Of a stretch of DNA of 64,000 nt, positions 1-64,000 are shown piece after piece. Source of the DNA: Streptomyces canus (lineage in GTDB: Bacteria; Actinomycetota; Actinomycetes; Streptomycetales; Streptomycetaceae). The position numbers were made by a program, and so were the translations under genes. The notes under the pieces were generated by a model, which did no database searches, was not told where the DNA came from, and worked only from the letters and a program-made list of their open reading frames with translations. Location of the stretch: contig NZ_JAUSYQ010000002.1 of NCBI RefSeq assembly GCF_030816965.1, positions 5,057,501-5,121,500 of the forward strand. The letters are read 5' to 3'. How positions within the stretch are numbered: position 1 is the first letter of the stretch; each line of letters starts with the position of its first letter.

Positions 1-1
1 C

Positions 2-940
2 AGGGAGGTCGCAGACCGGCTGGGCTACCGGCCCTCGGCCGCGGCCAGAACCCTCCGTACCGGCAAGTCAGGACTCATCGGCCTGACTGTGACGACGTAC
101 GGGGATGAACCTTTCACCTTCACCGAGTTCGCGTACTTCGCCGAGATGGCGCGGGCCGCCACCTCCGCCGCGCTCGCCCGCGGCTACGCCCTCGTCATCC
201 TGCCCGCGACCTCTCGCCACGACGTGTGGTCGAACGTCGCCCTGGACGGCACCGTGGTCATCGACCCGTCCGACCATGACCCGGTCGTCAGCGAGCTGGT
301 CCGGCAGGGTTTACCGGTGGTCTCCGACGGCCGCCCGGCCGGTGCCCTCCCGGTCACCGCCTGGGTCGACAACGACCACGAGGCCGCCGTCCTCGGCATC
401 CTCGACCATCTGGCCGACGCCGGCGCCCGCCGCATCGGCCTGCTGACGGGGACGACGACGGACACGTACACCCATCTGTCGACCACCGCGTATCTGCGCT
501 GGTGCGAGCGGGTCGGGCAGGACCCGGTGTACGAGGCCTATCCCGCGCACGATCCGTGCGCCGGCGCCGTCGCCGCCGACCGGCTGCTCGCCCGCCCGGA
601 CCGGCCGGACGCCGTCTACGGCCTGTTCGACCCGAACGGCACCGACCTGCTGGCCGCCGCCCGTCGCTACGGGCTGCGCGTTCCCGACGACCTGCTGATC
701 GTCTGCTGCAGCGAGTCCACTGTGTACGCCAGCACCGAGCCGCCCGTCACGACGCTCTCTCTCAAGCCGCGCCGCATCGGCACGGCCGTGGTCCAGCTCC
801 TCATCGACGCCATCGAGGGGGTCGAATCGGACCAACCGGTCGAGCAGGTGATACCGACCGAGCTGATCGTGCGCACCTCCTCGCAGCGGCGTGCCCCGCG
901 CACGACGGTCAGCTCGCCGCGGTCACCCGAGGAGAAGTAG
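2..940 (+). CDS. LacI-family transcriptional regulator (5' end outside window)
   Basis: The frame is open from the first bases, so the N-terminal part of the DNA-binding domain is missing. What remains starts inside the helix-turn-helix and hinge (VADRLGYRPSAAARTLRTGK), typical of LacI/GalR repressors, and continues into a periplasmic-binding-protein-like sensor domain ending at the TAG at 938-940. The sugar or other effector cannot be deduced. A start at GTG 89 would lose the DNA-binding part, so it is not credible. Codon 311-313 is TTA (in RQGLPVV), rare in Streptomyces and read by the bldA tRNA, so translation may be developmentally controlled. Family assignment is firm; specificity is unknown. 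Confidence 0.85.
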   Translation, partial: REVADRLGYRPSAAARTLRTGKSGLIGLTVTTYGDEPFTFTEFAYFAEMARAATSAALARGYALVILPATSRHDVWSNVALDGTVVIDPSDHDPVVSELVRQGLPVVSDGRPAGALPVTAWVDNDHEAAVLGILDHLADAGARRIGLLTGTTTDTYTHLSTTAYLRWCERVGQDPVYEAYPAHDPCAGAVAADRLLARPDRPDAVYGLFDPNGTDLLAAARRYGLRVPDDLLIVCCSESTVYASTEPPVTTLSLKPRRIGTAVVQLLIDAIEGVESDQPVEQVIPTELIVRTSSQRRAPRTTVSSPRSPEEK

Positions 941-1139
941 CAGGAAGCGGCCGGGCGAGGGCCCAAGCCCGGCCAATCGGGGCGAATGCCGCGGCGAACA
1001 GGAGTCTTGCTCCGATTCACTACCCCTGGGTCATCACATGGCGCGATCCGCATTCCTATGATGGGCCCACGACACCGCGGGCCGCTGCGACCAGGCAGTC
1101 CGAAGCGGTGCAGATGCGGCGCGATGGTGGAGGGGTCTG

Positions 1140-2204
1140 ATGACTCAGGGGGCCGGTCAGGGACCCGAGGTGGAGCGCACGGCGGTGCTGCGCGACTTCC
1201 GGGTACCCGCGTACGTCAACGAGACCGGTCCGTACGGCCACAGCACGCACCCCGGCGACGTCGTCCCGGCCGACGAGGAGGCCTACCCGGAGGGGTACAC
1301 CCCCACCGAGCAGGACCTGCCCGTCATCCACCACGGTGACGAGCTCCAGGCGGCCGTCGACCCCGCGGCACGAACGGTGGACGGTCCCGGTCCGCTGTTC
1401 GTCGTCGGCGATGTCCACGGCTACCTCGACGAACTGACGTCCGCGCTCCAGGAGAAGGGCCTCGTCGACGCGGCCGGCAACTGGTGCGCGGGCACCGCCC
1501 GGCTGTGGTTCCTCGGCGACTTCACCGACCGTGGGCCCGACGGCATCGGCGTCATCGACCTCGTGATGCGGCTGTCCGCGGAGGCCGCCGCGGCCGGCGG
1601 CTACTGCAAGGCCCTCATGGGCAACCACGAACTGCTGCTCCTCGGCGCCAAGCGGTTCGGCGACACCCCCGTCAACTCCGGCGCGGGCACCGCCACCTTC
1701 CAGGCGGCCTGGCTGCTCAACGGCGGACAGAAGACCGACATGGACCGCCTCCAGGACCACCATCTGCAGTGGATGGCACGACTGGACGCCGTCGAGGAGG
1801 TCGACGGACATCTGCTCGTCCACTCCGACACCACCGCCTATCTCGACTACGGCGACTCGATCGAGGCGGTCAACGACACCGTCCGCGAGACCCTCACGCG
1901 CAACGACGCGGACGAGGTGTGGGATCTGTTCCGCAAGTTGACCAAGCGCTTCTCCTTCCGCGACGAGGGCGGCGCCGACCATGTGCGCTCGCTGCTCGAT
2001 ACGTACGGCGGCACCCGCATCGTTCACGGCCACAGCCCGATCCCCTATCTGCTCGGCGAAGTGGGTTCCGAGGACGACGAGGACGAATCCGGGCCGGTCG
2101 TCGAGGGACCGCACGTCTACGCCGACGGACTGGCCATCGCGATGGACGGTGGGGTGACCATGGCCGGAAAACTGCTGGTCCAGCAACTGCCCCTGGATAT
2201 CTGA
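1140..2204 (+). CDS. Calcineurin-like metallophosphoesterase
   Basis: A 354-residue metal-dependent phosphoesterase or Ser/Thr-type protein phosphatase. All core metal-binding motifs are visible in order: GDVHG near residue 90, GDFTDRG near 126, GNHE near 161, and GHSPI near 297. The first 80 residues are a non-catalytic leader with no signal peptide, so the enzyme is probably cytoplasmic. The ATG at 1140 overlaps a TGA and follows the purine-rich GGTGGAGGGG. It stands alone between the LacI regulator and a membrane protein. The substrate (phosphoprotein or nucleotide) cannot be told from the sequence. Confidence 0.85.
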   Translation: MTQGAGQGPEVERTAVLRDFRVPAYVNETGPYGHSTHPGDVVPADEEAYPEGYTPTEQDLPVIHHGDELQAAVDPAARTVDGPGPLFVVGDVHGYLDELTSALQEKGLVDAAGNWCAGTARLWFLGDFTDRGPDGIGVIDLVMRLSAEAAAAGGYCKALMGNHELLLLGAKRFGDTPVNSGAGTATFQAAWLLNGGQKTDMDRLQDHHLQWMARLDAVEEVDGHLLVHSDTTAYLDYGDSIEAVNDTVRETLTRNDADEVWDLFRKLTKRFSFRDEGGADHVRSLLDTYGGTRIVHGHSPIPYLLGEVGSEDDEDESGPVVEGPHVYADGLAIAMDGGVTMAGKLLVQQLPLDI

Positions 2205-2397
2205 ACGCTCACGGGGCATTCGTTCCCGCAGGACGGACTGACCGTCGACCGCGCAGGCCAGAGGCCAATTTCTGGAAACCCCCTGTCACCCTGTGCCGTG
2301 ACCGCTCTACCATCTGCTTATCCGTAGCAGGCTCCCCTCCGTTTCTGCCCGACGGCTCGTTGGCATGCGAGCCCCAAGCCCTACGGAGCATCGGGGG

Positions 2398-3261
2398 ATG
2401 CACATGAACAGCGTTCCGCAGCACCTGCACAGCGAGGACCGCCAGGAGTACGAGCGGATCCTCGATGAGGCGCTGCGCTCCGCCCCACACCGTCCCGAAC
2501 TGGCCGCTGTCGGACAGCGGCTGAATCCCGAACAGCTGCGCACCATGGCGCTCAACGCCACCGCACTCGTCACTGCGGCCGCGGCGACCGAGTACCAGCA
2601 CTACGTGAAGGTCCGCGAGGAACAGCGCCGCCCGGCGACGCCGTCCACCCTGTCGTCCGTGCATGAACCCGGTCCCGCCGAGTCGGACACGGGTGCGATG
2701 GGGCTCGCCACCACCATGGGAGAGGTCGCCGAGACCGCCGGTGCGGGCGCCGTCGCCGTCGCCGCGGTCCTGACGCCCGTCCTCGCCGGAATCGCCGCGG
2801 CGATCTTCCTGCTCGTGGGTTACATCCTGCAGATGCTCGACCCTGAACCGGCGTTCGCCCACACCATGATCACCATCGGATGGGTGTTCGGCGCCATGAC
2901 CGCGGCCGCGATCCTGGTCGCCGCCGTCGGGCTGCTGCTCACCGCCCTGCGCAACCGGCCCTCGCCGGACGCGGGGCACGGCGAGCTGAGCGAGGAGGTG
3001 GCACGGGCCAGGGACGCCTGGCGCGAAGCCCTGCTGGAACGCGGCATCCTCCCCTTCCTCAGAGAGGCCCTGGCCGACCCCGGCACCACCGCTCTGCACC
3101 ACACGGCTCCGCCCGCACCGACCAGCCGGATGCCCACCCTCGGCTACGACCGCCCAGGCTTCAGCAGCCCGGACGACGGAGCGTCCGGTGCCCGCCCGAG
3201 CTTCAGCAGCCCGGACTACACCAGCCCGGACTTCGGGGGGCCGGAACACCAGCCGGAGTAG
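2398..3261 (+). CDS. Hypothetical membrane protein, two transmembrane segments
   Basis: About 287 residues, family not recognised. The N-terminal 100 residues are soluble and charged (HLHSEDRQEYERILDEALR). Two hydrophobic segments follow around residues 115-140 and 155-180, separated by a short loop with DPEPAFAHT. A soluble tail ends in a repeated FSSPD/TSPDFGG sequence. The ATG at 2398 lies about 10 bases after GGAG; another ATG follows two codons later, and an in-frame ATG at 2365 has no clear ribosome site. A strong hairpin follows the gene. Function unknown. Confidence 0.7.
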   Translation: MHMNSVPQHLHSEDRQEYERILDEALRSAPHRPELAAVGQRLNPEQLRTMALNATALVTAAAATEYQHYVKVREEQRRPATPSTLSSVHEPGPAESDTGAMGLATTMGEVAETAGAGAVAVAAVLTPVLAGIAAAIFLLVGYILQMLDPEPAFAHTMITIGWVFGAMTAAAILVAAVGLLLTALRNRPSPDAGHGELSEEVARARDAWREALLERGILPFLREALADPGTTALHHTAPPAPTSRMPTLGYDRPGFSSPDDGASGARPSFSSPDYTSPDFGGPEHQPE

Positions 3262-3278
3262 CAACCGGCACAGCCCCT

Positions 3279-3312
3279 CGGCTTGCGCCCCCACCACGGG
3301 GAGCGCAAGCCG
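3279..3312. terminator. Hairpin terminator after the 2398-3261 gene
   Basis: Ten-base arms CGGCTTGCGC and GCGCAAGCCG enclose a further CCCC/GGGG pairing. It lies 18 bases after the stop codon, and no U-tract follows, as is usual in high-GC actinobacteria. It could also serve the short minus-strand reading frame ending at 3374. Confidence 0.7.
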
Positions 3313-3373
3313 AAGACCCGGCCGCGGGCCACTCGCCGGCGGCTCGCCCAGTTCAGTCGGCGAATCGCCTACG

Positions 3374-3541
3374 TCAGTCGACGACCGGCAGATAAACCCG
3401 GTTGCCCGCCGCCGCGGACTCCTTCGCTTTCTGAGCCATGCCCTCTTCGATCTCCTCCTGACTGCCGCCGTGGCGGCGGCGGATGTCCTGGGACATCTTC
3501 ATCGAAAGCAGCTTCAGGCCGGAATCCGAACGCACCTTCAT
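3374..3541 (-). pseudogene. Duplicated ThiC C-terminal tail, intact 55-codon frame
   Basis: This stretch repeats the 3' end of thiC (4348 onward). About 120 bases align at roughly 92-93% identity, including a perfect block of about 66 bases, and the stop codons coincide. Read alone it is an open frame starting ATG at 3541, after GAGGGGAG, and giving MKVRSDSGLKLLSMKMSQD at the start. Its end RVYLPVVD matches ThiC RVYLPIAD. The ThiC cluster motif CSMCGPKFC is represented by RSDSGLKLL, so every iron-sulphur cysteine is gone. Of about nine differences in the shared tail most change the amino acid, which suggests loss of constraint. Most likely a remnant left when the segment at 3500-4350 arrived; a translated micro-protein cannot be excluded. 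Confidence 0.7.
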
Positions 3542-3585
3542 CCAACAGCGCTCCCCTCCCGGAGGGCACGTGGACCAGCCGCCGA

Positions 3586-4125
3586 CTACGCGGGAGGAGC
3601 GAAAGGATCACGAGGCGCCGATGGACCCTTCCCTGATGCCCTCGGTGGCGGAACAGGAGCCCAGCCCGGCCCACGGTGCTCGAGCCACCACGTGCCAATG
3701 GTCTGGAACTTCTCGTCGAATCCGCTATCCCAGGAAAGAAAACCGGTAATGGGTGCCCGCAGGCGGGTTCGGCGGCCGTCGGCTTCGTAGATCACGACAG
3801 TCCGGGTCCCCTGGAAAGGCTCGATGAGGATGGCTTGTATGTCGGCCCACTGGATGGTCCGGCGGCGGAGGTTGTGCACGACGGCCGTCGACTGCGTGAG
3901 TGTGACGCCGAAGTACCGACCGGCGATCAGCAGCACGAACGGCATGACGGCCCACATACCAAACGTCTCGGCCACCTCAGTTCTCAATGGCACCCCATCC
4001 AGCCACTCCCAGATGTGCGTGCCCATGACGACGACAAGGAGGGGCAGAACAGGTAGCACGCGTTGCAGACGCGTCGATCGGTAACGGACACACTCCGGTA
4101 CAGACCGGACCTGCGATCGCTCCAC
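3586..4125 (-). CDS. PH-domain-like small membrane protein
   Basis: About 179 residues resembling actinobacterial PH-domain (bPH) membrane proteins. Two hydrophobic segments lie near the start (VLPVLPLLVVVMGTHIWEWL and GMWAVMPFVLLIAGRYFGV), joined by a short loop. A cytoplasmic beta-rich domain follows (TVVIYEADGRRTRLRAPITG), then a proline-rich tail. The GTG at 4125 has a well-placed GAGGGG; a GTG three codons earlier at 4134 is the alternative. The gene lies between the genuine thiC end and its degenerate copy, so it was probably gained with that duplication. The role is unknown. Confidence 0.65.
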   Translation of the reverse strand: MERSQVRSVPECVRYRSTRLQRVLPVLPLLVVVMGTHIWEWLDGVPLRTEVAETFGMWAVMPFVLLIAGRYFGVTLTQSTAVVHNLRRRTIQWADIQAILIEPFQGTRTVVIYEADGRRTRLRAPITGFLSWDSGFDEKFQTIGTWWLEHRGPGWAPVPPPRASGKGPSAPRDPFAPPA

Positions 4126-4286
4126 CAGCCCCACCCCTCACACAATGCAGCCACGACCCGGCGCGTGATCGCCAAGGCAGCATCGCGGGCCCGGGGCAGC
4201 TTGTCTATCCGCCTACTCCTGGCATCCGAGCAAGTGGCCGTAAAAAATCTCCCAAAGAGTTGATTCTTCGGTGCCTTCACCGTCGA

Positions 4287-4333
4287 GGTCCGCGCTTCGG
4301 ACACGTGCCCTGGGCGACTGGGAAGCGCGGACC
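4287..4333 (-). terminator. Hairpin terminator after thiC
   Basis: Perfect 11-base arms (GGTCCGCGCTT and AAGCGCGGACC) with a 25-base loop lie just beyond the thiC stop codon at 4348. An A-rich stretch lies on the far side around 4244-4256. Confidence 0.6.
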
Positions 4334-4347
4334 ACACGCGTCGGGCT

Positions 4348-6312
<1,965 letters not shown>

Positions 6313-6341
6313 GTACAAAGGTGGCTCCACGCTAGCGTCAA
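6313..6341 (-). promoter_or_regulatory. Probable promoter of thiC
   Basis: On the minus strand TTGACG (6336-6341) is followed after 16-17 bases by TTTGTAC (6313-6319). The expected start point falls at the 5' edge of the riboswitch, which supports the call. The -10 match is weak. Confidence 0.5.
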
Positions 6342-6391
6342 TTCGGGCGCGGTGAACAGAGGGCCCCTGTCGTTCTTGCGATGATCGGTCG

Positions 6392-8074
6392 GTGACCACG
6401 ACGCATCAGCCCCCTTACCCGCCTCCCGAGCCTCCGCGCCGGCCGGGCTCCGGAAACGGCCCCGGGCCCGGCCCCGGCAATGGCTCCCGCGGGAGCCTCG
6501 GAAACGGCGGGGCCGACGGCTGGCACGAGCATGAGCACGGCGGGCACGGCGGGCACGGCGGGCACGGCTACGGATACGGGCCCAGAGCCGGTGGCGAAGG
6601 CCAGGGCGGTGGCAGTGACCTGGGCGGTCAGGGTGGCGGGGGCCGGGGTGGTGGTGACGGCCATGGGCACGGACCCGGCGACGGACACGGGCACGCGCAG
6701 GGGGGCGGTTCCGGGTCCGGCAGCGGTGGCGGCCACAGTCACAGCCACGGTCCGGCAGCTCCCGTCTCCAAGCACCTGCGCAAGGTCATCGCGGCGATCC
6801 TCATCCCGTTCGGCGTAGCCGTGGTGGTGGGGCTGGCAGTGCTGTGGCCCGGTGGCGCCCCGGCGCACGAACGCACCGGGGTCGGCTTCGACCGGCAGAC
6901 CCAGCAGGCCACGGTCAGCAAGGTCGTGAGCGTCAGCTGCAAGTCGGTGAACGCCTCGGGGGAGACTCCGACCGGGGACACCTCCACGGCCGAGGGCTCC
7001 TCCGCCGAGCAGCAGGCGAACGGCACCTGCAAGAAGGCGACGATCCGGGTCGACACCGGCAACGACAAGGGCCGCACCTTCACGGAGATCGTCCAGCCGG
7101 ACCAGTCTCGGCAGTTGCACGAGGGCCAGAAGGTCGTGGTCGCGTACGAGCCTTCGGCACCCAGGGATCTGCAGTACTCGGTCGCCGACGTGAACCGCAG
7201 GCTCCCCATGGGGCTGCTCGCCGGCATCTTCGCGCTCGCCGTGGTGATCGTCGGGCGACTGCGTGGTGTCATGGCGCTGGTCGCGCTGGCCGTCAGCTTC
7301 CTGCTGCTGAACTTCTTCGTCCTGCCCGCGATCCTGCAGGGCTCGAACCCGCTCCTCGTGGCGGTGGTCGGGGCGAGCGCCATCATGCTGATCGCCCTCT
7401 ACATGTGCCACGGTCTGTCGGCCAGAACCTCCGTGGCCGTGCTGGGCACGCTGATCTCCCTGATTCTGATCGGCATCCTCGGATCGCAGTTCATCGGTTG
7501 GGCCGCACTCACGGGCAACACGGACGACAACACCGGGCTCATCCATGGGCTGTATCCATCGATCGACATGAGCGGCCTGCTGCTCGCCGGCGTCATCATC
7601 GGCTCGCTCGGGGTCCTCGACGACGTGACGGTCACGCAGACCTCGGCTGTCTGGGAGCTGCACGAGGCCAACCCGACGATGGGCTGGCGCGGGCTCTACC
7701 GCGCCGGTATCCGGATCGGGCGCGACCACATCGCCTCCGTCGTCAACACGCTCGTCCTCGCCTACGCGGGTGCCGCGCTGCCGCTGCTGCTGCTCTTCTC
7801 CATCGCACAGTCCAGCGTGGGGACCGTCGCCAACAGTGAGCTGGTGGCGGAGGAGATCGTGCGCACGCTGGTCGGCTCGATCGGCCTCGTCGCCTCGGTA
7901 CCGGTCACCACGGTCCTCGCGGCGCTGGTGGTCTCGGCGGACCGGCCGGAGGCGGAGGCGGTGGGTGCGGGAGCAGGGGCTCCCGTAGTACCGGCGACAA
8001 GCGCGAGCGCGGGCACGGCCGACAGCCGGCCGGCAGCGGCACGCGGTGGCAAGGGGCGGCGGCGCAGGCGCTGA
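6392..8074 (+). CDS. YibE/F-like multipass membrane protein with His/Gly-rich N terminus
   Basis: A 560-residue protein starting at GTG 6392. Residues 1-128 are a proline, glycine and histidine-rich leader containing HEHEHGGHGGHGGHG and HGHGPGDGHGHA, a likely cytoplasmic metal-binding or disordered tail. A transmembrane helix near 130-152 precedes an extracytoplasmic region of about 120 residues containing two cysteines. A bundle of about seven helices follows (from MGLLAGIFALAVVIVG), matching YibE/F proteins, with the conserved GVLDDVTVTQ. The C terminus is basic. YibE/F function is not established; transport or export is an inference. Confidence 0.8.
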   Translation: MTTTHQPPYPPPEPPRRPGSGNGPGPGPGNGSRGSLGNGGADGWHEHEHGGHGGHGGHGYGYGPRAGGEGQGGGSDLGGQGGGGRGGGDGHGHGPGDGHGHAQGGGSGSGSGGGHSHSHGPAAPVSKHLRKVIAAILIPFGVAVVVGLAVLWPGGAPAHERTGVGFDRQTQQATVSKVVSVSCKSVNASGETPTGDTSTAEGSSAEQQANGTCKKATIRVDTGNDKGRTFTEIVQPDQSRQLHEGQKVVVAYEPSAPRDLQYSVADVNRRLPMGLLAGIFALAVVIVGRLRGVMALVALAVSFLLLNFFVLPAILQGSNPLLVAVVGASAIMLIALYMCHGLSARTSVAVLGTLISLILIGILGSQFIGWAALTGNTDDNTGLIHGLYPSIDMSGLLLAGVIIGSLGVLDDVTVTQTSAVWELHEANPTMGWRGLYRAGIRIGRDHIASVVNTLVLAYAGAALPLLLLFSIAQSSVGTVANSELVAEEIVRTLVGSIGLVASVPVTTVLAALVVSADRPEAEAVGAGAGAPVVPATSASAGTADSRPAAARGGKGRRRRR

Positions 8075-8462
8075 GATGGGTCCGGGACGCTTCTGATGGC
8101 GCTCTCCATCGGGCGGCCACCGAGTGATTGTTTTGCACGCGGGGCGCCTCATGAGGCGCCGACTGCTCCGTCAGGCGCATCCGCTCCAGTACGAGGGCGA
8201 CTTCAAGATTCGCCAGAAGTACCCCAGGGCTCCCGGCTCCCGGCTCCCGGCTTCGACGATGAGACCCGCTCGCCGTGGAACGGGTGCGGGCACGCCCGCT
8301 GGATCACATCGCGTCAGCTTCCGCGCCGGCCTCGTTGCCTCGGACACGGAGCGGCCCGGCGCCTGGGCGTTCCTGCGCGCCCACGGTCCCGCGCCGGCAG
8401 AAGCGTTCCTGCGCCCTCCCACCTCACCATGGAGAGTTCTGTCACCTCACTGCCGTAAGGCG
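8075..8462. other. Intergenic stretch without a convincing gene
   Basis: 388 bases between the YibE/F gene and the ssgA stop codon. It holds a perfect 18-base palindrome (8143-8160) and a short GCTCCCG triplication near 8229-8252. Open frames here lack ribosome sites and recognisable motifs. I see no RNA gene. Confidence 0.5.
8143..8160. terminator. Perfect palindrome GGCGCCTCATGAGGCGCC
   Basis: An 18-base perfect palindrome 68 bases after the YibE/F stop codon, able to form a compact hairpin. It is between the convergent YibE/F and ssgA genes and may terminate either; no U-tract. Confidence 0.4.
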
Positions 8463-8900
8463 TCAGCCCGCACTCTGTTCCTCCGCCAGGATCCGGTCCA
8501 ACGCCTCGTCGAGATGGGTGTCGAAATCGGCCAGCGCGGTCTCCTGCCCCAGCGGCACCAGCTTGTCTGTTCGGTCGAGGAACGCGATGACCGGCGCCGT
8601 CGACGAGCGGAACAGTGCCTGATCACCGCCGACCTGCAGCCTGATCAGGACGTCGCCCAGCAGGTCGGAACCGGCGGGCGAGACCCGCACGTCGCCCTCC
8701 CCACATGGCCGACCCACCCCGTCGATCAGCAGCTCACGGCCGAAAGCCCAGGTCACCGGGTCGTCGCCCGGGAGATGGAAGGTCAGCCGGACTGCGTAGG
8801 GATCGCAGGCCTCGTAGCGCAGCTCCACCGGAATGCGGAAGGAGAGCTCCTCCGAAACGAGAAAGCTCATCATGACCTCTGCCTGTACGGACTCGCGCAT
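8463..8900 (-). CDS. ssgA: Sporulation-specific cell division protein SsgA
   Basis: A 145-residue SALP-family protein. The opening MRESVQAEVMMSFLVSEELS and the blocks YDPYAV-like CDPYAVRLTFHLPG, WAFGRELL and FLDRTDKLVPLGQE are characteristic of SsgA, which controls sites of septation and germination in streptomycetes. The ending LDRILAEEQSAG also fits. The start at 8900 is chosen because it reproduces the family N terminus; a second ATG at residue 10 is possible. Immediately upstream, in the same direction, lies the IclR-type regulator that normally controls it. Confidence 0.95.
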   Translation of the reverse strand: MRESVQAEVMMSFLVSEELSFRIPVELRYEACDPYAVRLTFHLPGDDPVTWAFGRELLIDGVGRPCGEGDVRVSPAGSDLLGDVLIRLQVGGDQALFRSSTAPVIAFLDRTDKLVPLGQETALADFDTHLDEALDRILAEEQSAG

Positions 8901-8998
8901 CGCCTACCCCGTCATCTGCCTTCGTTGGCCGGGAATGATCCCTCTGACACTGGTGGCATCTTGCTGAACGTGCACGACAGATCACAAGGAGTGAGTTT

Positions 8999-9961
8999 TC
9001 AGATACTGATAGAGATCGCCAGCGAGCCCATCAGCCGGCCGATTTCGTCCTGCAGTTGCTGGGTCGCGGTCAGCAACCGGCCCGCTTGATGGGCGGGCAG
9101 GGAGATGGCCATCGTTGCCGCGGTGTTACCCAATGTGATCGGAATGGCCGCGCACACTGTCCCCAGTGCGTACTCCTGACGCTCGATCACCGGTTCCATG
9201 CGCGCGGTCCGTTCGAGACGCCGAAGCAGGCTGTGCCCGTCTCGCACGGTGTACGGGGTGATGGACTGCACGGGGTACCGGTCGAGGTGGTCGCGTCGAG
9301 CCTCGTCGTCGAGCTGCGCGAGGAGGCACTGTCCGATGGCATGCGCGTGCCCGGTCTCGCGAAAGTCGGCCCACTCATCGACCGCCGGATTGCCGGGGCT
9401 GTCGGAGACACAGAGGACCTCGATCTCGCCGTTCCGGTACTGCGCGTAGTACACCGGTACGCCGATCAGGTCGCGCCAGTGCGCGAGCGCCTCGACGACG
9501 GTGCTGCGACGTTTCTGCTCGGCTCCGCTGCTGCTCAGCCGCTCGGCTGCCTCTCCCAGGAAGAACAGGCCCTTGTCGCGGCGCAGATAGCCCTCGTGCA
9601 CGAGGGTGCGCAGCAGGTGGTACGCCGTGGGGAGCGCCAGCCCGGTCTCACGGGCGAGTTGTTTGGCAGGGGCCCCGTGCTCGTGCTCCGCGACGGTCTC
9701 GAGCAGGCGCATCGCACGCTGGACAGACCCGATGAGCGTTGCGGAGTGGGTCTGTTCGGGCGCTTCGGAGGAGGGCGCCGCGTGACGCTGGACGGGTGCT
9801 GACGGCCGTACGGGAGCGGATGTCTGTACGTGGGCTGACGGCCGCCGTACGGGAACAGACGGTTGTAGCGGAGCTGTCGGCTGTACGGGAGCCGTCGGTT
9901 GTGCGGGAGCCGTCGTCGAACGGGCGTCGATCTGTGCGGGTGCGGTGTCAACCGTGGCCAA
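8999..9961 (-). CDS. ssgR: IclR-family regulator SsgR, activator of ssgA
   Basis: The core from about residue 74 is a standard IclR protein: winged helix (IGSVQRAMRLLETVAEHEHG, then LALPTAYHLLRTLVHEGYL) and an effector domain with GTVCAAIPI. Adjacency to ssgA identifies it as SsgR. The first 73 residues are a proline/alanine/valine/glutamine repeat (TAPVQP, TAPLQP, SAPVRP, SAPVQR) not expected of the family; its DNA contains matching short direct repeats. The 320-codon form begins at TTG 9961 with GGGAG six bases upstream. A shorter product starting at ATG 9712 would lose part of the DNA-binding domain. The extended start seems most likely. Confidence 0.88.
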   Translation of the reverse strand: MATVDTAPAQIDARSTTAPAQPTAPVQPTAPLQPSVPVRRPSAHVQTSAPVRPSAPVQRHAAPSSEAPEQTHSATLIGSVQRAMRLLETVAEHEHGAPAKQLARETGLALPTAYHLLRTLVHEGYLRRDKGLFFLGEAAERLSSSGAEQKRRSTVVEALAHWRDLIGVPVYYAQYRNGEIEVLCVSDSPGNPAVDEWADFRETGHAHAIGQCLLAQLDDEARRDHLDRYPVQSITPYTVRDGHSLLRRLERTARMEPVIERQEYALGTVCAAIPITLGNTAATMAISLPAHQAGRLLTATQQLQDEIGRLMGSLAISISI

Positions 9962-10159
9962 GGGTCACTCCCGGAGCGCGAGGGGGCAGCCCGTGCGGGG
10001 AACACGGGAGGGGGTGTACGCCGCTCGCGGGGTCGTCCCCGCGTCGAGTTCCGGACTTTAACGGTCCGCCACCGCACGTATACGGCCCGTTCGGAAAACT
10101 TCCCTCCCCCGGGGGAACGGGGGATTCCTGTTACCGGTCGTCCCGCCCGCCCCGGATGC

Positions 10160-10372
10160 TCACCAGTCGCTGCGCGACGAGGAGCTCGACATGAACTTCC
10201 GTACGACGTAGACGAGTCCGCCGACCAGGGCTACGAAGACCAGCAGCTTGAAGAGCAGGCCGATGACGAAGCCCACCACCGTGGCTATCAGCCCGCCGAA
10301 CACGACCAGGGCAATGACCGGCACAGCGATCCACTTCACCCACCACGGCAGCCCCGCGAAGATCTCTCCCAT
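10160..10372 (-). CDS. DUF5326 small membrane protein
   Basis: A 70-residue protein starting MGEIFAGLPWWVKWIAVPVI, with two adjacent hydrophobic segments covering residues 12-60 and a basic, serine-rich end (VRKFMSSSSSRSDW). This matches the conserved actinobacterial family DUF5326. The start at 10372 follows AGAGAGG; the longer frame to 10441 adds a non-family leader. Membrane-located, function unknown. Confidence 0.78.
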   Translation of the reverse strand: MGEIFAGLPWWVKWIAVPVIALVVFGGLIATVVGFVIGLLFKLLVFVALVGGLVYVVRKFMSSSSSRSDW

Positions 10373-10531
10373 CGCACTTAACCTCTCTGAAGTCCTGCAC
10401 CGTCCGGCCCTTCTGGTACCGGATCCATCAATCTCCTGCACTCGATGCTAGGGCCGGCAGGTGCCTCTGCGAGGGCCTCGCACCCCTTGTCCTCCCCTGA
10501 CTGATCCCCTAGGGAACCCCGAGACCGCAGG

Positions 10532-10849
10532 TCAGCTCTCCGGGGGAGAGAACACCACCATGACCCTGAGGTCCTCGCTGATGTGGTGGAACTTGTGGGC
10601 GACACCGGCCGGTACGTACACCACGCTGCCGCGCGACACCTGGGTGGTTTCCATGCCTACGGTGATCGCCGCGCGGCCACTGACCACGAAGTAGACCTCG
10701 TCCTGGTGGTGCGGCTGCTGCGGGTCCTGGGCACCCGCATCGAGTGCGTAGAGGCCGACGGACATGTTCCGCTCACGCAGGAACTGCAGATAGGCGCCGT
10801 CGTTGGCGGCGCGCTCCGCCTCCAGTTCATCCAACCGGAATGCCTTCAT
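10532..10849 (-). CDS. Small cupin-domain protein
   Basis: A 105-residue single cupin barrel. The first metal-binding motif is HHQDEVYFVVSGRA and the second PAGVAHKFHHI, giving three histidines and one glutamate as ligands. The reaction is not evident; many such small cupins bind metal without known substrate. It is divergent from the holin-like gene, with 58 bases shared between the two starts. Confidence 0.8.
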   Translation of the reverse strand: MKAFRLDELEAERAANDGAYLQFLRERNMSVGLYALDAGAQDPQQPHHQDEVYFVVSGRAAITVGMETTQVSRGSVVYVPAGVAHKFHHISEDLRVMVVFSPPES

Positions 10850-10907
10850 CGACTTAGACCGCCCTCGTCAGTGCCCGTAACCGATCTCTTCTGTCACGAT
10901 CAGACAC

Positions 10908-11285
10908 ATGAAGAATTTCGTAGTCAAGACGATCGCCAACGCGGGTGCTCTGGCGGTCGCGGTGTGGCTGCTCGACAAGATCACCCTGACCGGTGACAGC
11001 ACCGGCAAGAAGGTCTGGACGCTGATCCTCGTCGCCCTGGTCTTCGGCCTGGTGAACTTCCTGGTCAAGCCGGTCGTGAAGGTACTGACCTTCCCGCTGT
11101 TCATCCTGACGCTCGGCCTGTTCACGCTGATCGTCAACGCGCTGATGCTGCTGCTCACCTCGTGGCTCGCGGACAAGCTCGACCTGAGCTTCCACGTCGA
11201 GGGGTTCTGGACCGCGGTCCTGGGCGGCCTGATCATCTCGATAGTGGCCTGGGCCCTGCACGTCGTCCTGCCCGACGAGGACTGA
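10908..11285 (+). CDS. Phage-holin-IV-like membrane protein
   Basis: A 125-residue protein with four hydrophobic segments (around residues 8-22, 38-56, 60-84 and 98-120) and the motif FGLVNFLVKPVVKVLTFPL, typical of the mycobacterial-type superfamily IV holin-like proteins. These are chromosomal housekeeping membrane proteins rather than evidence of a phage; no phage genes surround it. First gene of an apparent three-gene unit with ptpA and cystathionine gamma-lyase (gap 6 bases). Confidence 0.8.
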   Translation: MKNFVVKTIANAGALAVAVWLLDKITLTGDSTGKKVWTLILVALVFGLVNFLVKPVVKVLTFPLFILTLGLFTLIVNALMLLLTSWLADKLDLSFHVEGFWTAVLGGLIISIVAWALHVVLPDED

Positions 11286-11291
11286 GGAGGC

Positions 11292-11783
11292 ATGACCTAC
11301 CGCGTCTGTTTCGTCTGCACGGGCAACATCTGCCGTTCCCCGATGGCGGAGTCGGTCTTCCGCGCCCGCGTGGCGGAGGCCGGGCTGGACGGTCTGGTCG
11401 AGGTCGACAGCGCCGGAACGGGCGGCTGGCACGAGGGCGACGGCGCCGACCCGCGCACCGTCGCCGTCCTGGAGGAGCACGGTTACGACGGCGGCCACAC
11501 GGCCCGGCAGTTCCAGCCGTCCTGGTTCTCCCGCCTCGACCTCGTCATCGCCCTCGACACCGGCCACCTCAAGGCCCTGCGCCGCCTTGCACCCACCCCG
11601 CAGGATGCCGGGAAGGTACGGCTGCTGCGTTCGTACGACCCCGCGGCAGGCGACGAGCTCGACGTTCCGGACCCGTATTACGGGGGCCTGGACGGCTTCG
11701 AGGAGTGCCTTGAGATGGTGGAGGCGGCGAGCGAGGGCCTGCTCGCCGAGGTGCGCGAGCAGGCGGAAGGACGGGTGGCATGA
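11292..11783 (+). CDS. ptpA: Low molecular weight protein-tyrosine phosphatase
   Basis: A 163-residue cytoplasmic phosphatase. The P-loop CTGNICRSP carries nucleophile Cys9 and Arg15, and the general acid lies in DVPDPYYGG near residue 125. It matches the streptomycete PtpA, which dephosphorylates protein tyrosines. An AGGAGG-like sequence precedes the ATG at 11292. The stop overlaps the next start by four bases, indicating translational coupling with the lyase. Confidence 0.93.
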   Translation: MTYRVCFVCTGNICRSPMAESVFRARVAEAGLDGLVEVDSAGTGGWHEGDGADPRTVAVLEEHGYDGGHTARQFQPSWFSRLDLVIALDTGHLKALRRLAPTPQDAGKVRLLRSYDPAAGDELDVPDPYYGGLDGFEECLEMVEAASEGLLAEVREQAEGRVA

Positions 11784-12919
11784 GCGACAGGGCTGCGGAC
11801 AAGGGAGAGGGCACGCGCGCGGTGCGAGCCGGACTGCCCGAGCCGGCCAAGAACGAGCCGACCCTGCCCGGTCCGGCCTTCGCCGCCCACTTCCATCTGC
11901 CTGGGGAGGTCGACGGCCCGTACACCTACGGCCGCGACACGAACCCGACCTGGAACCTGCTGGAAAGCGCCATTGGAGAGCTGGAGGCGCCGGGGCAGGA
12001 CGGCGTGGAGACGCTGGTCTTCGCCTCGGGCATGGCGGCCATTTCCGCTGTGCTCTTCTCCCAACTACGCGCGGGCGACACCGTGGTCCTGCCCGACGAC
12101 TGCTACCAGGCGATGCCTCTGGTGCAGACACAGCTGGAGGCGTACGGCATCGAGGTGCGCACCGCTCCGACCGCCGGTGACGCCCAGCTCGACATCCTGG
12201 ACGGCGCGCGGCTGTTGTGGATCGAGACGCCGTCGAACCCCGGCCTCGAGGTGTGTGACATCCGGCGGCTCGTCGAGGCGGCACACGCGCGTGGGGCGCT
12301 CGTAGCCGTCGACAACACGCTCGCCACTCCGCTCGGACAGCGCCCGCTGGAGCTCGGCGCGGACTTCTCCGTGGCCAGCGGAACCAAGCAGCTCACGGGG
12401 CACGGAGACGTCCTCCTGGGGTACGTCGCCGGCCGCGAGGGCGAGGCCATGGACGCCGTACGCCGTTGGCGGAAGATCGTCGGTGCCATCGCGGGACCGA
12501 TGGAGGCCTGGCTCGCGCATCGCTCGATCGCCACGCTCCAGATGCGGGTCGACCGGCAGAACGCGACCGCGCTCGTGCTCGCCCGGGCGTTGCGCGAGCG
12601 GCCGGAGGTGACCGGACTGCGTTATCCGGGACTGACCGACGACCCCTCGCACAAGATCGCGTCGCAGCAGATGCGCCGCTATGGATGCGTGGTCTCCTTC
12701 ACGCTGCCCACGCGCGCGCGTGCCGACCGTTTCCTCGACGCCCTGCGGCTCGTGGACGACGCGACGAGTTTCGGCGGGGTGCGCTCGACGGCCGAGCGGC
12801 GTCGGCGCTGGGGCGGGGACGACGTACCGGAGGGCTTCATCCGCTTCTCGGTGGGGGCGGAGGATCCCGAGGATCTGGTGGCGGATGTACTGCGCGCGCT
12901 GGACGAGTCGACGGACTGA
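11780..12919 (+). CDS. Cystathionine gamma-lyase (PLP enzyme)
   Basis: A 379-residue fold-type I enzyme of the Cys/Met metabolism family, which cleaves cystathionine to cysteine in reverse trans-sulphuration. The lysine that binds pyridoxal phosphate is in SGTKQLTGHGDVLLG near residue 204. TYGRDTNPTWNLLE and ETPSNPGLEV are family signatures, and SFGGVRSTAERR matches the C-terminal block. The alternative is cystathionine gamma-synthase; the choice is made on overall resemblance. A strong hairpin follows. Confidence 0.85.
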   Translation: MSDRAADKGEGTRAVRAGLPEPAKNEPTLPGPAFAAHFHLPGEVDGPYTYGRDTNPTWNLLESAIGELEAPGQDGVETLVFASGMAAISAVLFSQLRAGDTVVLPDDCYQAMPLVQTQLEAYGIEVRTAPTAGDAQLDILDGARLLWIETPSNPGLEVCDIRRLVEAAHARGALVAVDNTLATPLGQRPLELGADFSVASGTKQLTGHGDVLLGYVAGREGEAMDAVRRWRKIVGAIAGPMEAWLAHRSIATLQMRVDRQNATALVLARALRERPEVTGLRYPGLTDDPSHKIASQQMRRYGCVVSFTLPTRARADRFLDALRLVDDATSFGGVRSTAERRRRWGGDDVPEGFIRFSVGAEDPEDLVADVLRALDESTD

Positions 12920-12960
12920 CCGATTCCTCAGGACTTCGCAGGTGTCCCGCTACGTACGAC

Positions 12961-12999
12961 GGGCGGTCCGAGCCTCCCCCCTCGTGGCTCGGACCGCCC
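12961..12999. terminator. Strong hairpin terminator
   Basis: Perfect 14-base arms (GGGCGGTCCGAGCC and GGCTCGGACCGCCC) with an 11-base loop, 41 bases after the lyase stop codon and before the LysR gene. Confidence 0.8.
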
Positions 13000-13147
13000 C
13001 GGTTCTGCGCGCGAAGAACCGCGCGAACAAGGCTAGTTGACTCTCTGTCAGTGTCCAATCACAGTAGCGACAGAGACCTATCGACATATTTATAGTTGGG
13101 CCCTGCCTCAAGGCCGGGAGAAGGGCTGGGAAGGGGAGGGCATCGCC

Positions 13148-14065
13148 ATGGATCTGGCTTTGCTGCGCACCTTTGTGACGGTGCACCGGGCCGGTTCCTT
13201 CACCCGTGCCGCCGCACTGCTGGGCCTCTCGCAGCCGGCCGTCACCTCGCAGATCCGCACCCTTGAGCGGCAGTTGGGACGCCCCCTCTTCCTGCGGCAG
13301 GCCCGCGGAGTCACCCCGACGACCATAGGCGACGAACTCGCCCACAAGGCCGCCCCTCATCTCGACGCCCTGGTGGAGATCACCGAGACCGGCCTCGACG
13401 ACGAGTCGTCCCTGAGGACGCTGCATCTCGCGGGGCCACCCGAGTTCACCGCCGAGCGGGCGCTGCCCGCGCTCACCGAGCTGACCGGCGAGGACGGCCA
13501 GGGCTACGCTCTGCGGGCGTCCTTCGGGAACGCCGAGGAAACACTGGAGGGCCTGGCTGCCGGGCATCACGATCTGGCCATCAGCACGGCTCGTCCACGG
13601 GGTGCGCTGCTCACGGCGAGCACGCTCTGCGACGAGGAGCACGTCCTGGTCGCCGCCCCGAAGTGGGCCGGTCAGATCGACTCAGGGGCGCTCAAGACTG
13701 TTCGGTCGGTCAAACGAGCCCCCGCGTTCGAGAACGTCCCCGTGATCGAGGCGCACGAGTCACTCCCCTTCGTTTCGCGCTACTGGGCCTCCGTCTTCGA
13801 CTCCCGCCCGGCCGCGCCGGGCACCGTGGTCGTCCCCGATCTGCGTGCGGTGCTCGCCTGCGCGGTCGCGGGCGCCGGGCTCGCGGTGCTGCCGCGCTAT
13901 CTGTGCGCGGCAGCTCTGGAACGTGGTGACGTCGTCGCCCTCCACGAGCCCACCGTGCCGCCGCTTCGGACGTACTTCCTGGTGGTGCGCACCGGAACGC
14001 TGGCCATGCCACACATCGCACGGGCGCACGAGTGGTTACTACGGGCGGCCGCCGACTGGTGTTGA
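13148..14065 (+). CDS. LysR-family transcriptional regulator with a TTA codon
   Basis: A 305-residue LysR regulator. The winged helix is at residues 1-60 (MDLALLRTFVTVHRAGSFTR, LSQPAVTSQIRTLERQLGRPLF), followed by the two-lobed inducer domain. The ATG at 13148 has GGGGAGGG upstream; a longer frame from 13037 adds no recognisable sequence. Codon 14036-14038 is TTA, followed by CTA, seven residues before the end, so full-length synthesis may depend on bldA tRNA. An unusually AT-rich stretch (13085-13095) with a CTAT/ATAG dyad lies about 55 bases upstream and may hold promoter and operator. Target genes are unknown. Confidence 0.87.
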   Translation: MDLALLRTFVTVHRAGSFTRAAALLGLSQPAVTSQIRTLERQLGRPLFLRQARGVTPTTIGDELAHKAAPHLDALVEITETGLDDESSLRTLHLAGPPEFTAERALPALTELTGEDGQGYALRASFGNAEETLEGLAAGHHDLAISTARPRGALLTASTLCDEEHVLVAAPKWAGQIDSGALKTVRSVKRAPAFENVPVIEAHESLPFVSRYWASVFDSRPAAPGTVVVPDLRAVLACAVAGAGLAVLPRYLCAAALERGDVVALHEPTVPPLRTYFLVVRTGTLAMPHIARAHEWLLRAAADWC

Positions 14066-14118
14066 GCAGGTATTTTGCGGTCTTCACACAGCGAGCCCGA
14101 CTGGTCACCACATGCGAT

Positions 14119-14132
14119 GTTTCACGTGGAAC
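14119..14132. other. parS-like site (one mismatch)
   Basis: GTTTCACGTGGAAC, one base from the canonical sequence, between the LysR and NUDIX genes. The same variant, reversed, occurs in the thiC leader. Confidence 0.7.
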
Positions 14133-14153
14133 CATCCGGGCCACATTCCCCCC

Positions 14154-14636
14154 ATGACCGTCCGACCCGTGGTCAAGCGCACCGCCCGTGCCGTCCTGCT
14201 GGACGGTGACGACCTGATCCTGATCAAGCGCACCAAGCCCGGCATGGATCCCTACTGGCTGACTCCCGGCGGTGGAGTCGAGCCGACGGACACGACCGTC
14301 GTCGACGCCCTGCACCGCGAGGTGTATGAAGAGCTCGGCGCCAAGATCACCGACGTGGTGCCCTGCTTCGTGGACACCGTCGAGCACATCGGCGACGACG
14401 GCGGCGCGACCGGAGTGAAGGTGCAGCACTTCTTCGTCTGCCACCTGGAGTCGATGGACCCGTCCCTGCGGCACGGGCCCGAAGTGGACGAACCCATCGG
14501 AGAGTACGAGATCGTCCGGGTGCCATTCAGCCGCGTCGGGATCGCCACCGTCCACCTCGTCCCGCTGTCCCTGCGGCACTATCTGGACGGCAACATCGAA
14601 GGCGTACGGGCCATGCACGCACCGGATCTGGGCTGA
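14154..14636 (+). CDS. NUDIX hydrolase
   Basis: A 160-residue NUDIX-fold hydrolase. The box reads GGGVEPTDTTVVDALHREVY followed by EELG, so the catalytic REVYEELG helix is intact while the usual early glutamate is aspartate. These enzymes hydrolyse nucleoside diphosphate derivatives; the substrate cannot be predicted. The start ATG at 14154 begins MTVRPVVKRTARAVLL, typical of the family; frames starting further upstream run across intergenic DNA and the parS-like site. It is convergent with the flavohemoprotein gene, only 12 bases apart. Confidence 0.83.
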   Translation: MTVRPVVKRTARAVLLDGDDLILIKRTKPGMDPYWLTPGGGVEPTDTTVVDALHREVYEELGAKITDVVPCFVDTVEHIGDDGGATGVKVQHFFVCHLESMDPSLRHGPEVDEPIGEYEIVRVPFSRVGIATVHLVPLSLRHYLDGNIEGVRAMHAPDLG

Positions 14637-14648
14637 CCTCTCGCCGGG

Positions 14649-16286
14649 TCACTGCGCCAGGACGATTTCCTCCACGGAGTCGTGGCGTATGCGTTCCGAC
14701 GGGATCCCGATGGACCTGAGCGTGTCCACACCGCTGCGGATCATGCCGGGCGGGCCCGAGAGATAGGCGTCGTACTCGTGCCAGGGGCCGTACTCGCGTA
14801 CGGCGTCCGGGAGCTGGAGATGGGCCTGCTGGTCGACGATGGCACGGACGGACAGCCAGGGGTGGGACTGCTGGAGCCTGAGCATCGTGTCGATGTCGTA
14901 CAGGTCGTTGTCGGTGCGGGCTCCGTAGAACACCTCGACCGACCGTCGTGCGCCGTGTTCGGCCACGTCCTCGACCAGAGCCTTGATCGGAGCTATGCCG
15001 GTGCCGCCGCCCAGACAGAGCAGTCCGCTGTCGGTGGTGTGGTCCACGGTCATGGCTCCGGACGGCGGGCCGAGCCGGATGATGTCGCCGGGGTGAGCCC
15101 GGTGCACCAGGGCGTTGGAGACCCAGCCCGCGGGGACGGCCTTCACGTGGAACGACAGCAGACCGTCTGAGCGTGGCGCCGAGGCAAAGGAGTAGTGCCG
15201 CCATATGCGCGGCCACCACGGCGTCTCCAGGCTCGTGTACTGGCCGGCGAGGAACGGGTAGGGCTGGTCGGGCCGGACAGTGACGACGGCGACGTCCGGA
15301 GTCCTCAGATCGTGTGACACGACCTCGGCATACCACCAGGCGGGGGCGCGCAGCTCGTCCACGGCCGCCGCGTCGATCATCACCTGCGAGATCGTCGTGT
15401 ACGCCCGGACCCAGGCCGCTTCCGTCTCCGTGTCCCAGATGCCGGAGGCGTACTTGCTCAGTGCGCCGATGAGGCACTCCCCGACCGCCGGGTAGTGCTC
15501 GGCACGGGTGCCGTACTTGCGATGGCCCCGGCCCAGGTTCTGCAGGTAATCGACCAGGACCGGGGCGTTGTCGATGTGCTCGGCCGCCGTCAGCAGTGCC
15601 CTGAGCAAGCGGTCCCGCTGGGCGTCCATGGCGGCGGGGAACAGCGGGCGCAGATCGGGATGGCGCACGAAGAGCAGCGCGTAGAAGTACGACGTGACCT
15701 TCTCGGCGAAGGGGGCGATCTCGGCCATGGTCCGACGGATGCGGACGGCGTCCGGGGAGGGCGGTTGGTCTGTCGGGGAAAGGCCCGGGAACTGCGGCGG
15801 GTTGGTACCGAGCGGGGTGGTGCCGTCCTGGGGCGGGGAGGAGCGCTGGACGGGCACTCGAAGGCCCGCGGAAGGGGTGTCGTCCGGCACTTCCGGGGGC
15901 TGAGCAGGGGTGGGACTCGGGGCCTGCGAGGTCTGCTCCGGGGTGTGTATCTCCTCCGGGGTGTCTATCTCCTCCGGCCGTGCCGGGAGCCGTGTCTCGT
16001 CGGCCGGGGCAGCCATCTCCTTGGCCGGTGTCATTTCCTCGCGGTCGGTCTCCGTATCGGGCGGCGCTGCGGCCTGCCCCGACAGGTCCGGTTCGCCGGC
16101 CGTCGAGGGCCCTGGCGAGTTACCCGTCCTGGGCCTGCGGACCGGGCGCAGCCCGGCCAGCCTGCTTCCCTCCGCCGTCTCCTGCTCGGCGCCCGGCGCC
16201 GCCGTCGGCTGATTGCGTGGTGTGAACCAGCCGCCCCCGCCCCCGGATGTGCCGTTGTCGGCCGACATGGTGGTCGGAGCGTCCAT
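14649..16286 (-). CDS. Flavohemoprotein-like globin-reductase with long N-terminal extension
   Basis: About 545 residues. Residues 1-185 are a low-complexity Pro/Glu/Thr-rich extension (DTPEEIHTPEQTSQAPS). A globin domain follows (MAEIAPFAEKVTSYFYALLF, with GHRKYG supplying the proximal-histidine region), then an FAD domain (RHYSFAS) and an NAD(P) domain (LCLGGGTGIAPI, YGARTDNDLYD). This is the layout of nitric oxide dioxygenases, but the extension is not part of standard Hmp. The ATG at 16286 is preferred because GAGGCGAGG precedes it; ATG 16307 and 16268 are alternatives. Activity on NO is inferred from the family only. Confidence 0.85.
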   Translation of the reverse strand: MDAPTTMSADNGTSGGGGGWFTPRNQPTAAPGAEQETAEGSRLAGLRPVRRPRTGNSPGPSTAGEPDLSGQAAAPPDTETDREEMTPAKEMAAPADETRLPARPEEIDTPEEIHTPEQTSQAPSPTPAQPPEVPDDTPSAGLRVPVQRSSPPQDGTTPLGTNPPQFPGLSPTDQPPSPDAVRIRRTMAEIAPFAEKVTSYFYALLFVRHPDLRPLFPAAMDAQRDRLLRALLTAAEHIDNAPVLVDYLQNLGRGHRKYGTRAEHYPAVGECLIGALSKYASGIWDTETEAAWVRAYTTISQVMIDAAAVDELRAPAWWYAEVVSHDLRTPDVAVVTVRPDQPYPFLAGQYTSLETPWWPRIWRHYSFASAPRSDGLLSFHVKAVPAGWVSNALVHRAHPGDIIRLGPPSGAMTVDHTTDSGLLCLGGGTGIAPIKALVEDVAEHGARRSVEVFYGARTDNDLYDIDTMLRLQQSHPWLSVRAIVDQQAHLQLPDAVREYGPWHEYDAYLSGPPGMIRSGVDTLRSIGIPSERIRHDSVEEIVLAQ

Positions 16287-16728
16287 GGTGTGCCTCGCCT
16301 CGAACATCTTTCGGTCGGTCTGCGCACTTCCTCGGTCGGAAGATGCCTGCTTCCCCCGCAGACGGCTTGCTTTCCCCGCCCGTCACGGCAAACGGGGCCA
16401 CATTCAACCCGCATTCACCGTCCGTACGGACAAGTAGGCGAGAGTGTGACATTGGCCGCATCACGCTCACTGCAGCGTCCCACCGCGTACGGATGCCCTG
16501 ACCGTATAACCGTAAATGCGGGTCTTCGATCTCTCCGTCCCGTTAGGCTGCATTGCCCCGCTCTCGGCCGTACTGGAGTGGTCGTACCCCAGTACGAACA
16601 AGAACCGGAGTCGACCCTACCGGTCACCGCTCCGCACACAAGTCCCCCCTCCTCCTCCACGAATTGCTCGCGGGGTGTTCGCGGGGTGTTCGCGGGGTGT
16701 TCGCGGGGCGAACTGCGAATTGACTCAA
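16287..16728. other. Intergenic region upstream of the flavohemoprotein gene
   Basis: About 440 bases between the flavohemoprotein start and the end of the HAD gene. It contains a dyad GTACTGG/CCAGTAC at 16570-16595 that could be an operator, and a short tandem repeat at 16667-16712. No ORF with a ribosome site and family resemblance was found. Confidence 0.5.
16667..16712. repeat. Tandem repeat of an 11-base unit
   Basis: GCGGGGTGTTC is repeated about four times head to tail, the first and last copies being partial or altered. It lies just beyond the stop of the HAD gene, about 380 bases upstream of the flavohemoprotein start. Confidence 0.8.
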
Positions 16729-17361
16729 TTACCGGACGTGGCGCACCAATTCATAGGCTTCCCACAGATCCCTGCCCTTGTAGGAGTGGGTCGAGATATC
16801 GGACAGATGATGGTCCGCATTGACCGCCACGGAGATGGGCACCGCGGCGAACAGATCCTTGTCGGAGGACGAGTCTCCATAGGCAATGCAGTCGGCCCGT
16901 GTCACTCCGAACTGCTCACACAACCGGTCCGCGATCAGGACCTTGGCGGCGGCGCTGAGCACTCCGGCAGGGTCCACGGGCTCGGTGAAGGGAACGGCCG
17001 GAAAGCGGGACCCGTATGCGGCGTGAGCTCCCCAACTGGTGAGCCGTTCCACGAAGAAGGACGGTGAGAGTGACACCACCGCGCAGTAGTCCCCCTGCTC
17101 CCTGATCTCCGCCCAGACCTCACGAATGCGGGCCAGCCACGGGGCTCCTTCGAAGGCCGCAACGACGTGTGCTTCGGTCAGGGACGCCCACAGCGCGTAC
17201 ACCTGCTGCGCATATTCGGGCGGACCTATCAGTCCGGACCCGATCGCCTGGTCGAGTGCCACCGTCTCGGCCTCGATCCCAAGCTGCCGGGAAATCTGCA
17301 CGGGCGCGCTGGTCCCATGCAGCAAAGTGCCATCGAGGTCGAAGAGATGAAGTCTCGCCAT
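16729..17361 (-). CDS. HAD-family phosphatase (phosphoserine-phosphatase-like)
   Basis: A 210-residue HAD hydrolase. Motif I is DLDGTLLHG (nucleophile Asp8), motif II is the VVSLSPSFF region, and motif IV is GDSSSDKDLF. Arrangement and size fit the HAD-IB phosphoserine-phosphatase-like group; the substrate is unknown. ATG 17361 (MARLHLFDLDGT) places motif I at the expected position. A longer in-frame start at 17460 is created by the parS sequence, which contains ATGTTTCAC, and should be ignored. Confidence 0.85.
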   Translation of the reverse strand: MARLHLFDLDGTLLHGTSAPVQISRQLGIEAETVALDQAIGSGLIGPPEYAQQVYALWASLTEAHVVAAFEGAPWLARIREVWAEIREQGDYCAVVSLSPSFFVERLTSWGAHAAYGSRFPAVPFTEPVDPAGVLSAAAKVLIADRLCEQFGVTRADCIAYGDSSSDKDLFAAVPISVAVNADHHLSDISTHSYKGRDLWEAYELVRHVR

Positions 17362-17444
17362 GTTCTTGAGGCTAGCGGTCCCTGAACCCAGTGAAGCGTC
17401 AGTGGCGCTTCCGGTCGATCGACGGCTGGTCGCCGTTCTCCGAT

Positions 17445-17458
17445 GTTTCACGTGAAAC
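17445..17458. other. parS site
   Basis: Exact GTTTCACGTGAAAC, in the divergent region between the HAD and acetyltransferase genes. Confidence 0.9.
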
Positions 17459-17569
17459 ACCCGGCTTCTGATCGCCTGTTGTGCGCTTGGCTACGACATG
17501 GCCAAAAGGTCGTACGCACCCCGGGAAACAGGTGGACGCCGAGGGCACCCATCGGACAGCCTGACCTGC

Positions 17570-18436
17570 GTGCCGACTCCTTCCCTCGCCGTCCTCCCCA
17601 TCCGCCGTCTGACGCTTCGCGATCTCACCGCCTGCGCGGACCTGTCCGAGGACCGGGGGTGGCCGCGCGAGGAGCACAAGTGGGGCCTCCTGCTCACGGC
17701 CGGAAAGGGCTATGGCATCGACGACCCCCACGGAGGGCTCGTCACCGCCTGCGTGGTCACGGAGTACGGCCCCTACAGCGAGCCCGACCTGGGGGCGATC
17801 GGGATGGTGCTGGTCGCCGAACGGCACGCCCGACAGGGCATCGGCTGTCGGCTCATGCGTCACGTTCTCTCCGCGATGGGCACAACCCCTCTGACTCTTC
17901 ACGCGACGCCCTATGGCCGTCCGCTCTACGAGGAACTGGGGTTCAAGCTGACCGGCCGGGTGGAGATGCTCCAGGGGCACTTCACGCCGGGCGGCCCGGC
18001 GCCGATGGTGAGCACACGTGCGGCCACCGCTGAGGATCTCGCCACGATTCTCCGGCTCGACGAGGAGGTGCTCGGCACGGATCGCACGCACCTCATCACC
18101 CGGCTGCCCGCCTTCGCCGACCAGTTGCGCGTAGCCGAGGAGAGCGGCCGGATCATCGGATACGCGGCCGCCTGGCCCAACATGAACACCCATGTCGTGG
18201 GCCCGCTGATCGCCCGTGACACCGAGACGGCACAGGCACTCCTCACATCGCTCGCCGCAGGCACCGACCGTCCGCTGCGCACCGACATCGACGTACGACA
18301 CGAAGAGCTGCGGGCGTGGGCCACAGAACGCGGTCTGGCTCCGGTAGGCCTCAACTCGGTCATGACGTTCGGAATCCCGGAACTGCCGGGCGACTGGAGC
18401 CGGCGGTTCGCTCCGCTGACCGTGGCGGCGCTCTGA
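17570..18436 (+). CDS. GNAT-family acetyltransferase, two GNAT domains
   Basis: About 288 residues. The N-terminal half has a canonical acetyl-CoA site (VLVAERHARQGIGCRLMRHV, then PLYEELGFKLTG). The second half (MVSTRAATAEDLATILRLDE) is a more degenerate GNAT-like domain ending in GLAPVGLNSVMTFG. Substrate unknown. GTG 17570 is chosen because the family-like sequence begins there; no good ribosome site is visible, and ATG 17498 is the main alternative. Confidence 0.75.
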   Translation: MPTPSLAVLPIRRLTLRDLTACADLSEDRGWPREEHKWGLLLTAGKGYGIDDPHGGLVTACVVTEYGPYSEPDLGAIGMVLVAERHARQGIGCRLMRHVLSAMGTTPLTLHATPYGRPLYEELGFKLTGRVEMLQGHFTPGGPAPMVSTRAATAEDLATILRLDEEVLGTDRTHLITRLPAFADQLRVAEESGRIIGYAAAWPNMNTHVVGPLIARDTETAQALLTSLAAGTDRPLRTDIDVRHEELRAWATERGLAPVGLNSVMTFGIPELPGDWSRRFAPLTVAAL

Positions 18437-18450
18437 GGTACGTCTGTACA

Positions 18451-18491
18451 ACGACGTCGGCTCCCGGGCTTCGGGAAACCGACGGCGTCGT
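18451..18491. terminator. Hairpin between convergent genes
   Basis: ACGACG-TCGG pairs with CCGA-CGTCGT (small bulge) between the acetyltransferase stop and the MFS stop codon; probably used in both directions. Confidence 0.5.
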
Positions 18492-18517
18492 CGTGCCTGG
18501 CTGGCGGTCAGGTCGGC

Positions 18518-19726
18518 TCAGTGGTGCGCTGCGGTCCTCTGTCCGGCGGGCGTCCCCCCTGCGACCATGGCGCTGGGACCGCTGTCCCGACGCTCCAGCG
18601 CAGCCGAGAGGAACGCGAGGAGGAGAGCCCCTGCGGCCAGGGCCGCCCCCACCCAGTTGGGAGCGGTGTAGCCGAAGCCGGCCGAGATGACCAGGCCGCC
18701 GAGCCAGGCCGAGAGGGCGTTGCCAAGGTTGAAGGCACCGATGTTCACGGCTGAGGCAAGCGTAGGGGCGTCGTGCGCCTGGTCGAGGACCCTCTTCTGG
18801 AGCGGCGGCACGGCGGCGAAGCCCAGAGCACCGATGAGAGCGATCGTGACGCCGGCCAGGATCTTGTTGTGCGCGGTGAGCGTGAAGAGCGCGAGCACGA
18901 CAACCAGGGCACCCAAGGAGACGTACAGCATGGGCATCAGAGCGCGGTCGGCGTACTTGCCGCCCACGAGGTTGCCGCCGACCATGCCGAGCCCGAAGAG
19001 GACCAGCAGCCAGGTCACGGAACTGTCGGCGAAGCCCGCCACGTGGGTCATCATCGGCGCGATGTAGGTGATGGCGGCGAAGACACCGCCGAAGCCGAGG
19101 ACAGTCATCGCCATGGCGAGCAGCACCTGGGCATTCTTGAAGGCGGCCAGCTCGTGGCGCAGACGCACGCCCTCCGGCCGGGGCATCTCGGGGACGAGCC
19201 TGGCGACGCCGATCAGACCCACGACACCAAGGGCCGCGACGATCATGAAAGTGAGACGCCAGCCGGCGGTCTGGCCGATCAGGGTACCGAGCGGGACGCC
19301 GACCACATTGGCGACGGTCAAGCCGGTGAACATCATCGCGATGGCTCCGGCCTTCTTGTCCGGGGCCACCAGGTCGGCGGCGACGACCGAGCCGATGCCG
19401 AAGAAAGCTCCATGGGCGAGGGAGGCGACCACCCGTCCGATCAGCATGACGGTGAAGGCCGGGGCGAGGGCGGAGAGCACATTACCGGCGATGAACAGCC
19501 CCATCAGCAGCATCAGCATCCGCTTGCGGGAGACCTTGGTGCCGAGGGCGGTCATCAGAGGAGCGCCGAACATGACGCCGAGCGCGTAACCAGTGACCAG
19601 GAAGCCGGCGGTGGGGATGGAGACCCCGAAGTCGTCCGCAACCTCGGGCAGCAGCCCCATGATCACAAACTCGGTCGTTCCGATTCCGAAGGCCCCGATC
19701 GCGAGAGCCAGGAGCGCGAGCGGCAT
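18518..19726 (-). CDS. MFS transporter, DHA1-like drug efflux type
   Basis: A 402-residue protein with 12 hydrophobic segments, beginning MPLALLALAIGAFGIGTTEF. GLLPEVADDFGVSIPTAGFL and the loop motif GTKVSRKRMLML place it among the 12-helix DHA1 transporters (chloramphenicol or arabinose-efflux type). Export of drugs or metabolites is inferred. ATG 19726 gives the family start; upstream codons to 19804 overlap a dyad operator. No divergent regulator accompanies it; an IS element lies just upstream. Confidence 0.85.
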   Translation of the reverse strand: MPLALLALAIGAFGIGTTEFVIMGLLPEVADDFGVSIPTAGFLVTGYALGVMFGAPLMTALGTKVSRKRMLMLLMGLFIAGNVLSALAPAFTVMLIGRVVASLAHGAFFGIGSVVAADLVAPDKKAGAIAMMFTGLTVANVVGVPLGTLIGQTAGWRLTFMIVAALGVVGLIGVARLVPEMPRPEGVRLRHELAAFKNAQVLLAMAMTVLGFGGVFAAITYIAPMMTHVAGFADSSVTWLLVLFGLGMVGGNLVGGKYADRALMPMLYVSLGALVVVLALFTLTAHNKILAGVTIALIGALGFAAVPPLQKRVLDQAHDAPTLASAVNIGAFNLGNALSAWLGGLVISAGFGYTAPNWVGAALAAGALLLAFLSAALERRDSGPSAMVAGGTPAGQRTAAHH

Positions 19727-19781
19727 GGGGGTGACACCTTCCCAGAAGATTGCAGGAGCGTGTTGCGCACAGAAACAATAA

Positions 19782-19804
19782 TTGCAGACGCTGCATATCT
19801 GCAA
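19782..19804. promoter_or_regulatory. Dyad operator-like site upstream of the MFS gene
   Basis: TTGCAGA and TCTGCAA are perfect 7-base inverted arms 9 bases apart, centred about 65 bases upstream of the MFS start codon. Length and spacing resemble MarR-type operators. No MarR gene is nearby. Confidence 0.5.
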
Positions 19805-19859
19805 ACGATGGCTATCTAGGCGTGTCCTGCGAAGCAGGTAGCCGACGCCGTCGCCCTCA

Positions 19860-20757
19860 GGGGTGCTTTCAGAAAGCTGGATGTTTGCCGGCGAGGGTCA
19901 TGCAGTGTGCGAGCTGGAGGAAGGTGTCGTGCATGTCGTCGCGTACTTCCCAGCGGATTCGTAAGCGGCGGGGGCCATGGAGCCAGGCGATGGCGGACTC
20001 GGCGACCCACCTGACCTTGCCCAGTCCCGAGCCGTGCGGCTGGCCGCGTCGGGCGATCTTCGGTGTGATGACGCGCTCGCGCAGGCGGCGGCGATAGATG
20101 TCGTGGTCGTAGCCGCGGTCGGCATACAACGTGCGGGGCCTGCGCCGGGGCCGGCCCCGCCTGCCCCGCACCGGCCCAATGCTGTCGACCAGGGGCAGGA
20201 GCTGGGTGACGTCGTTGCGGTGACCGCCGGTCAGCGACACACGCAGCGGGATGCCGTGCGCCTCTGTCAGCACGTGATGCTTCGAGCCCGCCGTGCGCGG
20301 TCAACCGGGCTCGGACCGACTTTTGGGCTGCTTCGCCCCTGCTTGGCCTGCATGTGGGAGGCGTCAATGGTGGCGCGGGAGAAGTCGAGGCGGTCAGCCG
20401 CCCGCAACCCATCCAGCAGCACCCGCTGGAGTTCCTCCCACACCCCGGCCTCCTGCCACTCGGCCAGCCGCCGCCAGCACGTGGGACCCGAACCGAACCC
20501 CAACTCCTGCGGCAGGAACTCCCACTGACACCGGTGTACAGGACGAGCAGCACGCCCTGGAGCGTCTTGCGGTCATCGATCCGCTTGCGGCCCGGATACC
20601 TGTAACGACGCTCATGGCGCGGCAACAGCGGCTCGATCACCGCCCACAACTCGTCACTGACCTCCCACGGCTTCCGCCGCGCCATGGTCACGCCCCACAA
20701 ACGACGGGATCACATACATCGACACCGTGCCACAAAAGGATCATTCTGCAAGGACCC
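19860..20757 (-). mobile_element. IS5-family insertion sequence, apparently inactive
   Basis: A segment of about 898 bases bounded by imperfect inverted repeats, GGGGTGCTTTCAGAAAG on the left and GGGTCCTTGCAGAATG (reverse complement) on the right. A TCA triplet flanks both sides (19857-19859 and 20758-20760), consistent with the TNA target duplication of some IS5 subgroups. Nearly all of it is one transposase gene, broken by two frame breaks. Element size fits the family. Exact ends are inferred from the repeats. Confidence 0.75.
19869..20685 (-). pseudogene. IS5-family transposase, two frameshifts
   Basis: Three overlapping frames together give a complete DDE transposase. The N-terminal frame begins MARRKPWEVSDELWAVIEPL at 20685; the middle frame has FGSGPTCWRRLAEWQEAGVW and FSRATIDASHMQAKQG, which carries the first Asp; the C-terminal frame has TGGHRNDVTQLLPLVD, LYADRGYDHD and RWVAESAIAWLHG. 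The joins near 20535 (GTCAG where GTCCAG is expected) and near 20290 (one G short) each look like a single-base deletion. Either the gene is dead or the assembly has two errors; programmed frameshifting at two places is unlikely. Confidence 0.8.
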
Positions 20758-20871
20758 TCAGCCAGAACGCCACCATCCGCCTGGTCAGCCGCCTCAAGGG
20801 GGCTGCGGCCTGTTCGATGCCCTCCCATACCTTCGGTGCCGGCACACGAGGCCCCGGCATAGGGTGCGGCC

Positions 20872-21324
20872 ATGGGAGATCTTGAAATTCGGCCCGCCAC
20901 GCTGGACGACCTCTCCGCGATCGTCGGCATGCTCACCGACGACCCCCTGGGCGTTCAGCGCGAATCCCCGGACGACCTGGCGCCCTATGTGAGCGCCCTG
21001 GAGCGCCTCTCCACCGACCCGAACCAGCATCTGGTCGTCGCCACGCGAGAGGGTCGTGTGGTCGGCACGCTTCAGCTCACGGTCGTTCCGGGCCTGTCCC
21101 GGCGCGGTGCCACCAGATCGATCACCGAAGGGGTGCGCATCCACGCCGACGAGCGTGGCAGTGGGCTCGGGACCCGGCTCATCGAGTGGGCGATCGAGGA
21201 GTCCCGGCGTCAGAACTGCCAGTTGGTGCAGCTGACGTCCGACAACACACGCCCGGACGCCCACCGCTTCTATGAACGGCTCGGTTTCACGGCCTCACAT
21301 GTGGGCTTCAAGCTGGCCCTGTGA
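20872..21324 (+). CDS. GNAT-family N-acetyltransferase
   Basis: A 150-residue single-domain acetyltransferase. The acetyl-CoA loop is in IHADERGSGLGTRLIEWAIE and the C-terminal signature is DAHRFYERLGFTASH. It begins MGDLEIRPATLDDLSAIVGM. Substrate unknown. Its ATG lies 111 bases beyond the right end of the IS element, so its upstream region may have been altered by the insertion. It is followed by the long parS palindrome. Confidence 0.87.
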   Translation: MGDLEIRPATLDDLSAIVGMLTDDPLGVQRESPDDLAPYVSALERLSTDPNQHLVVATREGRVVGTLQLTVVPGLSRRGATRSITEGVRIHADERGSGLGTRLIEWAIEESRRQNCQLVQLTSDNTRPDAHRFYERLGFTASHVGFKLAL

Positions 21325-21346
21325 TCCTCCCCTGGCCACTCGCTCG

Positions 21347-21398
21347 CGGCACAGCAAGGTGCCCTGTTTCACGTGAAACAGGGCACCTTGCTGTGCCG
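21347..21398. terminator. Perfect 52-base palindrome centred on parS
   Basis: Arms of 26 bases are perfectly complementary, with the parS core (21366-21379) at the exact centre. It lies between the stop codons of the convergent acetyltransferase and serine hydrolase genes, where a bidirectional terminator is expected. The arm outside parS reads CGGCACAGCAAGGTGCCCT. Confidence 0.8.
21366..21379. other. parS site at the centre of a long palindrome
   Basis: Exact GTTTCACGTGAAAC between convergent genes; see the 52-base palindrome. Confidence 0.92.
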
Positions 21399-21413
21399 AT
21401 CGGGCAGGGGCGT

Positions 21414-22799
21414 CTAGCCGATGCCGCGCCACCCCTCCGGATCGACTCCACCCGGCACGGAAGACCCCTCGTCGTACGGCTGCCGAGTGAACACGAACGA
21501 GCCGAGGTCGAGGTGGTCCACGGACCCGTCAGGCCGCCGTACGGCCTTCAGGAGTTCCCCATGGAAGTAGCCCTCCAGGCCGGTCCAGGTGCCGTCACCG
21601 TTGGCCCGGAATCGCGAGCGCCGACCTGTGCCCGACAGCGGCTCCAGCGAGGCGAGTCCGTCCGCAGTCAGCCGTAGGGCGAATCCATTCGTTCCCCAGT
21701 ACCACTGACCCACCAACTCCATTGAGGACGAGGCGACTTCGCGCATCGGGCGCCAGGGCTCGGGGATTCTGGGTTCGGCCTCGGCGACGATCCGTACGAG
21801 ATCGGCCCCTACAACGGACAGCAGCGGGCCGGAGGTGCAGTTGGCCAGCACCACTGCGGCCACGTCGTCCGCCACACCGATCGTGAGATTCGCCAGGAAG
21901 CCCGGCAGCGAGCCCGAATGGCCCACGAGCAGACGTCCGTCACTGTGCTGGACCTGCAATCCGAGCCCGTAAGAAGCGCCGTCGGGGAGATCCCCCATGC
22001 CGGCTGGAGCCGCGGGCATGCGCATTTCCCGCACGGCCTCCGCACTCAGTACGCGATCGTCGCCGTTGGCGAGGAAAACTGCGAATCTGGCCAAGTCAGC
22101 GGTGGTGGACCAGAGTTGACCCGCGGGAGCCATCCGTCCGAGGTCCACGGAGGGTTCGGGCAGCATCACATCGGCCCACGGATGTACGGCCCAGCCGCCC
22201 GCGTGCGGCGCTTCGGGGCGGACGCTCGTCCGGTCGAGGCCCAGAGGTGCGAGCACCTCACGTCGGAGCACCTCCTCCCACGGAGCCCCCCGCAGCTTCT
22301 CGACGAGTGCGCCCAGCAGGGTGTACCCGGGGTTCGAGTAGTGGAAGCGACGTCCGACGGGGTGCCGAAAGGGCTGCTCGCCCAGTACGTCGGCGATTTC
22401 CGGGCGCAGCCCCCCGGAGGTGCGCTCCCACCAGGGCGCGGGAGACTCGGCCGCCAATCCACTGGTGTGGGCGAGGAGTTCGGCCACTGTGGCCTCCCCC
22501 GCTCCCGTGCCGGACACGTGCTTCTCCAGCGGGTCACCGAGGTCGAGCAGTCCCTCGTCCCGCAGTCGCATGACGAGAACGGCGGTGAAGGTCTTGGTGA
22601 TCGACCCGATGCGGTACTGCACGTTCTCGTCCGGGCCGTGCCCGTCCACCGAGGTACGCGAACCGTGCCACACCGACCGTCCGCCCCTCACGACCGCCGC
22701 TACCAGCGACGGTGCCCGCCCTTCGGCCTGGGCCACGGCGATCCGGTGCAGCAACGCCCTGCGTGTACCGGGAAGCAGCTCTCCCTGAGATGTCGTCAT
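21414..22799 (-). CDS. Serine hydrolase, beta-lactamase / class C type
   Basis: A 461-residue protein of the beta-lactamase-like serine hydrolase family. The nucleophile motif SITK is at residues 66-69, the second motif is YSN (FHYSNPGY), and the third is the HSG triad (VGHSGSLPG). There is no signal peptide, so it is probably cytoplasmic. The last 110 residues form an extra domain (VGQWYWGTNGFALRL). Peptidase or esterase action is as likely as beta-lactam hydrolysis. Confidence 0.85.
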   Translation of the reverse strand: MTTSQGELLPGTRRALLHRIAVAQAEGRAPSLVAAVVRGGRSVWHGSRTSVDGHGPDENVQYRIGSITKTFTAVLVMRLRDEGLLDLGDPLEKHVSGTGAGEATVAELLAHTSGLAAESPAPWWERTSGGLRPEIADVLGEQPFRHPVGRRFHYSNPGYTLLGALVEKLRGAPWEEVLRREVLAPLGLDRTSVRPEAPHAGGWAVHPWADVMLPEPSVDLGRMAPAGQLWSTTADLARFAVFLANGDDRVLSAEAVREMRMPAAPAGMGDLPDGASYGLGLQVQHSDGRLLVGHSGSLPGFLANLTIGVADDVAAVVLANCTSGPLLSVVGADLVRIVAEAEPRIPEPWRPMREVASSSMELVGQWYWGTNGFALRLTADGLASLEPLSGTGRRSRFRANGDGTWTGLEGYFHGELLKAVRRPDGSVDHLDLGSFVFTRQPYDEGSSVPGGVDPEGWRGIG

Positions 22800-22884
22800 G
22801 CCCCCAGTCCATCCCGCCGGGCACGCGGACGTCGACTTCTTTAGCCCCGTGGGCCTTGCAGGGGGCCGACCACCGACGCCCTTC

Positions 22885-23240
22885 TCACACCCAGGTCATC
22901 TCCGCGTCGAACGCTTGGCGGACCTGGGCGGCGAGCGGACGGCCACGACCCGTCTGGTCCATGTGGCCCGCGAACTCGCGCCCGAGGTCCTGCCTCAGTA
23001 CGGCCGACCACTCGGTTACGGCCCCCTTCTCCGGCGGACACGCGCAATGGACCTCGAACACCGTCGGGCCGGATATTCGAGGTGGGGCCGGGTGTAGAGA
23101 TGGCGTAGCACAGGAAGTTCGCCTCCAGGACAACCTCAGGACGGCGCGCGGCAAGTGCCCAGAGAAGCCGCATGGCCGCGGCGCCCAGGCGGCGTGAGAA
23201 CGCCCGATCCACGGGTGCGTCGAGCGAGTCGTGGGGCTCT
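22885..23240 (-). pseudogene. Decayed gene, part resembling a P-loop kinase/ATPase
   Basis: Two overlapping minus-strand frames hold pieces that look like one protein. One has SRRLGAAAMRLLWALAARRP then EVVLEANF; the other has TVFEVHCACPPE followed by WSAVLRQDLGREFAGHMDQT and a stop at 22885. The order LEANF...VEVHCRCPPE is common in small AAA/zeta-type kinases. The P-loop part is missing and a frameshift separates the two pieces, so the gene is dead. Family is tentative. Confidence 0.35.
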
Positions 23241-23252
23241 CCGTGATGTGGT

Positions 23253-23287
23253 CCTAGGGCCGGCAGGGTGCACTTGCCGGCCCTAGG
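23253..23287. terminator. Perfect 13-base stem-loop
   Basis: CCTAGGGCCGGCA and TGCCGGCCCTAGG with a 9-base loop, upstream of the decayed gene. The following 220 bases (23290-23513) before the reductase gene show no supported feature. Confidence 0.55.
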
Positions 23288-23513
23288 CACCCCGGTGACA
23301 TGTCGATCTTCTGTGACCTGCTGGTTCTCTGTTGTCTCACCGCGATGTCACCCAAGATCAGTCCCAGATCGAGCCGTTTCCTCGGCGGAACGATGAGTCC
23401 GGGGCTGAGCCACCGAGCACGAGGACTACATGCGAGCTCAGATCGCGCACCGATGAGTTTCCCGCGCCGCGCCGGTCTGTACGCGTGAGACCGACTCGCG
23501 GAAGGCTGGCGCC

Positions 23514-24077
23514 ATGCGGAAACTGATCTACGGCATGAACCTGACCCTGGACGGCTACATCGCCGCGCCCGGCGACGACATCGGCTGGGGCGTGCCGAGC
23601 GACGAGCTGTTCCAGTTCTGGTCCGACCAGTTGCAGGCGACCGACCTGTCGCTGTACGGGCGCAAGCTGTGGCAGACGATGAGCTCCCACTGGCCGACCG
23701 GCGACCAGCAGCCCAACGCCACCCCGGCGGAGATCGAGTTCGCGCGCCGCTGGCGGGACATGTCGAAGGTGGTGTTCTCCTCGACGATCGACAAGGTCGA
23801 CTGGAACACCCGTCTGGTCACCGGCGACGCGGTCACCGAGATCACCCGGCTCAAGGCCGAGGACGGCGGCCCGATGGACATCGGCGGCGCGACGCTCGCC
23901 GGGGCAGCCATGCGGGCCGGGCTGATTGACGAGTACGTGCTGGTCACCGCGCCGGTCCTGGTGGGCGGCGGCACGCCGTTCTTCACTGCGCTGGACAGCT
24001 GGGTGAACCTGAACCTGGTGGAGACGCGGACGCTTCCCCGCGGCGTGATCCTGGCCAGGTACGAGACGAGGCGCTGA
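23514..24077 (+). CDS. Dihydrofolate-reductase-family protein (RibD C-terminal fold)
   Basis: A 187-residue protein, MRKLIYGMNLTLDGYIAAPG, with GRKLWQTM, DIGGATLAGAAMRAGLIDEY and APVLVGGGTPFF. These are signatures of the RibD-C/DHFR-like NADPH reductases common in actinobacteria. The physiological substrate is unknown. ATG 23514 follows GGAAGGC. Transcribed toward dnaB. Confidence 0.85.
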   Translation: MRKLIYGMNLTLDGYIAAPGDDIGWGVPSDELFQFWSDQLQATDLSLYGRKLWQTMSSHWPTGDQQPNATPAEIEFARRWRDMSKVVFSSTIDKVDWNTRLVTGDAVTEITRLKAEDGGPMDIGGATLAGAAMRAGLIDEYVLVTAPVLVGGGTPFFTALDSWVNLNLVETRTLPRGVILARYETRR

Positions 24078-24121
24078 ACGCCCGTCACGCGACTCGACCG
24101 CCTGCCGGGTGCACGCGAACG

Positions 24122-24162
24122 TGAAGCCACCGCTGGGCTGGACAGCCGGCAGTGTGGCTTCA
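24122..24162. terminator. Hairpin between the reductase gene and dnaB
   Basis: TGAAGCCAC and GTGGCTTCA (perfect 9-base arms) enclose a GCTG/CAGC pairing. It lies 44 bases after the reductase stop. The rest of the gap to the dnaB stop at 24335 shows nothing I can support. Confidence 0.5.
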
Positions 24163-24334
24163 GATCCACCCCTACCGGACCCAGTTCAGTGGTCACGATG
24201 TGATCCGGGATGATGTGCAAAGAGCAACTGCGACAGTTCCCAGCGCGGCTCGCACCACCACGCTGCTGACGGATACTCCCAAGGGTGTCAGCCAGGCACT
24301 GACATGCGGAGCGGGCCGGAACCCCGCACGGATA

Positions 24335-25813
24335 TCAGGTCTGCGCCATGTCCACGAAGCGCGAGTAGTGGCCCTGGAACGCAACAGTGATCGTCGCCGT
24401 CGGGCCGTTTCGGTGCTTGCCCACGATGATGTCCGCCTCGCCGGCGCGCGGTGACTCCTTCTCGTAGGCGTCCTCGCGGTGCAGCAGAATCACCATGTCG
24501 GCATCCTGCTCGATGGAGCCGGACTCACGCAGGTCGGACACCATCGGCTTCTTGTCCGTACGCTGCTCGGGACCACGGTTGAGCTGCGAGAGCGCGATCA
24601 CCGGGACCTCAAGCTCCTTGGCCAGGAGCTTGAGATTACGGGACATGTCCGAGACCTCCTGCTGACGGCTCTCGGAACGCTTGGAACCACCGGCCTGCAT
24701 CAGCTGCAGATAGTCGATGATCACGAGCTTGATGTCGTTGCGCTGCTTCAGCCGCCGGCACTTCGCCCGGATCTCCATCATCGACAGATTCGGGGAGTCG
24801 TCGATATAGAGGGGCGCGGAGGACACCTCGGGCATTCGGCGCGCCAGCCGGGTCCAGTCCTCGTCCGTCATGGTGCCCGAACGCATGTGGTGCAGGGCCA
24901 CACGCGCTTCCGCCGACAGGAGACGCATCGCGATCTCGTTGCGCCCCATTTCGAGGGAGAAGATGACACTGGCCAGGTTGTGCTTGATGGAAGCCGCGCG
25001 GGCGAAGTCCAGGGCGAGGGTGGACTTGCCCATGGCGGGGCGGGCGGCGATGACGATCATCTGGCCCGGGTGCAGACCGTTGGTGAGCGAGTCGAGGTCC
25101 GTGAAACCGGTGGGCACACCGGTCATCTCGCCGCTGCGTGAGCCGATCGCCTCGATCTCGTCGAGCGCGCCCTCCATGATGTCGCCGAGCGGCAGATAGT
25201 CCTCGCTGGTGCGTTGCTCGGTGACCGCGTAGATCTCGGCCTGGGCACGGTTGACGATCTCGTCGACGTCGTCGTCGGCCGCGTATCCCATCTGGGTGAT
25301 GCGCGTCCCCGCCTCGACCAGACGCCGCAGGACGGCGCGCTCGTGGACGATTTCCGCGTAGTACTCGGCGTTCGCCGCCGTCGGCACGGTCTGGACGAGG
25401 GTGTGCAGATAGGAGGCGCCGCCGACCTTGTTGATCTCGCCCCGTTTGGTGAGCTCCGCGGCGATCGTGATGGGGTCGGCCGGCTCGCCCTTGGCATAGA
25501 CGTCCAGGATCGCCTGGAAGATCGTCTCGTGGGAGGGCTTGTAGAAGTCGTGGCCCTTGATGACCTCGACGACGTCCGCGATGGCGTCCTTGGACAGCAA
25601 CATGCCGCCCAGGACGGACTGTTCGGCATCCAGGTCCTGGGGAGGGACCCTCTCGAAGGCCGTGCCTCCGCCGTCCCACTCGCCAGTGTCCCTGCCACGG
25701 TCGTGCTGTTCGTCTCGGCCCCGGCCTCCGTCGCCGCGGCGGCGCGAGGAAGGCAGACGATCACTGGGACCGCTGTCGGCCCAGGGGTCGTCCAAGGGCT
25801 CGGAAATGCTCAC
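24335..25813 (-). CDS. dnaB: Replicative DNA helicase DnaB
   Basis: A 492-residue hexameric helicase that unwinds DNA at the replication fork. An N-terminal linker of about 55 charged residues precedes the primase-interacting domain (PPQDLDAEQSVLGGMLLSKD). The RecA-like ATPase has Walker A in ARPAMGKST near residue 258, Walker B in LVIIDYLQLM, and the loop GGSKRSESRQQEVSDMSRNL. No intein interrupts the P-loop. GTG 25813 has GGAGGTGG upstream. The region ahead of it contains several DnaA boxes. Confidence 0.97.
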   Translation of the reverse strand: MSISEPLDDPWADSGPSDRLPSSRRRGDGGRGRDEQHDRGRDTGEWDGGGTAFERVPPQDLDAEQSVLGGMLLSKDAIADVVEVIKGHDFYKPSHETIFQAILDVYAKGEPADPITIAAELTKRGEINKVGGASYLHTLVQTVPTAANAEYYAEIVHERAVLRRLVEAGTRITQMGYAADDDVDEIVNRAQAEIYAVTEQRTSEDYLPLGDIMEGALDEIEAIGSRSGEMTGVPTGFTDLDSLTNGLHPGQMIVIAARPAMGKSTLALDFARAASIKHNLASVIFSLEMGRNEIAMRLLSAEARVALHHMRSGTMTDEDWTRLARRMPEVSSAPLYIDDSPNLSMMEIRAKCRRLKQRNDIKLVIIDYLQLMQAGGSKRSESRQQEVSDMSRNLKLLAKELEVPVIALSQLNRGPEQRTDKKPMVSDLRESGSIEQDADMVILLHREDAYEKESPRAGEADIIVGKHRNGPTATITVAFQGHYSRFVDMAQT

Positions 25814-25995
25814 CGAGCCACCTCCTCCCGTCCGCCGAGCGGACCTCGCCGTGCTTCTCAGTTCTACGGCACGGCACTGACAAATGAGACACCCAACTCC
25901 GGTTCTGGCACGTCGGTTTTGTGCTGATTTCCAAGCCGACGAACGGAGCGGGCGCCGGACCACCGTAGGCCCGCAGGCACCGTCAGCCAATCTGG

Positions 25996-26039
25996 TTATC
26001 CACAGGCCATGTGGACGACGGCCCGGATGCTGTGGAGAA
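25996..26039. promoter_or_regulatory. DnaA-box cluster upstream of dnaB
   Basis: Three DnaA-box-like sequences lie within 44 bases: TTATCCACA (25996-26004), TCGTCCACA in reverse (26010-26018) and TTCTCCACA in reverse (26031-26039). A further TCGTCCACA in reverse lies at 26250-26258 beside the MATE start. They occupy the 459-base divergent gap between dnaB and the MATE gene. The gap has an AT-richer core around 26140-26200 but no gene. Confidence 0.65.
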
Positions 26040-26272
26040 CTCCGCAAAACCTGTGCACGACTCGGTGGACAGGCCTGTGAACAAGCTGCTTCTCATCCTG
26101 AAAGAGGCCACTTGACCTGCACCTTCGCCGTCCACCGGCTGTGCAGAAGAAAAACTTTCCCGGTCGGCTCAAGATCAGTTCGAACTGTACACAGCGGCGC
26201 ACCCCTCCCGAACACGAGTAAGGGTCTAATCTCCGTTGCATCTCTTACCTGTGGACGATTAGATTGGTGCAC

Positions 26273-27610
26273 ATGACACAGGCGTCCGCGATCCCCAAGG
26301 CCACCCGTCGACAGCACGACCGCGAGATCGTCGCACTCGCCGTTCCGGCCTTCGGCGCGCTCGTCGCCGAGCCTCTCTTCGTCATGGTCGACAGCGCGAT
26401 CGTCGGCCATCTGGGCACTGCCCAACTCGCCGGTCTCGGCATCGCCTCTGCCCTTCTCACGACAGCTGTCAGCGTCTTCGTCTTCCTCGCCTACGCCACC
26501 ACCGCCGCCGTCGCCCGCCGCGTGGGTGCCGGAGACCTCCAGGCCGCCATCCGTCAGGGCATGGACGGCATCTGGCTGGCACTGCTGCTCGGTGCTGCCG
26601 TCATCGCCGTCGTCCTGCCTACTGCTCCGTCGATCGTGGAACTCTTCGGTGCCTCCGACACAGCGGCCCCGTACGCGACCACCTACCTGCGGATCTCGGC
26701 CCTCGGCATCCCGGCCATGCTGGTCGTGCTCGCTTCGACCGGGGTGCTCCGCGGACTGCAGGACACCAGGACCCCGCTCTACGTGGCCATTGCCGGCTTC
26801 GTAGCCAACGCCGTCCTCAACGCAGGCCTCGTCTACGGCGCCGACCTCGGCATCGCCGGCTCCGCCTGGGGCACGGTCATCGCTCAATGCGGCATGGCCG
26901 CCGCCTATCTCGTAGTTGTCGTTCGCGGGGCCCGCAGGCACGGCGCCTCCCTGCGCCCCGACGCCTTGGGGATCAGAGCCTCCGCCCAAGCCGGCGTGCC
27001 TCTGCTGGTCCGCACTCTCTCCCTGAGATCCATCCTGATGATTGCCACGGCTGTCGCAGCTCGCCTGGGTGACGCCGACATCGCCGCCCACCAAATCATC
27101 CTGTCCCTGTGGAGCCTGCTCGCCTTCGCCCTCGACGCCATTGCCATCGCCGGGCAGGCCATCATCGGACGCTACCTGGGTGCCGATGACACCGACGGTG
27201 CCCGCCAGGCATGCCGTCGGATGGTGGAGTGGGGGATCGCGGTCGGAGTCGCTCTCGGCGTACTGGTCATACTCTCCCGACCGTTGTTCCTCCCCTTGTT
27301 CACCGGTGACTCCACAGTCAAGGACGCCGCGCTGCCCGCTCTGGTGATCGTGGCTCTCTCCCAGCCGATCTGCGGTGTCGTCTTCGTTCTGGACGGCGTA
27401 CTCATGGGTGCCGGAGATGGCCCCTACCTGGCCAAGGCGATGATCCTGACTTTGGTGGTCTTCGCCCCGGTCGCCCTGCTCGTCCCCACGCTGGGCGGTG
27501 GACTGACGACTCTCTGGGCCGCCATGACCCTGATGATGACGGTACGAATGCTGACGTTGTGGCTGCGGTCCCGCTCGGGTCGCTGGCTGGTGACAGGTGC
27601 TACACGCTGA
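26273..27610 (+). CDS. MATE-family multidrug/metabolite exporter
   Basis: A 445-residue, 12-helix transporter. The family pattern is visible at the start (IVALAVPAFGALVAEPLFVM then VDSAIVGHLG) and again in LWSLLAFALDAIAIAGQAII, with AAHQI in the seventh-eighth helix region. Cation-coupled export is expected. ATG 26273 is preferred; GTG 26267 and TTG 26264 are in frame just upstream and no strong ribosome site separates them. Confidence 0.9.
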   Translation: MTQASAIPKATRRQHDREIVALAVPAFGALVAEPLFVMVDSAIVGHLGTAQLAGLGIASALLTTAVSVFVFLAYATTAAVARRVGAGDLQAAIRQGMDGIWLALLLGAAVIAVVLPTAPSIVELFGASDTAAPYATTYLRISALGIPAMLVVLASTGVLRGLQDTRTPLYVAIAGFVANAVLNAGLVYGADLGIAGSAWGTVIAQCGMAAAYLVVVVRGARRHGASLRPDALGIRASAQAGVPLLVRTLSLRSILMIATAVAARLGDADIAAHQIILSLWSLLAFALDAIAIAGQAIIGRYLGADDTDGARQACRRMVEWGIAVGVALGVLVILSRPLFLPLFTGDSTVKDAALPALVIVALSQPICGVVFVLDGVLMGAGDGPYLAKAMILTLVVFAPVALLVPTLGGGLTTLWAAMTLMMTVRMLTLWLRSRSGRWLVTGATR

Positions 27611-27612
27611 CC

Positions 27613-27626
27613 GTTTCACGTGAAAC
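27613..27626. other. parS site (first of a pair)
   Basis: Exact GTTTCACGTGAAAC, three bases after the MATE stop codon. The flanking TGACC is shared with the second copy 37 bases away. Confidence 0.92.
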
Positions 27627-27649
27627 ACACCCCAGCGGCCGCGTTGACC

Positions 27650-27663
27650 GTTTCACGTGAAAC
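27650..27663. other. parS site (second of a pair)
   Basis: Exact GTTTCACGTGAAAC, convergent region between the MATE gene and rplI, 28 bases before a terminator. Confidence 0.92.
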
Positions 27664-27690
27664 ATGGCCGCACCCCGGTCGCCAGCAGGC

Positions 27691-27726
27691 AGAAGGGGCC
27701 GCACCCCAGCGGGTGCGGCCCCTTCT
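27691..27726. terminator. Bidirectional terminator between MATE gene and rplI
   Basis: Perfect 16-base arms (AGAAGGGGCCGCACCC and its complement) with the loop CAGC. Ends the ribosomal operon on the minus strand. Confidence 0.85.
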
Positions 27727-27765
27727 CAGCTGACCAGCCAAAGCTGCTCAAGCCAGACGCAGCGA

Positions 27766-28212
27766 TCAGGCTGCGACGACCTCGATGTTGACCTTGGCGG
27801 CAACCTCGGGGTGCAGACGCACGGATGTCTCGTGGGCGCCCAGAGTCTTGATCGGCGAGCCCAGCTCGATGCGGCGCTTGTCGACCTCGGGGCCACCGGA
27901 AGCCTTGATCGCGGAAGCGATGTCGGCCGGAGTGACGGAACCGAAGAGACGACCGGCGTCGCCGGAGCGGACGGCCAGGCGGACCTTGACACCCTCGAGC
28001 TGGGCCTTCACCTGGTTGGCCTGCTCGATGGTCTGGATCTCGTGGATCTTGCGAGCACGACGGATCTGCTCGACGTCCTTCTCGCCACCCTTGGTCCAAC
28101 GGATCGCGAAGTTCCGCGGGATCAGGTAGTTGCGAGCGTAACCGTCCTTGACGTCGACGACGTCGCCCGCGGCACCGAGGCCAGAAACCTCATGGGTGAG
28201 GATGATCTTCAT
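27766..28212 (-). CDS. rplI: 50S ribosomal protein L9
   Basis: A 148-residue protein with the N-terminal L9 signature [20 protein letters not shown] and [14 protein letters not shown], a long central helix, and the C-terminal RNA-binding domain ([13 protein letters not shown]). Binds 23S rRNA domain V. Last gene of rpsF-ssb-rpsR-rplI, 18 bases after rpsR. Confidence 0.98.
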
Positions 28213-28230
28213 TAGTCGGTCACCCTTCCC

Positions 28231-28467
28231 TTATCGCGCGGTGGAGGTGTAGGGCAGCAGCGCCATCTCACGGCTGTTCTTGACGGCCGTGGCGACGTCA
28301 CGCTGGTGCTGCGTGCAGTTGCCGGTCACGCGGCGGGCACGGATCTTGCCGCGGTCGGAAATGAACTTCCGCAGCATGTTCGTGTCCTTGTAGTCCACGT
28401 ACGTGACCTTGTCCTTGCAAAAAGCGCAGACCTTCTTCTTAGGCTTGCGCACAGGCGGCTTCGCCAT
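28231..28467 (-). CDS. rpsR: 30S ribosomal protein S18
   Basis: A 78-residue protein, [20 protein letters not shown], with a CxxC pair and the conserved [20 protein letters not shown]. The cysteine pairs (CAFC, later C in GNC) suggest the zinc-binding C+ form, though the second pair is reduced. Pairs with S6 on the 30S platform. Confidence 0.97.
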
Positions 28468-28524
28468 GGTGTTTCTCCTGTGTGATCAAGAAGTGTGGGT
28501 ACGACCCACCCTCCGGCCAGAGGC

Positions 28525-29127
28525 CTAGAAGGGGGGTTCGTCCGAGTAGCCGCCGCCCTGCTGGCCGCCGCCGGAGTTTCCACCCCAGCCGCCGCCACCA
28601 CCGCCGCCCTGGCCGCCACCGGCGGGAGCGCCGGTCGCCCACGGGTCGTCCGCGGGAGCAGCGCCGCCCTGCTGGCCGCCGCCGGAGTTTCCACCCCAGC
28701 CGCCGCCACCCTGGCCGCCACCGCCACCGCTGTAACCGCCCTGGCCACCCCGCCCGGCTCCGCCGGCCGTCTTGGTGACCTTGGCCGTGGCACTGCGCAG
28801 GCTGGCGCCGACTTCCTCGACGTCCAGCTCGTAGACCGTGCGCTTGACGCCCTCACGGTCCTCGTAGGACCGCTGCTTCAGCCGGCCCTGCACAATGACG
28901 CGCATGCCTCGCTGGAGCGACTCGGCGACGTTCTCCGCCGCCTGACGCCAGACCGAGCAGGTCAGGAACAGGCTTTCGCCGTCCTTCCACTCGTTCGTCT
29001 GGCGGTCGAAGGTGCGGGGGGTGGACGCGACACGGAACTTCGCGACCGCCGCACCGGAAGGGGTGAAGCGCAGCTCGGGGTCATCGACAAGATTGCCGAC
29101 GACCGTGATGACGGTCTCGCCTGCCAT
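28525..29127 (-). CDS. ssb: Single-stranded DNA-binding protein
   Basis: A 200-residue SSB. The OB fold is at residues 1-110 ([60 protein letters not shown]). A glycine-rich tail follows, containing two copies of [14 protein letters not shown], ending in the acidic tip DEPPF that recruits partner proteins. It coats single-stranded DNA during replication. In the ribosomal operon it sits between rpsF and rpsR. Confidence 0.97.
28551..28710. repeat. 49-base direct repeat in the ssb tail
   Basis: Positions 28551-28599 and 28662-28710 are identical over 49 bases (period 111). They encode the duplicated Gly/Asn/Gln segment of SSB, so tail length could change by recombination. Confidence 0.85.
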
Positions 29128-29207
29128 GGGGAACCTCTCGGCGGGTTTGCTGCTCTGGCTGCTTGGTTGCTGCTACTCGAATCCCGAGATCAGCTGAGCG
29201 GGAAAGC

Positions 29208-29498
29208 TCAGTGGGTCTCGGGGCGGAGGACCTTGGTCCGGAGGACCGACTCGTTCAGGTTCAGCTGGCGGTCGAGCTCCTTGACGACCGCAGGCTCGGC
29301 CTGCAGGTCGATGACCGAGTAGATGCCCTCGGGCTTCTTCTTGATCTCGTACGAGAGCCGACGACGGCCCCAGGTGTCGACCTTCTCCACCTTGCCGTTG
29401 CCCTCACGGACGACGGAGAGGAAGTTCTCGATCAGGGGGGCGACAGCGCGCTCCTCCAGATCGGGGTCGAGGATGACCATCACCTCGTAGTGACGCAT
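29208..29498 (-). CDS. rpsF: 30S ribosomal protein S6
   Basis: A 96-residue protein, [20 protein letters not shown], with [17 protein letters not shown], the S6 fold that binds S18. ATG 29498 has AGGAGG about seven bases upstream. First gene of the rpsF-ssb-rpsR-rplI unit. Confidence 0.98.
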
Positions 29499-29761
29499 GT
29501 GGAACCCACCTCCTTTGGACTCAACGGCCACGGTCGTTCCGTGGCAGGAGGGTTGTGATGCGTACGCAACGGTATCGGCCGCCACTGACAATCGGGGCTT
29601 CCTCGCGGTAGTCCCGGTCGTGACATGGGCAGACACCGTGCAGACGGTACAGACTACCCGCACACCGGCTTCCGGTTGAAATCCGGCCCCGGAGGCGGTC
29701 ACTCTGTACACATCGGGTGTGTATGGCGCTACCGTGCGCCGTCTTCCGCAGGAGGTGCCCT

Positions 29762-30073
29762 ATGGCACAGGCAATGCGACCCAACACCGCCGGAGGCCTT
29801 TTCGCCACGGACGGAAAGCCCCACCCCCTCCAGGACACGCTGCTCGCGGTGACCCTGGTGCTGGGCGTCACGGCGTTCGTCACGGCGATGTTCCACAACC
29901 TGCACCTGCTCAGCTCCTGGACCGGCCTGGTGGGCATCCTCACCGGCGCTTACGGCCAGTGGATCTCGGAGACGACCCGCGAGCGCTTCGGGCTGATCCT
30001 CGGTCTCGGCGCGTCCGCGGTCGGCTTCTTCCTCGGCATGGCGCACGGCGGCCTTTTCGGTGGGCTCTTCTAG
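29762..30073 (+). CDS. Conserved small membrane protein
   Basis: A 103-residue protein with three hydrophobic segments (around 26-45, 50-65 and 76-98). It begins MAQAMRPNTAGGLFATDGKP and ends GMAHGGLFGGLF. ATG 29762 has GGAGG nine bases upstream. It is divergent from rpsF. No known domain recognised. Confidence 0.72.
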   Translation: MAQAMRPNTAGGLFATDGKPHPLQDTLLAVTLVLGVTAFVTAMFHNLHLLSSWTGLVGILTGAYGQWISETTRERFGLILGLGASAVGFFLGMAHGGLFGGLF

Positions 30074-30255
30074 CTGACGCCACGGGCACGGTCCCCTGAC
30101 ACCAACCAAAGCACCGCGTTACGCCTCGGCGGCCCAAGAGCCGGGGCGCAGGTTCCGTACGCCCAGTCAGGGCGCCCGCAAGGCGCAGTAGGCTTCGGCG
30201 CGAGAGCCGGAGCCCCTGTATCCATGGGGACACACCAGCCCGAGGAGCGCCCCGA

Positions 30256-31377
30256 ATGAGCCTGACCCTGAGGACGATCAGTCGCGAGCAGCATCTGGCA
30301 TACATCCAGAGCCTGCCGTCGGCGAGCCACATGCAGGTTCCGGCCTGGGCAGACGTCAAGGCGGAGTGGCGCTCCGAGAGCCTCGGCTGGTTCGACGAGC
30401 GCACAGGGGAGCTGGTCGGCGCGGGTCTCGTCCTCTACCGTCAGCTGCCCAAGATCAAGCGCTATCTCGCCTATCTGCCCGAGGGCCCGGTCATCAACTG
30501 GTTCGCGCCGAATCTGACCGAGTGGCTGGAACCGATGCTCGCGCACCTCAAGCACCAGGGCGCCTTCTCCGTGAAGATGGGTCCGCCGGTGATCATCCGG
30601 CGCTGGGAGGCCACCTCCATCAAGGCGGGCATCCAGAACCCGGACGTCAAGCGCCTTCGCGACATCGAGGCCGACTTCATCGAACCGCGCGCCTTCGAGG
30701 TCGCCGACAAGCTGCGCCGCATGGGCTGGCAGCAGGGCGAGGACGGGGGAGCCGGCTTCGGTGACGTGCAGCCCCGCTACGTCTACCAGGTGCCACTCGC
30801 CAACCGGTCCCTGGAAGAGGTGCACAAGAACTTCAACCAGCTGTGGCGCCGCAACATCAAGAAGGCCGAGAAGGCCGGTGTCGAGGTCGTCCAGGGCGGT
30901 TACCAGGACCTCGAGGAATGGCAGCGGCTGTACGAGATCACCGCGGTGCGCGACCACTTCCGGCCCCGCCCGCTGTCGTACTTCCAGCGCATGTGGACGG
31001 CCCTCAACACCGAGGACCCCAACCGGATGCGGCTGTACTTCGCCCGGCACGAGGGCGTGAACCTCTCGGCGGCGACCATGCTGATCGTCGGCGGGCACGT
31101 CTGGTACTCCTACGGCGCCTCCGACAACATCGGCCGCGAGGTCCGGCCCTCGAACGCGATGCAGTGGCGGATGCTGCGTGACGCCTACGCGCTCGGCGCG
31201 ACCGTCTACGACCTGCGGGGGATCTCCGACTCGCTGGACGAGACCGATCACCTCTTCGGCCTGATCCAGTTCAAGGTGGGCACGGGCGGCCAGGCCGCCG
31301 AGTACCTCGGCGAGTGGGACTTCCCGCTCAACAAGCTGCTCCACAAGGCGCTCGACATCTACATGTCGCGCCGCTGA
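30256..31377 (+). CDS. femX: FemX-type lipid II aminoacyl-ligase (FemAB family)
   Basis: A 373-residue FemAB peptidyltransferase with two GNAT-like subdomains. Visible signatures are NFNQLWRRNIKKAEKAGVEV, which starts the helical arm, and GASDNIGREVRPSNAMQW and VYDLRGISDSLDETDHLFGL near the C terminus. In Streptomyces, FemX adds the first glycine of the interpeptide bridge to lipid II using tRNA-bound glycine. The call of FemX rather than another Fem protein relies on genome position and resemblance. ATG 30256 has GAGGAGCGCC upstream. Confidence 0.85.
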   Translation: MSLTLRTISREQHLAYIQSLPSASHMQVPAWADVKAEWRSESLGWFDERTGELVGAGLVLYRQLPKIKRYLAYLPEGPVINWFAPNLTEWLEPMLAHLKHQGAFSVKMGPPVIIRRWEATSIKAGIQNPDVKRLRDIEADFIEPRAFEVADKLRRMGWQQGEDGGAGFGDVQPRYVYQVPLANRSLEEVHKNFNQLWRRNIKKAEKAGVEVVQGGYQDLEEWQRLYEITAVRDHFRPRPLSYFQRMWTALNTEDPNRMRLYFARHEGVNLSAATMLIVGGHVWYSYGASDNIGREVRPSNAMQWRMLRDAYALGATVYDLRGISDSLDETDHLFGLIQFKVGTGGQAAEYLGEWDFPLNKLLHKALDIYMSRR

Positions 31378-31451
31378 CGTCGCGATCTTCGCTTCAATAG
31401 CTCCCATACCTCTGATACACCGCAGCCACTAGAAAGGTTCCGGGTCCGGCC

Positions 31452-32483
31452 ATGGCGCTCACGCTCTACGTCGACACCGCGCGCTGGCGGGCGCACCACA
31501 AGCACGTGCAGGAGCAGTTCCCAGGGCTCGTCCCGGTCTGCAAGGGCAACGGCTATGGCTTCGGGCACGAGCGGCTGGCGGAGGAGGCCACCCGGCTGGG
31601 CTCGGACGTCCTCGCCGTCGGCACGACCTACGAGGCCGCGCGGATCAAGGACTGGTTCGGCGGTGACCTGCTGGTGCTGACGCCGTACCGACGAGGCGAG
31701 GAGCCCGTACCGCTGCCCGACCGGGTGATCCGCTCGGTGTCGTCGATCGACGGGGTCTACGGCCTCGTGGGCGCCCGCGTGGTCATCGAGGTGATGTCCT
31801 CGATGAAACGGCACGGCATCAGCGAGCAGGATCTGCCGCAGCTGCACGCCGCCATAGAGAACGTGCGCCTCGAGGGCTTCGCGATCCACCTGCCGCTGGA
31901 CCGCACCGACGGCTCGGACGCCGTCGAGGAGGTCATCGGCTGGATGGACCGGCTGCGCGCGGCCCGGCTGCCGCTGCACACCATGTTCGTCAGCCATCTC
32001 AAGGCCGAAGATCTCGCCCGGCTGCAGCAGCAGTTCCCGCAGACCCGGTTCCGCGCGCGCATCGGGACCCGGTTGTGGCTCGGGGACCATGACTCCACCG
32101 AGTACCGCGGCGCCGTCCTGGACGTCACCCGCGTCTCCAAGGGGGACCGCTTCGGCTACCGGCAGCAGAAGGCGGCCTCCGACGGCTTCCTGGTCGTCGT
32201 GGCCGGCGGTACGTCGCACGGCGTGGGCCTGGAGGCTCCGAAGGCCCTGCACGGCGTCATGCCGCGCGCCAAGGGCGTCGCCCGCGCCGGTCTGGCCACG
32301 GTCAACCGGAACCTTTCTCCTTTCGTCTGGGGCGGCAAGCAGCGCTGGTTCGCCGAACCGCCGCACATGCAGGTGTCCATCCTGTTCGTGCCCTCGGACG
32401 CCCCAGAACCGAAGGTCGGCGAGGAGCTGGTGGCCCATCTGCGGCACACCACCACGCAGTTCGACCGGATCGTCGACCGCTGA
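31452..32483 (+). CDS. Alanine-racemase-like PLP protein
   Basis: A 343-residue protein. The start MALTLYVDTARWRAHHKHVQ leads to VCKGNGYGFGHERLA, the equivalent of the Alr PLP lysine motif VVKADAYGHG. A barrel follows (FAIHLPLDRT, MFVSHLK, ARIGTRLWLG). The C-terminal beta domain has a GYRQQKA region, but the Tyr of the standard second catalytic motif is not obvious. The family is clear; racemase activity is not. It lies 74 bases after femX and may act with it in the cell wall. Confidence 0.75.
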   Translation: MALTLYVDTARWRAHHKHVQEQFPGLVPVCKGNGYGFGHERLAEEATRLGSDVLAVGTTYEAARIKDWFGGDLLVLTPYRRGEEPVPLPDRVIRSVSSIDGVYGLVGARVVIEVMSSMKRHGISEQDLPQLHAAIENVRLEGFAIHLPLDRTDGSDAVEEVIGWMDRLRAARLPLHTMFVSHLKAEDLARLQQQFPQTRFRARIGTRLWLGDHDSTEYRGAVLDVTRVSKGDRFGYRQQKAASDGFLVVVAGGTSHGVGLEAPKALHGVMPRAKGVARAGLATVNRNLSPFVWGGKQRWFAEPPHMQVSILFVPSDAPEPKVGEELVAHLRHTTTQFDRIVDR

Positions 32484-32543
32484 GCGGCGCGAGACGACCG
32501 CTGAGCGCCGTGAGAACGGGTCGCCCAGCCCCCCTGGACCGGA

Positions 32544-32583
32544 CGAAGGGCTGTGCACGGAAGCTTCCGTGCACAGCCCTTCG
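32544..32583. terminator. Perfect 40-base palindrome, bidirectional terminator
   Basis: Two perfect 20-base arms (CGAAGGGCTGTGCACGGAAG and its complement) without spacer, between the convergent racemase-like and glycosyltransferase genes. No parS here. Confidence 0.8.
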
Positions 32584-32626
32584 CGTACATGGCCCAATCG
32601 GCGTACGCCCCGCTAGCCCTGTTCGC

Positions 32627-34129
32627 TCAGAGCGAACGGTCGGCGGCTCCGCGGTCGTTGCCCCACTCCACCTGCGGTCCGTCGAAGTGGGCCGCGTGCC
32701 GTGGTGGATGGGCGGCGGGGCCGAACACGAAGACGTCCTCCGCTCCGTCGAGCACACCGCCCGAGGGATCGTCGTCGCCGGCCCGCCGTACCACGTCCCG
32801 TTCCGGCATGAGGATGTCGCGCAGGACCATCGCGCACAGGTAGGCCGTGCCCAGGAGATGCAGTCCGATGGCCCAGTGATAGCCGTCGGTCGGCAGGCCC
32901 TTGTGGGCGTTGCCGCTGGTCGTGTACGCGAGGTACAGCCAGATCCCCAGGAAGTACGCCACCTCGCACGCCTGCCAGATGAGGAAGTCCCGCCACTTCG
33001 GCCGCGCCAGCACAGCCAGCGGCACCATCCACAGAACGTACTGCGGCGAGTAGACCTTGTTGGTGAGGATGAACGCGGCGACGATCAGGAACGCGAGCTG
33101 GGCGAAACGCGGCCGGCGCGGAGCGGTCAGGGTGAGCGCCGCGATACCGGCGCAGGACAGCAACATCAACAGTGTGGCAAGCGTGTTGACGGTGTCGGTG
33201 CTCAACGGGTCGGTCGAGTTCTGCGCCAGGATCAGCCAGAAGGAGCCGAAGTCCACGCCCCGCTCCTGGCTGAACGTGTAGAACTTCGACCAGCCGTCGA
33301 AGGCGAAGAACATCACCGGCAGGTTCACCACGAGCCAGGAGACCGCCGCGCCGCCCAGGGCCTTGCCGAAGTCCCGCCACTTGCCCGCCCGCCAGCACAG
33401 CACGAACAGTGGCCCCAGCAGGAAGATCGGGTAGAGCTTGGCGGCCGTGGCGAGCCCCAGGAGGACGCCGAAGGCGAGCGAGCGCCCCCGCGCCCACATC
33501 AGCATCGCGGAGGCCGTCAGAGCGACCGCCAGCAGGTCCCAGTTGATGGTGGCCGTCAACGCGAAGGCGGGCGCCAGAGCGACCAGCAGACCGTCCCAGG
33601 GCCGACGGGCATGCGTACGGCTCACGCAGACGACGATGATGGCCGCGCACACCATCAGCATCCCGGCGTTGACCATCCAGTACCACTGCTCCTGGTGCTG
33701 GATGCTGCCGCTGCCGGGCGTCAGCCAGGCGGCGACCTCCATGAACACACCAGTCAGCACCGGGTATTCGAGGTACTGCATGTCGCCGGGGAGCTTGTCG
33801 AAGTACGGGACGAGTCCGTCGGCGAAGCCACGTCCCTGATAGAGGTGCGGGATGTCCGAGTAGCACGCATGGGTGTACTGGGAGCTGGCGCCGAAGAACC
33901 ACCCACCGTTGTAGCAGGGCGCCTTCTGGACCAGGCCCAGCGCGAACACGCCGATGGCCACGAGCGCGATGACCCGGACGGGGGTCCACCAGGACGTCCC
34001 CAGCAGGGCACGTCGCCCTAGAGGGCCGCCGATGAACTCGCTGCCGCTCCTGGAGACCTCGTCGTCCTTGGTCGGATGCACTGGGTCCGACTCGTGCACG
34101 CTCGTTGGCGTCGATTCAGCACTGGGCAT
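32627..34129 (-). CDS. Membrane glycosyltransferase, GT87 / DUF2029 type
   Basis: About 500 residues with some 11-12 hydrophobic helices. WTPVRVIALVAIGVFALGLV opens the membrane region; INWDLLAVALTASAMLMWAR and GVLLGLATAAKLYPIFLLGP are typical of polyprenol-phosphate-sugar-dependent GT87 enzymes. Acts outside the membrane on cell-envelope glycans, substrate unknown. ATG 34129 is favoured (GGCAGG upstream); ATG 34138 and a false start created by parS at 34213 are in frame. Confidence 0.8.
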   Translation of the reverse strand: MPSAESTPTSVHESDPVHPTKDDEVSRSGSEFIGGPLGRRALLGTSWWTPVRVIALVAIGVFALGLVQKAPCYNGGWFFGASSQYTHACYSDIPHLYQGRGFADGLVPYFDKLPGDMQYLEYPVLTGVFMEVAAWLTPGSGSIQHQEQWYWMVNAGMLMVCAAIIVVCVSRTHARRPWDGLLVALAPAFALTATINWDLLAVALTASAMLMWARGRSLAFGVLLGLATAAKLYPIFLLGPLFVLCWRAGKWRDFGKALGGAAVSWLVVNLPVMFFAFDGWSKFYTFSQERGVDFGSFWLILAQNSTDPLSTDTVNTLATLLMLLSCAGIAALTLTAPRRPRFAQLAFLIVAAFILTNKVYSPQYVLWMVPLAVLARPKWRDFLIWQACEVAYFLGIWLYLAYTTSGNAHKGLPTDGYHWAIGLHLLGTAYLCAMVLRDILMPERDVVRRAGDDDPSGGVLDGAEDVFVFGPAAHPPRHAAHFDGPQVEWGNDRGAADRSL

Positions 34130-34167
34130 GCGGCCCATCCTGCCGTACGAGGCTAGGAGTACGCCGA

Positions 34168-34198
34168 GGGCCGCCGCACCTGGTAGGTGCGACGGCCC
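34168..34198 (-). terminator. Hairpin after the PBP gene, adjacent to parS
   Basis: Arms of 14 bases (GGGCCGCCGCACCT / AGGTGCGACGGCCC, one mismatch) with a 3-base loop, two bases from the parS site at 34201. It separates the PBP and glycosyltransferase genes. Confidence 0.65.
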
Positions 34199-34200
34199 AT

Positions 34201-34214
34201 GTTTCACGTGAAAC
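34201..34214. other. parS site
   Basis: Exact GTTTCACGTGAAAC between the PBP stop codon and the following hairpin. Confidence 0.92.
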
Positions 34215-34237
34215 ACCCTCGACGGGGCATTTGGCAA

Positions 34238-36922
34238 CTAACCGCTTGAGCCGCCGAAGAGCCCCCCATTGCCATTGCCGTTGGTGTTGCCGCCGTTCAC
34301 GTCCGTCGATGTGGCCGTAGGCGTCGAGGTCACACCTCCGTCGGTGCCACCGTTGGACGTACCACCCGAGTCGCCGCACTGCCAGTCGAACCGGCAGGTC
34401 TCGGTCGCTGTGGGGGACGGTGTGATGAGCGTCTGGCTGGGCGTCGGGGTCGGAGTCGGGGTGGGCGACTCGGTCTCAGTGGGCGTCGGAGTGGGCGTCG
34501 GGCTGGGTTCGTCGTTGAGGATCTCGCCAATGGGCTCCGGCGTCGGGAAGGGGATCGACTTCTCGCCCTTCAGTGCCTGCTCCATGTAGTCGTGCCAGAT
34601 CTCGGACGGGAACGAGGCACCATGGATCTTCTCCTGGCCACCTGTTCCGTACATCTCCAAGAAGGTTCGGTTCTTCTTGGTCTCGTCGTCGTCCAGCCGG
34701 AACATCGTGATCGCCGTGGACAGCTGCGGGGTGTACCCGACGAACCAGGCGGACTTGTTGCCGTCGGTGGTACCGGTCTTGCCCGCCACATCACGGCCGG
34801 TCAGCTGGGCGTTGGTACCCGTACCGTCCTCGACCACGGTCTTGAGGACATCGGTGACGTTGTCGGCGACCTTCTTCTCGAAGGCCCGCCTGGGCTGCGC
34901 CTCGTGCGTGAAGACGTCGCCGTCCTTGCTCGTGACCTTCTCGACGGAGTACGGCTCGTTCTGCTTACCGCTGGCCGCGAAGGTGGCGTATGCGCCCGCC
35001 ATCCGGATCGCGCTGGGGTCGGAGATACCAATGGAGAAAGACGGGAAGTTGGTGCCGGCCAGGCTGTTCTCCTTGAGGCCCGCGTCCATGGCCGACTCCT
35101 TCACCTTGTCCAGGCCGACGTCCATGCCGAGCTGCACGAAGGCAGAGTTCACCGACTCCCGCATCGCCTCACGAAGGTCGATCTGGTACTTGGGCGGAGA
35201 ACCGTAGGACTGCTTGCCGTCGTTCTCCTGGAGCCACTCCTTGTCCTCCTCGTTCTTCCAGATCGAACCGTCGTAGTTCTTGATCTTGAGGTCGTTCTTG
35301 CCGCTGAACAGGCTCTTTGCATTGACGACCGTACGCTCGTCCTGCGCCTGGCTTTCGCCCAGATCCGGATCGCGCACGCCCCACTTCATCGCCGCGGCGA
35401 GCACGAACGTCTTGAACGTCGAACCGACCTGGGCACCGGTCGAGTCGCAGTTGTTGGTGAAGTGGGTGGTCGCGTCCTCTCCTCCGTAGCAGGCCCGGAT
35501 CGCCCCGGTGGACGGCTCCACGGACGCCCCGCCGAACTGGACGTAGGTGTCCTTCGTCGGGCGCTTCTTGGGATCGATGTTCTCCTTGCGGACCTTGGTG
35601 ACCGCTGCCTCGAGTTCCTTGACCTTCTTCTTGTCGAAGGTCGTGTAGATCGAGAAGCCGCCCTGCTGGAGCTTGTCGGCACTGACGATCTTGTTGTTGA
35701 TCAGGTAGGCCTTTGCGAGGTCGACCAGATATCCGGTCTGCCCCTTGAGCTGGGTGTTGGACCGAGGGTTCTGCCACTTGGGAAGCGCGGTGTACCTGGC
35801 CCGCTCCGTCGCACTGAGGTGGCCGTACTCGACCATCTTGTCGAGGGTGTCCTGCATCTGCCCCAGAGCACGCCTGCTGTTGGCCTCGGGCGTGGCGTTC
35901 GCCGGGTCGATGGACTCCGAGCCCGCCGGGTCGTAGTACGTGGCGCCCTTGAGCATCGCGGCCAAGAAGGCGCACTCGCCCGGGTTCAGCTTCTGGGCAT
36001 CCTTGTTGAAGTAGGCGCGCGCGGCGGCCTGGATACCGTAGGCGTTGCGACCGTAGTACGCGGAGTTCAGGTAGCCCGCCATGATCTCGTCCTTCTTGAC
36101 CGTGGCACCCACCTTGACGGAGATGAAGATCTCCTTGAACTTACGGGTGATGGTCTGGGACTGGTCGTCCAGGCGCGCGTTCTTGACGTACTGCTGGGTG
36201 ATGGTGGAGCCACCCTGGGTGTTGCCACCCCTGGCCATGTTGAACACGGCGCGGGCGATGCCCTTGGGGTCGATGCCGCTGTCGGTGTAGAAGGTCTTGT
36301 TCTCCTGCGAGACGACGGCGTACTGCATCGCCTTCGGGATCTGCGCGAGGTTGACGATCTGTCGGTTCGTCTCACCACCGGTGGAGACCATCTCGGTCTT
36401 GTCGGACCAGTAGTAGACGTTGTTCTGCGACGTCGCGGTCTCGGCGACGTTCGGAACGCTCACGAGCGCGTAGCCGACGCCGGCGATCGCGACCAGGCCT
36501 CCGATGAAGCCGATGAACAGGCCCGTCACCAGCTTCCAGGACGGCACCCAGCGCGCCGCACCGTACTTGCCCGCCCGTGGATAGTCGATCAGCCGCTTCT
36601 TGCCCGGATCGGACGCGCGTCCTCGGCCGGTCGGCGCGCCGCGCCGACCTCCGCGGCCCGGCTCCGCCCCTCTGCGGCGACCAGCGCCTGTGTTTCTCTG
36701 GGCCGCACGTCGGGCCTCCGCGCGGCCGCCGTACGGACGATCCTCGCCTCCTGGACCGTAGGAATCCGACTCTTGGGAACTCGTCCCATAGGAGTCGGCA
36801 AGAGACCCGGTGGCGCCTCGCGGAGCCGCGCGGCGGCCGGAGGCCGAGCCGGACTGGCCGCGTCGGGCCGCGGCACGTCCGCCTCCCTGCGGCTGCGGCG
36901 GTTTGCGACGGTGCTCGCTCAT
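34238..36922 (-). CDS. Class A penicillin-binding protein (GT51 + transpeptidase)
   Basis: An 894-residue bifunctional peptidoglycan synthase. Cytoplasmic basic leader of about 130 residues, one transmembrane helix (WKLVTGLFIGFIGGLVAIAG), GT51 domain with SQENKTFYTDSGID near residue 205 (the usual EDRRFY-type catalytic Glu) and GGSTITQQYVKNA. The transpeptidase has the nucleophile in STFK near residue 504, SVNSA, and AGKTGTTDG near 714. The C terminus is a Thr/Pro repeat (PTPTPTPTETESPTPTPTP) and a Gly/Asn tail. ATG 36922 gives MSEHRRKPPQPQ; divergent from the PadR gene. Confidence 0.95.
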   Translation of the reverse strand: MSEHRRKPPQPQGGGRAAARRGQSGSASGRRAAPRGATGSLADSYGTSSQESDSYGPGGEDRPYGGRAEARRAAQRNTGAGRRRGAEPGRGGRRGAPTGRGRASDPGKKRLIDYPRAGKYGAARWVPSWKLVTGLFIGFIGGLVAIAGVGYALVSVPNVAETATSQNNVYYWSDKTEMVSTGGETNRQIVNLAQIPKAMQYAVVSQENKTFYTDSGIDPKGIARAVFNMARGGNTQGGSTITQQYVKNARLDDQSQTITRKFKEIFISVKVGATVKKDEIMAGYLNSAYYGRNAYGIQAAARAYFNKDAQKLNPGECAFLAAMLKGATYYDPAGSESIDPANATPEANSRRALGQMQDTLDKMVEYGHLSATERARYTALPKWQNPRSNTQLKGQTGYLVDLAKAYLINNKIVSADKLQQGGFSIYTTFDKKKVKELEAAVTKVRKENIDPKKRPTKDTYVQFGGASVEPSTGAIRACYGGEDATTHFTNNCDSTGAQVGSTFKTFVLAAAMKWGVRDPDLGESQAQDERTVVNAKSLFSGKNDLKIKNYDGSIWKNEEDKEWLQENDGKQSYGSPPKYQIDLREAMRESVNSAFVQLGMDVGLDKVKESAMDAGLKENSLAGTNFPSFSIGISDPSAIRMAGAYATFAASGKQNEPYSVEKVTSKDGDVFTHEAQPRRAFEKKVADNVTDVLKTVVEDGTGTNAQLTGRDVAGKTGTTDGNKSAWFVGYTPQLSTAITMFRLDDDETKKNRTFLEMYGTGGQEKIHGASFPSEIWHDYMEQALKGEKSIPFPTPEPIGEILNDEPSPTPTPTPTETESPTPTPTPTPSQTLITPSPTATETCRFDWQCGDSGGTSNGGTDGGVTSTPTATSTDVNGGNTNGNGNGGLFGGSSG

Positions 36923-37273
36923 CGAACGACTACTCCTCGGGCAGGCGCACCTTTGCGCGCCTGGAAACGGCGGCTGGTTTCCGGTCCCCCCGAAGTACGG
37001 ATGTGGTCGGTCCCGCATTCATCCGTACTGCACCGGGACAGCGACGCCCCCCAGGCGTCACTCGGTTCCCGGTGGTGTGCATGCCGCACAGACTACGCAC
37101 CGTCAAAACCAGCTGAGCCCCGAAGTTCACCCCAAAACAGGCAACTTGGTGCGCATGAATCATTGATGTGATCCCGTTCACCGTCCCCCCACTTGTCGCT
37201 TCCGGAAGGGCGTTCTATCGTCTTGATGTATCGAGTCGATACATCGGTGCGAGATAGAGACGAGGAGGCGACG
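36923..37273. other. Divergent PBP-PadR intergenic region
   Basis: 351 bases. Besides the PadR promoter and operator on its right side, it has a TTGACG on the minus strand (about 37105) that may belong to the PBP promoter, without a clear -10. No gene is supported. Confidence 0.5.
37193..37245 (+). promoter_or_regulatory. PadR promoter and palindromic operator
   Basis: TTGTCG (37193-37198), 17 bases, then TATCGT (37216-37221) form a promoter. Immediately downstream, 37225-37245 is a perfect palindrome of 21 bases with a central G, arms GATGTATCGA and TCGATACATC. It contains the ATGT/ACAT ends often bound by PadR repressors and would cover the transcription start. Autorepression is therefore likely. 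Confidence 0.65.
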
Positions 37274-37954
37274 ATGAGCCGGCGTTCCGGGATCCTCGAA
37301 TTCGCCGTACTCGGCCTGCTCCGTGAGTCCCCGATGCACGGCTATGAGCTGCGCAAACGTCTCAATACATCACTGGGCGTGTTCCGTGCGTTCAGCTACG
37401 GCACGCTCTACCCCTGCCTCAAGACGCTGGTCGCCAACGGCTGGTTGATCGAGGAACCGGGGCACACCACCGAGGACGCCCTCGCCGCACCACTCGCAGG
37501 GCGTCGCGCCAAGATCGTCTACCGGTTGACGGCGGAAGGTAAGGAACACTTCGAGGAACTGCTCTCGCAGACGGGTCCCGACGCGTACGAGGACGAGCAC
37601 TTCGCGGCTCGTTTCGCCTTCTTCGGCCAGACCTCGCGCGACGTCCGCATGCGAGTCCTCGAAGGCCGCCGCAGCCGGCTCGAGGAACGCCTGGAGAAGA
37701 TGAGTGCCTCGCTGGCACGCACCCGGGAGCGCCTCGACGACTACACGCTTGAGCTCCAGCGCCACGGGATGGAGTCCGTGGAGCGCGAAGTGCGCTGGCT
37801 GAACGAGCTCATCGAAAGCGAGCGGGCCGGCCGGGACCTGAAGGGTCCCGGCCATGGAGAGCCCACTCGCGACACCACAGAGGGAGCGCCGGGCGTCCTG
37901 CCCCGGACCGGGGACACCCCCGGTCCGGATACGCCCGGCGACACCGCCACGTGA
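37274..37954 (+). CDS. PadR-family transcriptional regulator
   Basis: A 226-residue PadR protein. The winged helix occupies residues 5-95 ([35 protein letters not shown]). A long charged helix follows for dimerisation ([20 protein letters not shown]), and a Thr/Pro/Gly-rich tail of about 30 residues ends it. ATG 37274 has GAGGAGG eight bases upstream. It precedes the inositol phosphate synthase gene by 44 bases in the same direction and may control it and itself. Confidence 0.9.
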
Positions 37955-37998
37955 GGTCCCTGCCAGGGCCTCACTCGTACACACAGGGAGCAACCGGA

Positions 37999-39081
37999 AT
38001 GGGTTCGGTTCGCGTAGCCGTAGTCGGCGTGGGCAACTGCGCCGCGTCGCTGGTTCAGGGAGTCGAGTACTACAAGGACGCCGATCCGGCGGCCAAGGTC
38101 CCCGGGCTGATGCACGTCCAGTTCGGCGACTACCACGTGCGTGACGTCGAGTTCGTCGCGGCGTTCGACGTCGACGCAAAGAAGGTCGGTCTCGACCTCG
38201 CCGACGCCATCGGCGCCTCCGAGAACAACACCATCAAGATCTGCGACGTGCCGAACACCGGTGTGACCGTCCAGCGCGGCCACACCCTCGACGGCCTCGG
38301 CAAGTACTATCGCGAGACGATCGAGGAGTCCGCCGAGGCCCCGGTCGACGTCATCCAGATCCTCAAGGACAGGCAGGTCGACGTTCTCGTCTGCTACCTG
38401 CCCGTCGGCTCCGAGGACGCGGCGAAGTTCTACGCCCAGTGCGCCATCGACGCCAAGGTCGCCTTCGTCAACGCCCTCCCGGTCTTCATCGCCGGCACCA
38501 AGGAGTGGGCGGACAAGTTCACCGAGGCGGGCGTCCCGATCGTCGGCGACGACATCAAGTCCCAGGTTGGCGCCACCATCACGCACCGCGTCATGGCGAA
38601 GCTGTTCGAGGACCGGGGTGTCGTCCTGGACCGCACGATGCAGCTGAACGTCGGCGGCAACATGGACTTCAAGAACATGCTGGAGCGCGAGCGCCTGGAG
38701 TCCAAGAAGATCTCCAAGACGCAGGCCGTCACCTCCCAGATCCCCGACCGGGACATGGGCGCGAAGAACGTCCACATCGGCCCGTCCGACTACGTCGCGT
38801 GGCTCGACGACCGCAAGTGGGCCTACGTCCGCCTCGAGGGCCGTGCCTTCGGCGACGTCCCGCTGAACCTGGAGTACAAGCTCGAGGTCTGGGACTCCCC
38901 GAACTCCGCCGGTGTCATCATCGACGCCGTGCGCGCCGCGAAGATCGCCAAGGACCGCGGTATCGGCGGCCCGATCCTGTCGGCCTCCAGCTACTTCATG
39001 AAGTCCCCGCCGGTCCAGTACTTCGACGACGAGGCCCGCGAGAACGTCGAGAAGTTCATCAAGGGTGAAGTCGAGCGCTAA
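37999..39081 (+). CDS. ino1: Inositol-1-phosphate (inositol-3-phosphate) synthase
   Basis: A 360-residue NAD-dependent enzyme that cyclises glucose-6-phosphate to inositol phosphate, needed for phosphatidylinositol and mycothiol. The NAD site is [48 protein letters not shown] and [20 protein letters not shown] are family blocks. ATG 37999 has GGGAG nine bases upstream. Actinobacterial short form. Following PadR gene suggests local control. Confidence 0.96.
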
Positions 39082-39113
39082 GGCTCACTCAAAACGCTCC
39101 TGCCAGGGCTACA

Positions 39114-39147
39114 GAGGGTCTCCGGGTTGTATCACCCGGGGACCCTC
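39114..39147 (+). terminator. Hairpin terminator after ino1
   Basis: GAGGGTCTCCGGGT pairs with ACCCGGGGACCCTC (one G-T pair) around a 6-base loop, 33 bases after the stop codon and just before the MFS gene. Confidence 0.7.
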
Positions 39148-39169
39148 GCCGTATGTGAGGCTGTGCCCC

Positions 39170-40444
39170 ATGTCCGTCGTGCGTGATCTGCGGGTCCTGC
39201 TGCGCTTCCGGGACTTCCGGCGTCTGCTCTCCGTGCGCCTGCTCTCCCAGGGCGCGGACGGTGTCTACCAGATCGCGCTCGCCGCCTACGTCGTCTTCTC
39301 CCCAGAGAAGCAAACCTCGGCCGCGGCGATCGCCTCCGCGATGGCGGTCCTGCTGCTCCCTTACTCCTTGGTGGGCCCCTTCGCCGGCGTCCTCCTGGAC
39401 CGCTGGCGCCGCCGTGAGGTCTTCCTCTACGGCAACCTCTTGCGCGCCCTGCTGGCTTCGGTGACGGCCGTCCTGATGCTCAGCCACGTCCCGGACTGGC
39501 TCTTCTACGTCTCCGCCCTGTGCGTCACCGCCGTCAACCGCTTCGTTCTGTCCGGCCTGTCCGCCGCACTGCCCCGTGTCGTGGACGAGGAACGACTGGT
39601 GATCGCCAACTCCCTCTCCCCGACGGCCGGAACTCTCGCCGCGACCGCAGGCGGCGGCCTCGCCTTCGTCGTACGACTGGTGGTCGCCGACTCCGACGCA
39701 GTCGTGGTGCTGCTGGGAGCGGGGCTGTACCTGTGCGGCGCGCTCGCCGCGCTGCGCGTGCCACCCGAACTGCTGGGCCCCGACCGTGGGTTGATCAAGC
39801 CCCACCTCGGTACGGCTCTCGCCGGAACGGCCCGCGACCTGGTCGCCGGTATACGGCACCTGGCCGCACCCTCACGTCGGTCGGCCGCCCGGGCGCTCGG
39901 CGCGATGTCACTCATGCGGTTCTGCTACGGCGCTCTGCTCGTCATGGTCCTGATGCTCTGCCGGTACGCCCTGGCGTCCGATCCGGACGACGGACTTGCC
40001 CTGCTGGGCGTGGCATTGGGACTCTCCGGTGCCGGCTTCTTCGTCGCCGCCGTCATCACCCCTTGGACCGCAGGAAAACTCGGACCGGAGCGCTGGATCG
40101 CCGTGTGTGCGGCGACCGCCGCAGTGCTGGAGCCCACTCTCGGACTCCCCTTCGACACCGCTCCGATACTCATCGCGGCGTTCGTCCTGGGCCTGATCAC
40201 CCAAGGCGCGAAGATCGCCACGGACACCATCGTGCAGTCCTCCGTAGATGACGGATTCCGGGGCCGGATCTTTTCCGTCTACGACGTCCTGTTCAACATC
40301 GCCTTCGTGGGCGCCGCAGCCGTAGCCGCCCTGATCCTGCCGCCGGATGGCCGCTCGGTGACCCTGGTGATCGGGGTCGCCGTTCTCTATGCTGCGGTCG
40401 CCCTGGCGATGACGAAGGAACGGCGGATGGCGGCGGAACGATGA
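39170..40444 (+). CDS. MFS transporter
   Basis: A 424-residue protein with about 11-12 hydrophobic helices. MSVVRDLRVLLRFRDFRRLL opens it; the loop-2 motif is GVLLDRWRRREVFLYGN and later KIATDTIVQSSVDDGFRGRI. It resembles the macrolide-efflux-like MFS_3 group. Substrate unknown. ATG 39170 is the family start; the longer frame overlaps the ino1 stop region. Convergent with cca. Confidence 0.82.
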   Translation: MSVVRDLRVLLRFRDFRRLLSVRLLSQGADGVYQIALAAYVVFSPEKQTSAAAIASAMAVLLLPYSLVGPFAGVLLDRWRRREVFLYGNLLRALLASVTAVLMLSHVPDWLFYVSALCVTAVNRFVLSGLSAALPRVVDEERLVIANSLSPTAGTLAATAGGGLAFVVRLVVADSDAVVVLLGAGLYLCGALAALRVPPELLGPDRGLIKPHLGTALAGTARDLVAGIRHLAAPSRRSAARALGAMSLMRFCYGALLVMVLMLCRYALASDPDDGLALLGVALGLSGAGFFVAAVITPWTAGKLGPERWIAVCAATAAVLEPTLGLPFDTAPILIAAFVLGLITQGAKIATDTIVQSSVDDGFRGRIFSVYDVLFNIAFVGAAAVAALILPPDGRSVTLVIGVAVLYAAVALAMTKERRMAAER

Positions 40445-40478
40445 GGGGGCGATGTTTCACGTGAAACACCGCCCCCTC
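40443..40478. terminator. Near-perfect 36-base palindrome around parS
   Basis: GAGGGGGCGATGTTTCAC and its partner arm differ at a single base. It begins at the MFS stop codon and has parS 40454-40467 at its centre. Confidence 0.7.
40454..40467. other. parS site
   Basis: Exact GTTTCACGTGAAAC in the convergent MFS-cca gap, ten bases after the MFS stop. Confidence 0.92.
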
Positions 40479-40487
40479 TATGCGCCA

Positions 40488-40517
40488 GGGGTCATGTTTC
40501 ACGTGAAACATGACCCC
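40488..40517. terminator. Perfect 30-base palindrome around parS
   Basis: Perfect 15-base arms (GGGGTCATGTTTCAC and complement) with parS 40496-40509 in the centre, 11 bases before the cca stop codon. Confidence 0.7.
40496..40509. other. parS site
   Basis: Exact GTTTCACGTGAAAC, 42 bases from its neighbour. Confidence 0.92.
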
Positions 40518-40528
40518 GTTTCACGGCC

Positions 40529-41971
40529 TCAGCCCTGTGCGGCCCACCACTCCTTGAGCGCGGCCACCGCTTCGTCGTGCCCCATCGGCCCGTTCTCCAG
40601 ACGAAGCTCCAGCATGTGCTTGTACGCACGGCCCACAGCAGGTCCTGGCCCGACACCGAGGATTTCCATGATCTGGTTGCCGTCGAGGTCGGGCCTGATC
40701 GAGTCCAGCTCCTCCTGCTCCTGAAGCTGGGAGATCCGCTCCTCCAGACCGTCGTACGCACGCGACAGCGCGGCCGCCTTGCGCTTGTTCCGGGTCGTGC
40801 AGTCCGAGCGGGTCAACTTATGGAGCCGGTCGAGCAGCGGACCCGCGTCCCTCACATAGCGGCGAACCGCCGAGTCCGTCCACTCTCCGGTGCCGTACCC
40901 GTGGAAACGCAGATGGAGTTCAACGAGCCTCGAGACGTCCTTCACCAGCTCGTTGGAGTACTTGAGCGCCGTCATCCGCTTCTTGGTCATCTTCGCCCCG
41001 ACCACTTCGTGGTGGTGGAACGAGACCCGGCCGTCCTTTTCGAAGCGGCGGGTGCGCGGCTTGCCGATGTCGTGGAGCAGTGCGGCCAGGCGGAGGGTCA
41101 GGTCGGGTCCTTCCTTCTCCAGCGCGATGGCCTGCTCCAGGACAATCAGCGTGTGCTCGTAGACGTCCTTGTGCCGGTGGTGCTCGTCGCTCTCCAGGCG
41201 CAGGGCCGGAAGCTCGGGCAGCACATGCTCAGCAAGCCCTGTGTCGACCAGCAGCGTCAGGCCCTTGCGGGGATGGGCGGACAGGACGAGCTTGTTCAGC
41301 TCGTCCCGCACCCGCTCGGCGGAGACGATCTCCAGACGCCCGGACATCTCCGTCATCGCGGTGACCACCTCGGGCGCCACCTCGAAGTCGAGCTGCGCCG
41401 CGAAACGCGCAGCCCGCATCATCCGCAGCGGGTCGTCCGAGAAAGACGCTTCCGGAGTGCCTGGCGTCCGCAGCACACGCGCCCCGAGGTCGTCGAGGCC
41501 GCCATGGGGGTCGATGAACTTCTTCTCGGGGAGAGCTACGGCCATCGCGTTCACGGTGAAGTCACGACGGACGAGGTCCTCCTCGATGGAGTCGCCGTAC
41601 GACACCTCGGGCTTGCGCGAGGTCCGGTCGTACGCCTCGGACCGGTAGGTGGTCACCTCGATCTGGTAGCCGTCCTTCTGCGCCCCCACGGTTCCGAAGG
41701 CGATCCCTACCTCCCACACGGCGTCCGCCCAAGGCCGAACAATCTTCAGAACGTCCTGGGGGCGGGCGTCGGTCGTGAAGTCCAGGTCGTTGCCGAGCCG
41801 CCCGAGCAGTGCGTCCCGGACCGAACCGCCGACCAGGGCGAGTGAGAACCCGGCCTCCTGGAAGCGGCGGGCGAGGTCGTCGGCGACAGGTGCGACCTCA
41901 AGCGGTTCCTTCACCGCGCGGTCCTGCACCTGGCTCGGAGCACTGAGGTTGTCTTTGTTGGCGTTCGGCAC
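40529..41971 (-). CDS. cca: CCA tRNA nucleotidyltransferase
   Basis: A 480-residue class II nucleotidyltransferase that adds or repairs the CCA end of tRNA. The catalytic head is LVGGSVRDALLGRLGNDLDF (the GxS plus DxD arrangement), with RRDFTVNAMAV and FSDDPLRMMRAARFAAQLDF following. An HD domain is fused (LRLAALLHDIGKPRTRR, FHHHEVVGA). GTG 41971 (VPNANKDNLS) is the likely start; no ribosome site is clear, so a leaderless message is possible. Confidence 0.95.
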   Translation of the reverse strand: MPNANKDNLSAPSQVQDRAVKEPLEVAPVADDLARRFQEAGFSLALVGGSVRDALLGRLGNDLDFTTDARPQDVLKIVRPWADAVWEVGIAFGTVGAQKDGYQIEVTTYRSEAYDRTSRKPEVSYGDSIEEDLVRRDFTVNAMAVALPEKKFIDPHGGLDDLGARVLRTPGTPEASFSDDPLRMMRAARFAAQLDFEVAPEVVTAMTEMSGRLEIVSAERVRDELNKLVLSAHPRKGLTLLVDTGLAEHVLPELPALRLESDEHHRHKDVYEHTLIVLEQAIALEKEGPDLTLRLAALLHDIGKPRTRRFEKDGRVSFHHHEVVGAKMTKKRMTALKYSNELVKDVSRLVELHLRFHGYGTGEWTDSAVRRYVRDAGPLLDRLHKLTRSDCTTRNKRKAAALSRAYDGLEERISQLQEQEELDSIRPDLDGNQIMEILGVGPGPAVGRAYKHMLELRLENGPMGHDEAVAALKEWWAAQG

Positions 41972-42225
41972 AACAGAAGAGGGTACGTGGCCCGGGCCTC
42001 TCCGAGCGCCTCCATTAAACGTGCACAGACTCGCCATCCGGACCTGCACAAGGTCTGCTCCGGAGACTCACGGGCACGCTCTCCTTTATACCTGCACATT
42101 CAGGACAGTGCGGTAGTGTCCTCCGATCTTGTAGAGCAGTCCGCGGCACTTCCCCTCAGCGTGCATCGTTACCATGCGTGGACGCACATTCCGACGACCA
42201 CTGACGACGAGGGACGGGCGAGCGC

Positions 42226-44595
42226 GTGGCCGAGGCGGCAGACTTCCAGGGGACGAGTCCCTCACCTGCCCGCCGCTGGCTGCGGCGTACCGGGGCCCTG
42301 CTCGCAGGGGCTCCTCTGCTGGCCGGACTGTGCCAGCTGACCACTGCAGCGCCCGCTCAGGCCGCCGACGACTCCGGATCCGTGTCCGTCGCGGTCGACA
42401 CACTCAGCCCCAGCGCGCCTACGGACGGTGACACGCTCACCGTATCGGGGACGGTGACCAACAACGGCAAGCAGGCCGTCACGGCCGCCCATGTGGGACT
42501 GCAGGTGGGCCCGGAGCTGAACACCCGCTCGTCGATCGACACCGTCACCGAAGACAAGGACTCGCTCCAGGGCACCACGGGATCCGAGGTCGGCGGCAAG
42601 TATGTGGCGAAGTTCGCGAAGTTGACCCCCGGGGTGGCCGAGCCCTTCTCCATCTCCGTGCCGGTCGACGAGTTGGTCCTCGGCGACGCCGGCGTCTATC
42701 AGTTCGCTGTCTCCCTCTCGGGCAAGACCTCCGCGCAGCCGTGGGACCGGACGCTCGGCATCCAGCGGACCTTCCTGCCCTGGCAGTCCGACGGAGTGGA
42801 CACGAAGACGAAGACCACCTTCCTGTGGCCACTGATCTCCACTGTGCACATGACGGCTGAGACCGGCTCGAACGCGCAGCAGACGCCGGTCTTCCTCAAC
42901 GACGACCTCGCCGAGGAGATCTCGGCAGGCGGCCGCCTGGACCAGATGCTGTCGCTCGGCGAGAACCTGGACGTCACCTGGGTGATCGACCCGGACCTGC
43001 TGGCGTCCGTCGACGCGATGACCCGCAGCTACCGGATCCAGGGCGAGGGCGACACCACCACCGCGGGCACCCACCAGGCACTCGCCAAGCAGTGGCTGGC
43101 CAGGCTGCAGAAAGCGGTGGAGGACAAGGAGGTCGTCGCGCTGCCTTTCGCCGACCCCGACCTCGCCTCGCTGGCCCACAACGGCACGAGCGTCACCGGC
43201 TCTCTCAGCCACCTCGACGAGGCCACCGATGTCGCGGCCACCACGGTGAGGACCGTGCTCCACGTGACACCGAGCACCGACTTCGCCTGGCCGGTGAACG
43301 GCGCGGTGGACCCGTCGATCGTCAAGGTCGCCACCTCCGCCGGGGCCGACAAGGTGATCGCTCGCAGCGACAGTCTCCAGGAGACCGCCGGACTGTCGTA
43401 CACGCCCTCCGCGGCCCGACCCATCGGTGGCGGCACCACGGCGGTCGTCGCGGACGCACGGCTGTCGACGGCGTTCCAGGGTGATCTCACGAGGGCCTCC
43501 TCCGCCACACTCGCCGTTCAGCGGTTCCTCGCCCAGAGCCTTGCTCTCGACCTCCAGACGGACAAGCAGCGCAGCATCCTCGTCGCCCCCCAGCGCACGC
43601 CCACGGCGAGCCAGGCCGACGCCATGGCCGAAGCGATCACCGCTCTGCAGGGCGGGAACTGGTCCCAGACGCAGAAGCTCGCGGCGGCGGCCGCGGCCAA
43701 GCCCGACCCCGAGGCCACCACCAAGGTGCCCTCGGCCTTCGCCTACCCCTCGTCGCTGCGCAAGCAGGAGCTGCCGAAGCCGGCCTTCCAGCAGATCGCC
43801 AGCACACAGAACAAGCTCGACAACTTCAAGGTGATCCTCTCGGACCAGTCCCGCGTCGTGACCCCCTTCGGACGGGCCGTGAACCGCGAGATGTCCACGT
43901 CGTGGCGGGGCCGCGCCATCGAGGCGAGCGACTTCCGCAACGACGTCGAGGCCTACCTCGACGAACTGATCTCCCAGGTCAGCCTGATCGACAAGTCGGA
44001 GACCAAGCTCTCCGGCCGCAGCGCCACGATCCCCGTGACGGTCCAGAACAACCTGGTTCAGGGTGTGGAGCACCTGAGGCTGCGGCTGACCTCGCTGAGC
44101 CCGAACCGGCTCGAGATCGGTGGCTCCTCCTACTACGAGCAGCCGGTAGAGGTCTCGGGCGGCCACAGCCAGACGGTGAAGTTCACCACGACGGCCAACG
44201 CCAACGGCAAGGCCTCGGTGGTCGCCCAGCTGTACACAGAGGACGGCCAGCCGTACGGCGACGCCGTCAAGTTCGACGTGAAGGTCACCGAGTTCACGGC
44301 CACGGTGATGCTGGTCATCGGCGGCGGTGTCCTGCTGCTGGTCCTGGCAGGCTTCCGTATGTACACCCAGCGCAAGCGGGCGGCCGCCCGTGCGGCCGAG
44401 CAGAACGGCCCCGACGACGAGGCGGCCGAAACCGTGGACGGTCCGGAGAACCCCGCAGGCCCCGAGGACCGTCTCAAGGAGGAGTCCGGCACCGGCACCG
44501 GGGCAGGCGACCCGGAGCAGCCGAGTGACCTGACAGCGGACACCGCAACGGAAAGCGCCGACCCGTCCGGCACGGGTGAGAGAGTGGACCGTTGA
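42226..44595 (+). CDS. DUF6049 secreted/membrane-anchored protein
   Basis: A 789-residue protein. A signal peptide is at residues 15-45 (RRWLRRTGALLAGAPLLAGL, then AQA cleavage-like). The large external domain has TVTNNGKQAVTAAHVGLQVG and many Ser/Thr; a C-terminal transmembrane helix (VMLVIGGGVLLLVLAGFRMY) leads to a basic then acidic cytoplasmic tail. Matches actinobacterial DUF6049 proteins, regularly found upstream of murJ, hence possibly linked to envelope assembly. GTG 42226; 44 bases before murJ. Confidence 0.82.
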   Translation: MAEAADFQGTSPSPARRWLRRTGALLAGAPLLAGLCQLTTAAPAQAADDSGSVSVAVDTLSPSAPTDGDTLTVSGTVTNNGKQAVTAAHVGLQVGPELNTRSSIDTVTEDKDSLQGTTGSEVGGKYVAKFAKLTPGVAEPFSISVPVDELVLGDAGVYQFAVSLSGKTSAQPWDRTLGIQRTFLPWQSDGVDTKTKTTFLWPLISTVHMTAETGSNAQQTPVFLNDDLAEEISAGGRLDQMLSLGENLDVTWVIDPDLLASVDAMTRSYRIQGEGDTTTAGTHQALAKQWLARLQKAVEDKEVVALPFADPDLASLAHNGTSVTGSLSHLDEATDVAATTVRTVLHVTPSTDFAWPVNGAVDPSIVKVATSAGADKVIARSDSLQETAGLSYTPSAARPIGGGTTAVVADARLSTAFQGDLTRASSATLAVQRFLAQSLALDLQTDKQRSILVAPQRTPTASQADAMAEAITALQGGNWSQTQKLAAAAAAKPDPEATTKVPSAFAYPSSLRKQELPKPAFQQIASTQNKLDNFKVILSDQSRVVTPFGRAVNREMSTSWRGRAIEASDFRNDVEAYLDELISQVSLIDKSETKLSGRSATIPVTVQNNLVQGVEHLRLRLTSLSPNRLEIGGSSYYEQPVEVSGGHSQTVKFTTTANANGKASVVAQLYTEDGQPYGDAVKFDVKVTEFTATVMLVIGGGVLLLVLAGFRMYTQRKRAAARAAEQNGPDDEAAETVDGPENPAGPEDRLKEESGTGTGAGDPEQPSDLTADTATESADPSGTGERVDR

Positions 44596-44639
44596 GGATG
44601 TCGTGGCCGGTGGGCCCGGGACGATGAGGTGGGGTAACC

Positions 44640-46910
44640 ATGAACGCGCCGTACGACGGTGATCGCGGTCAGGGCGCGGACAGCTCGGCTCGCCCCGAGG
44701 GGCCGCCGCCCGAGCCTGACCAGGCGCCGCCGCAGGCTCCCGCGGACATGTATCTCCAGGACGCGTACGACCAGGACCCCTACCGTGCGCAGGACCTCTC
44801 TGCCCAGGACCCGGTCGCCGAGGCTCTCTACGACCGTGCCGCGCATCCCCCGCCGCCCCCCGGCACTTATCAGCCCCAGCAGCCGCTGTACTCCCAGCCG
44901 CCCCAGTCCCCCTACGCCCCCGACCCGCACGTGTGGGCACAGACCCCGGCGCCCGAGCCGGAGGGTCCGACGCAATATCTGCCGTACGGCGACAACCCTC
45001 GCACCACCCAGTTCGTGGGGGTCGACGACCTCATGAGTCAGGCCGGCGAGGAACGCCACGAGCCGGACGCCTTCGCCCATCTCTTCCGGGACCAGCAGCA
45101 GGGTGGCGGCCGTCCGACGGATCCCCCGTCGGTGCCGGCGCCGACGCCGGCACCGGGCGGGTCGTCGCCATCGTCGGCACCGCAGTTCCAGGCAGCCGCG
45201 GCCCCGGCTCCCTCGGCCGACGAGACCATGAATCTCGGTACCGCGCCTGCTGCGACGGCGCATGCCTCCCCTGCTCCCGGAAAGAAGGCCGGGGGCCTGC
45301 TGAAGTCGAGCGCCGTGATGGCCGCGGGCACGATGGTCTCGCGTCTCACCGGCTTCGTTCGCTCGGCGTTGATCGTGTCGGCGCTGGGTGTCGGTCTGCT
45401 CGGTGACACCTTCCAGGTCGCCTACCAGCTGCCGACGATGATCTACATCCTTACCGTCGGCGGCGGCCTCAACTCCGTTTTCGTGCCGCAGCTGGTGCGT
45501 GCCATGAAGGAGGACGAGGACGGCGGCGAGGCGTACGCCAACCGGCTGTTGACCCTGGTGATGGTGGCGCTCGGCGTACTCACTGGGCTCGCCGTCCTCG
45601 GCGCCCCGTTCCTGATCCGGCTGCTGTCCGACTCGGTGGCCGGCGACCCGGCGGCCAACGAGGTCGGCATCACCTTCGTCCGCTACTTCCTGCCGTCGAT
45701 CTTCTTCATGGGCATCCACGTGGTGATGGGGCAGATCCTCAACGCGCGAGGGAAGTTCGGCGCGATGATGTGGACCCCGGTCCTGAACAACATCGTCATC
45801 ATCGTGACGCTCGGCATGTTCATGTGGGTCTACGGCACCGCGGCCGACTCCGGCATGAAGGTCACGAACATTCCGCCGGAGGGGCAGCGGCTCCTGGGCA
45901 TCGGCGTACTGCTCGGCCTCGTGGTCCAGGCACTGGCGATGATCCCGTACCTCCGCGAGACCGGCTTCCGGATGAGGCTGCGCTTCGACTGGCGGGGCCA
46001 CGGCCTCGGCAAGGCCGTGACGCTCGCCAAGTGGACCGTCCTGTTCGTCCTGGCCAACCAGGCCGGCGCGATCGTCGTCTCGCAGCTGTCCACTGCGGCG
46101 GGCAAGGCCTCGCCGGTCGACGGCACCGGCTTCGCCGCCTACGCCAATGCCCAACTCATCTGGGGCCTGCCGCAGGCCATCATCACCGTCTCCCTGATGG
46201 CGGCTCTGCTGCCGCGCCTGGCCCGTTCGGCGGCCGAGGAGGACGGCGGCGCAGTCCGTGACGACATCTCCCAGGGCCTGCGCACCACTGCCGTCGCGAT
46301 CGTGCCGATCGCCTTCGGGTTCGTCGCCCTCGGCATTCCGATGTGCACGTTGATCTTCGGCTCGTCCGGTATCAGCGAGGCCACGAACATGGGCTTCATG
46401 CTGATGGCCTTCGCCCTTGGCCTGATCCCCTACTCCGTGCAGTACGTCGTCCTGCGCGCCTTCTACGCCTACGAGGACACCCGCACCCCCTTCTACAACA
46501 CGGTCATCGTGGCAGCGGTCAACGCGGGTGCCTCGGCGCTGTGCTACATGGTGCTGCCACCGCGCTGGGCCGTGGCGGGCATGGCTGCCTCGTACGGTCT
46601 CGCCTACGCGATCGGCGTCGGCGTCGCCTGGAACCGGCTGCGTAAGCGCCTCGGCGGCGACCTGGACGGCAACCGCGTCCTGCGGACCTACGCCCGGCTC
46701 TGCATCGCCTCGGTACCGGCGGCGTTGCTGAGCGGTGCGACCTGCTACGGCATCGGTCACTCGCTCGGCCAGGGAGTCGTCGGTTCGTTCGCCGCTCTGA
46801 TCGCGGGTGGAGCGGTTCTGCTCGGGATCTTCTTCGTCGCCGCTCGCAAGATGCGGATCGAGGAGCTGAACTCACTGGTCGGCATGGTCCGGGGGCGTCT
46901 GGGGCGCTGA
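44640..46910 (+). CDS. murJ: Lipid II flippase MurJ (MviN)
   Basis: A 756-residue protein. The first 215 residues are a cytoplasmic Pro/Gln/Ala-rich leader, far longer than in E. coli MurJ. Then come 14 hydrophobic helices beginning KSSAVMAAGTMVSRLTGFVR, with GLLGDTFQVAYQLPTMIYIL and FYAYEDTRTPFYNTV typical of MviN/MurJ. It flips lipid-linked peptidoglycan precursor outward. The following pseudokinase gene repeats the gene order seen in mycobacteria, where the two are fused. A GGTGGGGTAA sequence precedes the ATG. Confidence 0.94.
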   Translation: MNAPYDGDRGQGADSSARPEGPPPEPDQAPPQAPADMYLQDAYDQDPYRAQDLSAQDPVAEALYDRAAHPPPPPGTYQPQQPLYSQPPQSPYAPDPHVWAQTPAPEPEGPTQYLPYGDNPRTTQFVGVDDLMSQAGEERHEPDAFAHLFRDQQQGGGRPTDPPSVPAPTPAPGGSSPSSAPQFQAAAAPAPSADETMNLGTAPAATAHASPAPGKKAGGLLKSSAVMAAGTMVSRLTGFVRSALIVSALGVGLLGDTFQVAYQLPTMIYILTVGGGLNSVFVPQLVRAMKEDEDGGEAYANRLLTLVMVALGVLTGLAVLGAPFLIRLLSDSVAGDPAANEVGITFVRYFLPSIFFMGIHVVMGQILNARGKFGAMMWTPVLNNIVIIVTLGMFMWVYGTAADSGMKVTNIPPEGQRLLGIGVLLGLVVQALAMIPYLRETGFRMRLRFDWRGHGLGKAVTLAKWTVLFVLANQAGAIVVSQLSTAAGKASPVDGTGFAAYANAQLIWGLPQAIITVSLMAALLPRLARSAAEEDGGAVRDDISQGLRTTAVAIVPIAFGFVALGIPMCTLIFGSSGISEATNMGFMLMAFALGLIPYSVQYVVLRAFYAYEDTRTPFYNTVIVAAVNAGASALCYMVLPPRWAVAGMAASYGLAYAIGVGVAWNRLRKRLGGDLDGNRVLRTYARLCIASVPAALLSGATCYGIGHSLGQGVVGSFAALIAGGAVLLGIFFVAARKMRIEELNSLVGMVRGRLGR

Positions 46911-47029
46911 GGCAGGGGTACGCGCACAACCATCGTCCGCCACTGTGTGTCGTGCATAGCGTCGGACTGTGGGCACAATTGGATTCTGCGTCGCACGGCG
47001 CGCAACGTATGGGGAGGCAGGGAACGACG

Positions 47030-48718
47030 GTGGCGGAACGGAGCACGGCTGCCGTCGACGTGGCAGACAACAGCGGTGACGAACCGCTGACCGCCCAGGC
47101 GGACCAGTCCACGGCCGACGGCCTGGCCAAGAACCGGGAGCGGGACACGGAAGGCGTCGAGGCACAGGGGAGTGGCGGGACCGAGAGTCCTGGCAAGGCG
47201 TCACCGCCGGAGTTGCACAGCGGCCACAAACTCGCCAGACGGTACCGTCTCGAGGAGTGCGTCACCCGTCTGGACGGATTCAGCAGCTGGCGTGCCGTCG
47301 ACGAGAAACTCCGTCGGGCCGTCGGCGTGCACATCCTGCCCGCCGACCATGCGCGGGCGCGTTCCGTCCTGGCCGCGGCCCGTTCGTCCGCGTTGCTGGG
47401 CGACCCGCGCTTCGTCCAGGTCCTCGACGCCGTCGAGGAGAACGACCTCGTCTATGTCGTCCACGAATGGCTGCCTGACGCGACCGAGCTGACCGCGCTC
47501 CTCGCTCCGGGCCCGCTGGAGGTGTATGACGCCTACCAGATGGTCAGTCAGGTGGCGTCCGCCATGGCCGCGGCCCATCGCGAGGGGCTCGCGCATCTGC
47601 GACTGAACCCGAACGCGATCCTGCGTACGTCGAGCGGGCAGTGGCGCATCCGCGGCCTCGCCGTGAACGCCGCGCTGCGGGGCGCGAGTTCGGAGACTCC
47701 ACAGCGCACCGACACGGAGGCGATCGGCGCGCTCCTGTACGCGGCGCTCACCCAGCGGTGGCCGTACGAGAACGACGCCTACGGTCTGGCCGGTCTGCCC
47801 AAGGACGTCGGTCTCATCGCGCCCGACCAGGTGCGGGCGGGTGTCCACCGCGGGCTGTCCGAGCTGTCCATGCGGGCGCTCGCCAACGACGGTGCGACCG
47901 CCTCGCGGCACGAGTCGGCGTGCACCACACCCGAGGAACTGGTCAAGGCGATCGGTGAGATGCCCCGCATCCGCCCGCCGGAGCCGGCGTTCACGGCCCC
48001 GCCCGAGTACCAGCGCACGACGTACCAACAGGGCACGTACGGCCGTCCGACACCGCACCCCGGCGTCACTCAGCCGGTCCCGGCCCCGCCTCCACCCCTC
48101 CAGAGCCGCACCGGCCGGGCCCTGAAGTGGGCGGTCTCCGCCCTCCTCATCGCCGCGCTGGGCCTGGGCAGTTGGCAGCTCGCGGACGCGCTGATGGACC
48201 GGGGCGGCAAGTCGGACGAGAACCAGACGCAGACGACCGACGACGGCGACAAGAGCCCCACCAAGGCAGCCAGCACACCCATCGCCATCGCCAAGGGATT
48301 CGACTTCGACCCGTTCGGCGACGGATCCGAGAAGCCCAACGACATAAAGAAGGCCTACGACAACGACACCTCGTCGTACTGGCAGACGGACTTCTACAAG
48401 GGCGCCGACTTCGGGAACCTCAAGCCGGGCCTCGGGATCATTCTCGACCTCGGCAAGGTCCAGGACATCGGCAAGGTCACCGTCACGTTCATGGGCGACA
48501 CGTCTGTGGAACTGCGCGCCGCCTCCAGCGACGCGAGCTCCAGGCCCACGAGCTTCGATGCCTACACGAAGGTCGCGCAGGGCTCCGGTACCGGAGTCCC
48601 GCTCAAGCCGGACAAGGCCGTGAAGTCTCGCTACCTTCTGATCTGGTTGACCAAGCTGCCGCTGACGGAAGAAGGCAATTACCGCGGCCGGGTGGCAGAC
48701 ATCAAGATCGCCAGTTAA
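47030..48718 (+). CDS. MviN-associated pseudokinase with extracellular domain
   Basis: A 562-residue protein. After an N-terminal acidic stretch, residues 65-310 follow the protein-kinase fold (ARRYRLEECVTRLDGFSSWR, VYVVHEWLPD) but catalytic residues are missing: VGVHILP replaces VAIK, HLRLNP replaces HRD, and IRGLAVN replaces DFG. A proline-rich linker, a transmembrane helix near 365-388 and an external discoidin-like domain (DNDTSSYWQTDFY, GLGIILDLGKVQDIGKVTV) follow. It probably regulates MurJ or reads cell-wall state. GTG 47030 follows GGGAGGCAGGG. Confidence 0.85.
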   Translation: MAERSTAAVDVADNSGDEPLTAQADQSTADGLAKNRERDTEGVEAQGSGGTESPGKASPPELHSGHKLARRYRLEECVTRLDGFSSWRAVDEKLRRAVGVHILPADHARARSVLAAARSSALLGDPRFVQVLDAVEENDLVYVVHEWLPDATELTALLAPGPLEVYDAYQMVSQVASAMAAAHREGLAHLRLNPNAILRTSSGQWRIRGLAVNAALRGASSETPQRTDTEAIGALLYAALTQRWPYENDAYGLAGLPKDVGLIAPDQVRAGVHRGLSELSMRALANDGATASRHESACTTPEELVKAIGEMPRIRPPEPAFTAPPEYQRTTYQQGTYGRPTPHPGVTQPVPAPPPPLQSRTGRALKWAVSALLIAALGLGSWQLADALMDRGGKSDENQTQTTDDGDKSPTKAASTPIAIAKGFDFDPFGDGSEKPNDIKKAYDNDTSSYWQTDFYKGADFGNLKPGLGIILDLGKVQDIGKVTVTFMGDTSVELRAASSDASSRPTSFDAYTKVAQGSGTGVPLKPDKAVKSRYLLIWLTKLPLTEEGNYRGRVADIKIAS

Positions 48719-48739
48719 CGGGGAGAGGAGGGGGGTCCG

Positions 48740-49465
48740 ATGGCAGATGACACCGCGTACGGCGACACCAGCGATCAGGACCTCCTGGCCCTTCATGTAG
48801 ACGGCGACCCCGACGCCTTCGGCGAGCTCGTGCGGCGGCACCGGGATCGGCTCTGGGCCGTCGCCCTCCGCACGCTCGGAGACCGCGAGGAAGCCGCTGA
48901 CGCCGTTCAGGACGCCCTTGTGTCCGCATACCGCGCCGCGCACACGTTCCGGGGCCAGTCCGCGGTCACGACCTGGCTGCACCGGATCACGGTCAACGCC
49001 TGCCTGGACCGGGCCAGAAAGGTGGCCTCCCGCAAGACGTCTCCCGTGGACGACACCGAGCGCCTGGAGCAGCTCCTGGAGCCGCACGAGTCCGCTTCGG
49101 CGCCCGCAGAGCGCAACGACCTCCACCGCCAGCTCCTGGAGGCCCTCGGCACGCTCCCGCCCGACCAACGGGCCGCCCTCGTCCTGGTGGACATGCAGGG
49201 CTACCCGGTCGCCGAAGCCGCCCGCATGCTCGACGTGCCGACGGGGACGGTCAAGAGCCGCTGTGCCCGAGGCAGAGCCAGACTGCTCCCCCTTCTCACT
49301 CATCTGCGGCCGGAAAGAGCCGGAGACGGCAGAGAAGCGGGCGCTGGACGGAACCGGACGCAGGGGACATCCGTCCCACCCGCAGCGGGGCCTCCGTCAG
49401 AAGGCCCGCCAGATGCGGGACCAAGCGATTCAGCTGCAGTGAAGGGCGGAGGTGGGCGAGCGTGA
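48740..49465 (+). CDS. sigM: ECF sigma factor SigM
   Basis: A 241-residue group-IV sigma factor. Region 2 is at residues 20-95 (DLLALHVDGDPDAFGELVRR, DAVQDALVSAYRAAHTFRG, TTWLHRITVNACLDRARK), region 4 at 130-185 (LPPDQRAALVLVDMQGYPVA, GTVKSRCARGRARL). A Gly/Pro tail of about 55 residues follows. The order sigM, anti-sigma, trxB, trxA repeats the mycobacterial SigM locus. Its end overlaps the anti-sigma start by four bases, so the two are translationally coupled. Confidence 0.9.
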   Translation: MADDTAYGDTSDQDLLALHVDGDPDAFGELVRRHRDRLWAVALRTLGDREEAADAVQDALVSAYRAAHTFRGQSAVTTWLHRITVNACLDRARKVASRKTSPVDDTERLEQLLEPHESASAPAERNDLHRQLLEALGTLPPDQRAALVLVDMQGYPVAEAARMLDVPTGTVKSRCARGRARLLPLLTHLRPERAGDGREAGAGRNRTQGTSVPPAAGPPSEGPPDAGPSDSAAVKGGGGRA

Positions 49466-50373
49466 CTTCCACGACAGACACAGCCGGGCACCCGGACGTC
49501 GCGGAGATCTCCGACCTCACCGAAGGCCTCCTCCCCGCCTCCAGGACTGCAGATGTACGTCGGCATCTGGACGAGTGCGAACTCTGCGCGGACATGCACG
49601 CGTCGCTGGAGGAGATCCGCGGGCTGCTCGGCACACTGCCAGGTCCACCACAGATGCCCGCCGACATCGCCGGTAGGATCGACGCCGCCCTCGCCGCGGA
49701 AGCTCTCCTGCAGGCAACTGCTCCCGAGGTTGTGAACGCACCGGCGCCGGTCGAGACGACGCATGTTTCACGTGAAACATCGTCCGCCGCCGTCCGCCCC
49801 ACGGGGCATGCCCATACTGCCACCACCGGACCCGGCCGCAAGGACCGCAAGGACCGCAAGGACCGCAAGAGGAGCGAACGCCGCAAGGTTGCCGTCCTCG
49901 GCGCCGTCTTCACGGTCGCCGCACTGGGATTCGGCACCGTTCTGCTGTCGGCGTTGGACGACGGCAAGCCGACCGACGCGCCACACGGACAGGCGACCAC
50001 CGCCGACACCTTCTCCGCGAGCGGGCTCGAGAAGCAGGTCTCGGATCTTCTCACCGAGAAGAGTGCAAGCGGCGGCGGGTCTCGGACTCCGCATACCAGC
50101 ATGGGCGCGAACAACGTCCCGGGCTCCGGGGATCCCCGCATCCTCGTGACGCCTGAGGTCCCGCAGTGCATCCAGAACGGCATTCACACCAGTGACTCGC
50201 CGCTCGCAACCGAGGACGGCGTCTACAAGGGCACGGACGCGGTTCTCGTCGTGCTGCGTGACCCCTCTGACAGCACCCGGGTCACCGCCTACATCATGGA
50301 TGCGTCGTGCGTGAAGAACGCACCGACGGGCACCGCGAAGGTTCTGCTGAAGCAGTCCTACGCGCGCTCTTGA
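49462..50373 (+). CDS. Anti-sigma factor (zinc-finger type) of SigM
   Basis: A 303-residue single-pass protein. The N terminus has an anti-sigma zinc motif, HLDECELC (H-x3-C-x2-C, about residues 35-42). [11 protein letters not shown], three repeats of one 9-base unit, precedes a transmembrane helix ([20 protein letters not shown]), and a C-terminal extracellular domain of about 130 residues has two conserved-looking cysteines. It should bind SigM at rest. A parS site is embedded in it (49765-49778) and encodes VSRET. Confidence 0.82.
49765..49778. other. parS site inside the anti-sigma gene
   Basis: Exact GTTTCACGTGAAAC, read in frame as Val-Ser-Arg-Glu-Thr. Confidence 0.9.
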
Positions 50374-50444
50374 GCACGCACGCTTCGTCTCCGTCCTGCG
50401 TCGTAATGCGTACGGTGTGGCCTCTCCGTGTGCCCGGACACACC

Positions 50445-50471
50445 GGGAATGCGCGCCCCTTAGGATCCGTT
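50445..50471 (+). promoter_or_regulatory. SigR-type (thiol-stress) promoter of trxBA
   Basis: GGGAAT (50445-50450), 18 bases, then GTT (50469-50471) matches the SigR consensus GGAAT-N18-GTT. It lies about 70 bases upstream of the trxB start, as expected for the thiol oxidation response. Confidence 0.75.
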
Positions 50472-50540
50472 GGGTGGGGTGAGAGTTCTGAGTGGGCTCC
50501 ACCGGTCCGACGACGCAGTCCAGAGACGAGGAACCTAGCT

Positions 50541-51509
50541 GTGAGCGACGTCCGTAACGTGATCATCATCGGCTCCGGGCCCGCCGGCTACACGGCGGCG
50601 CTCTACACCGCGCGCGCGTCGCTGAAGCCGCTGGTGTTCGAGGGCGCCGTCACCGCCGGCGGCGCGCTGATGAACACCACCGAGGTGGAGAACTTTCCCG
50701 GCTTCCAGGACGGCATCATGGGCCCCGAGCTCATGGACAACATGCGCGCCCAGGCCGAGCGCTTCGGTGCCGAGCTCGTCCCGGACGACATCGTCAGCGT
50801 CGACCTGACCGGCGAGATCAAGACCGTCACCGACACCTCGGGCACGGTGCACCGGGCGAAGGCCGTGATCGTCACCACCGGCTCGCAGCACCGCAAGCTC
50901 GGCCTCCCGAACGAGGACGCTCTCTCCGGGCGTGGTGTCTCGTGGTGTGCCACCTGTGACGGCTTCTTCTTCAAGGACCAGGACATCGCCGTGATCGGCG
51001 GTGGTGACACCGCGATGGAGGAGGCGACCTTCCTCTCCCGTTTCGCCAAGTCCGTGACGATCGTCCACCGTCGTGACACCCTGCGCGCCTCCAAGGCGAT
51101 GCAGGAGCGAGCCTTCGCCGACCCGAAGATCAAGTTCGTGTGGGACAGCGAGGTCGCCGAGATCCAGGGCGACCCGAAGCTCTCGGGTCTGAAGCTGCGC
51201 AACCTCAAGACCGGCGAACTCTCGGACCTGGCGGTCACCGGCCTGTTCATCGCGATCGGCCACGACCCGCGCACCGAGCTGTTCAAGGGCCAGCTCGAGC
51301 TGGACGGTGAGGGCTACCTGAAGGTGGAAGCGCCTTCGACCCGCACCAACCTGACCGGTGTCTTCGGCGCCGGTGACGTGGTCGACCACACCTACCGCCA
51401 GGCGATCACCGCGGCCGGAACCGGCTGCTCCGCCGCTCTCGACGCCGAGCGCTTCCTCGCCGCCCTCGCGGACGAGGAGAAGGCCGAGCCCGAGAAGACC
51501 GCTGTCTGA
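50541..51509 (+). CDS. trxB: Thioredoxin reductase
   Basis: A 322-residue FAD enzyme that passes electrons from NADPH to thioredoxin. FAD site [20 protein letters not shown], redox pair CATC (Cys136 and Cys139), and NADPH site [15 protein letters not shown] are all present. GTG 50541 has GAGGAAC upstream. A SigR-type promoter lies 70 bases upstream and trxA follows 44 bases later. Confidence 0.97.
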
Positions 51510-51553
51510 CCCCCATCCCGCCCCACCGCACCAACCCAGTTAAGGAGCCCGCC

Positions 51554-51886
51554 GTGGCCGGCACCCTGAAGAATGTGACCGACGATTCCTTCGAGCAGGA
51601 CGTCCTGAAGAGCGACAAGCCCGTCCTGGTGGACTTCTGGGCCGCCTGGTGCGGACCGTGCCGTCAGATCGCGCCGTCCCTCGAGGCGATCGCCGCCGAG
51701 TACGGCGACAAGATCGAGATCGTCAAGCTGAACATCGACGAGAACCCGGGTACGGCCGCCAAGTACGGCGTCATGTCCATCCCGACTCTGAACGTGTACC
51801 AGGGTGGCGAGGTCGCCAAGACCATCGTCGGTGCCAAGCCGAAGGCCGCGATCGTCCGCGACCTTGAGGACTTCATCGCCGAGTGA
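51554..51886 (+). CDS. trxA: Thioredoxin
   Basis: A 110-residue protein with the active site WCGPC (Cys33, Cys36) in VDFWAAWCGPCRQIAP, and the cis-proline in MSIPTLNVY. Reduces protein disulphides using TrxB. GTG 51554 has AAGGAG nine bases upstream. The stop codon lies one base before a parS site. Confidence 0.97.
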   Translation: MAGTLKNVTDDSFEQDVLKSDKPVLVDFWAAWCGPCRQIAPSLEAIAAEYGDKIEIVKLNIDENPGTAAKYGVMSIPTLNVYQGGEVAKTIVGAKPKAAIVRDLEDFIAE

Positions 51887-51887
51887 T

Positions 51888-51901
51888 GTTTCACGTGAAA
51901 C
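51888..51901. other. parS site
   Basis: Exact GTTTCACGTGAAAC directly after the trxA stop, in a convergent gap with a terminator. Confidence 0.92.
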
Positions 51902-51902
51902 A

Positions 51903-51936
51903 CGATGGGGCCGGCCCGAAAGGGCCGGCCCCATCG
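51903..51936. terminator. Bidirectional terminator, GAAA loop
   Basis: Perfect 15-base arms (CGATGGGGCCGGCCC and complement) with a GAAA tetraloop, between trxA and the acetyltransferase gene. Confidence 0.85.
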
Positions 51937-51938
51937 CA

Positions 51939-52556
51939 TTACAGGGGACGCAGCGCTGGTTCCTTCTGTACCGCTCCCAGAAGCCGGTCCAGTGCCATCT
52001 CTACGTCTTCCTTCCACGAGAGCGTGGTGCGCAGATCCAGCCTCAGCCTCGGATAGGCGGGGTGGTGCCTGACCGTCTTGAAGCCCACGGCAAGGAGATG
52101 GTCTGCGGGAAGCAGGCAGGCGGGCTCTTTCCAGCGAGCGTCACCGAAGGCCTCGATAGCCTTGAAGCCGCGCCGCAGCAGATCCTTGGCGACCGTCTGC
52201 ACCATCACGCGGCCCAGGCCCTGTCCCTGATAGCCCGGCATGATGAACGACGTCATCAACTGGACGGCATCCGGAGAGACAGGACTCGTGGGAAACGCCG
52301 TCGAGCGAGGAACGTACGCGGGAGGGGCGTAGAGGACGAAGCCCACCGGTACGTCGTCCACGTAGACGACTCGACCGCACGATCCCCAGTCGAGAAGGAC
52401 GGCGGAGATCCAGGCTTCCTTTTCCAGAGCAGGTGTCCCCGCTTTTATCGCGGCTTCTCCGCTGACGGGGTCCAGCTCCCAGAAGACACACGAGCGGCAA
52501 CGCCGGGGGAGGTCCGGAAGGTTGTCCAGCGTGAGCGGTACGAGCCGACGCCCCAT
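51939..52556 (-). CDS. GNAT-family acetyltransferase next to parB
   Basis: A 205-residue protein, MGRRLVPLTLDNLPDLPRRC, with a central IMPGYQGQGLGRVMVQTVAK acetyl-CoA loop and PRSTAFPTSPVSPDAVQLMT. It is conserved at this position in Streptomyces, between trxA and parB, but its substrate is unknown. ATG 52556 gives the family start; the longer frame to 52799 crosses a ribosome-site-bearing small ORF. Confidence 0.78.
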   Translation of the reverse strand: MGRRLVPLTLDNLPDLPRRCRSCVFWELDPVSGEAAIKAGTPALEKEAWISAVLLDWGSCGRVVYVDDVPVGFVLYAPPAYVPRSTAFPTSPVSPDAVQLMTSFIMPGYQGQGLGRVMVQTVAKDLLRRGFKAIEAFGDARWKEPACLLPADHLLAVGFKTVRHHPAYPRLRLDLRTTLSWKEDVEMALDRLLGAVQKEPALRPL

Positions 52557-52702
52557 GAAGGCTGATCCTCGCTTCCTTCGCCCGCCGCGTCGCGGGCGGC
52601 CGTCAAAGCGCTCCGTTCCCTGAGCAGGCTGCCGACGAATCCGCCGACCGCCCCCAGTCCCAGGCCCGCGCTCACCAGTCCGCTTCGGCTCATCGTTCGC
52701 AT
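52445..52702 (-). CDS. Possible small protein overlapping the acetyltransferase start
   Basis: An 85-codon frame, MRTMSRSGLVSAGLGLGAVG, with a hydrophobic N terminus like a short membrane segment. GAGGAGGGG precedes the ATG at 52702 at good spacing. The 3' third overlaps the acetyltransferase CDS in another frame, where the composition looks like a shadow. It may be genuine only up to about 52560. Confidence 0.35.
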   Translation of the reverse strand: MRTMSRSGLVSAGLGLGAVGGFVGSLLRERSALTAARDAAGEGSEDQPSWGVGSYRSRWTTFRTSPGVAARVSSGSWTPSAEKPR

Positions 52703-52804
52703 GGCCCCTGCCCCTCCTCAGAGGTACTGCCGGGTGGATGTGCCACACCCATTCGCATCGTATCCATACAGCGATTCCACCGATACCGCCTGAAAGCAAA
52801 GAAC

Positions 52805-52836
52805 GGGCCGTGTCCGGTACACACCGGACACGGCCC
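52805..52836 (-). terminator. Hairpin terminator after parB
   Basis: Perfect 14-base arms (GGGCCGTGTCCGGT and complement) with the loop ACAC, about 40 bases beyond the parB stop. Confidence 0.8.
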
Positions 52837-52876
52837 GCTCTTCATGCCTGGCCCTGGCGGTGCCGCAGAGCCGGGC

Positions 52877-53977
52877 TCAGGCTTCCGTCTCCTCGGCCCC
52901 GTCGTCCAGCAGGCTCTTCTGCAGAACCGGTCCTTCACCCGGGGCGAGGGAGCTGAGGATGCGCTCGAGGTCCTCCATCGAGGCGAACTCGACCGTGATC
53001 TTGCCCTTCTTCTGTCCCAGGTCGACCTTCACCCGTGTCTCGAAGCGGTCCGAGAGACGGGTCGCGAGTTCGGTCAGCGCCGGGGAAACCCGGGCGCCAG
53101 CACGCGGCCCCTTGGAGCGCTGAGCGGTCTGCGGCCGCGATCCCATGAGGGTCACGATCTCCTCGACGGCACGCACCGAGAGTCCCTCGGCCACGATCCG
53201 GTGGGCCAACCGGTCCTGCTCCTCCGAGTCGTCGACGGAGAGCAGCGCCCGGGCATGTCCGGCGGAGAGAACTCCGGCGGCCACCCGGCGCTGGACCGCA
53301 GGTGAGAGCTTCAGCAGACGCAGTGTGTTGGAGACCTGCGGGCGGGACCGGCCGATACGGTCCGCCAACTGGTCGTGCGTGCAGTTGAAGTCCTTCAGCA
53401 ACTGGTCGTAGGCGGCTGCCTCTTCCAGCGGATTCAGCTGAGCACGGTGAAGGTTCTCCAGGAGAGCGTCCAAGAGAAGCTTGTCGTCGTCGGTGGCCCG
53501 CACGATCGCCGGGATCGCCTCCAGGCCCGCCTCACGGCATGCCCTCCAACGCCGCTCGCCCATGATGAGCTCGTAACGAGCGGGACCCAACTGCCGCACG
53601 ACGACCGGCTGGAGGAGGCCGACCTCCTGGATGGAGGTGACCAGCTCCTGAAGGGCGTCCTCGTCGAAGACCTCACGCGGCTGGCGCGGGTTCGGCGTGA
53701 TGGAGTCGAGGGGGAGCTCCGCGAAGTGGACGCCCATGGGCGGCGCGGGCGTCTCCACGTAGCCGTTGACCGACGGCTCCTCGGTTTCATGTGAAACAGG
53801 CGGCAGCGTGGCCACCTTCGCCGCAGCCACCCCACGGTCGGTCGTCAGCACCGGGACGGCCGCCGGGGAGGCGGAACCAGCGCCTCCCATAGCCGCCGGG
53901 GTCGGCGTCTTCTCTGTCGGGGCAGCGGGGATCAATGCGCCGAGCCCACGGCCCAAACCCCTCCGTCGCTCGCTCAC
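52877..53977 (-). CDS. parB: Chromosome partitioning protein ParB
   Basis: A 366-residue CTP-dependent DNA clamp that loads at parS. The N-terminal nuclease-like domain has ELPLDSITPNPRQPREVFDE and the GERRWRACREAGLEAIPAIV box; the helix-turn-helix is in LADRIGRSRPQVSNTLRLLK, and a C-terminal dimer domain ends it. The leader (residues 1-80) is Pro/Ala-rich. It overlaps the parA stop by four bases. A one-mismatch parS (53784-53797) lies inside its own coding sequence. Confidence 0.97.
   Translation of the reverse strand: MSERRRGLGRGLGALIPAAPTEKTPTPAAMGGAGSASPAAVPVLTTDRGVAAAKVATLPPVSHETEEPSVNGYVETPAPPMGVHFAELPLDSITPNPRQPREVFDEDALQELVTSIQEVGLLQPVVVRQLGPARYELIMGERRWRACREAGLEAIPAIVRATDDDKLLLDALLENLHRAQLNPLEEAAAYDQLLKDFNCTHDQLADRIGRSRPQVSNTLRLLKLSPAVQRRVAAGVLSAGHARALLSVDDSEEQDRLAHRIVAEGLSVRAVEEIVTLMGSRPQTAQRSKGPRAGARVSPALTELATRLSDRFETRVKVDLGQKKGKITVEFASMEDLERILSSLAPGEGPVLQKSLLDDGAEETEA
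53784..53797. other. parS-like site (one mismatch) inside parB
   Basis: GTTTCATGTGAAAC. On the coding strand it reads Val-Ser-His-Glu-Thr, in the same frame as the other coding parS sites. Confidence 0.6.
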
Positions 53978-55047
53978 TGGATCCCCTCCACCATGCTCGG
54001 GTTGCTCTGTGCGCCGATGTGCGCCTGAGTCGGGTCATAGCTGACGCCGACTCCCTTCAACGCGATCTCTCGCGCCGCCTCAAGGTAGGACAGGGCGCCG
54101 CTCGATCCCGGATCATAGGTCAGCACCGTCTGGCCATAGCTCGGCGCCTCGGAGATACGGACCGAGCGAGGAATGCTCGTCCGTAGCACCTCGTCACCGA
54201 AGTGAGTACGCACCTCGTCCGCGACCTGGGACGCAAGGCGCGTCCGACCGTCGTACATGGTGAGCAGGATGGTCGATACGTGCAAGGTGGGGTTGAGGTG
54301 GCCCCGCACCAGGTCGACGTTACGCAGCAGCTGGCCCAGGCCCTCGAGTGCGTAGTACTCGCACTGGATCGGGATGAGGACCTCCGCACCAGCCACCAGC
54401 GCGTTGACCGTCAACAGGCCAAGCGAGGGCGGGCAGTCGATGAGGATGTAGTCCAGGGGCTGCTCGTACGCCTGGATCGCTCGTTGCAGTCGGCTCTCAC
54501 GTGCCACCAGGGACACCAGCTCGATCTCCGCGCCGGCGAGATCGATGGTGGCGGGGGCACAGAAGAGGCCTTCGACATCGGGGACCGGCTGGACAACCTC
54601 GGCCAGCGGCCTGCTATCGACCAGGACGTCGTAGATGGACGGCACTTCCGCGTGATGGTCTATACCCAGCGCCGTGGACGCGTTGCCCTGGGGGTCGAGG
54701 TCGACGACCAGGACACGGCCGCCGTGCAGAGCAAGCGAAGCGGCAAGATTGACGGTCGTCGTCGTCTTGCCCACTCCGCCCTTCTGGTTGGCGACGACCA
54801 TGATCCGGGTCTGCTCAGGCCGTGGCAGGCCCTCGCCGGCACGGCCCAAAGCCTCTACCGCCAATTGGGCAGCACGACCGATCGGAGTGTCGTCCATCGG
54901 GGGCGGTGTTTCACGTGAAACATCCTCCCCCATCGACTCGGTTCGGGGACCGGGGACCGGATCGGTCATCGGTCCCGCGATGTTGGCGTCGGACCGCAAG
55001 GATTCACTCTCCTCGACTTCAGGCTCGCAATGAACAGAGCCTCCCAT
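53974..55047 (-). CDS. parA: Chromosome partitioning ATPase ParA
   Basis: A 357-residue Walker-type ATPase for origin segregation. The deviant Walker A is NQKGGVGKTTTTVN, followed by LVVDLDPQGNASTALG and the DYILIDCPPSLGLLTVNALV switch. About 85 residues of disordered acidic leader precede it (MGGSVHCEPEVEESESLRSD), containing VSRET encoded by parS 54908. ATG 55047 is chosen because it gives 357 residues, the length I recall for the S. coelicolor protein; longer starts up to 55380 run into parS and non-coding sequence. Operon with parB. Confidence 0.95.
   Translation of the reverse strand: MGGSVHCEPEVEESESLRSDANIAGPMTDPVPGPRTESMGEDVSRETPPPMDDTPIGRAAQLAVEALGRAGEGLPRPEQTRIMVVANQKGGVGKTTTTVNLAASLALHGGRVLVVDLDPQGNASTALGIDHHAEVPSIYDVLVDSRPLAEVVQPVPDVEGLFCAPATIDLAGAEIELVSLVARESRLQRAIQAYEQPLDYILIDCPPSLGLLTVNALVAGAEVLIPIQCEYYALEGLGQLLRNVDLVRGHLNPTLHVSTILLTMYDGRTRLASQVADEVRTHFGDEVLRTSIPRSVRISEAPSYGQTVLTYDPGSSGALSYLEAAREIALKGVGVSYDPTQAHIGAQSNPSMVEGIQ
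54908..54921. other. parS site inside parA
   Basis: Exact GTTTCACGTGAAAC, read in frame as Val-Ser-Arg-Glu-Thr in the ParA leader. Confidence 0.9.
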
Positions 55048-55083
55048 GTCTTCGGGGTCGTGAACCAGTGAGGCCTGTTGTTC

Positions 55084-55110
55084 TGTGGAGAAATCCACCT
55101 CTGTGGACAA
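55084..55110. promoter_or_regulatory. DnaA boxes upstream of parA
   Basis: TTCTCCACA in reverse (55084-55092) and the perfect consensus TTGTCCACA in reverse (55102-55110) lie 37-63 bases upstream of the parA start codon, in a 265-base gap. Confidence 0.6.
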
Positions 55111-55205
55111 CTCCGTTACCTCTCCGAGTGACCCGAGAGGCTTTCGGTCACGGGGTTCGGCGGCGGCCCGGCCGCGGCTGATGATGCCGTGCAGCAGTGA
55201 GCGAC

Positions 55206-55219
55206 GTTTCACGTGAAAC
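55206..55219. other. parS site upstream of parA
   Basis: Exact GTTTCACGTGAAAC in the parA-rsmG gap. It is the copy closest to oriC on this side. Confidence 0.92.
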
Positions 55220-55312
55220 ACGATGCAGGGCGACCGTGCCCGTTCTGCCGCGACACTCCGGCATGCATAGGTTTGGCAGCTTGTGTGGAGTACGTCTCGT
55301 CGGCAGGACGGA

Positions 55313-56029
55313 TCAGCGACGTCGACGAATGCGGCCGGTACGGGCCGCCTTGGCGCGCTTGGCCGCAAAACGCACACCACCGGGACTCTCCCCGACCTCG
55401 ACCCTCACCACCGTGGACAGCGGGTCTACCACGCCCTCACCCACATGCAGGATGGAGGTCTCCACGGCGCCGAGCTTGCTCAGTGCCGTACCTGCCGCCT
55501 TGAGCTCCTCCTCCGCGGTATCGCCCTTGAGGGCGAGCATCTCGCCGTAGGGACGCAGCAGCGGGACGCCCCACGTCGCCAGTCGATCGAGCGGAGCCAC
55601 GGCCCGCGCTGTCACGACATGCACGGGGGTCAGCTTGCCCATGACCTCCTCGGCACGGCCACGCACGACCGTCACATGGTCCAGGCCCAGCAGCTCCACG
55701 ACCTCGGTCAGGAAGGTGGTGCGCCGCAGCAGCGGCTCCAGCAGCGTGATCTTCAGATCCTCGCGTACGAGCGCCAGGGGAATGCCGGGCAGACCGGCGC
55801 CGGAGCCGACGTCGCACACCGTCACGCCCTCGGGAACCACCTCCGAGAGCACCGCACAGTTCAGCAGATGCCGCTCCCAGAGGCGGGGCACTTCACGCGG
55901 GCCGATGAGACCGCGCTGCACCCCCGCCTCGGCGAGCAGCTCCGCGTAGCGAACCGCGTCGTCGAAGCGATCGCCGAACACCTCACGCGCCTGTTCGGGC
56001 GCAGGCGGGAGCTCCGCTGCCTCCGTCAC
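55313..56029 (-). CDS. rsmG: 16S rRNA (guanine-N7) methyltransferase RsmG (GidB)
   Basis: A 238-residue SAM-dependent methyltransferase of G527 (E. coli numbering) in 16S rRNA. The SAM site is VCDVGSGAGLPGIPLALVRE, with LEPLLRRTTFLTEV and VVRGRAEEV following; RAVAPLDRLATW is also typical. The C terminus is basic (RRRR). Loss of rsmG gives low-level streptomycin resistance in streptomycetes. A hairpin upstream (56101) separates it from jag. Confidence 0.95.
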   Translation of the reverse strand: MTEAAELPPAPEQAREVFGDRFDDAVRYAELLAEAGVQRGLIGPREVPRLWERHLLNCAVLSEVVPEGVTVCDVGSGAGLPGIPLALVREDLKITLLEPLLRRTTFLTEVVELLGLDHVTVVRGRAEEVMGKLTPVHVVTARAVAPLDRLATWGVPLLRPYGEMLALKGDTAEEELKAAGTALSKLGAVETSILHVGEGVVDPLSTVVRVEVGESPGGVRFAAKRAKAARTGRIRRRR

Positions 56030-56100
56030 GGGGAACCGTCCTTCCGTACCGCATCAGCGCACGGGCGCCGACAACCAGAACTATCAGGCTGACAAAGTTC

Positions 56101-56131
56101 GGCCCCGCCTGCTCTACAGACAGACGGGGCC
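56101..56131 (-). terminator. Hairpin terminator after jag
   Basis: GGCCCCGCCTG and CAGACGGGGCC (one mismatch) around a 9-base loop, 20 bases beyond the jag stop. Confidence 0.65.
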
Positions 56132-56150
56132 GGAGGAACGTACGGACCGA

Positions 56151-56663
56151 TCAGGCGGGAAGCACGACGACGAAGCGCTGCGGCTCCTCGCCCTCGGACT
56201 CGCTGCGCAGGCCGGCGGCCTTGATCGCGTCGTGCACGACCTTGCGCTCGAACGGCGTCATCGGATCGAGCTTCACGGACTCGCCGGAGCTCTTGACCTC
56301 GGCGGCGGCCTTGGCGCCCAGTTCGGAGAGCTCGGCGCGCTTCTTGGCCCGGTAACCGCCGATGTCCAGCATCAGCCGACTGCGGTCCCCGGTCTCCCGG
56401 TGCACGGCCAGGCGGGTGAGCTCCTGCAGGGCTTCCAGCACCTCGCCGTCCCGGCCGACCAGCTTCTGCAGGTCGCGGCCGCCGACGTCGCTGATGATCG
56501 AGACAGCGGCGCGGTCGGCCTCGACGTCCATGTCGATGTCGCCGTCGAGATCGGCGATGTCGAGCAGACCCTCGAGGTAGTCCGCCGCGATCTCACCCTC
56601 CTGCTCCAGGCGGGTCAGGGTGTCTACGCCCTCGGCAGCGGCGGAGGTGGTGCCTTCCGTCAC
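56151..56663 (-). CDS. jag: RNA-binding protein Jag / KhpB
   Basis: A 170-residue protein with a KH domain (VGRDGEVLEALQELTRLAVH) and an R3H domain (MTPFERKVVHDAIKAAGLRS). The Jag-N domain of firmicute proteins is absent, as is normal for actinobacteria. Follows yidC by 15 bases. Confidence 0.92.
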   Translation of the reverse strand: MTEGTTSAAAEGVDTLTRLEQEGEIAADYLEGLLDIADLDGDIDMDVEADRAAVSIISDVGGRDLQKLVGRDGEVLEALQELTRLAVHRETGDRSRLMLDIGGYRAKKRAELSELGAKAAAEVKSSGESVKLDPMTPFERKVVHDAIKAAGLRSESEGEEPQRFVVVLPA

Positions 56664-56678
56664 GGGATGGACTCCTTC

Positions 56679-57968
56679 TTACTTCTTGGACGGGGACTTG
56701 GGCCGCTGCGGACCCTTGCGCTGTCCGGACTGGGCCTTGCTGCGGGTACCGCCGCCGGGCTGCTTCTTGGCGGGTTCGGCGGGTTTGGCGTCCTCGGGCT
56801 CGTCGGACTTCCTCAGCGAGGTCGGCTCCGACGACGGGGCGTCACCGGCCGCCTTGCCACCCGAGGCCGCCGCACCGCCCGACTGCCGCTGGGACTTGCT
56901 CTGCCTCTTGGGCTGCTGACGCTTGGGGGTGGCCGCGCTGGTCGACGTGCCGTCCTCGGTCTGGACCGCGGCCTGGGACTCGCTCTGGACCACGGAGCCG
57001 TCGGCCTGGGCCGCCAGGCCCGCCTTGTTCAGACCGTTGATGAACTTGCGCTCGAACTCGTTGCGGTCGCGGCCCTTGGCGACGATCGCCTTGATGATGG
57101 TGCGCTCGCTGCGCTTGCGGGCCTTGCCGTGCGTCGTGACGTGCTTGGTGAGGCGCTCAAGGTAGGCCGCCTGAGCCTTGGAACCCGGCGTCGGGTTGTT
57201 GCGGATGACGTACATCTGCTGGCCCATGGTCCACACGTTGGTGGTCAGCCAGTAGACGAGGACACCGACCGGGAAGTTGATGCCGAAGACGGCGAACATG
57301 ACCGGGAAGACGTACATCAGCATCTTCTGCTGCTGCATGAACGGCGTCTTGACCGTGGTGTCGACGTTCTTCGTCATCAGCTGGCGCTGCGTGTAGAACT
57401 GCGACGCCGACATCAGGACGATCATGACCGCGGTGACGACCCGGACGTCGGTCAGCGAGGCGCCGAGCGCCTCGACCTTGCTCGAACCGTCCGTGAACTT
57501 CGCGGCCAGGGGGGCACCGACAATGTGCGCCTTACGGGCACTGGCCAGCAGCGAATCGTTGATGACGCCGATCGTCGAGCCGGTCGCGATGCCGTTGAGC
57601 ACGTGATACAGGGCGAAGAAGAACGGGGACTGCGCCAGGATGGGAAGGCACGAGGAGAGCGGGTTGGTGCCCGTCTCCTTGTACAGCTTCATCATCTCTT
57701 CGGACTGACGCTGTTTGTCGTTCTTGTAGCGCTCCTGGATCTTCTTCATCTCGGGCTGGAGCGTCTGCATGGCCCGCGTCGACTTGATCTGCTTCACGAA
57801 GAGCGGGATCAGGCAGATACGGATCAGGATCACGAGGGACACGATCGACAGGCCCCAGGCCCACCCGGTGTCAGGGCCGAAGATCTTGCCGTACACCGTG
57901 TGGAACTGGACGATGACCCAGGAGACGGGTGTCGTGATGAAGCTGAAAAGACTGGCAATCGTGTCCAC
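56679..57968 (-). CDS. yidC: Membrane protein insertase YidC
   Basis: A 429-residue insertase of the Oxa1 family. Five-helix core from [18 protein letters not shown], with the conserved Arg in the groove (RICLIP), [17 protein letters not shown] and [20 protein letters not shown]. The C-terminal tail of about 120 residues is Lys/Ser/Gln-rich and cytoplasmic. Starts at GTG 57968, three bases after yidD. Confidence 0.95.
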
Positions 57969-57971
57969 TAA

Positions 57972-58322
57972 TCATGCTCCTTGGGCATGGGACGGAGTCT
58001 CTGCGGCCGGGCTCGAAGGAGTCTGTCCCTCGGTGGCCGAGGCGGCGGAGGGCCCGCCCCTACGTGCACGCCAGGCGTTACGCAGCATTTCGTGCCACCG
58101 CGGACGCTTGCGCGGCGGGACATGGTCCACACCGCCCAGCGACCACGGATTGCACCGCAGGATGCGCCAGGCGGTGAGTGCCGTTCCCTTGATCGCACCG
58201 TGCCGGTCGATGGCCTGGTAGCCGTAGTGGGAGCACGACGGGTAGTACTTGCACACCGGCCCCAGCAGCGGACTGATGGTCCACTGATACAGCTTGATCA
58301 GCGCCAGCAGCGGGTACTTCAT
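57972..58322 (-). CDS. yidD: Membrane protein insertion factor YidD
   Basis: A 116-residue protein with the YidD signature [22 protein letters not shown]-type block, then [17 protein letters not shown]. The extra 35 residues at the C terminus are low complexity ([20 protein letters not shown]). Assists YidC. Overlaps rnpA by four bases. Confidence 0.92.
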
Positions 58323-58690
58323 CGTGCGCCCCCTCCCAGCAGCCGCTGAACGGCGGCATCCAGGTCTCGGGCCAGCTGTTCGTGATCGGCGTCGCCCGCC
58401 TCGGGCAGCGCTCGTACGACTACCAGGCTACCGGGGGGAAACAGAGCGACCCTGTCGCGCATCAGATGACGCAGTCTGCGCTTCACCTTGTTGCGCACGA
58501 CCGCGCCGCCCACGGCCTTGCTCACGACGAAACCCGCACGCGTCGGAGGAGCGCTCTCCCCAGGCGCGTGCGGGTCCGTGGCACCGCTACGAAAATGGAC
58601 AACGAGGGACGGGCGTCCGGCCCGGCGCCCTCGTCGTACTGCGGTCGCGAAGTCCTCGCGCCGCCTCAGCCGGTTCTCGGTGGGCAGCAC
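58319..58690 (-). CDS. rnpA: Ribonuclease P protein component
   Basis: A 123-residue basic protein starting [20 protein letters not shown]. The RNR motif [17 protein letters not shown] binds RNase P RNA for tRNA 5' maturation. 21 bases after rpmH. Confidence 0.96.
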
Positions 58691-58711
58691 GACGGCATGA
58701 CCTGACCGGGA

Positions 58712-58849
58712 TCAGGCGGACAGGCTGGCGCGACCCTTGCTGCGGCGGTTCGCCAGAATCGCGCGGCCGGCACGAGTACGCATCCGCAGGCGGAAGCCGT
58801 GGGTCTTGGCGCGACGACGGTTGTTCGGCTGGAAGGTGCGCTTGCTCAC
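58712..58849 (-). CDS. rpmH: 50S ribosomal protein L34
   Basis: 45 residues, starting [20 protein letters not shown] and ending [14 protein letters not shown] 58849 has GGAG seven bases upstream. First gene of rpmH-rnpA-yidD-yidC-jag, divergent from dnaA. The remaining 383-base gap to dnaA holds both promoters and the DnaA boxes listed next; no other gene is seen. Confidence 0.97.
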
Positions 58850-59067
58850 TCGGGGGCTCCAGAAATAAATCGGTGGTTGCGGGTGCCGTCCTGGCTGTCA
58901 CCGTGCGCCCACGAGTAGCTCGCAGTAACGCCCGAGTGCACCGCTTCCCGATCACCCGAGGCGATCTGTGCCCATCGGAGGCAGGCGGCAGCAGCCATCG
59001 ACAACTCGACCTGGTTACGGTACGCGCGGCTGCGCCATCCGGTCAAACCAGTGGTCACCGGGGGACA

Positions 59068-59090
59068 CTATCCACAGGCTGGGGACAACA
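59068..59090. promoter_or_regulatory. DnaA boxes in the dnaA leader
   Basis: CTATCCACA (59068-59076) and a weaker TTGTCCCCA in reverse (about 59081-59089), some 150 bases upstream of the dnaA start, suitable for autoregulation. Confidence 0.6.
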
Positions 59091-59232
59091 ACTTGAACCG
59101 CACCCGTCGCCCTGACTACCGTGGCTGAACTCCGATTCGTTCCCTTGACCCCTCTGTTTCGGCTCCACCCCATTTGAATCCCGACTCGTCCCACAACCAC
59201 ACGTTCGTGGGACCCGTGAGAGAGCGTGCCCT

Positions 59233-61185
59233 GTGGCTGACGTACCTGCCGATCTTGCCGCAGTGTGGCCACGCGTACTCGAGCAACTTCTCGGCGAGGG
59301 CCGCGTCCAGGGCGTGGAGGCGAAGGACGAGCACTGGATCCGGCGCTGCCAGCCGCTCGCGCTGGTCGCCGACACCGCCCTGCTCGCAGTACCGAACGAA
59401 TTTGCGAAAGGCGTACTGGAGGGCAGGCTGGCCCCTGCCGTCAGCGAGACGCTGAGCCGTGAGTGCGGTCGCCCGATCCGTATCGCGATCACGGTCGACG
59501 ACTCCGCGGGCGAGCCCCCGGCACCGCCCGCGCCTCCGGCCCCCCGCCCCCAGTCGCGCTATGAGGAGCCGGAACTCCCCTCCGGCCAGTACGACAACCA
59601 GTACGAGGGTTACGGCCGTCACCGCGCCGACGACTCCCGTCCGAACCGCGGCGAGCAGCGCCCCGGGCACCAGGGCGACCACGCCCCCCGCCCGGACCAG
59701 CTCCCGACCGCCCGCCCGGCCTACCCCTCGGAGTACCAGCGCCCCGAGCCCGGCGCCTGGCCGCGACCGGCGCAGGACGAGTACAGCTGGCAGCAGCAGC
59801 GACTCGGCTTCCCGGAGCGCGACCCGTACGCGTCGCCGTCGCAGGAGCCGTATCCGCAGGAGTCGTACGGCCCCCCGTCGCAGGACTACCGCCCGCAGCC
59901 GATGGACCGCCCGTCCTACGACAGTCCGCGCCGCGACTACGACGAGCGCCCGGACTACGACAAGCCGCGTCCCGACTACGACCAGCCCCGGTCCGACTAC
60001 GACCAGCGCGACGCCCGCCGGGACCTGCCAAACCCCCCGCCCGGCTCCGGACATGTGCATCGCGGCGGCCCGGTCGGCTCCAGCCTGCCCACCACCGGCG
60101 CTCCCGGTCCGCTCGCCGCTCAGCCCGCGCCGGCGACCGGCCCCGGTGAGCCCACCGCGCGGCTGAACCCGAAGTACCTCTTCGACACGTTCGTCATCGG
60201 CGCCTCCAACCGCTTCGCCCACGCGGCCGCAGTGGCGGTCGCCGAGGCGCCGGCCAAGGCCTACAACCCCCTCTTCATCTACGGGGAGTCGGGACTCGGC
60301 AAGACCCACCTGCTGCACGCGATCGGGCACTACGCGCGCAGCCTGTACCCCGGCACGCGCGTGCGGTACGTGAGCTCGGAGGAGTTCACCAACGAGTTCA
60401 TCAACTCCATCCGCGACGGCAAGGGCGACAGCTTCCGCAAGCGCTACCGCGAGATGGACATCCTGCTCGTCGACGACATCCAGTTCCTCGCGGACAAGGA
60501 GTCGACGCAGGAGGAGTTCTTCCACACCTTCAACACGCTCCACAACGCGAACAAGCAGATCGTCCTGTCCAGCGACCGGCCTCCCAAACAGCTGGTGACG
60601 CTGGAGGACCGGCTGCGGAACCGTTTCGAGTGGGGTCTGATCACCGACGTCCAGCCGCCCGAGCTGGAGACACGGATCGCGATCCTGCGCAAGAAGGCGG
60701 TGCAGGAGCAGCTCAACGCGCCGCCGGAGGTCCTGGAGTTCATCGCCTCCCGGATCTCGCGCAACATCCGCGAGCTGGAGGGCGCGCTGATCCGGGTGAC
60801 GGCGTTCGCGTCGCTCAACCGGCAGCCGGTCGACCTGGGCCTGACCGAGATCGTCCTCAAGGACCTGATCCCCGGCGGCGAGGACTCGGCCCCGGAGATC
60901 ACCTCCACGGCCATCATGAGCGCCACGGCGGACTACTTCGGCCTGACCGTCGAGGACCTGTGCGGCACCTCGCGCGGGCGGGCGCTCGTCACGGCCCGCC
61001 AGATCGCCATGTACCTGTGCCGCGAGCTGACGGATCTGTCGCTGCCGAAGATCGGCGCACTGTTCGGCGGCCGCGACCACACCACGGTCATGCACGCCGA
61101 CCGCAAGATCCGCAATCTGATGGCCGAGCGGCGCTCCATCTACAACCAGGTCACCGAGCTGACGAACCGCATCAAGAACGGCTGA
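59233..61185 (+). CDS. dnaA: Replication initiator DnaA
   Basis: A 650-residue AAA+ initiator. Domain I is at residues 1-92, then an unusually long domain II (about 93-305) rich in Pro, Asp, Tyr, Gln and Arg ([20 protein letters not shown]), typical of Streptomyces. Domain III begins [20 protein letters not shown] near 309 with Walker [10 protein letters not shown] near 351 and Walker [11 protein letters not shown] near 410. Domain IV has the signature [14 protein letters not shown] near 612. GTG 59233. Confidence 0.98.
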
Positions 61186-61215
61186 CAGAAGCAGAGTTAC
61201 GTCGGTTTCGACGCT

Positions 61216-61254
61216 GAAGGGCGCCCTGGGGACGAGATCCCGGAGGCGCCCTTC
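61216..61254 (+). terminator. Hairpin terminator after dnaA
   Basis: GAAGGGCGCC and GGCGCCCTTC, perfect 10-base arms around a 19-base loop that itself pairs GGG/CCC, 30 bases past the dnaA stop. Confidence 0.75.
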
Positions 61255-61302
61255 TTGATGCCGCCGTAGCCGGCTGTTCGATTCCCCGCCGGGTTACGGC
61301 CT

Positions 61303-61810
61303 CTCTCCACAGATCCGGTGACTTTTTCCCGTCCACATCCTGGGGACCGCGAAGTTGTCCAGATCACGGTCCACAGGCTCCCTGTTGCAAGACCATCAGG
61401 CCAGGTCAGATGGTTGTGGATTCGTGGACGAACGATCTCCACAGACTGTGGACAGCGAGAAGATCCACAGGCTGTGCACCGAGTTGTCCACCGGCAACCC
61501 ACAGGCCGGGGCCGGTTGTCCCCAGCGATCACCGGGTTCTCCACATGCCTGTCCACTGTTCGGCAACGCGACGCGCCTGATCACCGGGTCGAGTGAAAGG
61601 CGTCACACGAAGGTGCCGGGTTGGGCTGTGGGAAAGGTGGGTAAAGCTGGGGACGGCGCTGGGGAGAACTCGCCTCAGGCTGTGCACGGAGTGTGCAGAA
61701 CTTTCTGTTCTCCACAGATACGCCCGGTTGTCCACCGCCTCCACCCACAGGGCCAGTGGACAAAATTTCCCCTCTGAGCTGGGAAAACGGGGTTATCCAC
61801 GGTATCCACA
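61303..61810. other. Chromosomal origin of replication oriC
   Basis: The 869-base dnaA-dnaN gap contains about 18 DnaA-box-like 9-mers in both orientations. Examples: CCGTCCACA 61329, TTCTCCACA 61537 and 61708, CTGTCCACA reverse 61447, AGATCCACA 61461, TTGTCCACC 61484 and 61728, TTGTCCACT reverse 61755, TTATCCACG 61793, GTATCCACA 61802. They form two groups, 61303-61557 and 61708-61810, with a gap at 61560-61700 that holds none. This follows the streptomycete oriC plan. A clear AT-rich unwinding element is not obvious; CAAAATTTCC near 61761 is the best stretch. Confidence 0.93.
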
Positions 61811-62054
61811 GCCCCTACTACTACTCCCAACTAGAGAGAGCTGGGAATCCGTTTCGAAGTGGGGCCTGTGCACAACTCGCTGTCCGGCTCCCGACTGCCC
61901 CTCGTCACGACTTGACCCCGAGAGGCACCTACTGTCAGTGGGGTGCGTCAGACTGTTCCCCGGTGTCCTTCCCGGCACAGGGACCGACGACACCGAGACA
62001 GACGACGAAGCCAGGCAGGCCGAGCAGCGCCGGCAACAGCAGGAGGCGGCAACA

Positions 62055-63185
62055 GTGAAGATCCGGGTGGAACGCGACGTACTCGCGGAGGCAGTGGCCT
62101 GGGCGGCGCGCAGCCTCCCGGCCCGTCCGCCGGCGCCTGTCCTCGCCGGCCTTCTCCTGAAGGCCGAGGAAGGCCAGCTGAGCCTGTCCAGCTTCGACTA
62201 CGAGGTCTCCGCGCGGGTGTCCGTGGAGGCCGAGGTCGAGGAGGAGGGCACGGTGCTGGTCTCCGGCCGCCTGCTCGCCGACATCTGCCGCGCCCTTCCC
62301 AACCGTCCGGTGGAGATTTCCACAGACGGTGTACGGGCCACGGTGGTCTGCGGCTCCTCGCGGTTCACACTCCACACCCTGCCTGTGGAGGAGTACCCGG
62401 CGCTGCCGCAGATGCCGAGCGCCACGGGCACCGTCCCCGGTGAGGTCTTCGCCTCCGCCGCCGCCCAGGTGGCCATCGCCGCGGGGCGTGACGACACGCT
62501 CCCCGTCCTGACCGGTGTGCGCATCGAGATCGAGGGCGACACCGTCACGCTGGCGTCCACCGACCGCTACCGCTTCGCCGTCCGCGAGTTCCTGTGGAAG
62601 CCGGAGAACCCGGAGGCGTCCGCGGTCGCCCTGGTGCCCGCCAAGACGCTCCTGGACACCGCCAAGGCGCTCACGAGCGGCGACAGCGTCATCCTGGCGC
62701 TGTCCGGTTCGGGCGCGGGTGAGGGCCTGATCGGTTTCGAGGGCGCGGGCCGCCGTACGACCACGCGTCTGCTCGAAGGGGACCTGCCGAAGTACCGCTC
62801 GCTGTTCCCGACGGAGTTCAACTCCGTGGCCGTGATCGAGACCGCCCCCTTCGTGGAGGCCGTCAAGCGTGTGGCCCTGGTCGCCGAGCGCAACACCCCG
62901 GTGCGGCTGAGCTTCGAGCAGGGTGTGCTGATCCTGGAGGCCGGTTCCAGTGATGACGCACAGGCTGTGGAAAGGGTCGACGCCCAGCTGGAGGGCGACG
63001 ACGTCTCGATCGCCTTCAACCCGACCTTCCTGCTGGACGGCCTGAGCGCGATCGACTCCCCGGTGGCCCAGCTGTCCTTCACGACGTCCACCAAGCCTGC
63101 GCTGCTGAGCGGCAAGCCGGCCCTGGACGCCGAGGCGGACGAGGCCTACAAGTACCTGATCATGCCGGTGCGGCTGAGCGGCTGA
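62055..63185 (+). CDS. dnaN: DNA polymerase III sliding clamp, beta subunit
   Basis: A 376-residue clamp. MKIRVERDVLAEAVAWAARS opens it; TDRYRFAVREF and the C-terminal YLIMPVRLSG, which contacts partners, are present. GTG 62055 follows AGGAGG at eight bases; a longer frame from 61593 crosses oriC and is not real. Confidence 0.97.
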   Translation: MKIRVERDVLAEAVAWAARSLPARPPAPVLAGLLLKAEEGQLSLSSFDYEVSARVSVEAEVEEEGTVLVSGRLLADICRALPNRPVEISTDGVRATVVCGSSRFTLHTLPVEEYPALPQMPSATGTVPGEVFASAAAQVAIAAGRDDTLPVLTGVRIEIEGDTVTLASTDRYRFAVREFLWKPENPEASAVALVPAKTLLDTAKALTSGDSVILALSGSGAGEGLIGFEGAGRRTTTRLLEGDLPKYRSLFPTEFNSVAVIETAPFVEAVKRVALVAERNTPVRLSFEQGVLILEAGSSDDAQAVERVDAQLEGDDVSIAFNPTFLLDGLSAIDSPVAQLSFTTSTKPALLSGKPALDAEADEAYKYLIMPVRLSG

Positions 63186-63311
63186 GTCAAAGCCCCAGGT
63201 GAGGGCATACGTTTGAGCGGGTATGCCCACAGGTGTGCGTGAGCGTCCGGGTTTAGGCTCGTACGTGGGTACGAAAGTGCTCTCACGCCACAGCAACCTA
63301 AGGAACCACTG

Positions 63312-64000
63312 ATGGAGCTCGGTCTCATCGGCCTCGGCAAGATGGGCGGCAACATGCGCGAGCGGATCCGCCGCGCAGGCCACACCGTGATCGGATACGA
63401 CCGCAACCCGGACCTCGCCGATGTCCACAGCCTGAAGGAGCTTGTGGACGCGTTGCAGGGCCCGCGGGTCGTGTGGGTGATGGTCCCGGCCGGTGCGCCG
63501 ACCCAGGCGACCATCGACGAGCTGGCCGAGCTCCTGGAGCCGGGTGACGTCGTGGTGGACGGCGGGAACTCCCGCTGGACGGACGACGAGAAGCACGCCG
63601 AGGAGCTGGCAGCCAAGGGCATCGGCTTCGTCGACTGCGGCGTCTCCGGTGGTGTGTGGGGCCTGGAGAACGGCTACGCGCTGATGTACGGCGGCGACGC
63701 GGAGAACGTCGCCAAGGTGCAGCCGGTCTTCGACGCCCTCAAGCCCAAGGGCGACGCCGGTGCGGTGCACGCCGGCAAGGTCGGCGCCGGCCACTTCGCG
63801 AAGATGGTCCACAACGGCATCGAGTACGCGATGATGCAGGCCTATGCCGAGGGCTGGGAGCTCCTGGAGAAGGTCGACTCCGTGACCGACGTCCGGGAGG
63901 TCTTCCGCTCCTGGCAGGAGGGCACGGTCATCCGTTCCTGGCTCCTCGACCTCGCGGTCAACGCCCTCGACGAGGACGAGCACCTGGACAAGCTGCGCGG
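63312..64000 (+). CDS. gnd: 6-phosphogluconate dehydrogenase, decarboxylating (3' end outside window)
   Basis: The first 229 codons are in the window and the frame is still open at 64000. MELGLIGLGKMGGNMRERIR gives the NADP/NAD Rossmann motif; VVDGGNSRWTDDEKHAEELA, DCGVSGGVWGLENGYALMYG and KMVHNGIEYAMMQAYAEGW with catalytic Lys and His are intact. Of the pentose phosphate pathway; this is the short actinobacterial form. ATG 63312 has AAGGAA nine bases upstream. Confidence 0.94.
   Translation, partial: MELGLIGLGKMGGNMRERIRRAGHTVIGYDRNPDLADVHSLKELVDALQGPRVVWVMVPAGAPTQATIDELAELLEPGDVVVDGGNSRWTDDEKHAEELAAKGIGFVDCGVSGGVWGLENGYALMYGGDAENVAKVQPVFDALKPKGDAGAVHAGKVGAGHFAKMVHNGIEYAMMQAYAEGWELLEKVDSVTDVREVFRSWQEGTVIRSWLLDLAVNALDEDEHLDKLR

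Follow-up and report, generated by a model that had tools for sequence, protein, structure and literature searches.

In the analysed window, that is, the whole 64-kb stretch of Streptomyces canus DNA, two convergent genes are separated by a long perfect palindrome that has the ParB site parS at its centre. This architecture recurs in two different convergent gaps of Streptomyces genomes, and the bases of the palindrome arms outside parS covary. Judging from the sequence, we consider it likely that the 52-bp palindrome forms a hairpin for 3' ends in both directions, with parS at its apex, most probably a U-poor, long-stem intrinsic terminator common to both genes. RNA polymerase would then terminate at the hairpin and ParB would bind to this copy of parS, and one short sequence would probably serve both chromosome segregation and transcript ending in many Streptomyces species.

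The palindrome is located in the 89-nt gap between the converging genes for a GNAT acetyltransferase and a beta-lactamase-fold protein, and the coordinates of the features are collected in the table. An earlier note on this DNA had claimed a perfect 52-base palindrome with parS at the exact centre, 19 paired bases on each side of the 14-base site, and a convergent-gene setting. Every part of this description was borne out: the two arms (21347-21372 and 21373-21398) comprise 26 nt each, are 100% complementary, and directly adjoin one another (0 nt spacer). No longer perfect palindrome was found in the window. The second longest, a perfect 40-bp palindrome without parS at 32544-32583, likewise lies in the gap between convergent genes (31452-32483 on the plus strand and 32627-34081 on the minus strand), and the third, with parS, measures 30 bp (40488-40517). 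The RNA of the 89-nt gap was predicted to fold with -66.0 kcal/mol (z -9.7), and that of the other strand with -65.7 kcal/mol (z -8.7), both compared to 200 shuffles; in the folds of both strands, an outer interrupted CCCCTG/CAGGGG pairing encloses the palindrome. No match to Rfam at the gathering score was obtained for positions 17000-56000 of the window. Sixteen matches to parS with up to three mismatches were found in the window, versus 1.28 expected, and 11 of them were exact, out of 18 exact sites in the genome. The window also contains dnaB, and the parS cluster is probably close to oriC. Just upstream of the GNAT gene, overlapping reading frames on the minus strand (19816-20700) resemble what we take to be a broken transposase.

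Table. Positions of the parS-centred palindromes, their neighbouring genes and contrasting looped hairpins in the window.
Feature	Position	Strand	Remarks
GNAT acetyltransferase gene	20872..21324	+	PF00583; stop 22 nt before the palindrome
Perfect 52-bp palindrome	21347..21398	.	Putative hairpin stem, the inner part formed by parS; resembles a 3' terminator hairpin common to both converging genes
Left arm beyond parS, 19 nt	21347..21365	.	Letters vary among species
parS	21366..21379	.	GTTTCACGTGAAAC, exact consensus
Right arm beyond parS, 19 nt	21380..21398	.	Perfect inverted repeat of the left arm
Beta-lactamase-fold protein gene	21414..22799	-	PF00144 + DUF7586; stop 15 nt past the palindrome
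Contrast: looped hairpin	27691..27726	.	Arms of 16 bp, CAGC loop; close to two parS without arms (27613/27650), in another convergent gap
Second example: one-mismatch palindrome, half-arm 18	40443..40478	.	Contains parS 40454-40467; pcnA-side convergent gap
Third example: perfect 30-bp palindrome	40488..40517	.	parS 40496-40509 central; pcnA-side gap
Contrast: looped hairpin	51903..51936	.	15-bp arms, loop GAAA; adjoins armless parS 51888

A relative of the GNAT gene was present in 145 of 150 Streptomyces genomes, including that of the window, and the best locus per genome was taken for each of the 145. The beta-lactamase-fold gene was convergent within 350 nt of the GNAT gene in 100 of these loci. 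This was not so in the remaining 45, often with an intervening gene; an exact parS was contained in the examined stretch in 15 of them, in nine cases beside the beta-lactamase-fold gene. In the 100 adjacent loci, the gap contained an exact parS in 90 cases, only near matches with one or two mismatches in 4 cases, and none in 6 cases. After identical arms had been collapsed, 88 loci were left, and in 66 of them parS was extended outward by at least five perfect pairs, compared to 3.4% when the left arm of one species was matched with the right arm of another. At positions 2-6 beyond parS, the fraction of Watson-Crick pairs was 0.82-0.91 in these 88 loci versus 0.38-0.47 in the mixed-species control. 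A second panel of named loci comprised the best 80 of 339 related loci and is, for that reason, biased towards the relatives of the window; 75 of them were adjacent, 70 contained parS, and 58 had at least five perfect pairs. When both panels were merged and identical GNAT genes were removed, 152 of 160 loci remained. At least five perfect pairs beyond parS were found in 120 of these, at least eight in 95, at least 15 in 22, and fewer than five in 32, and the mixed-species control yielded 4.1% for at least five and 0.9% for at least eight pairs. When one arm was slid by 1-4 bases, the paired fraction at positions 5-9 dropped to 0.27-0.41, compared to 0.825 in register. The mixed-species and sliding controls together reject a chance origin of the arms, and the parS-centred palindrome is not an accident of one genome. 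A mobile or repetitive palindromic element was rejected as well, because the arms are unrelated both between species (mean identity of 0.44 over the first 10 nt) and between the sites 21366, 40454, and 40496 of the window.

The second and third example in the window share the gap between an MFS-type gene and a convergent PolyA_pol-HD gene, named pcnA here. In 20 Streptomyces genomes, this gap contained 39 parS sites, two apiece in 19 of the genomes, and at least five perfect pairs were present at 26 of the 39, with differing arms. Elsewhere in the same +15 to +35 kb stretches, arms were found at 1 of 19 other convergent, 1 of 29 tandem, 2 of 13 intragenic, 0 of 1 divergent, and 1 of 8 edge parS sites. 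We also inspected the region 3' of pcnA in 20 further genomes of the family, which represent 15 genera other than Streptomyces. An MFS-type neighbour was recognised at only 6 of these 20 loci, and convergence may not apply to the other 14. A parS with up to two mismatches was present within about 120 nt in 12 genomes, and in 6 of these it was centred in a palindrome with at least five further pairs. One of these six loci (L268) carries the symmetric parS variant GTTCCACGTGGAAC inside a 32-bp perfect palindrome, and in two loci (L275 and L279) two parS copies form the arms of one long stem, which is closed by further pairs. At another locus (L266) one half of parS pairs with a degenerate copy, at L276 parS is accompanied by a separate hairpin, and L271 and L273 contain three armless parS sites and no hairpin. 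The eight loci without parS had an ordinary hairpin with a loop of 4-6 nt near the stop codon in 6 cases and none nearby in 2 cases. At the beta-lactamase-fold locus, neither a GNAT neighbour nor an exact parS was found in any of the 20 stretches from other genera. In a sample of the phylum, 78 of 119 genomes contained an exact parS; among the 30 loci listed, 53 sites were from 27 non-Streptomyces genomes, and at least five perfect pairs were present at two of them, both in L312. A 12-base extension beyond parS with one mismatch was found in L309. Both loci belong to Actinobacteria outside the family, and the parS-centred hairpin lies between two genes of the same direction, presumably rsmG-like and parA-like to judge from their translations; the sequence that follows the stem is somewhat rich in T.

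The gene context was analysed for 373 exact parS sites in 116 stretches; a perfect extension of at least five pairs was found at 66 of 214 convergent, 5 of 56 divergent, 7 of 84 tandem, 0 of 13 intragenic, and 0 of 6 edge sites, with classes taken from our own gene caller, which used codon statistics alone and may have assigned some orientations wrongly. Resolved by gap, parS was armed in 43 of 60 cases on the GNAT side, in 16 of 92 other convergent gaps, and in 11 of 88 non-convergent cases. Thus, a general rule that convergent parS sites are armed failed, and the effect of convergent orientation derives mainly from two gaps, the GNAT-side gap foremost. The best structure in the 60 GNAT-side gaps was centred on parS in 48 cases, off-centre in 2, and absent in 10. 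For the 92 other convergent gaps, it was a separate hairpin in 39 cases, parS-centred in 15, an off-centre overlap in 27, and absent in 11; in the rows inspected, the off-centre class mostly reflected pairing of parS with a neighbouring parS, and it was not counted as support. Gaps without parS contained a strong hairpin in 37% of convergent (n=268), 7% of divergent, and 12% of tandem cases, and in 49% of convergent gaps of 40-200 nt (n=193). By comparison, a separate hairpin was found in 63 of the 76 other convergent gaps with armless parS. One had also been expected beside unarmed parS on the GNAT side, but was found in only 1 of 17 cases of the 60-gap set, so that a hairpin is not indispensable there. 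Counts of armed parS with an additional separate hairpin were inflated because long arms were re-counted across the masked parS, and neither these counts nor the Fisher values were used.

The convergent MATE gap of the window (parS 27613/27650) has armless parS and a conserved looped hairpin nearby. In a tandem gap (about 34168-34201), a G+C-rich hairpin stops, by eye, about 2 nt before parS 34201, and a hairpin abutting parS in this manner is also present in many relatives. The hairpins at 27691-27726 and about 34168-34198, although in different gaps, have similar stems, of the GGGCCGCACCC and GGGCCGCCGCACC types. Stems of these types appear to be conserved across species, unlike the freely varying parS arms.

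The position and shape of a bidirectional terminator had also been ascribed to the palindrome. The place 3' of both converging genes, the symmetry, and the stable fold energy agree with this, as do the ordinary looped hairpins that most relatives lacking parS at that place have 3' of pcnA, and for these reasons we read the hairpin as a probable terminator. It is G+C-rich (22 nt past the GNAT stop and 15 nt short of the opposing stop codon), has a long stable stem on both strands and a short loop, and lies between convergent genes, which are the traits of U-poor bidirectional hairpin ends. Forty-mers centred on parS reached -23 kcal/mol or lower in 130 of 160 cases in the GNAT gap, compared to none of the 56 divergent and 5% of the 84 tandem sites. 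What the hairpin lacks is the U-tract of a canonical terminator: in 120 hairpins, the mean number of U per 10 nt after the stem was 1.57 in the GNAT sense and 2.30 in the opposite sense, and a simple scan for canonical terminators returned no site. At the 52-bp palindrome, neither strand has a U-run beyond the stem. Term-seq work on Streptomyces has described hairpins that are long, stable, and U-poor, as well as bidirectional ends, in the accessible text of PMC8269248 and PMC12207403, and the U-poverty of the parS hairpin would fit such ends.

The missing U-tract would also suit a hairpin that acts solely as a 3'-end stabiliser, i.e. transcripts would end elsewhere, for example by Rho, and would be trimmed back to a hairpin that protects both mRNAs. 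In the accessible part of the S. clavuligerus Term-seq study (PMC8269248), it is considered that structured U-poor ends may be the 3' termini of Rho-dependent transcripts. Nothing decisive speaks against stabilisation, as sequence cannot separate it from termination; however, the symmetry of an element placed between two facing genes is in keeping with insulation, and stabilisation by itself has no need of insulation. We therefore regard stabilisation as possible but unlikely, and prefer termination at the hairpin.

The perfection of the palindrome gives both transcripts the same hairpin. In RNA from either strand, the apex would consist of an inner stem GUUUC/GAAAC and a loop ACGU, and the same 14-16 bp would, as double-stranded DNA, form the ParB loading site. 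The letters of the parS core would be fixed by ParB, and the arms would be free in their letters and constrained to pair, so that they would drift by compensatory change and by partly templated copying from arm to arm.

The earlier note had asked whether arm bases outside parS covary, and they clearly do, in two separate gaps, the GNAT-side and the pcnA-side gap. Covariation was quantified in 58 disjoint pairs of close species (GNAT difference up to 0.16) at the first 8 positions beyond parS, i.e. at 464 positions. Both sides had changed at 91 positions, versus 28 expected if changes were independent, and 78 of the 91 were paired in both species, which is not the pattern of arms that vary without compensatory changes. 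Of the other positions, 322 were unchanged and paired, 46 had changed on one side, and 5 were unchanged and unpaired. Compensatory changes were also seen by eye (L165/L166/L181, L153/L163, L171/L179, L174/L221, and L168/L185). Mismatches within the arms were few in the merged panels, with two that could form a wobble pair on one strand, three on the other, and three on neither; with a looser rule, the 88-locus set yielded 4, 6, and 9, respectively. The lack of a strand preference in this small sample suits bidirectional use.

Pairing might, on the other hand, be a mutational by-product without selection on the arms, if the parS hairpin primes template switching and one arm is copied onto the other. 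The clade of the window speaks for this. The window (L001), L002, L146, and L147 (S. canus DSM 40017) form one fully supported group in the tree; the paired bases beyond parS number 19-20 in the window, L002, and L147, and 8 followed by a broken stretch in L146. The tree is compatible with a single origin of the long arms. The window and L002 differ by 9% at third positions of the GNAT gene. Several differences, among them a one-base insertion, separate their arms, and each of these is mirrored in the opposite arm, so that the right arm follows the private changes of the left one. This one clade points to partly templated copying between the arms. The 14-bp palindrome would be a ready nucleus for such events, and the scarcity of arms in most other convergent parS gaps is compatible with a locus-dependent accident. 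However, template switching should act at every intergenic parS, yet arms cluster in two gaps; one-sided changes occur at every distance from parS, so that the pairing is not copied whole each time; and 6 of the 8 parS-less pcnA loci of other genera bear looped hairpins. These points oppose template switching only as the exclusive cause, which we consider improbable, and it may have helped to build a selected terminator hairpin. Least probable of all is that the arms serve ParB, in that a longer palindrome improves loading, for example by cruciform extrusion: parS is exactly central and 74 of the 88 loci have a T-A pair at position 1 beyond it, which makes the ParB motif effectively 16 bp, but arms are rare at divergent, tandem, and intragenic parS (12 of 153), 76 of the 92 other convergent parS gaps lack them, and their letters are little conserved.

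Under the preferred reading as a terminator, a centromere site is nested in an RNA hairpin and two constraints are combined, ParB-fixed letters in the middle and letter-free pairing outside. Whether ParB loading is linked to transcription termination becomes directly testable, e.g. in S. venezuelae if the arms are present there, a species for which ParB ChIP-seq (PMC4852455, PMC12511625) and, as mentioned in the accessible text of PMC12207403, also Term-seq exist. Mutation of parS may damage a transcript end, and effects of parS deletions near oriC may accordingly include read-through. The panels supply more than 100 natural variants of one element with differing arm lengths. A more speculative extension, to which we assign a low probability, is a regulated junction: apex-bound ParB would block or pause RNA polymerase and thereby make termination bidirectional, and the terminator would protect ParB clamps in the origin region from being swept away by transcription. 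If true, the segregation state would be coupled to transcript ends near oriC, and parS would have been brought to transcription ends, or retained there, because of that coupling.

The Streptomyces parS clusters near oriC share the same 14-bp site and the origin-proximal position, and nearly all ParB ChIP-seq peaks of S. venezuelae match parS, as far as described in the accessible text of PMC4852455 and PMC8743542. The difference is that parS has been treated there as a ParB site only, and the string "terminat" is absent from the main texts of PMC8743542 and PMC12511625. A literature search that covered few subscription papers, and for which PMC12511625, PMC4852455, PMC7022226, and PMC8743542 were accessible in part, retrieved no paper linking parS with a terminator in Streptomyces. 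The bidirectional (Bi-TEP) and HS-U-lack ends of Streptomyces resemble the parS hairpin in the long stable stem, the short loop, the few U, and a stem usable on both strands (PMC8269248 and PMC12207403, accessible parts); they differ in that a segregation motif is not described in these parts, and "parS" is absent from the main text of PMC8269248. In Neisseria, terminators with a built-in DNA recognition motif are already known, and a parS in such a role in Streptomyces is without precedent in the sources retrieved. According to the accessible part of PMC2397512, inverted DNA uptake sequences (DUS) of Neisseria form Rho-independent terminators, and the likeness is that a motif in DNA which one system recognises doubles as a terminator hairpin. 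The motifs themselves differ, parS being a ParB loading site near oriC and DUS an uptake signal. From the same part of that source, the stem in Neisseria consists of closely spaced inverted copies of the motif, whereas in the parS hairpins it usually has one self-palindromic parS as the apex and unrelated, variable arms. Stems made of two parS copies do occur, however, as in L275 and L279.
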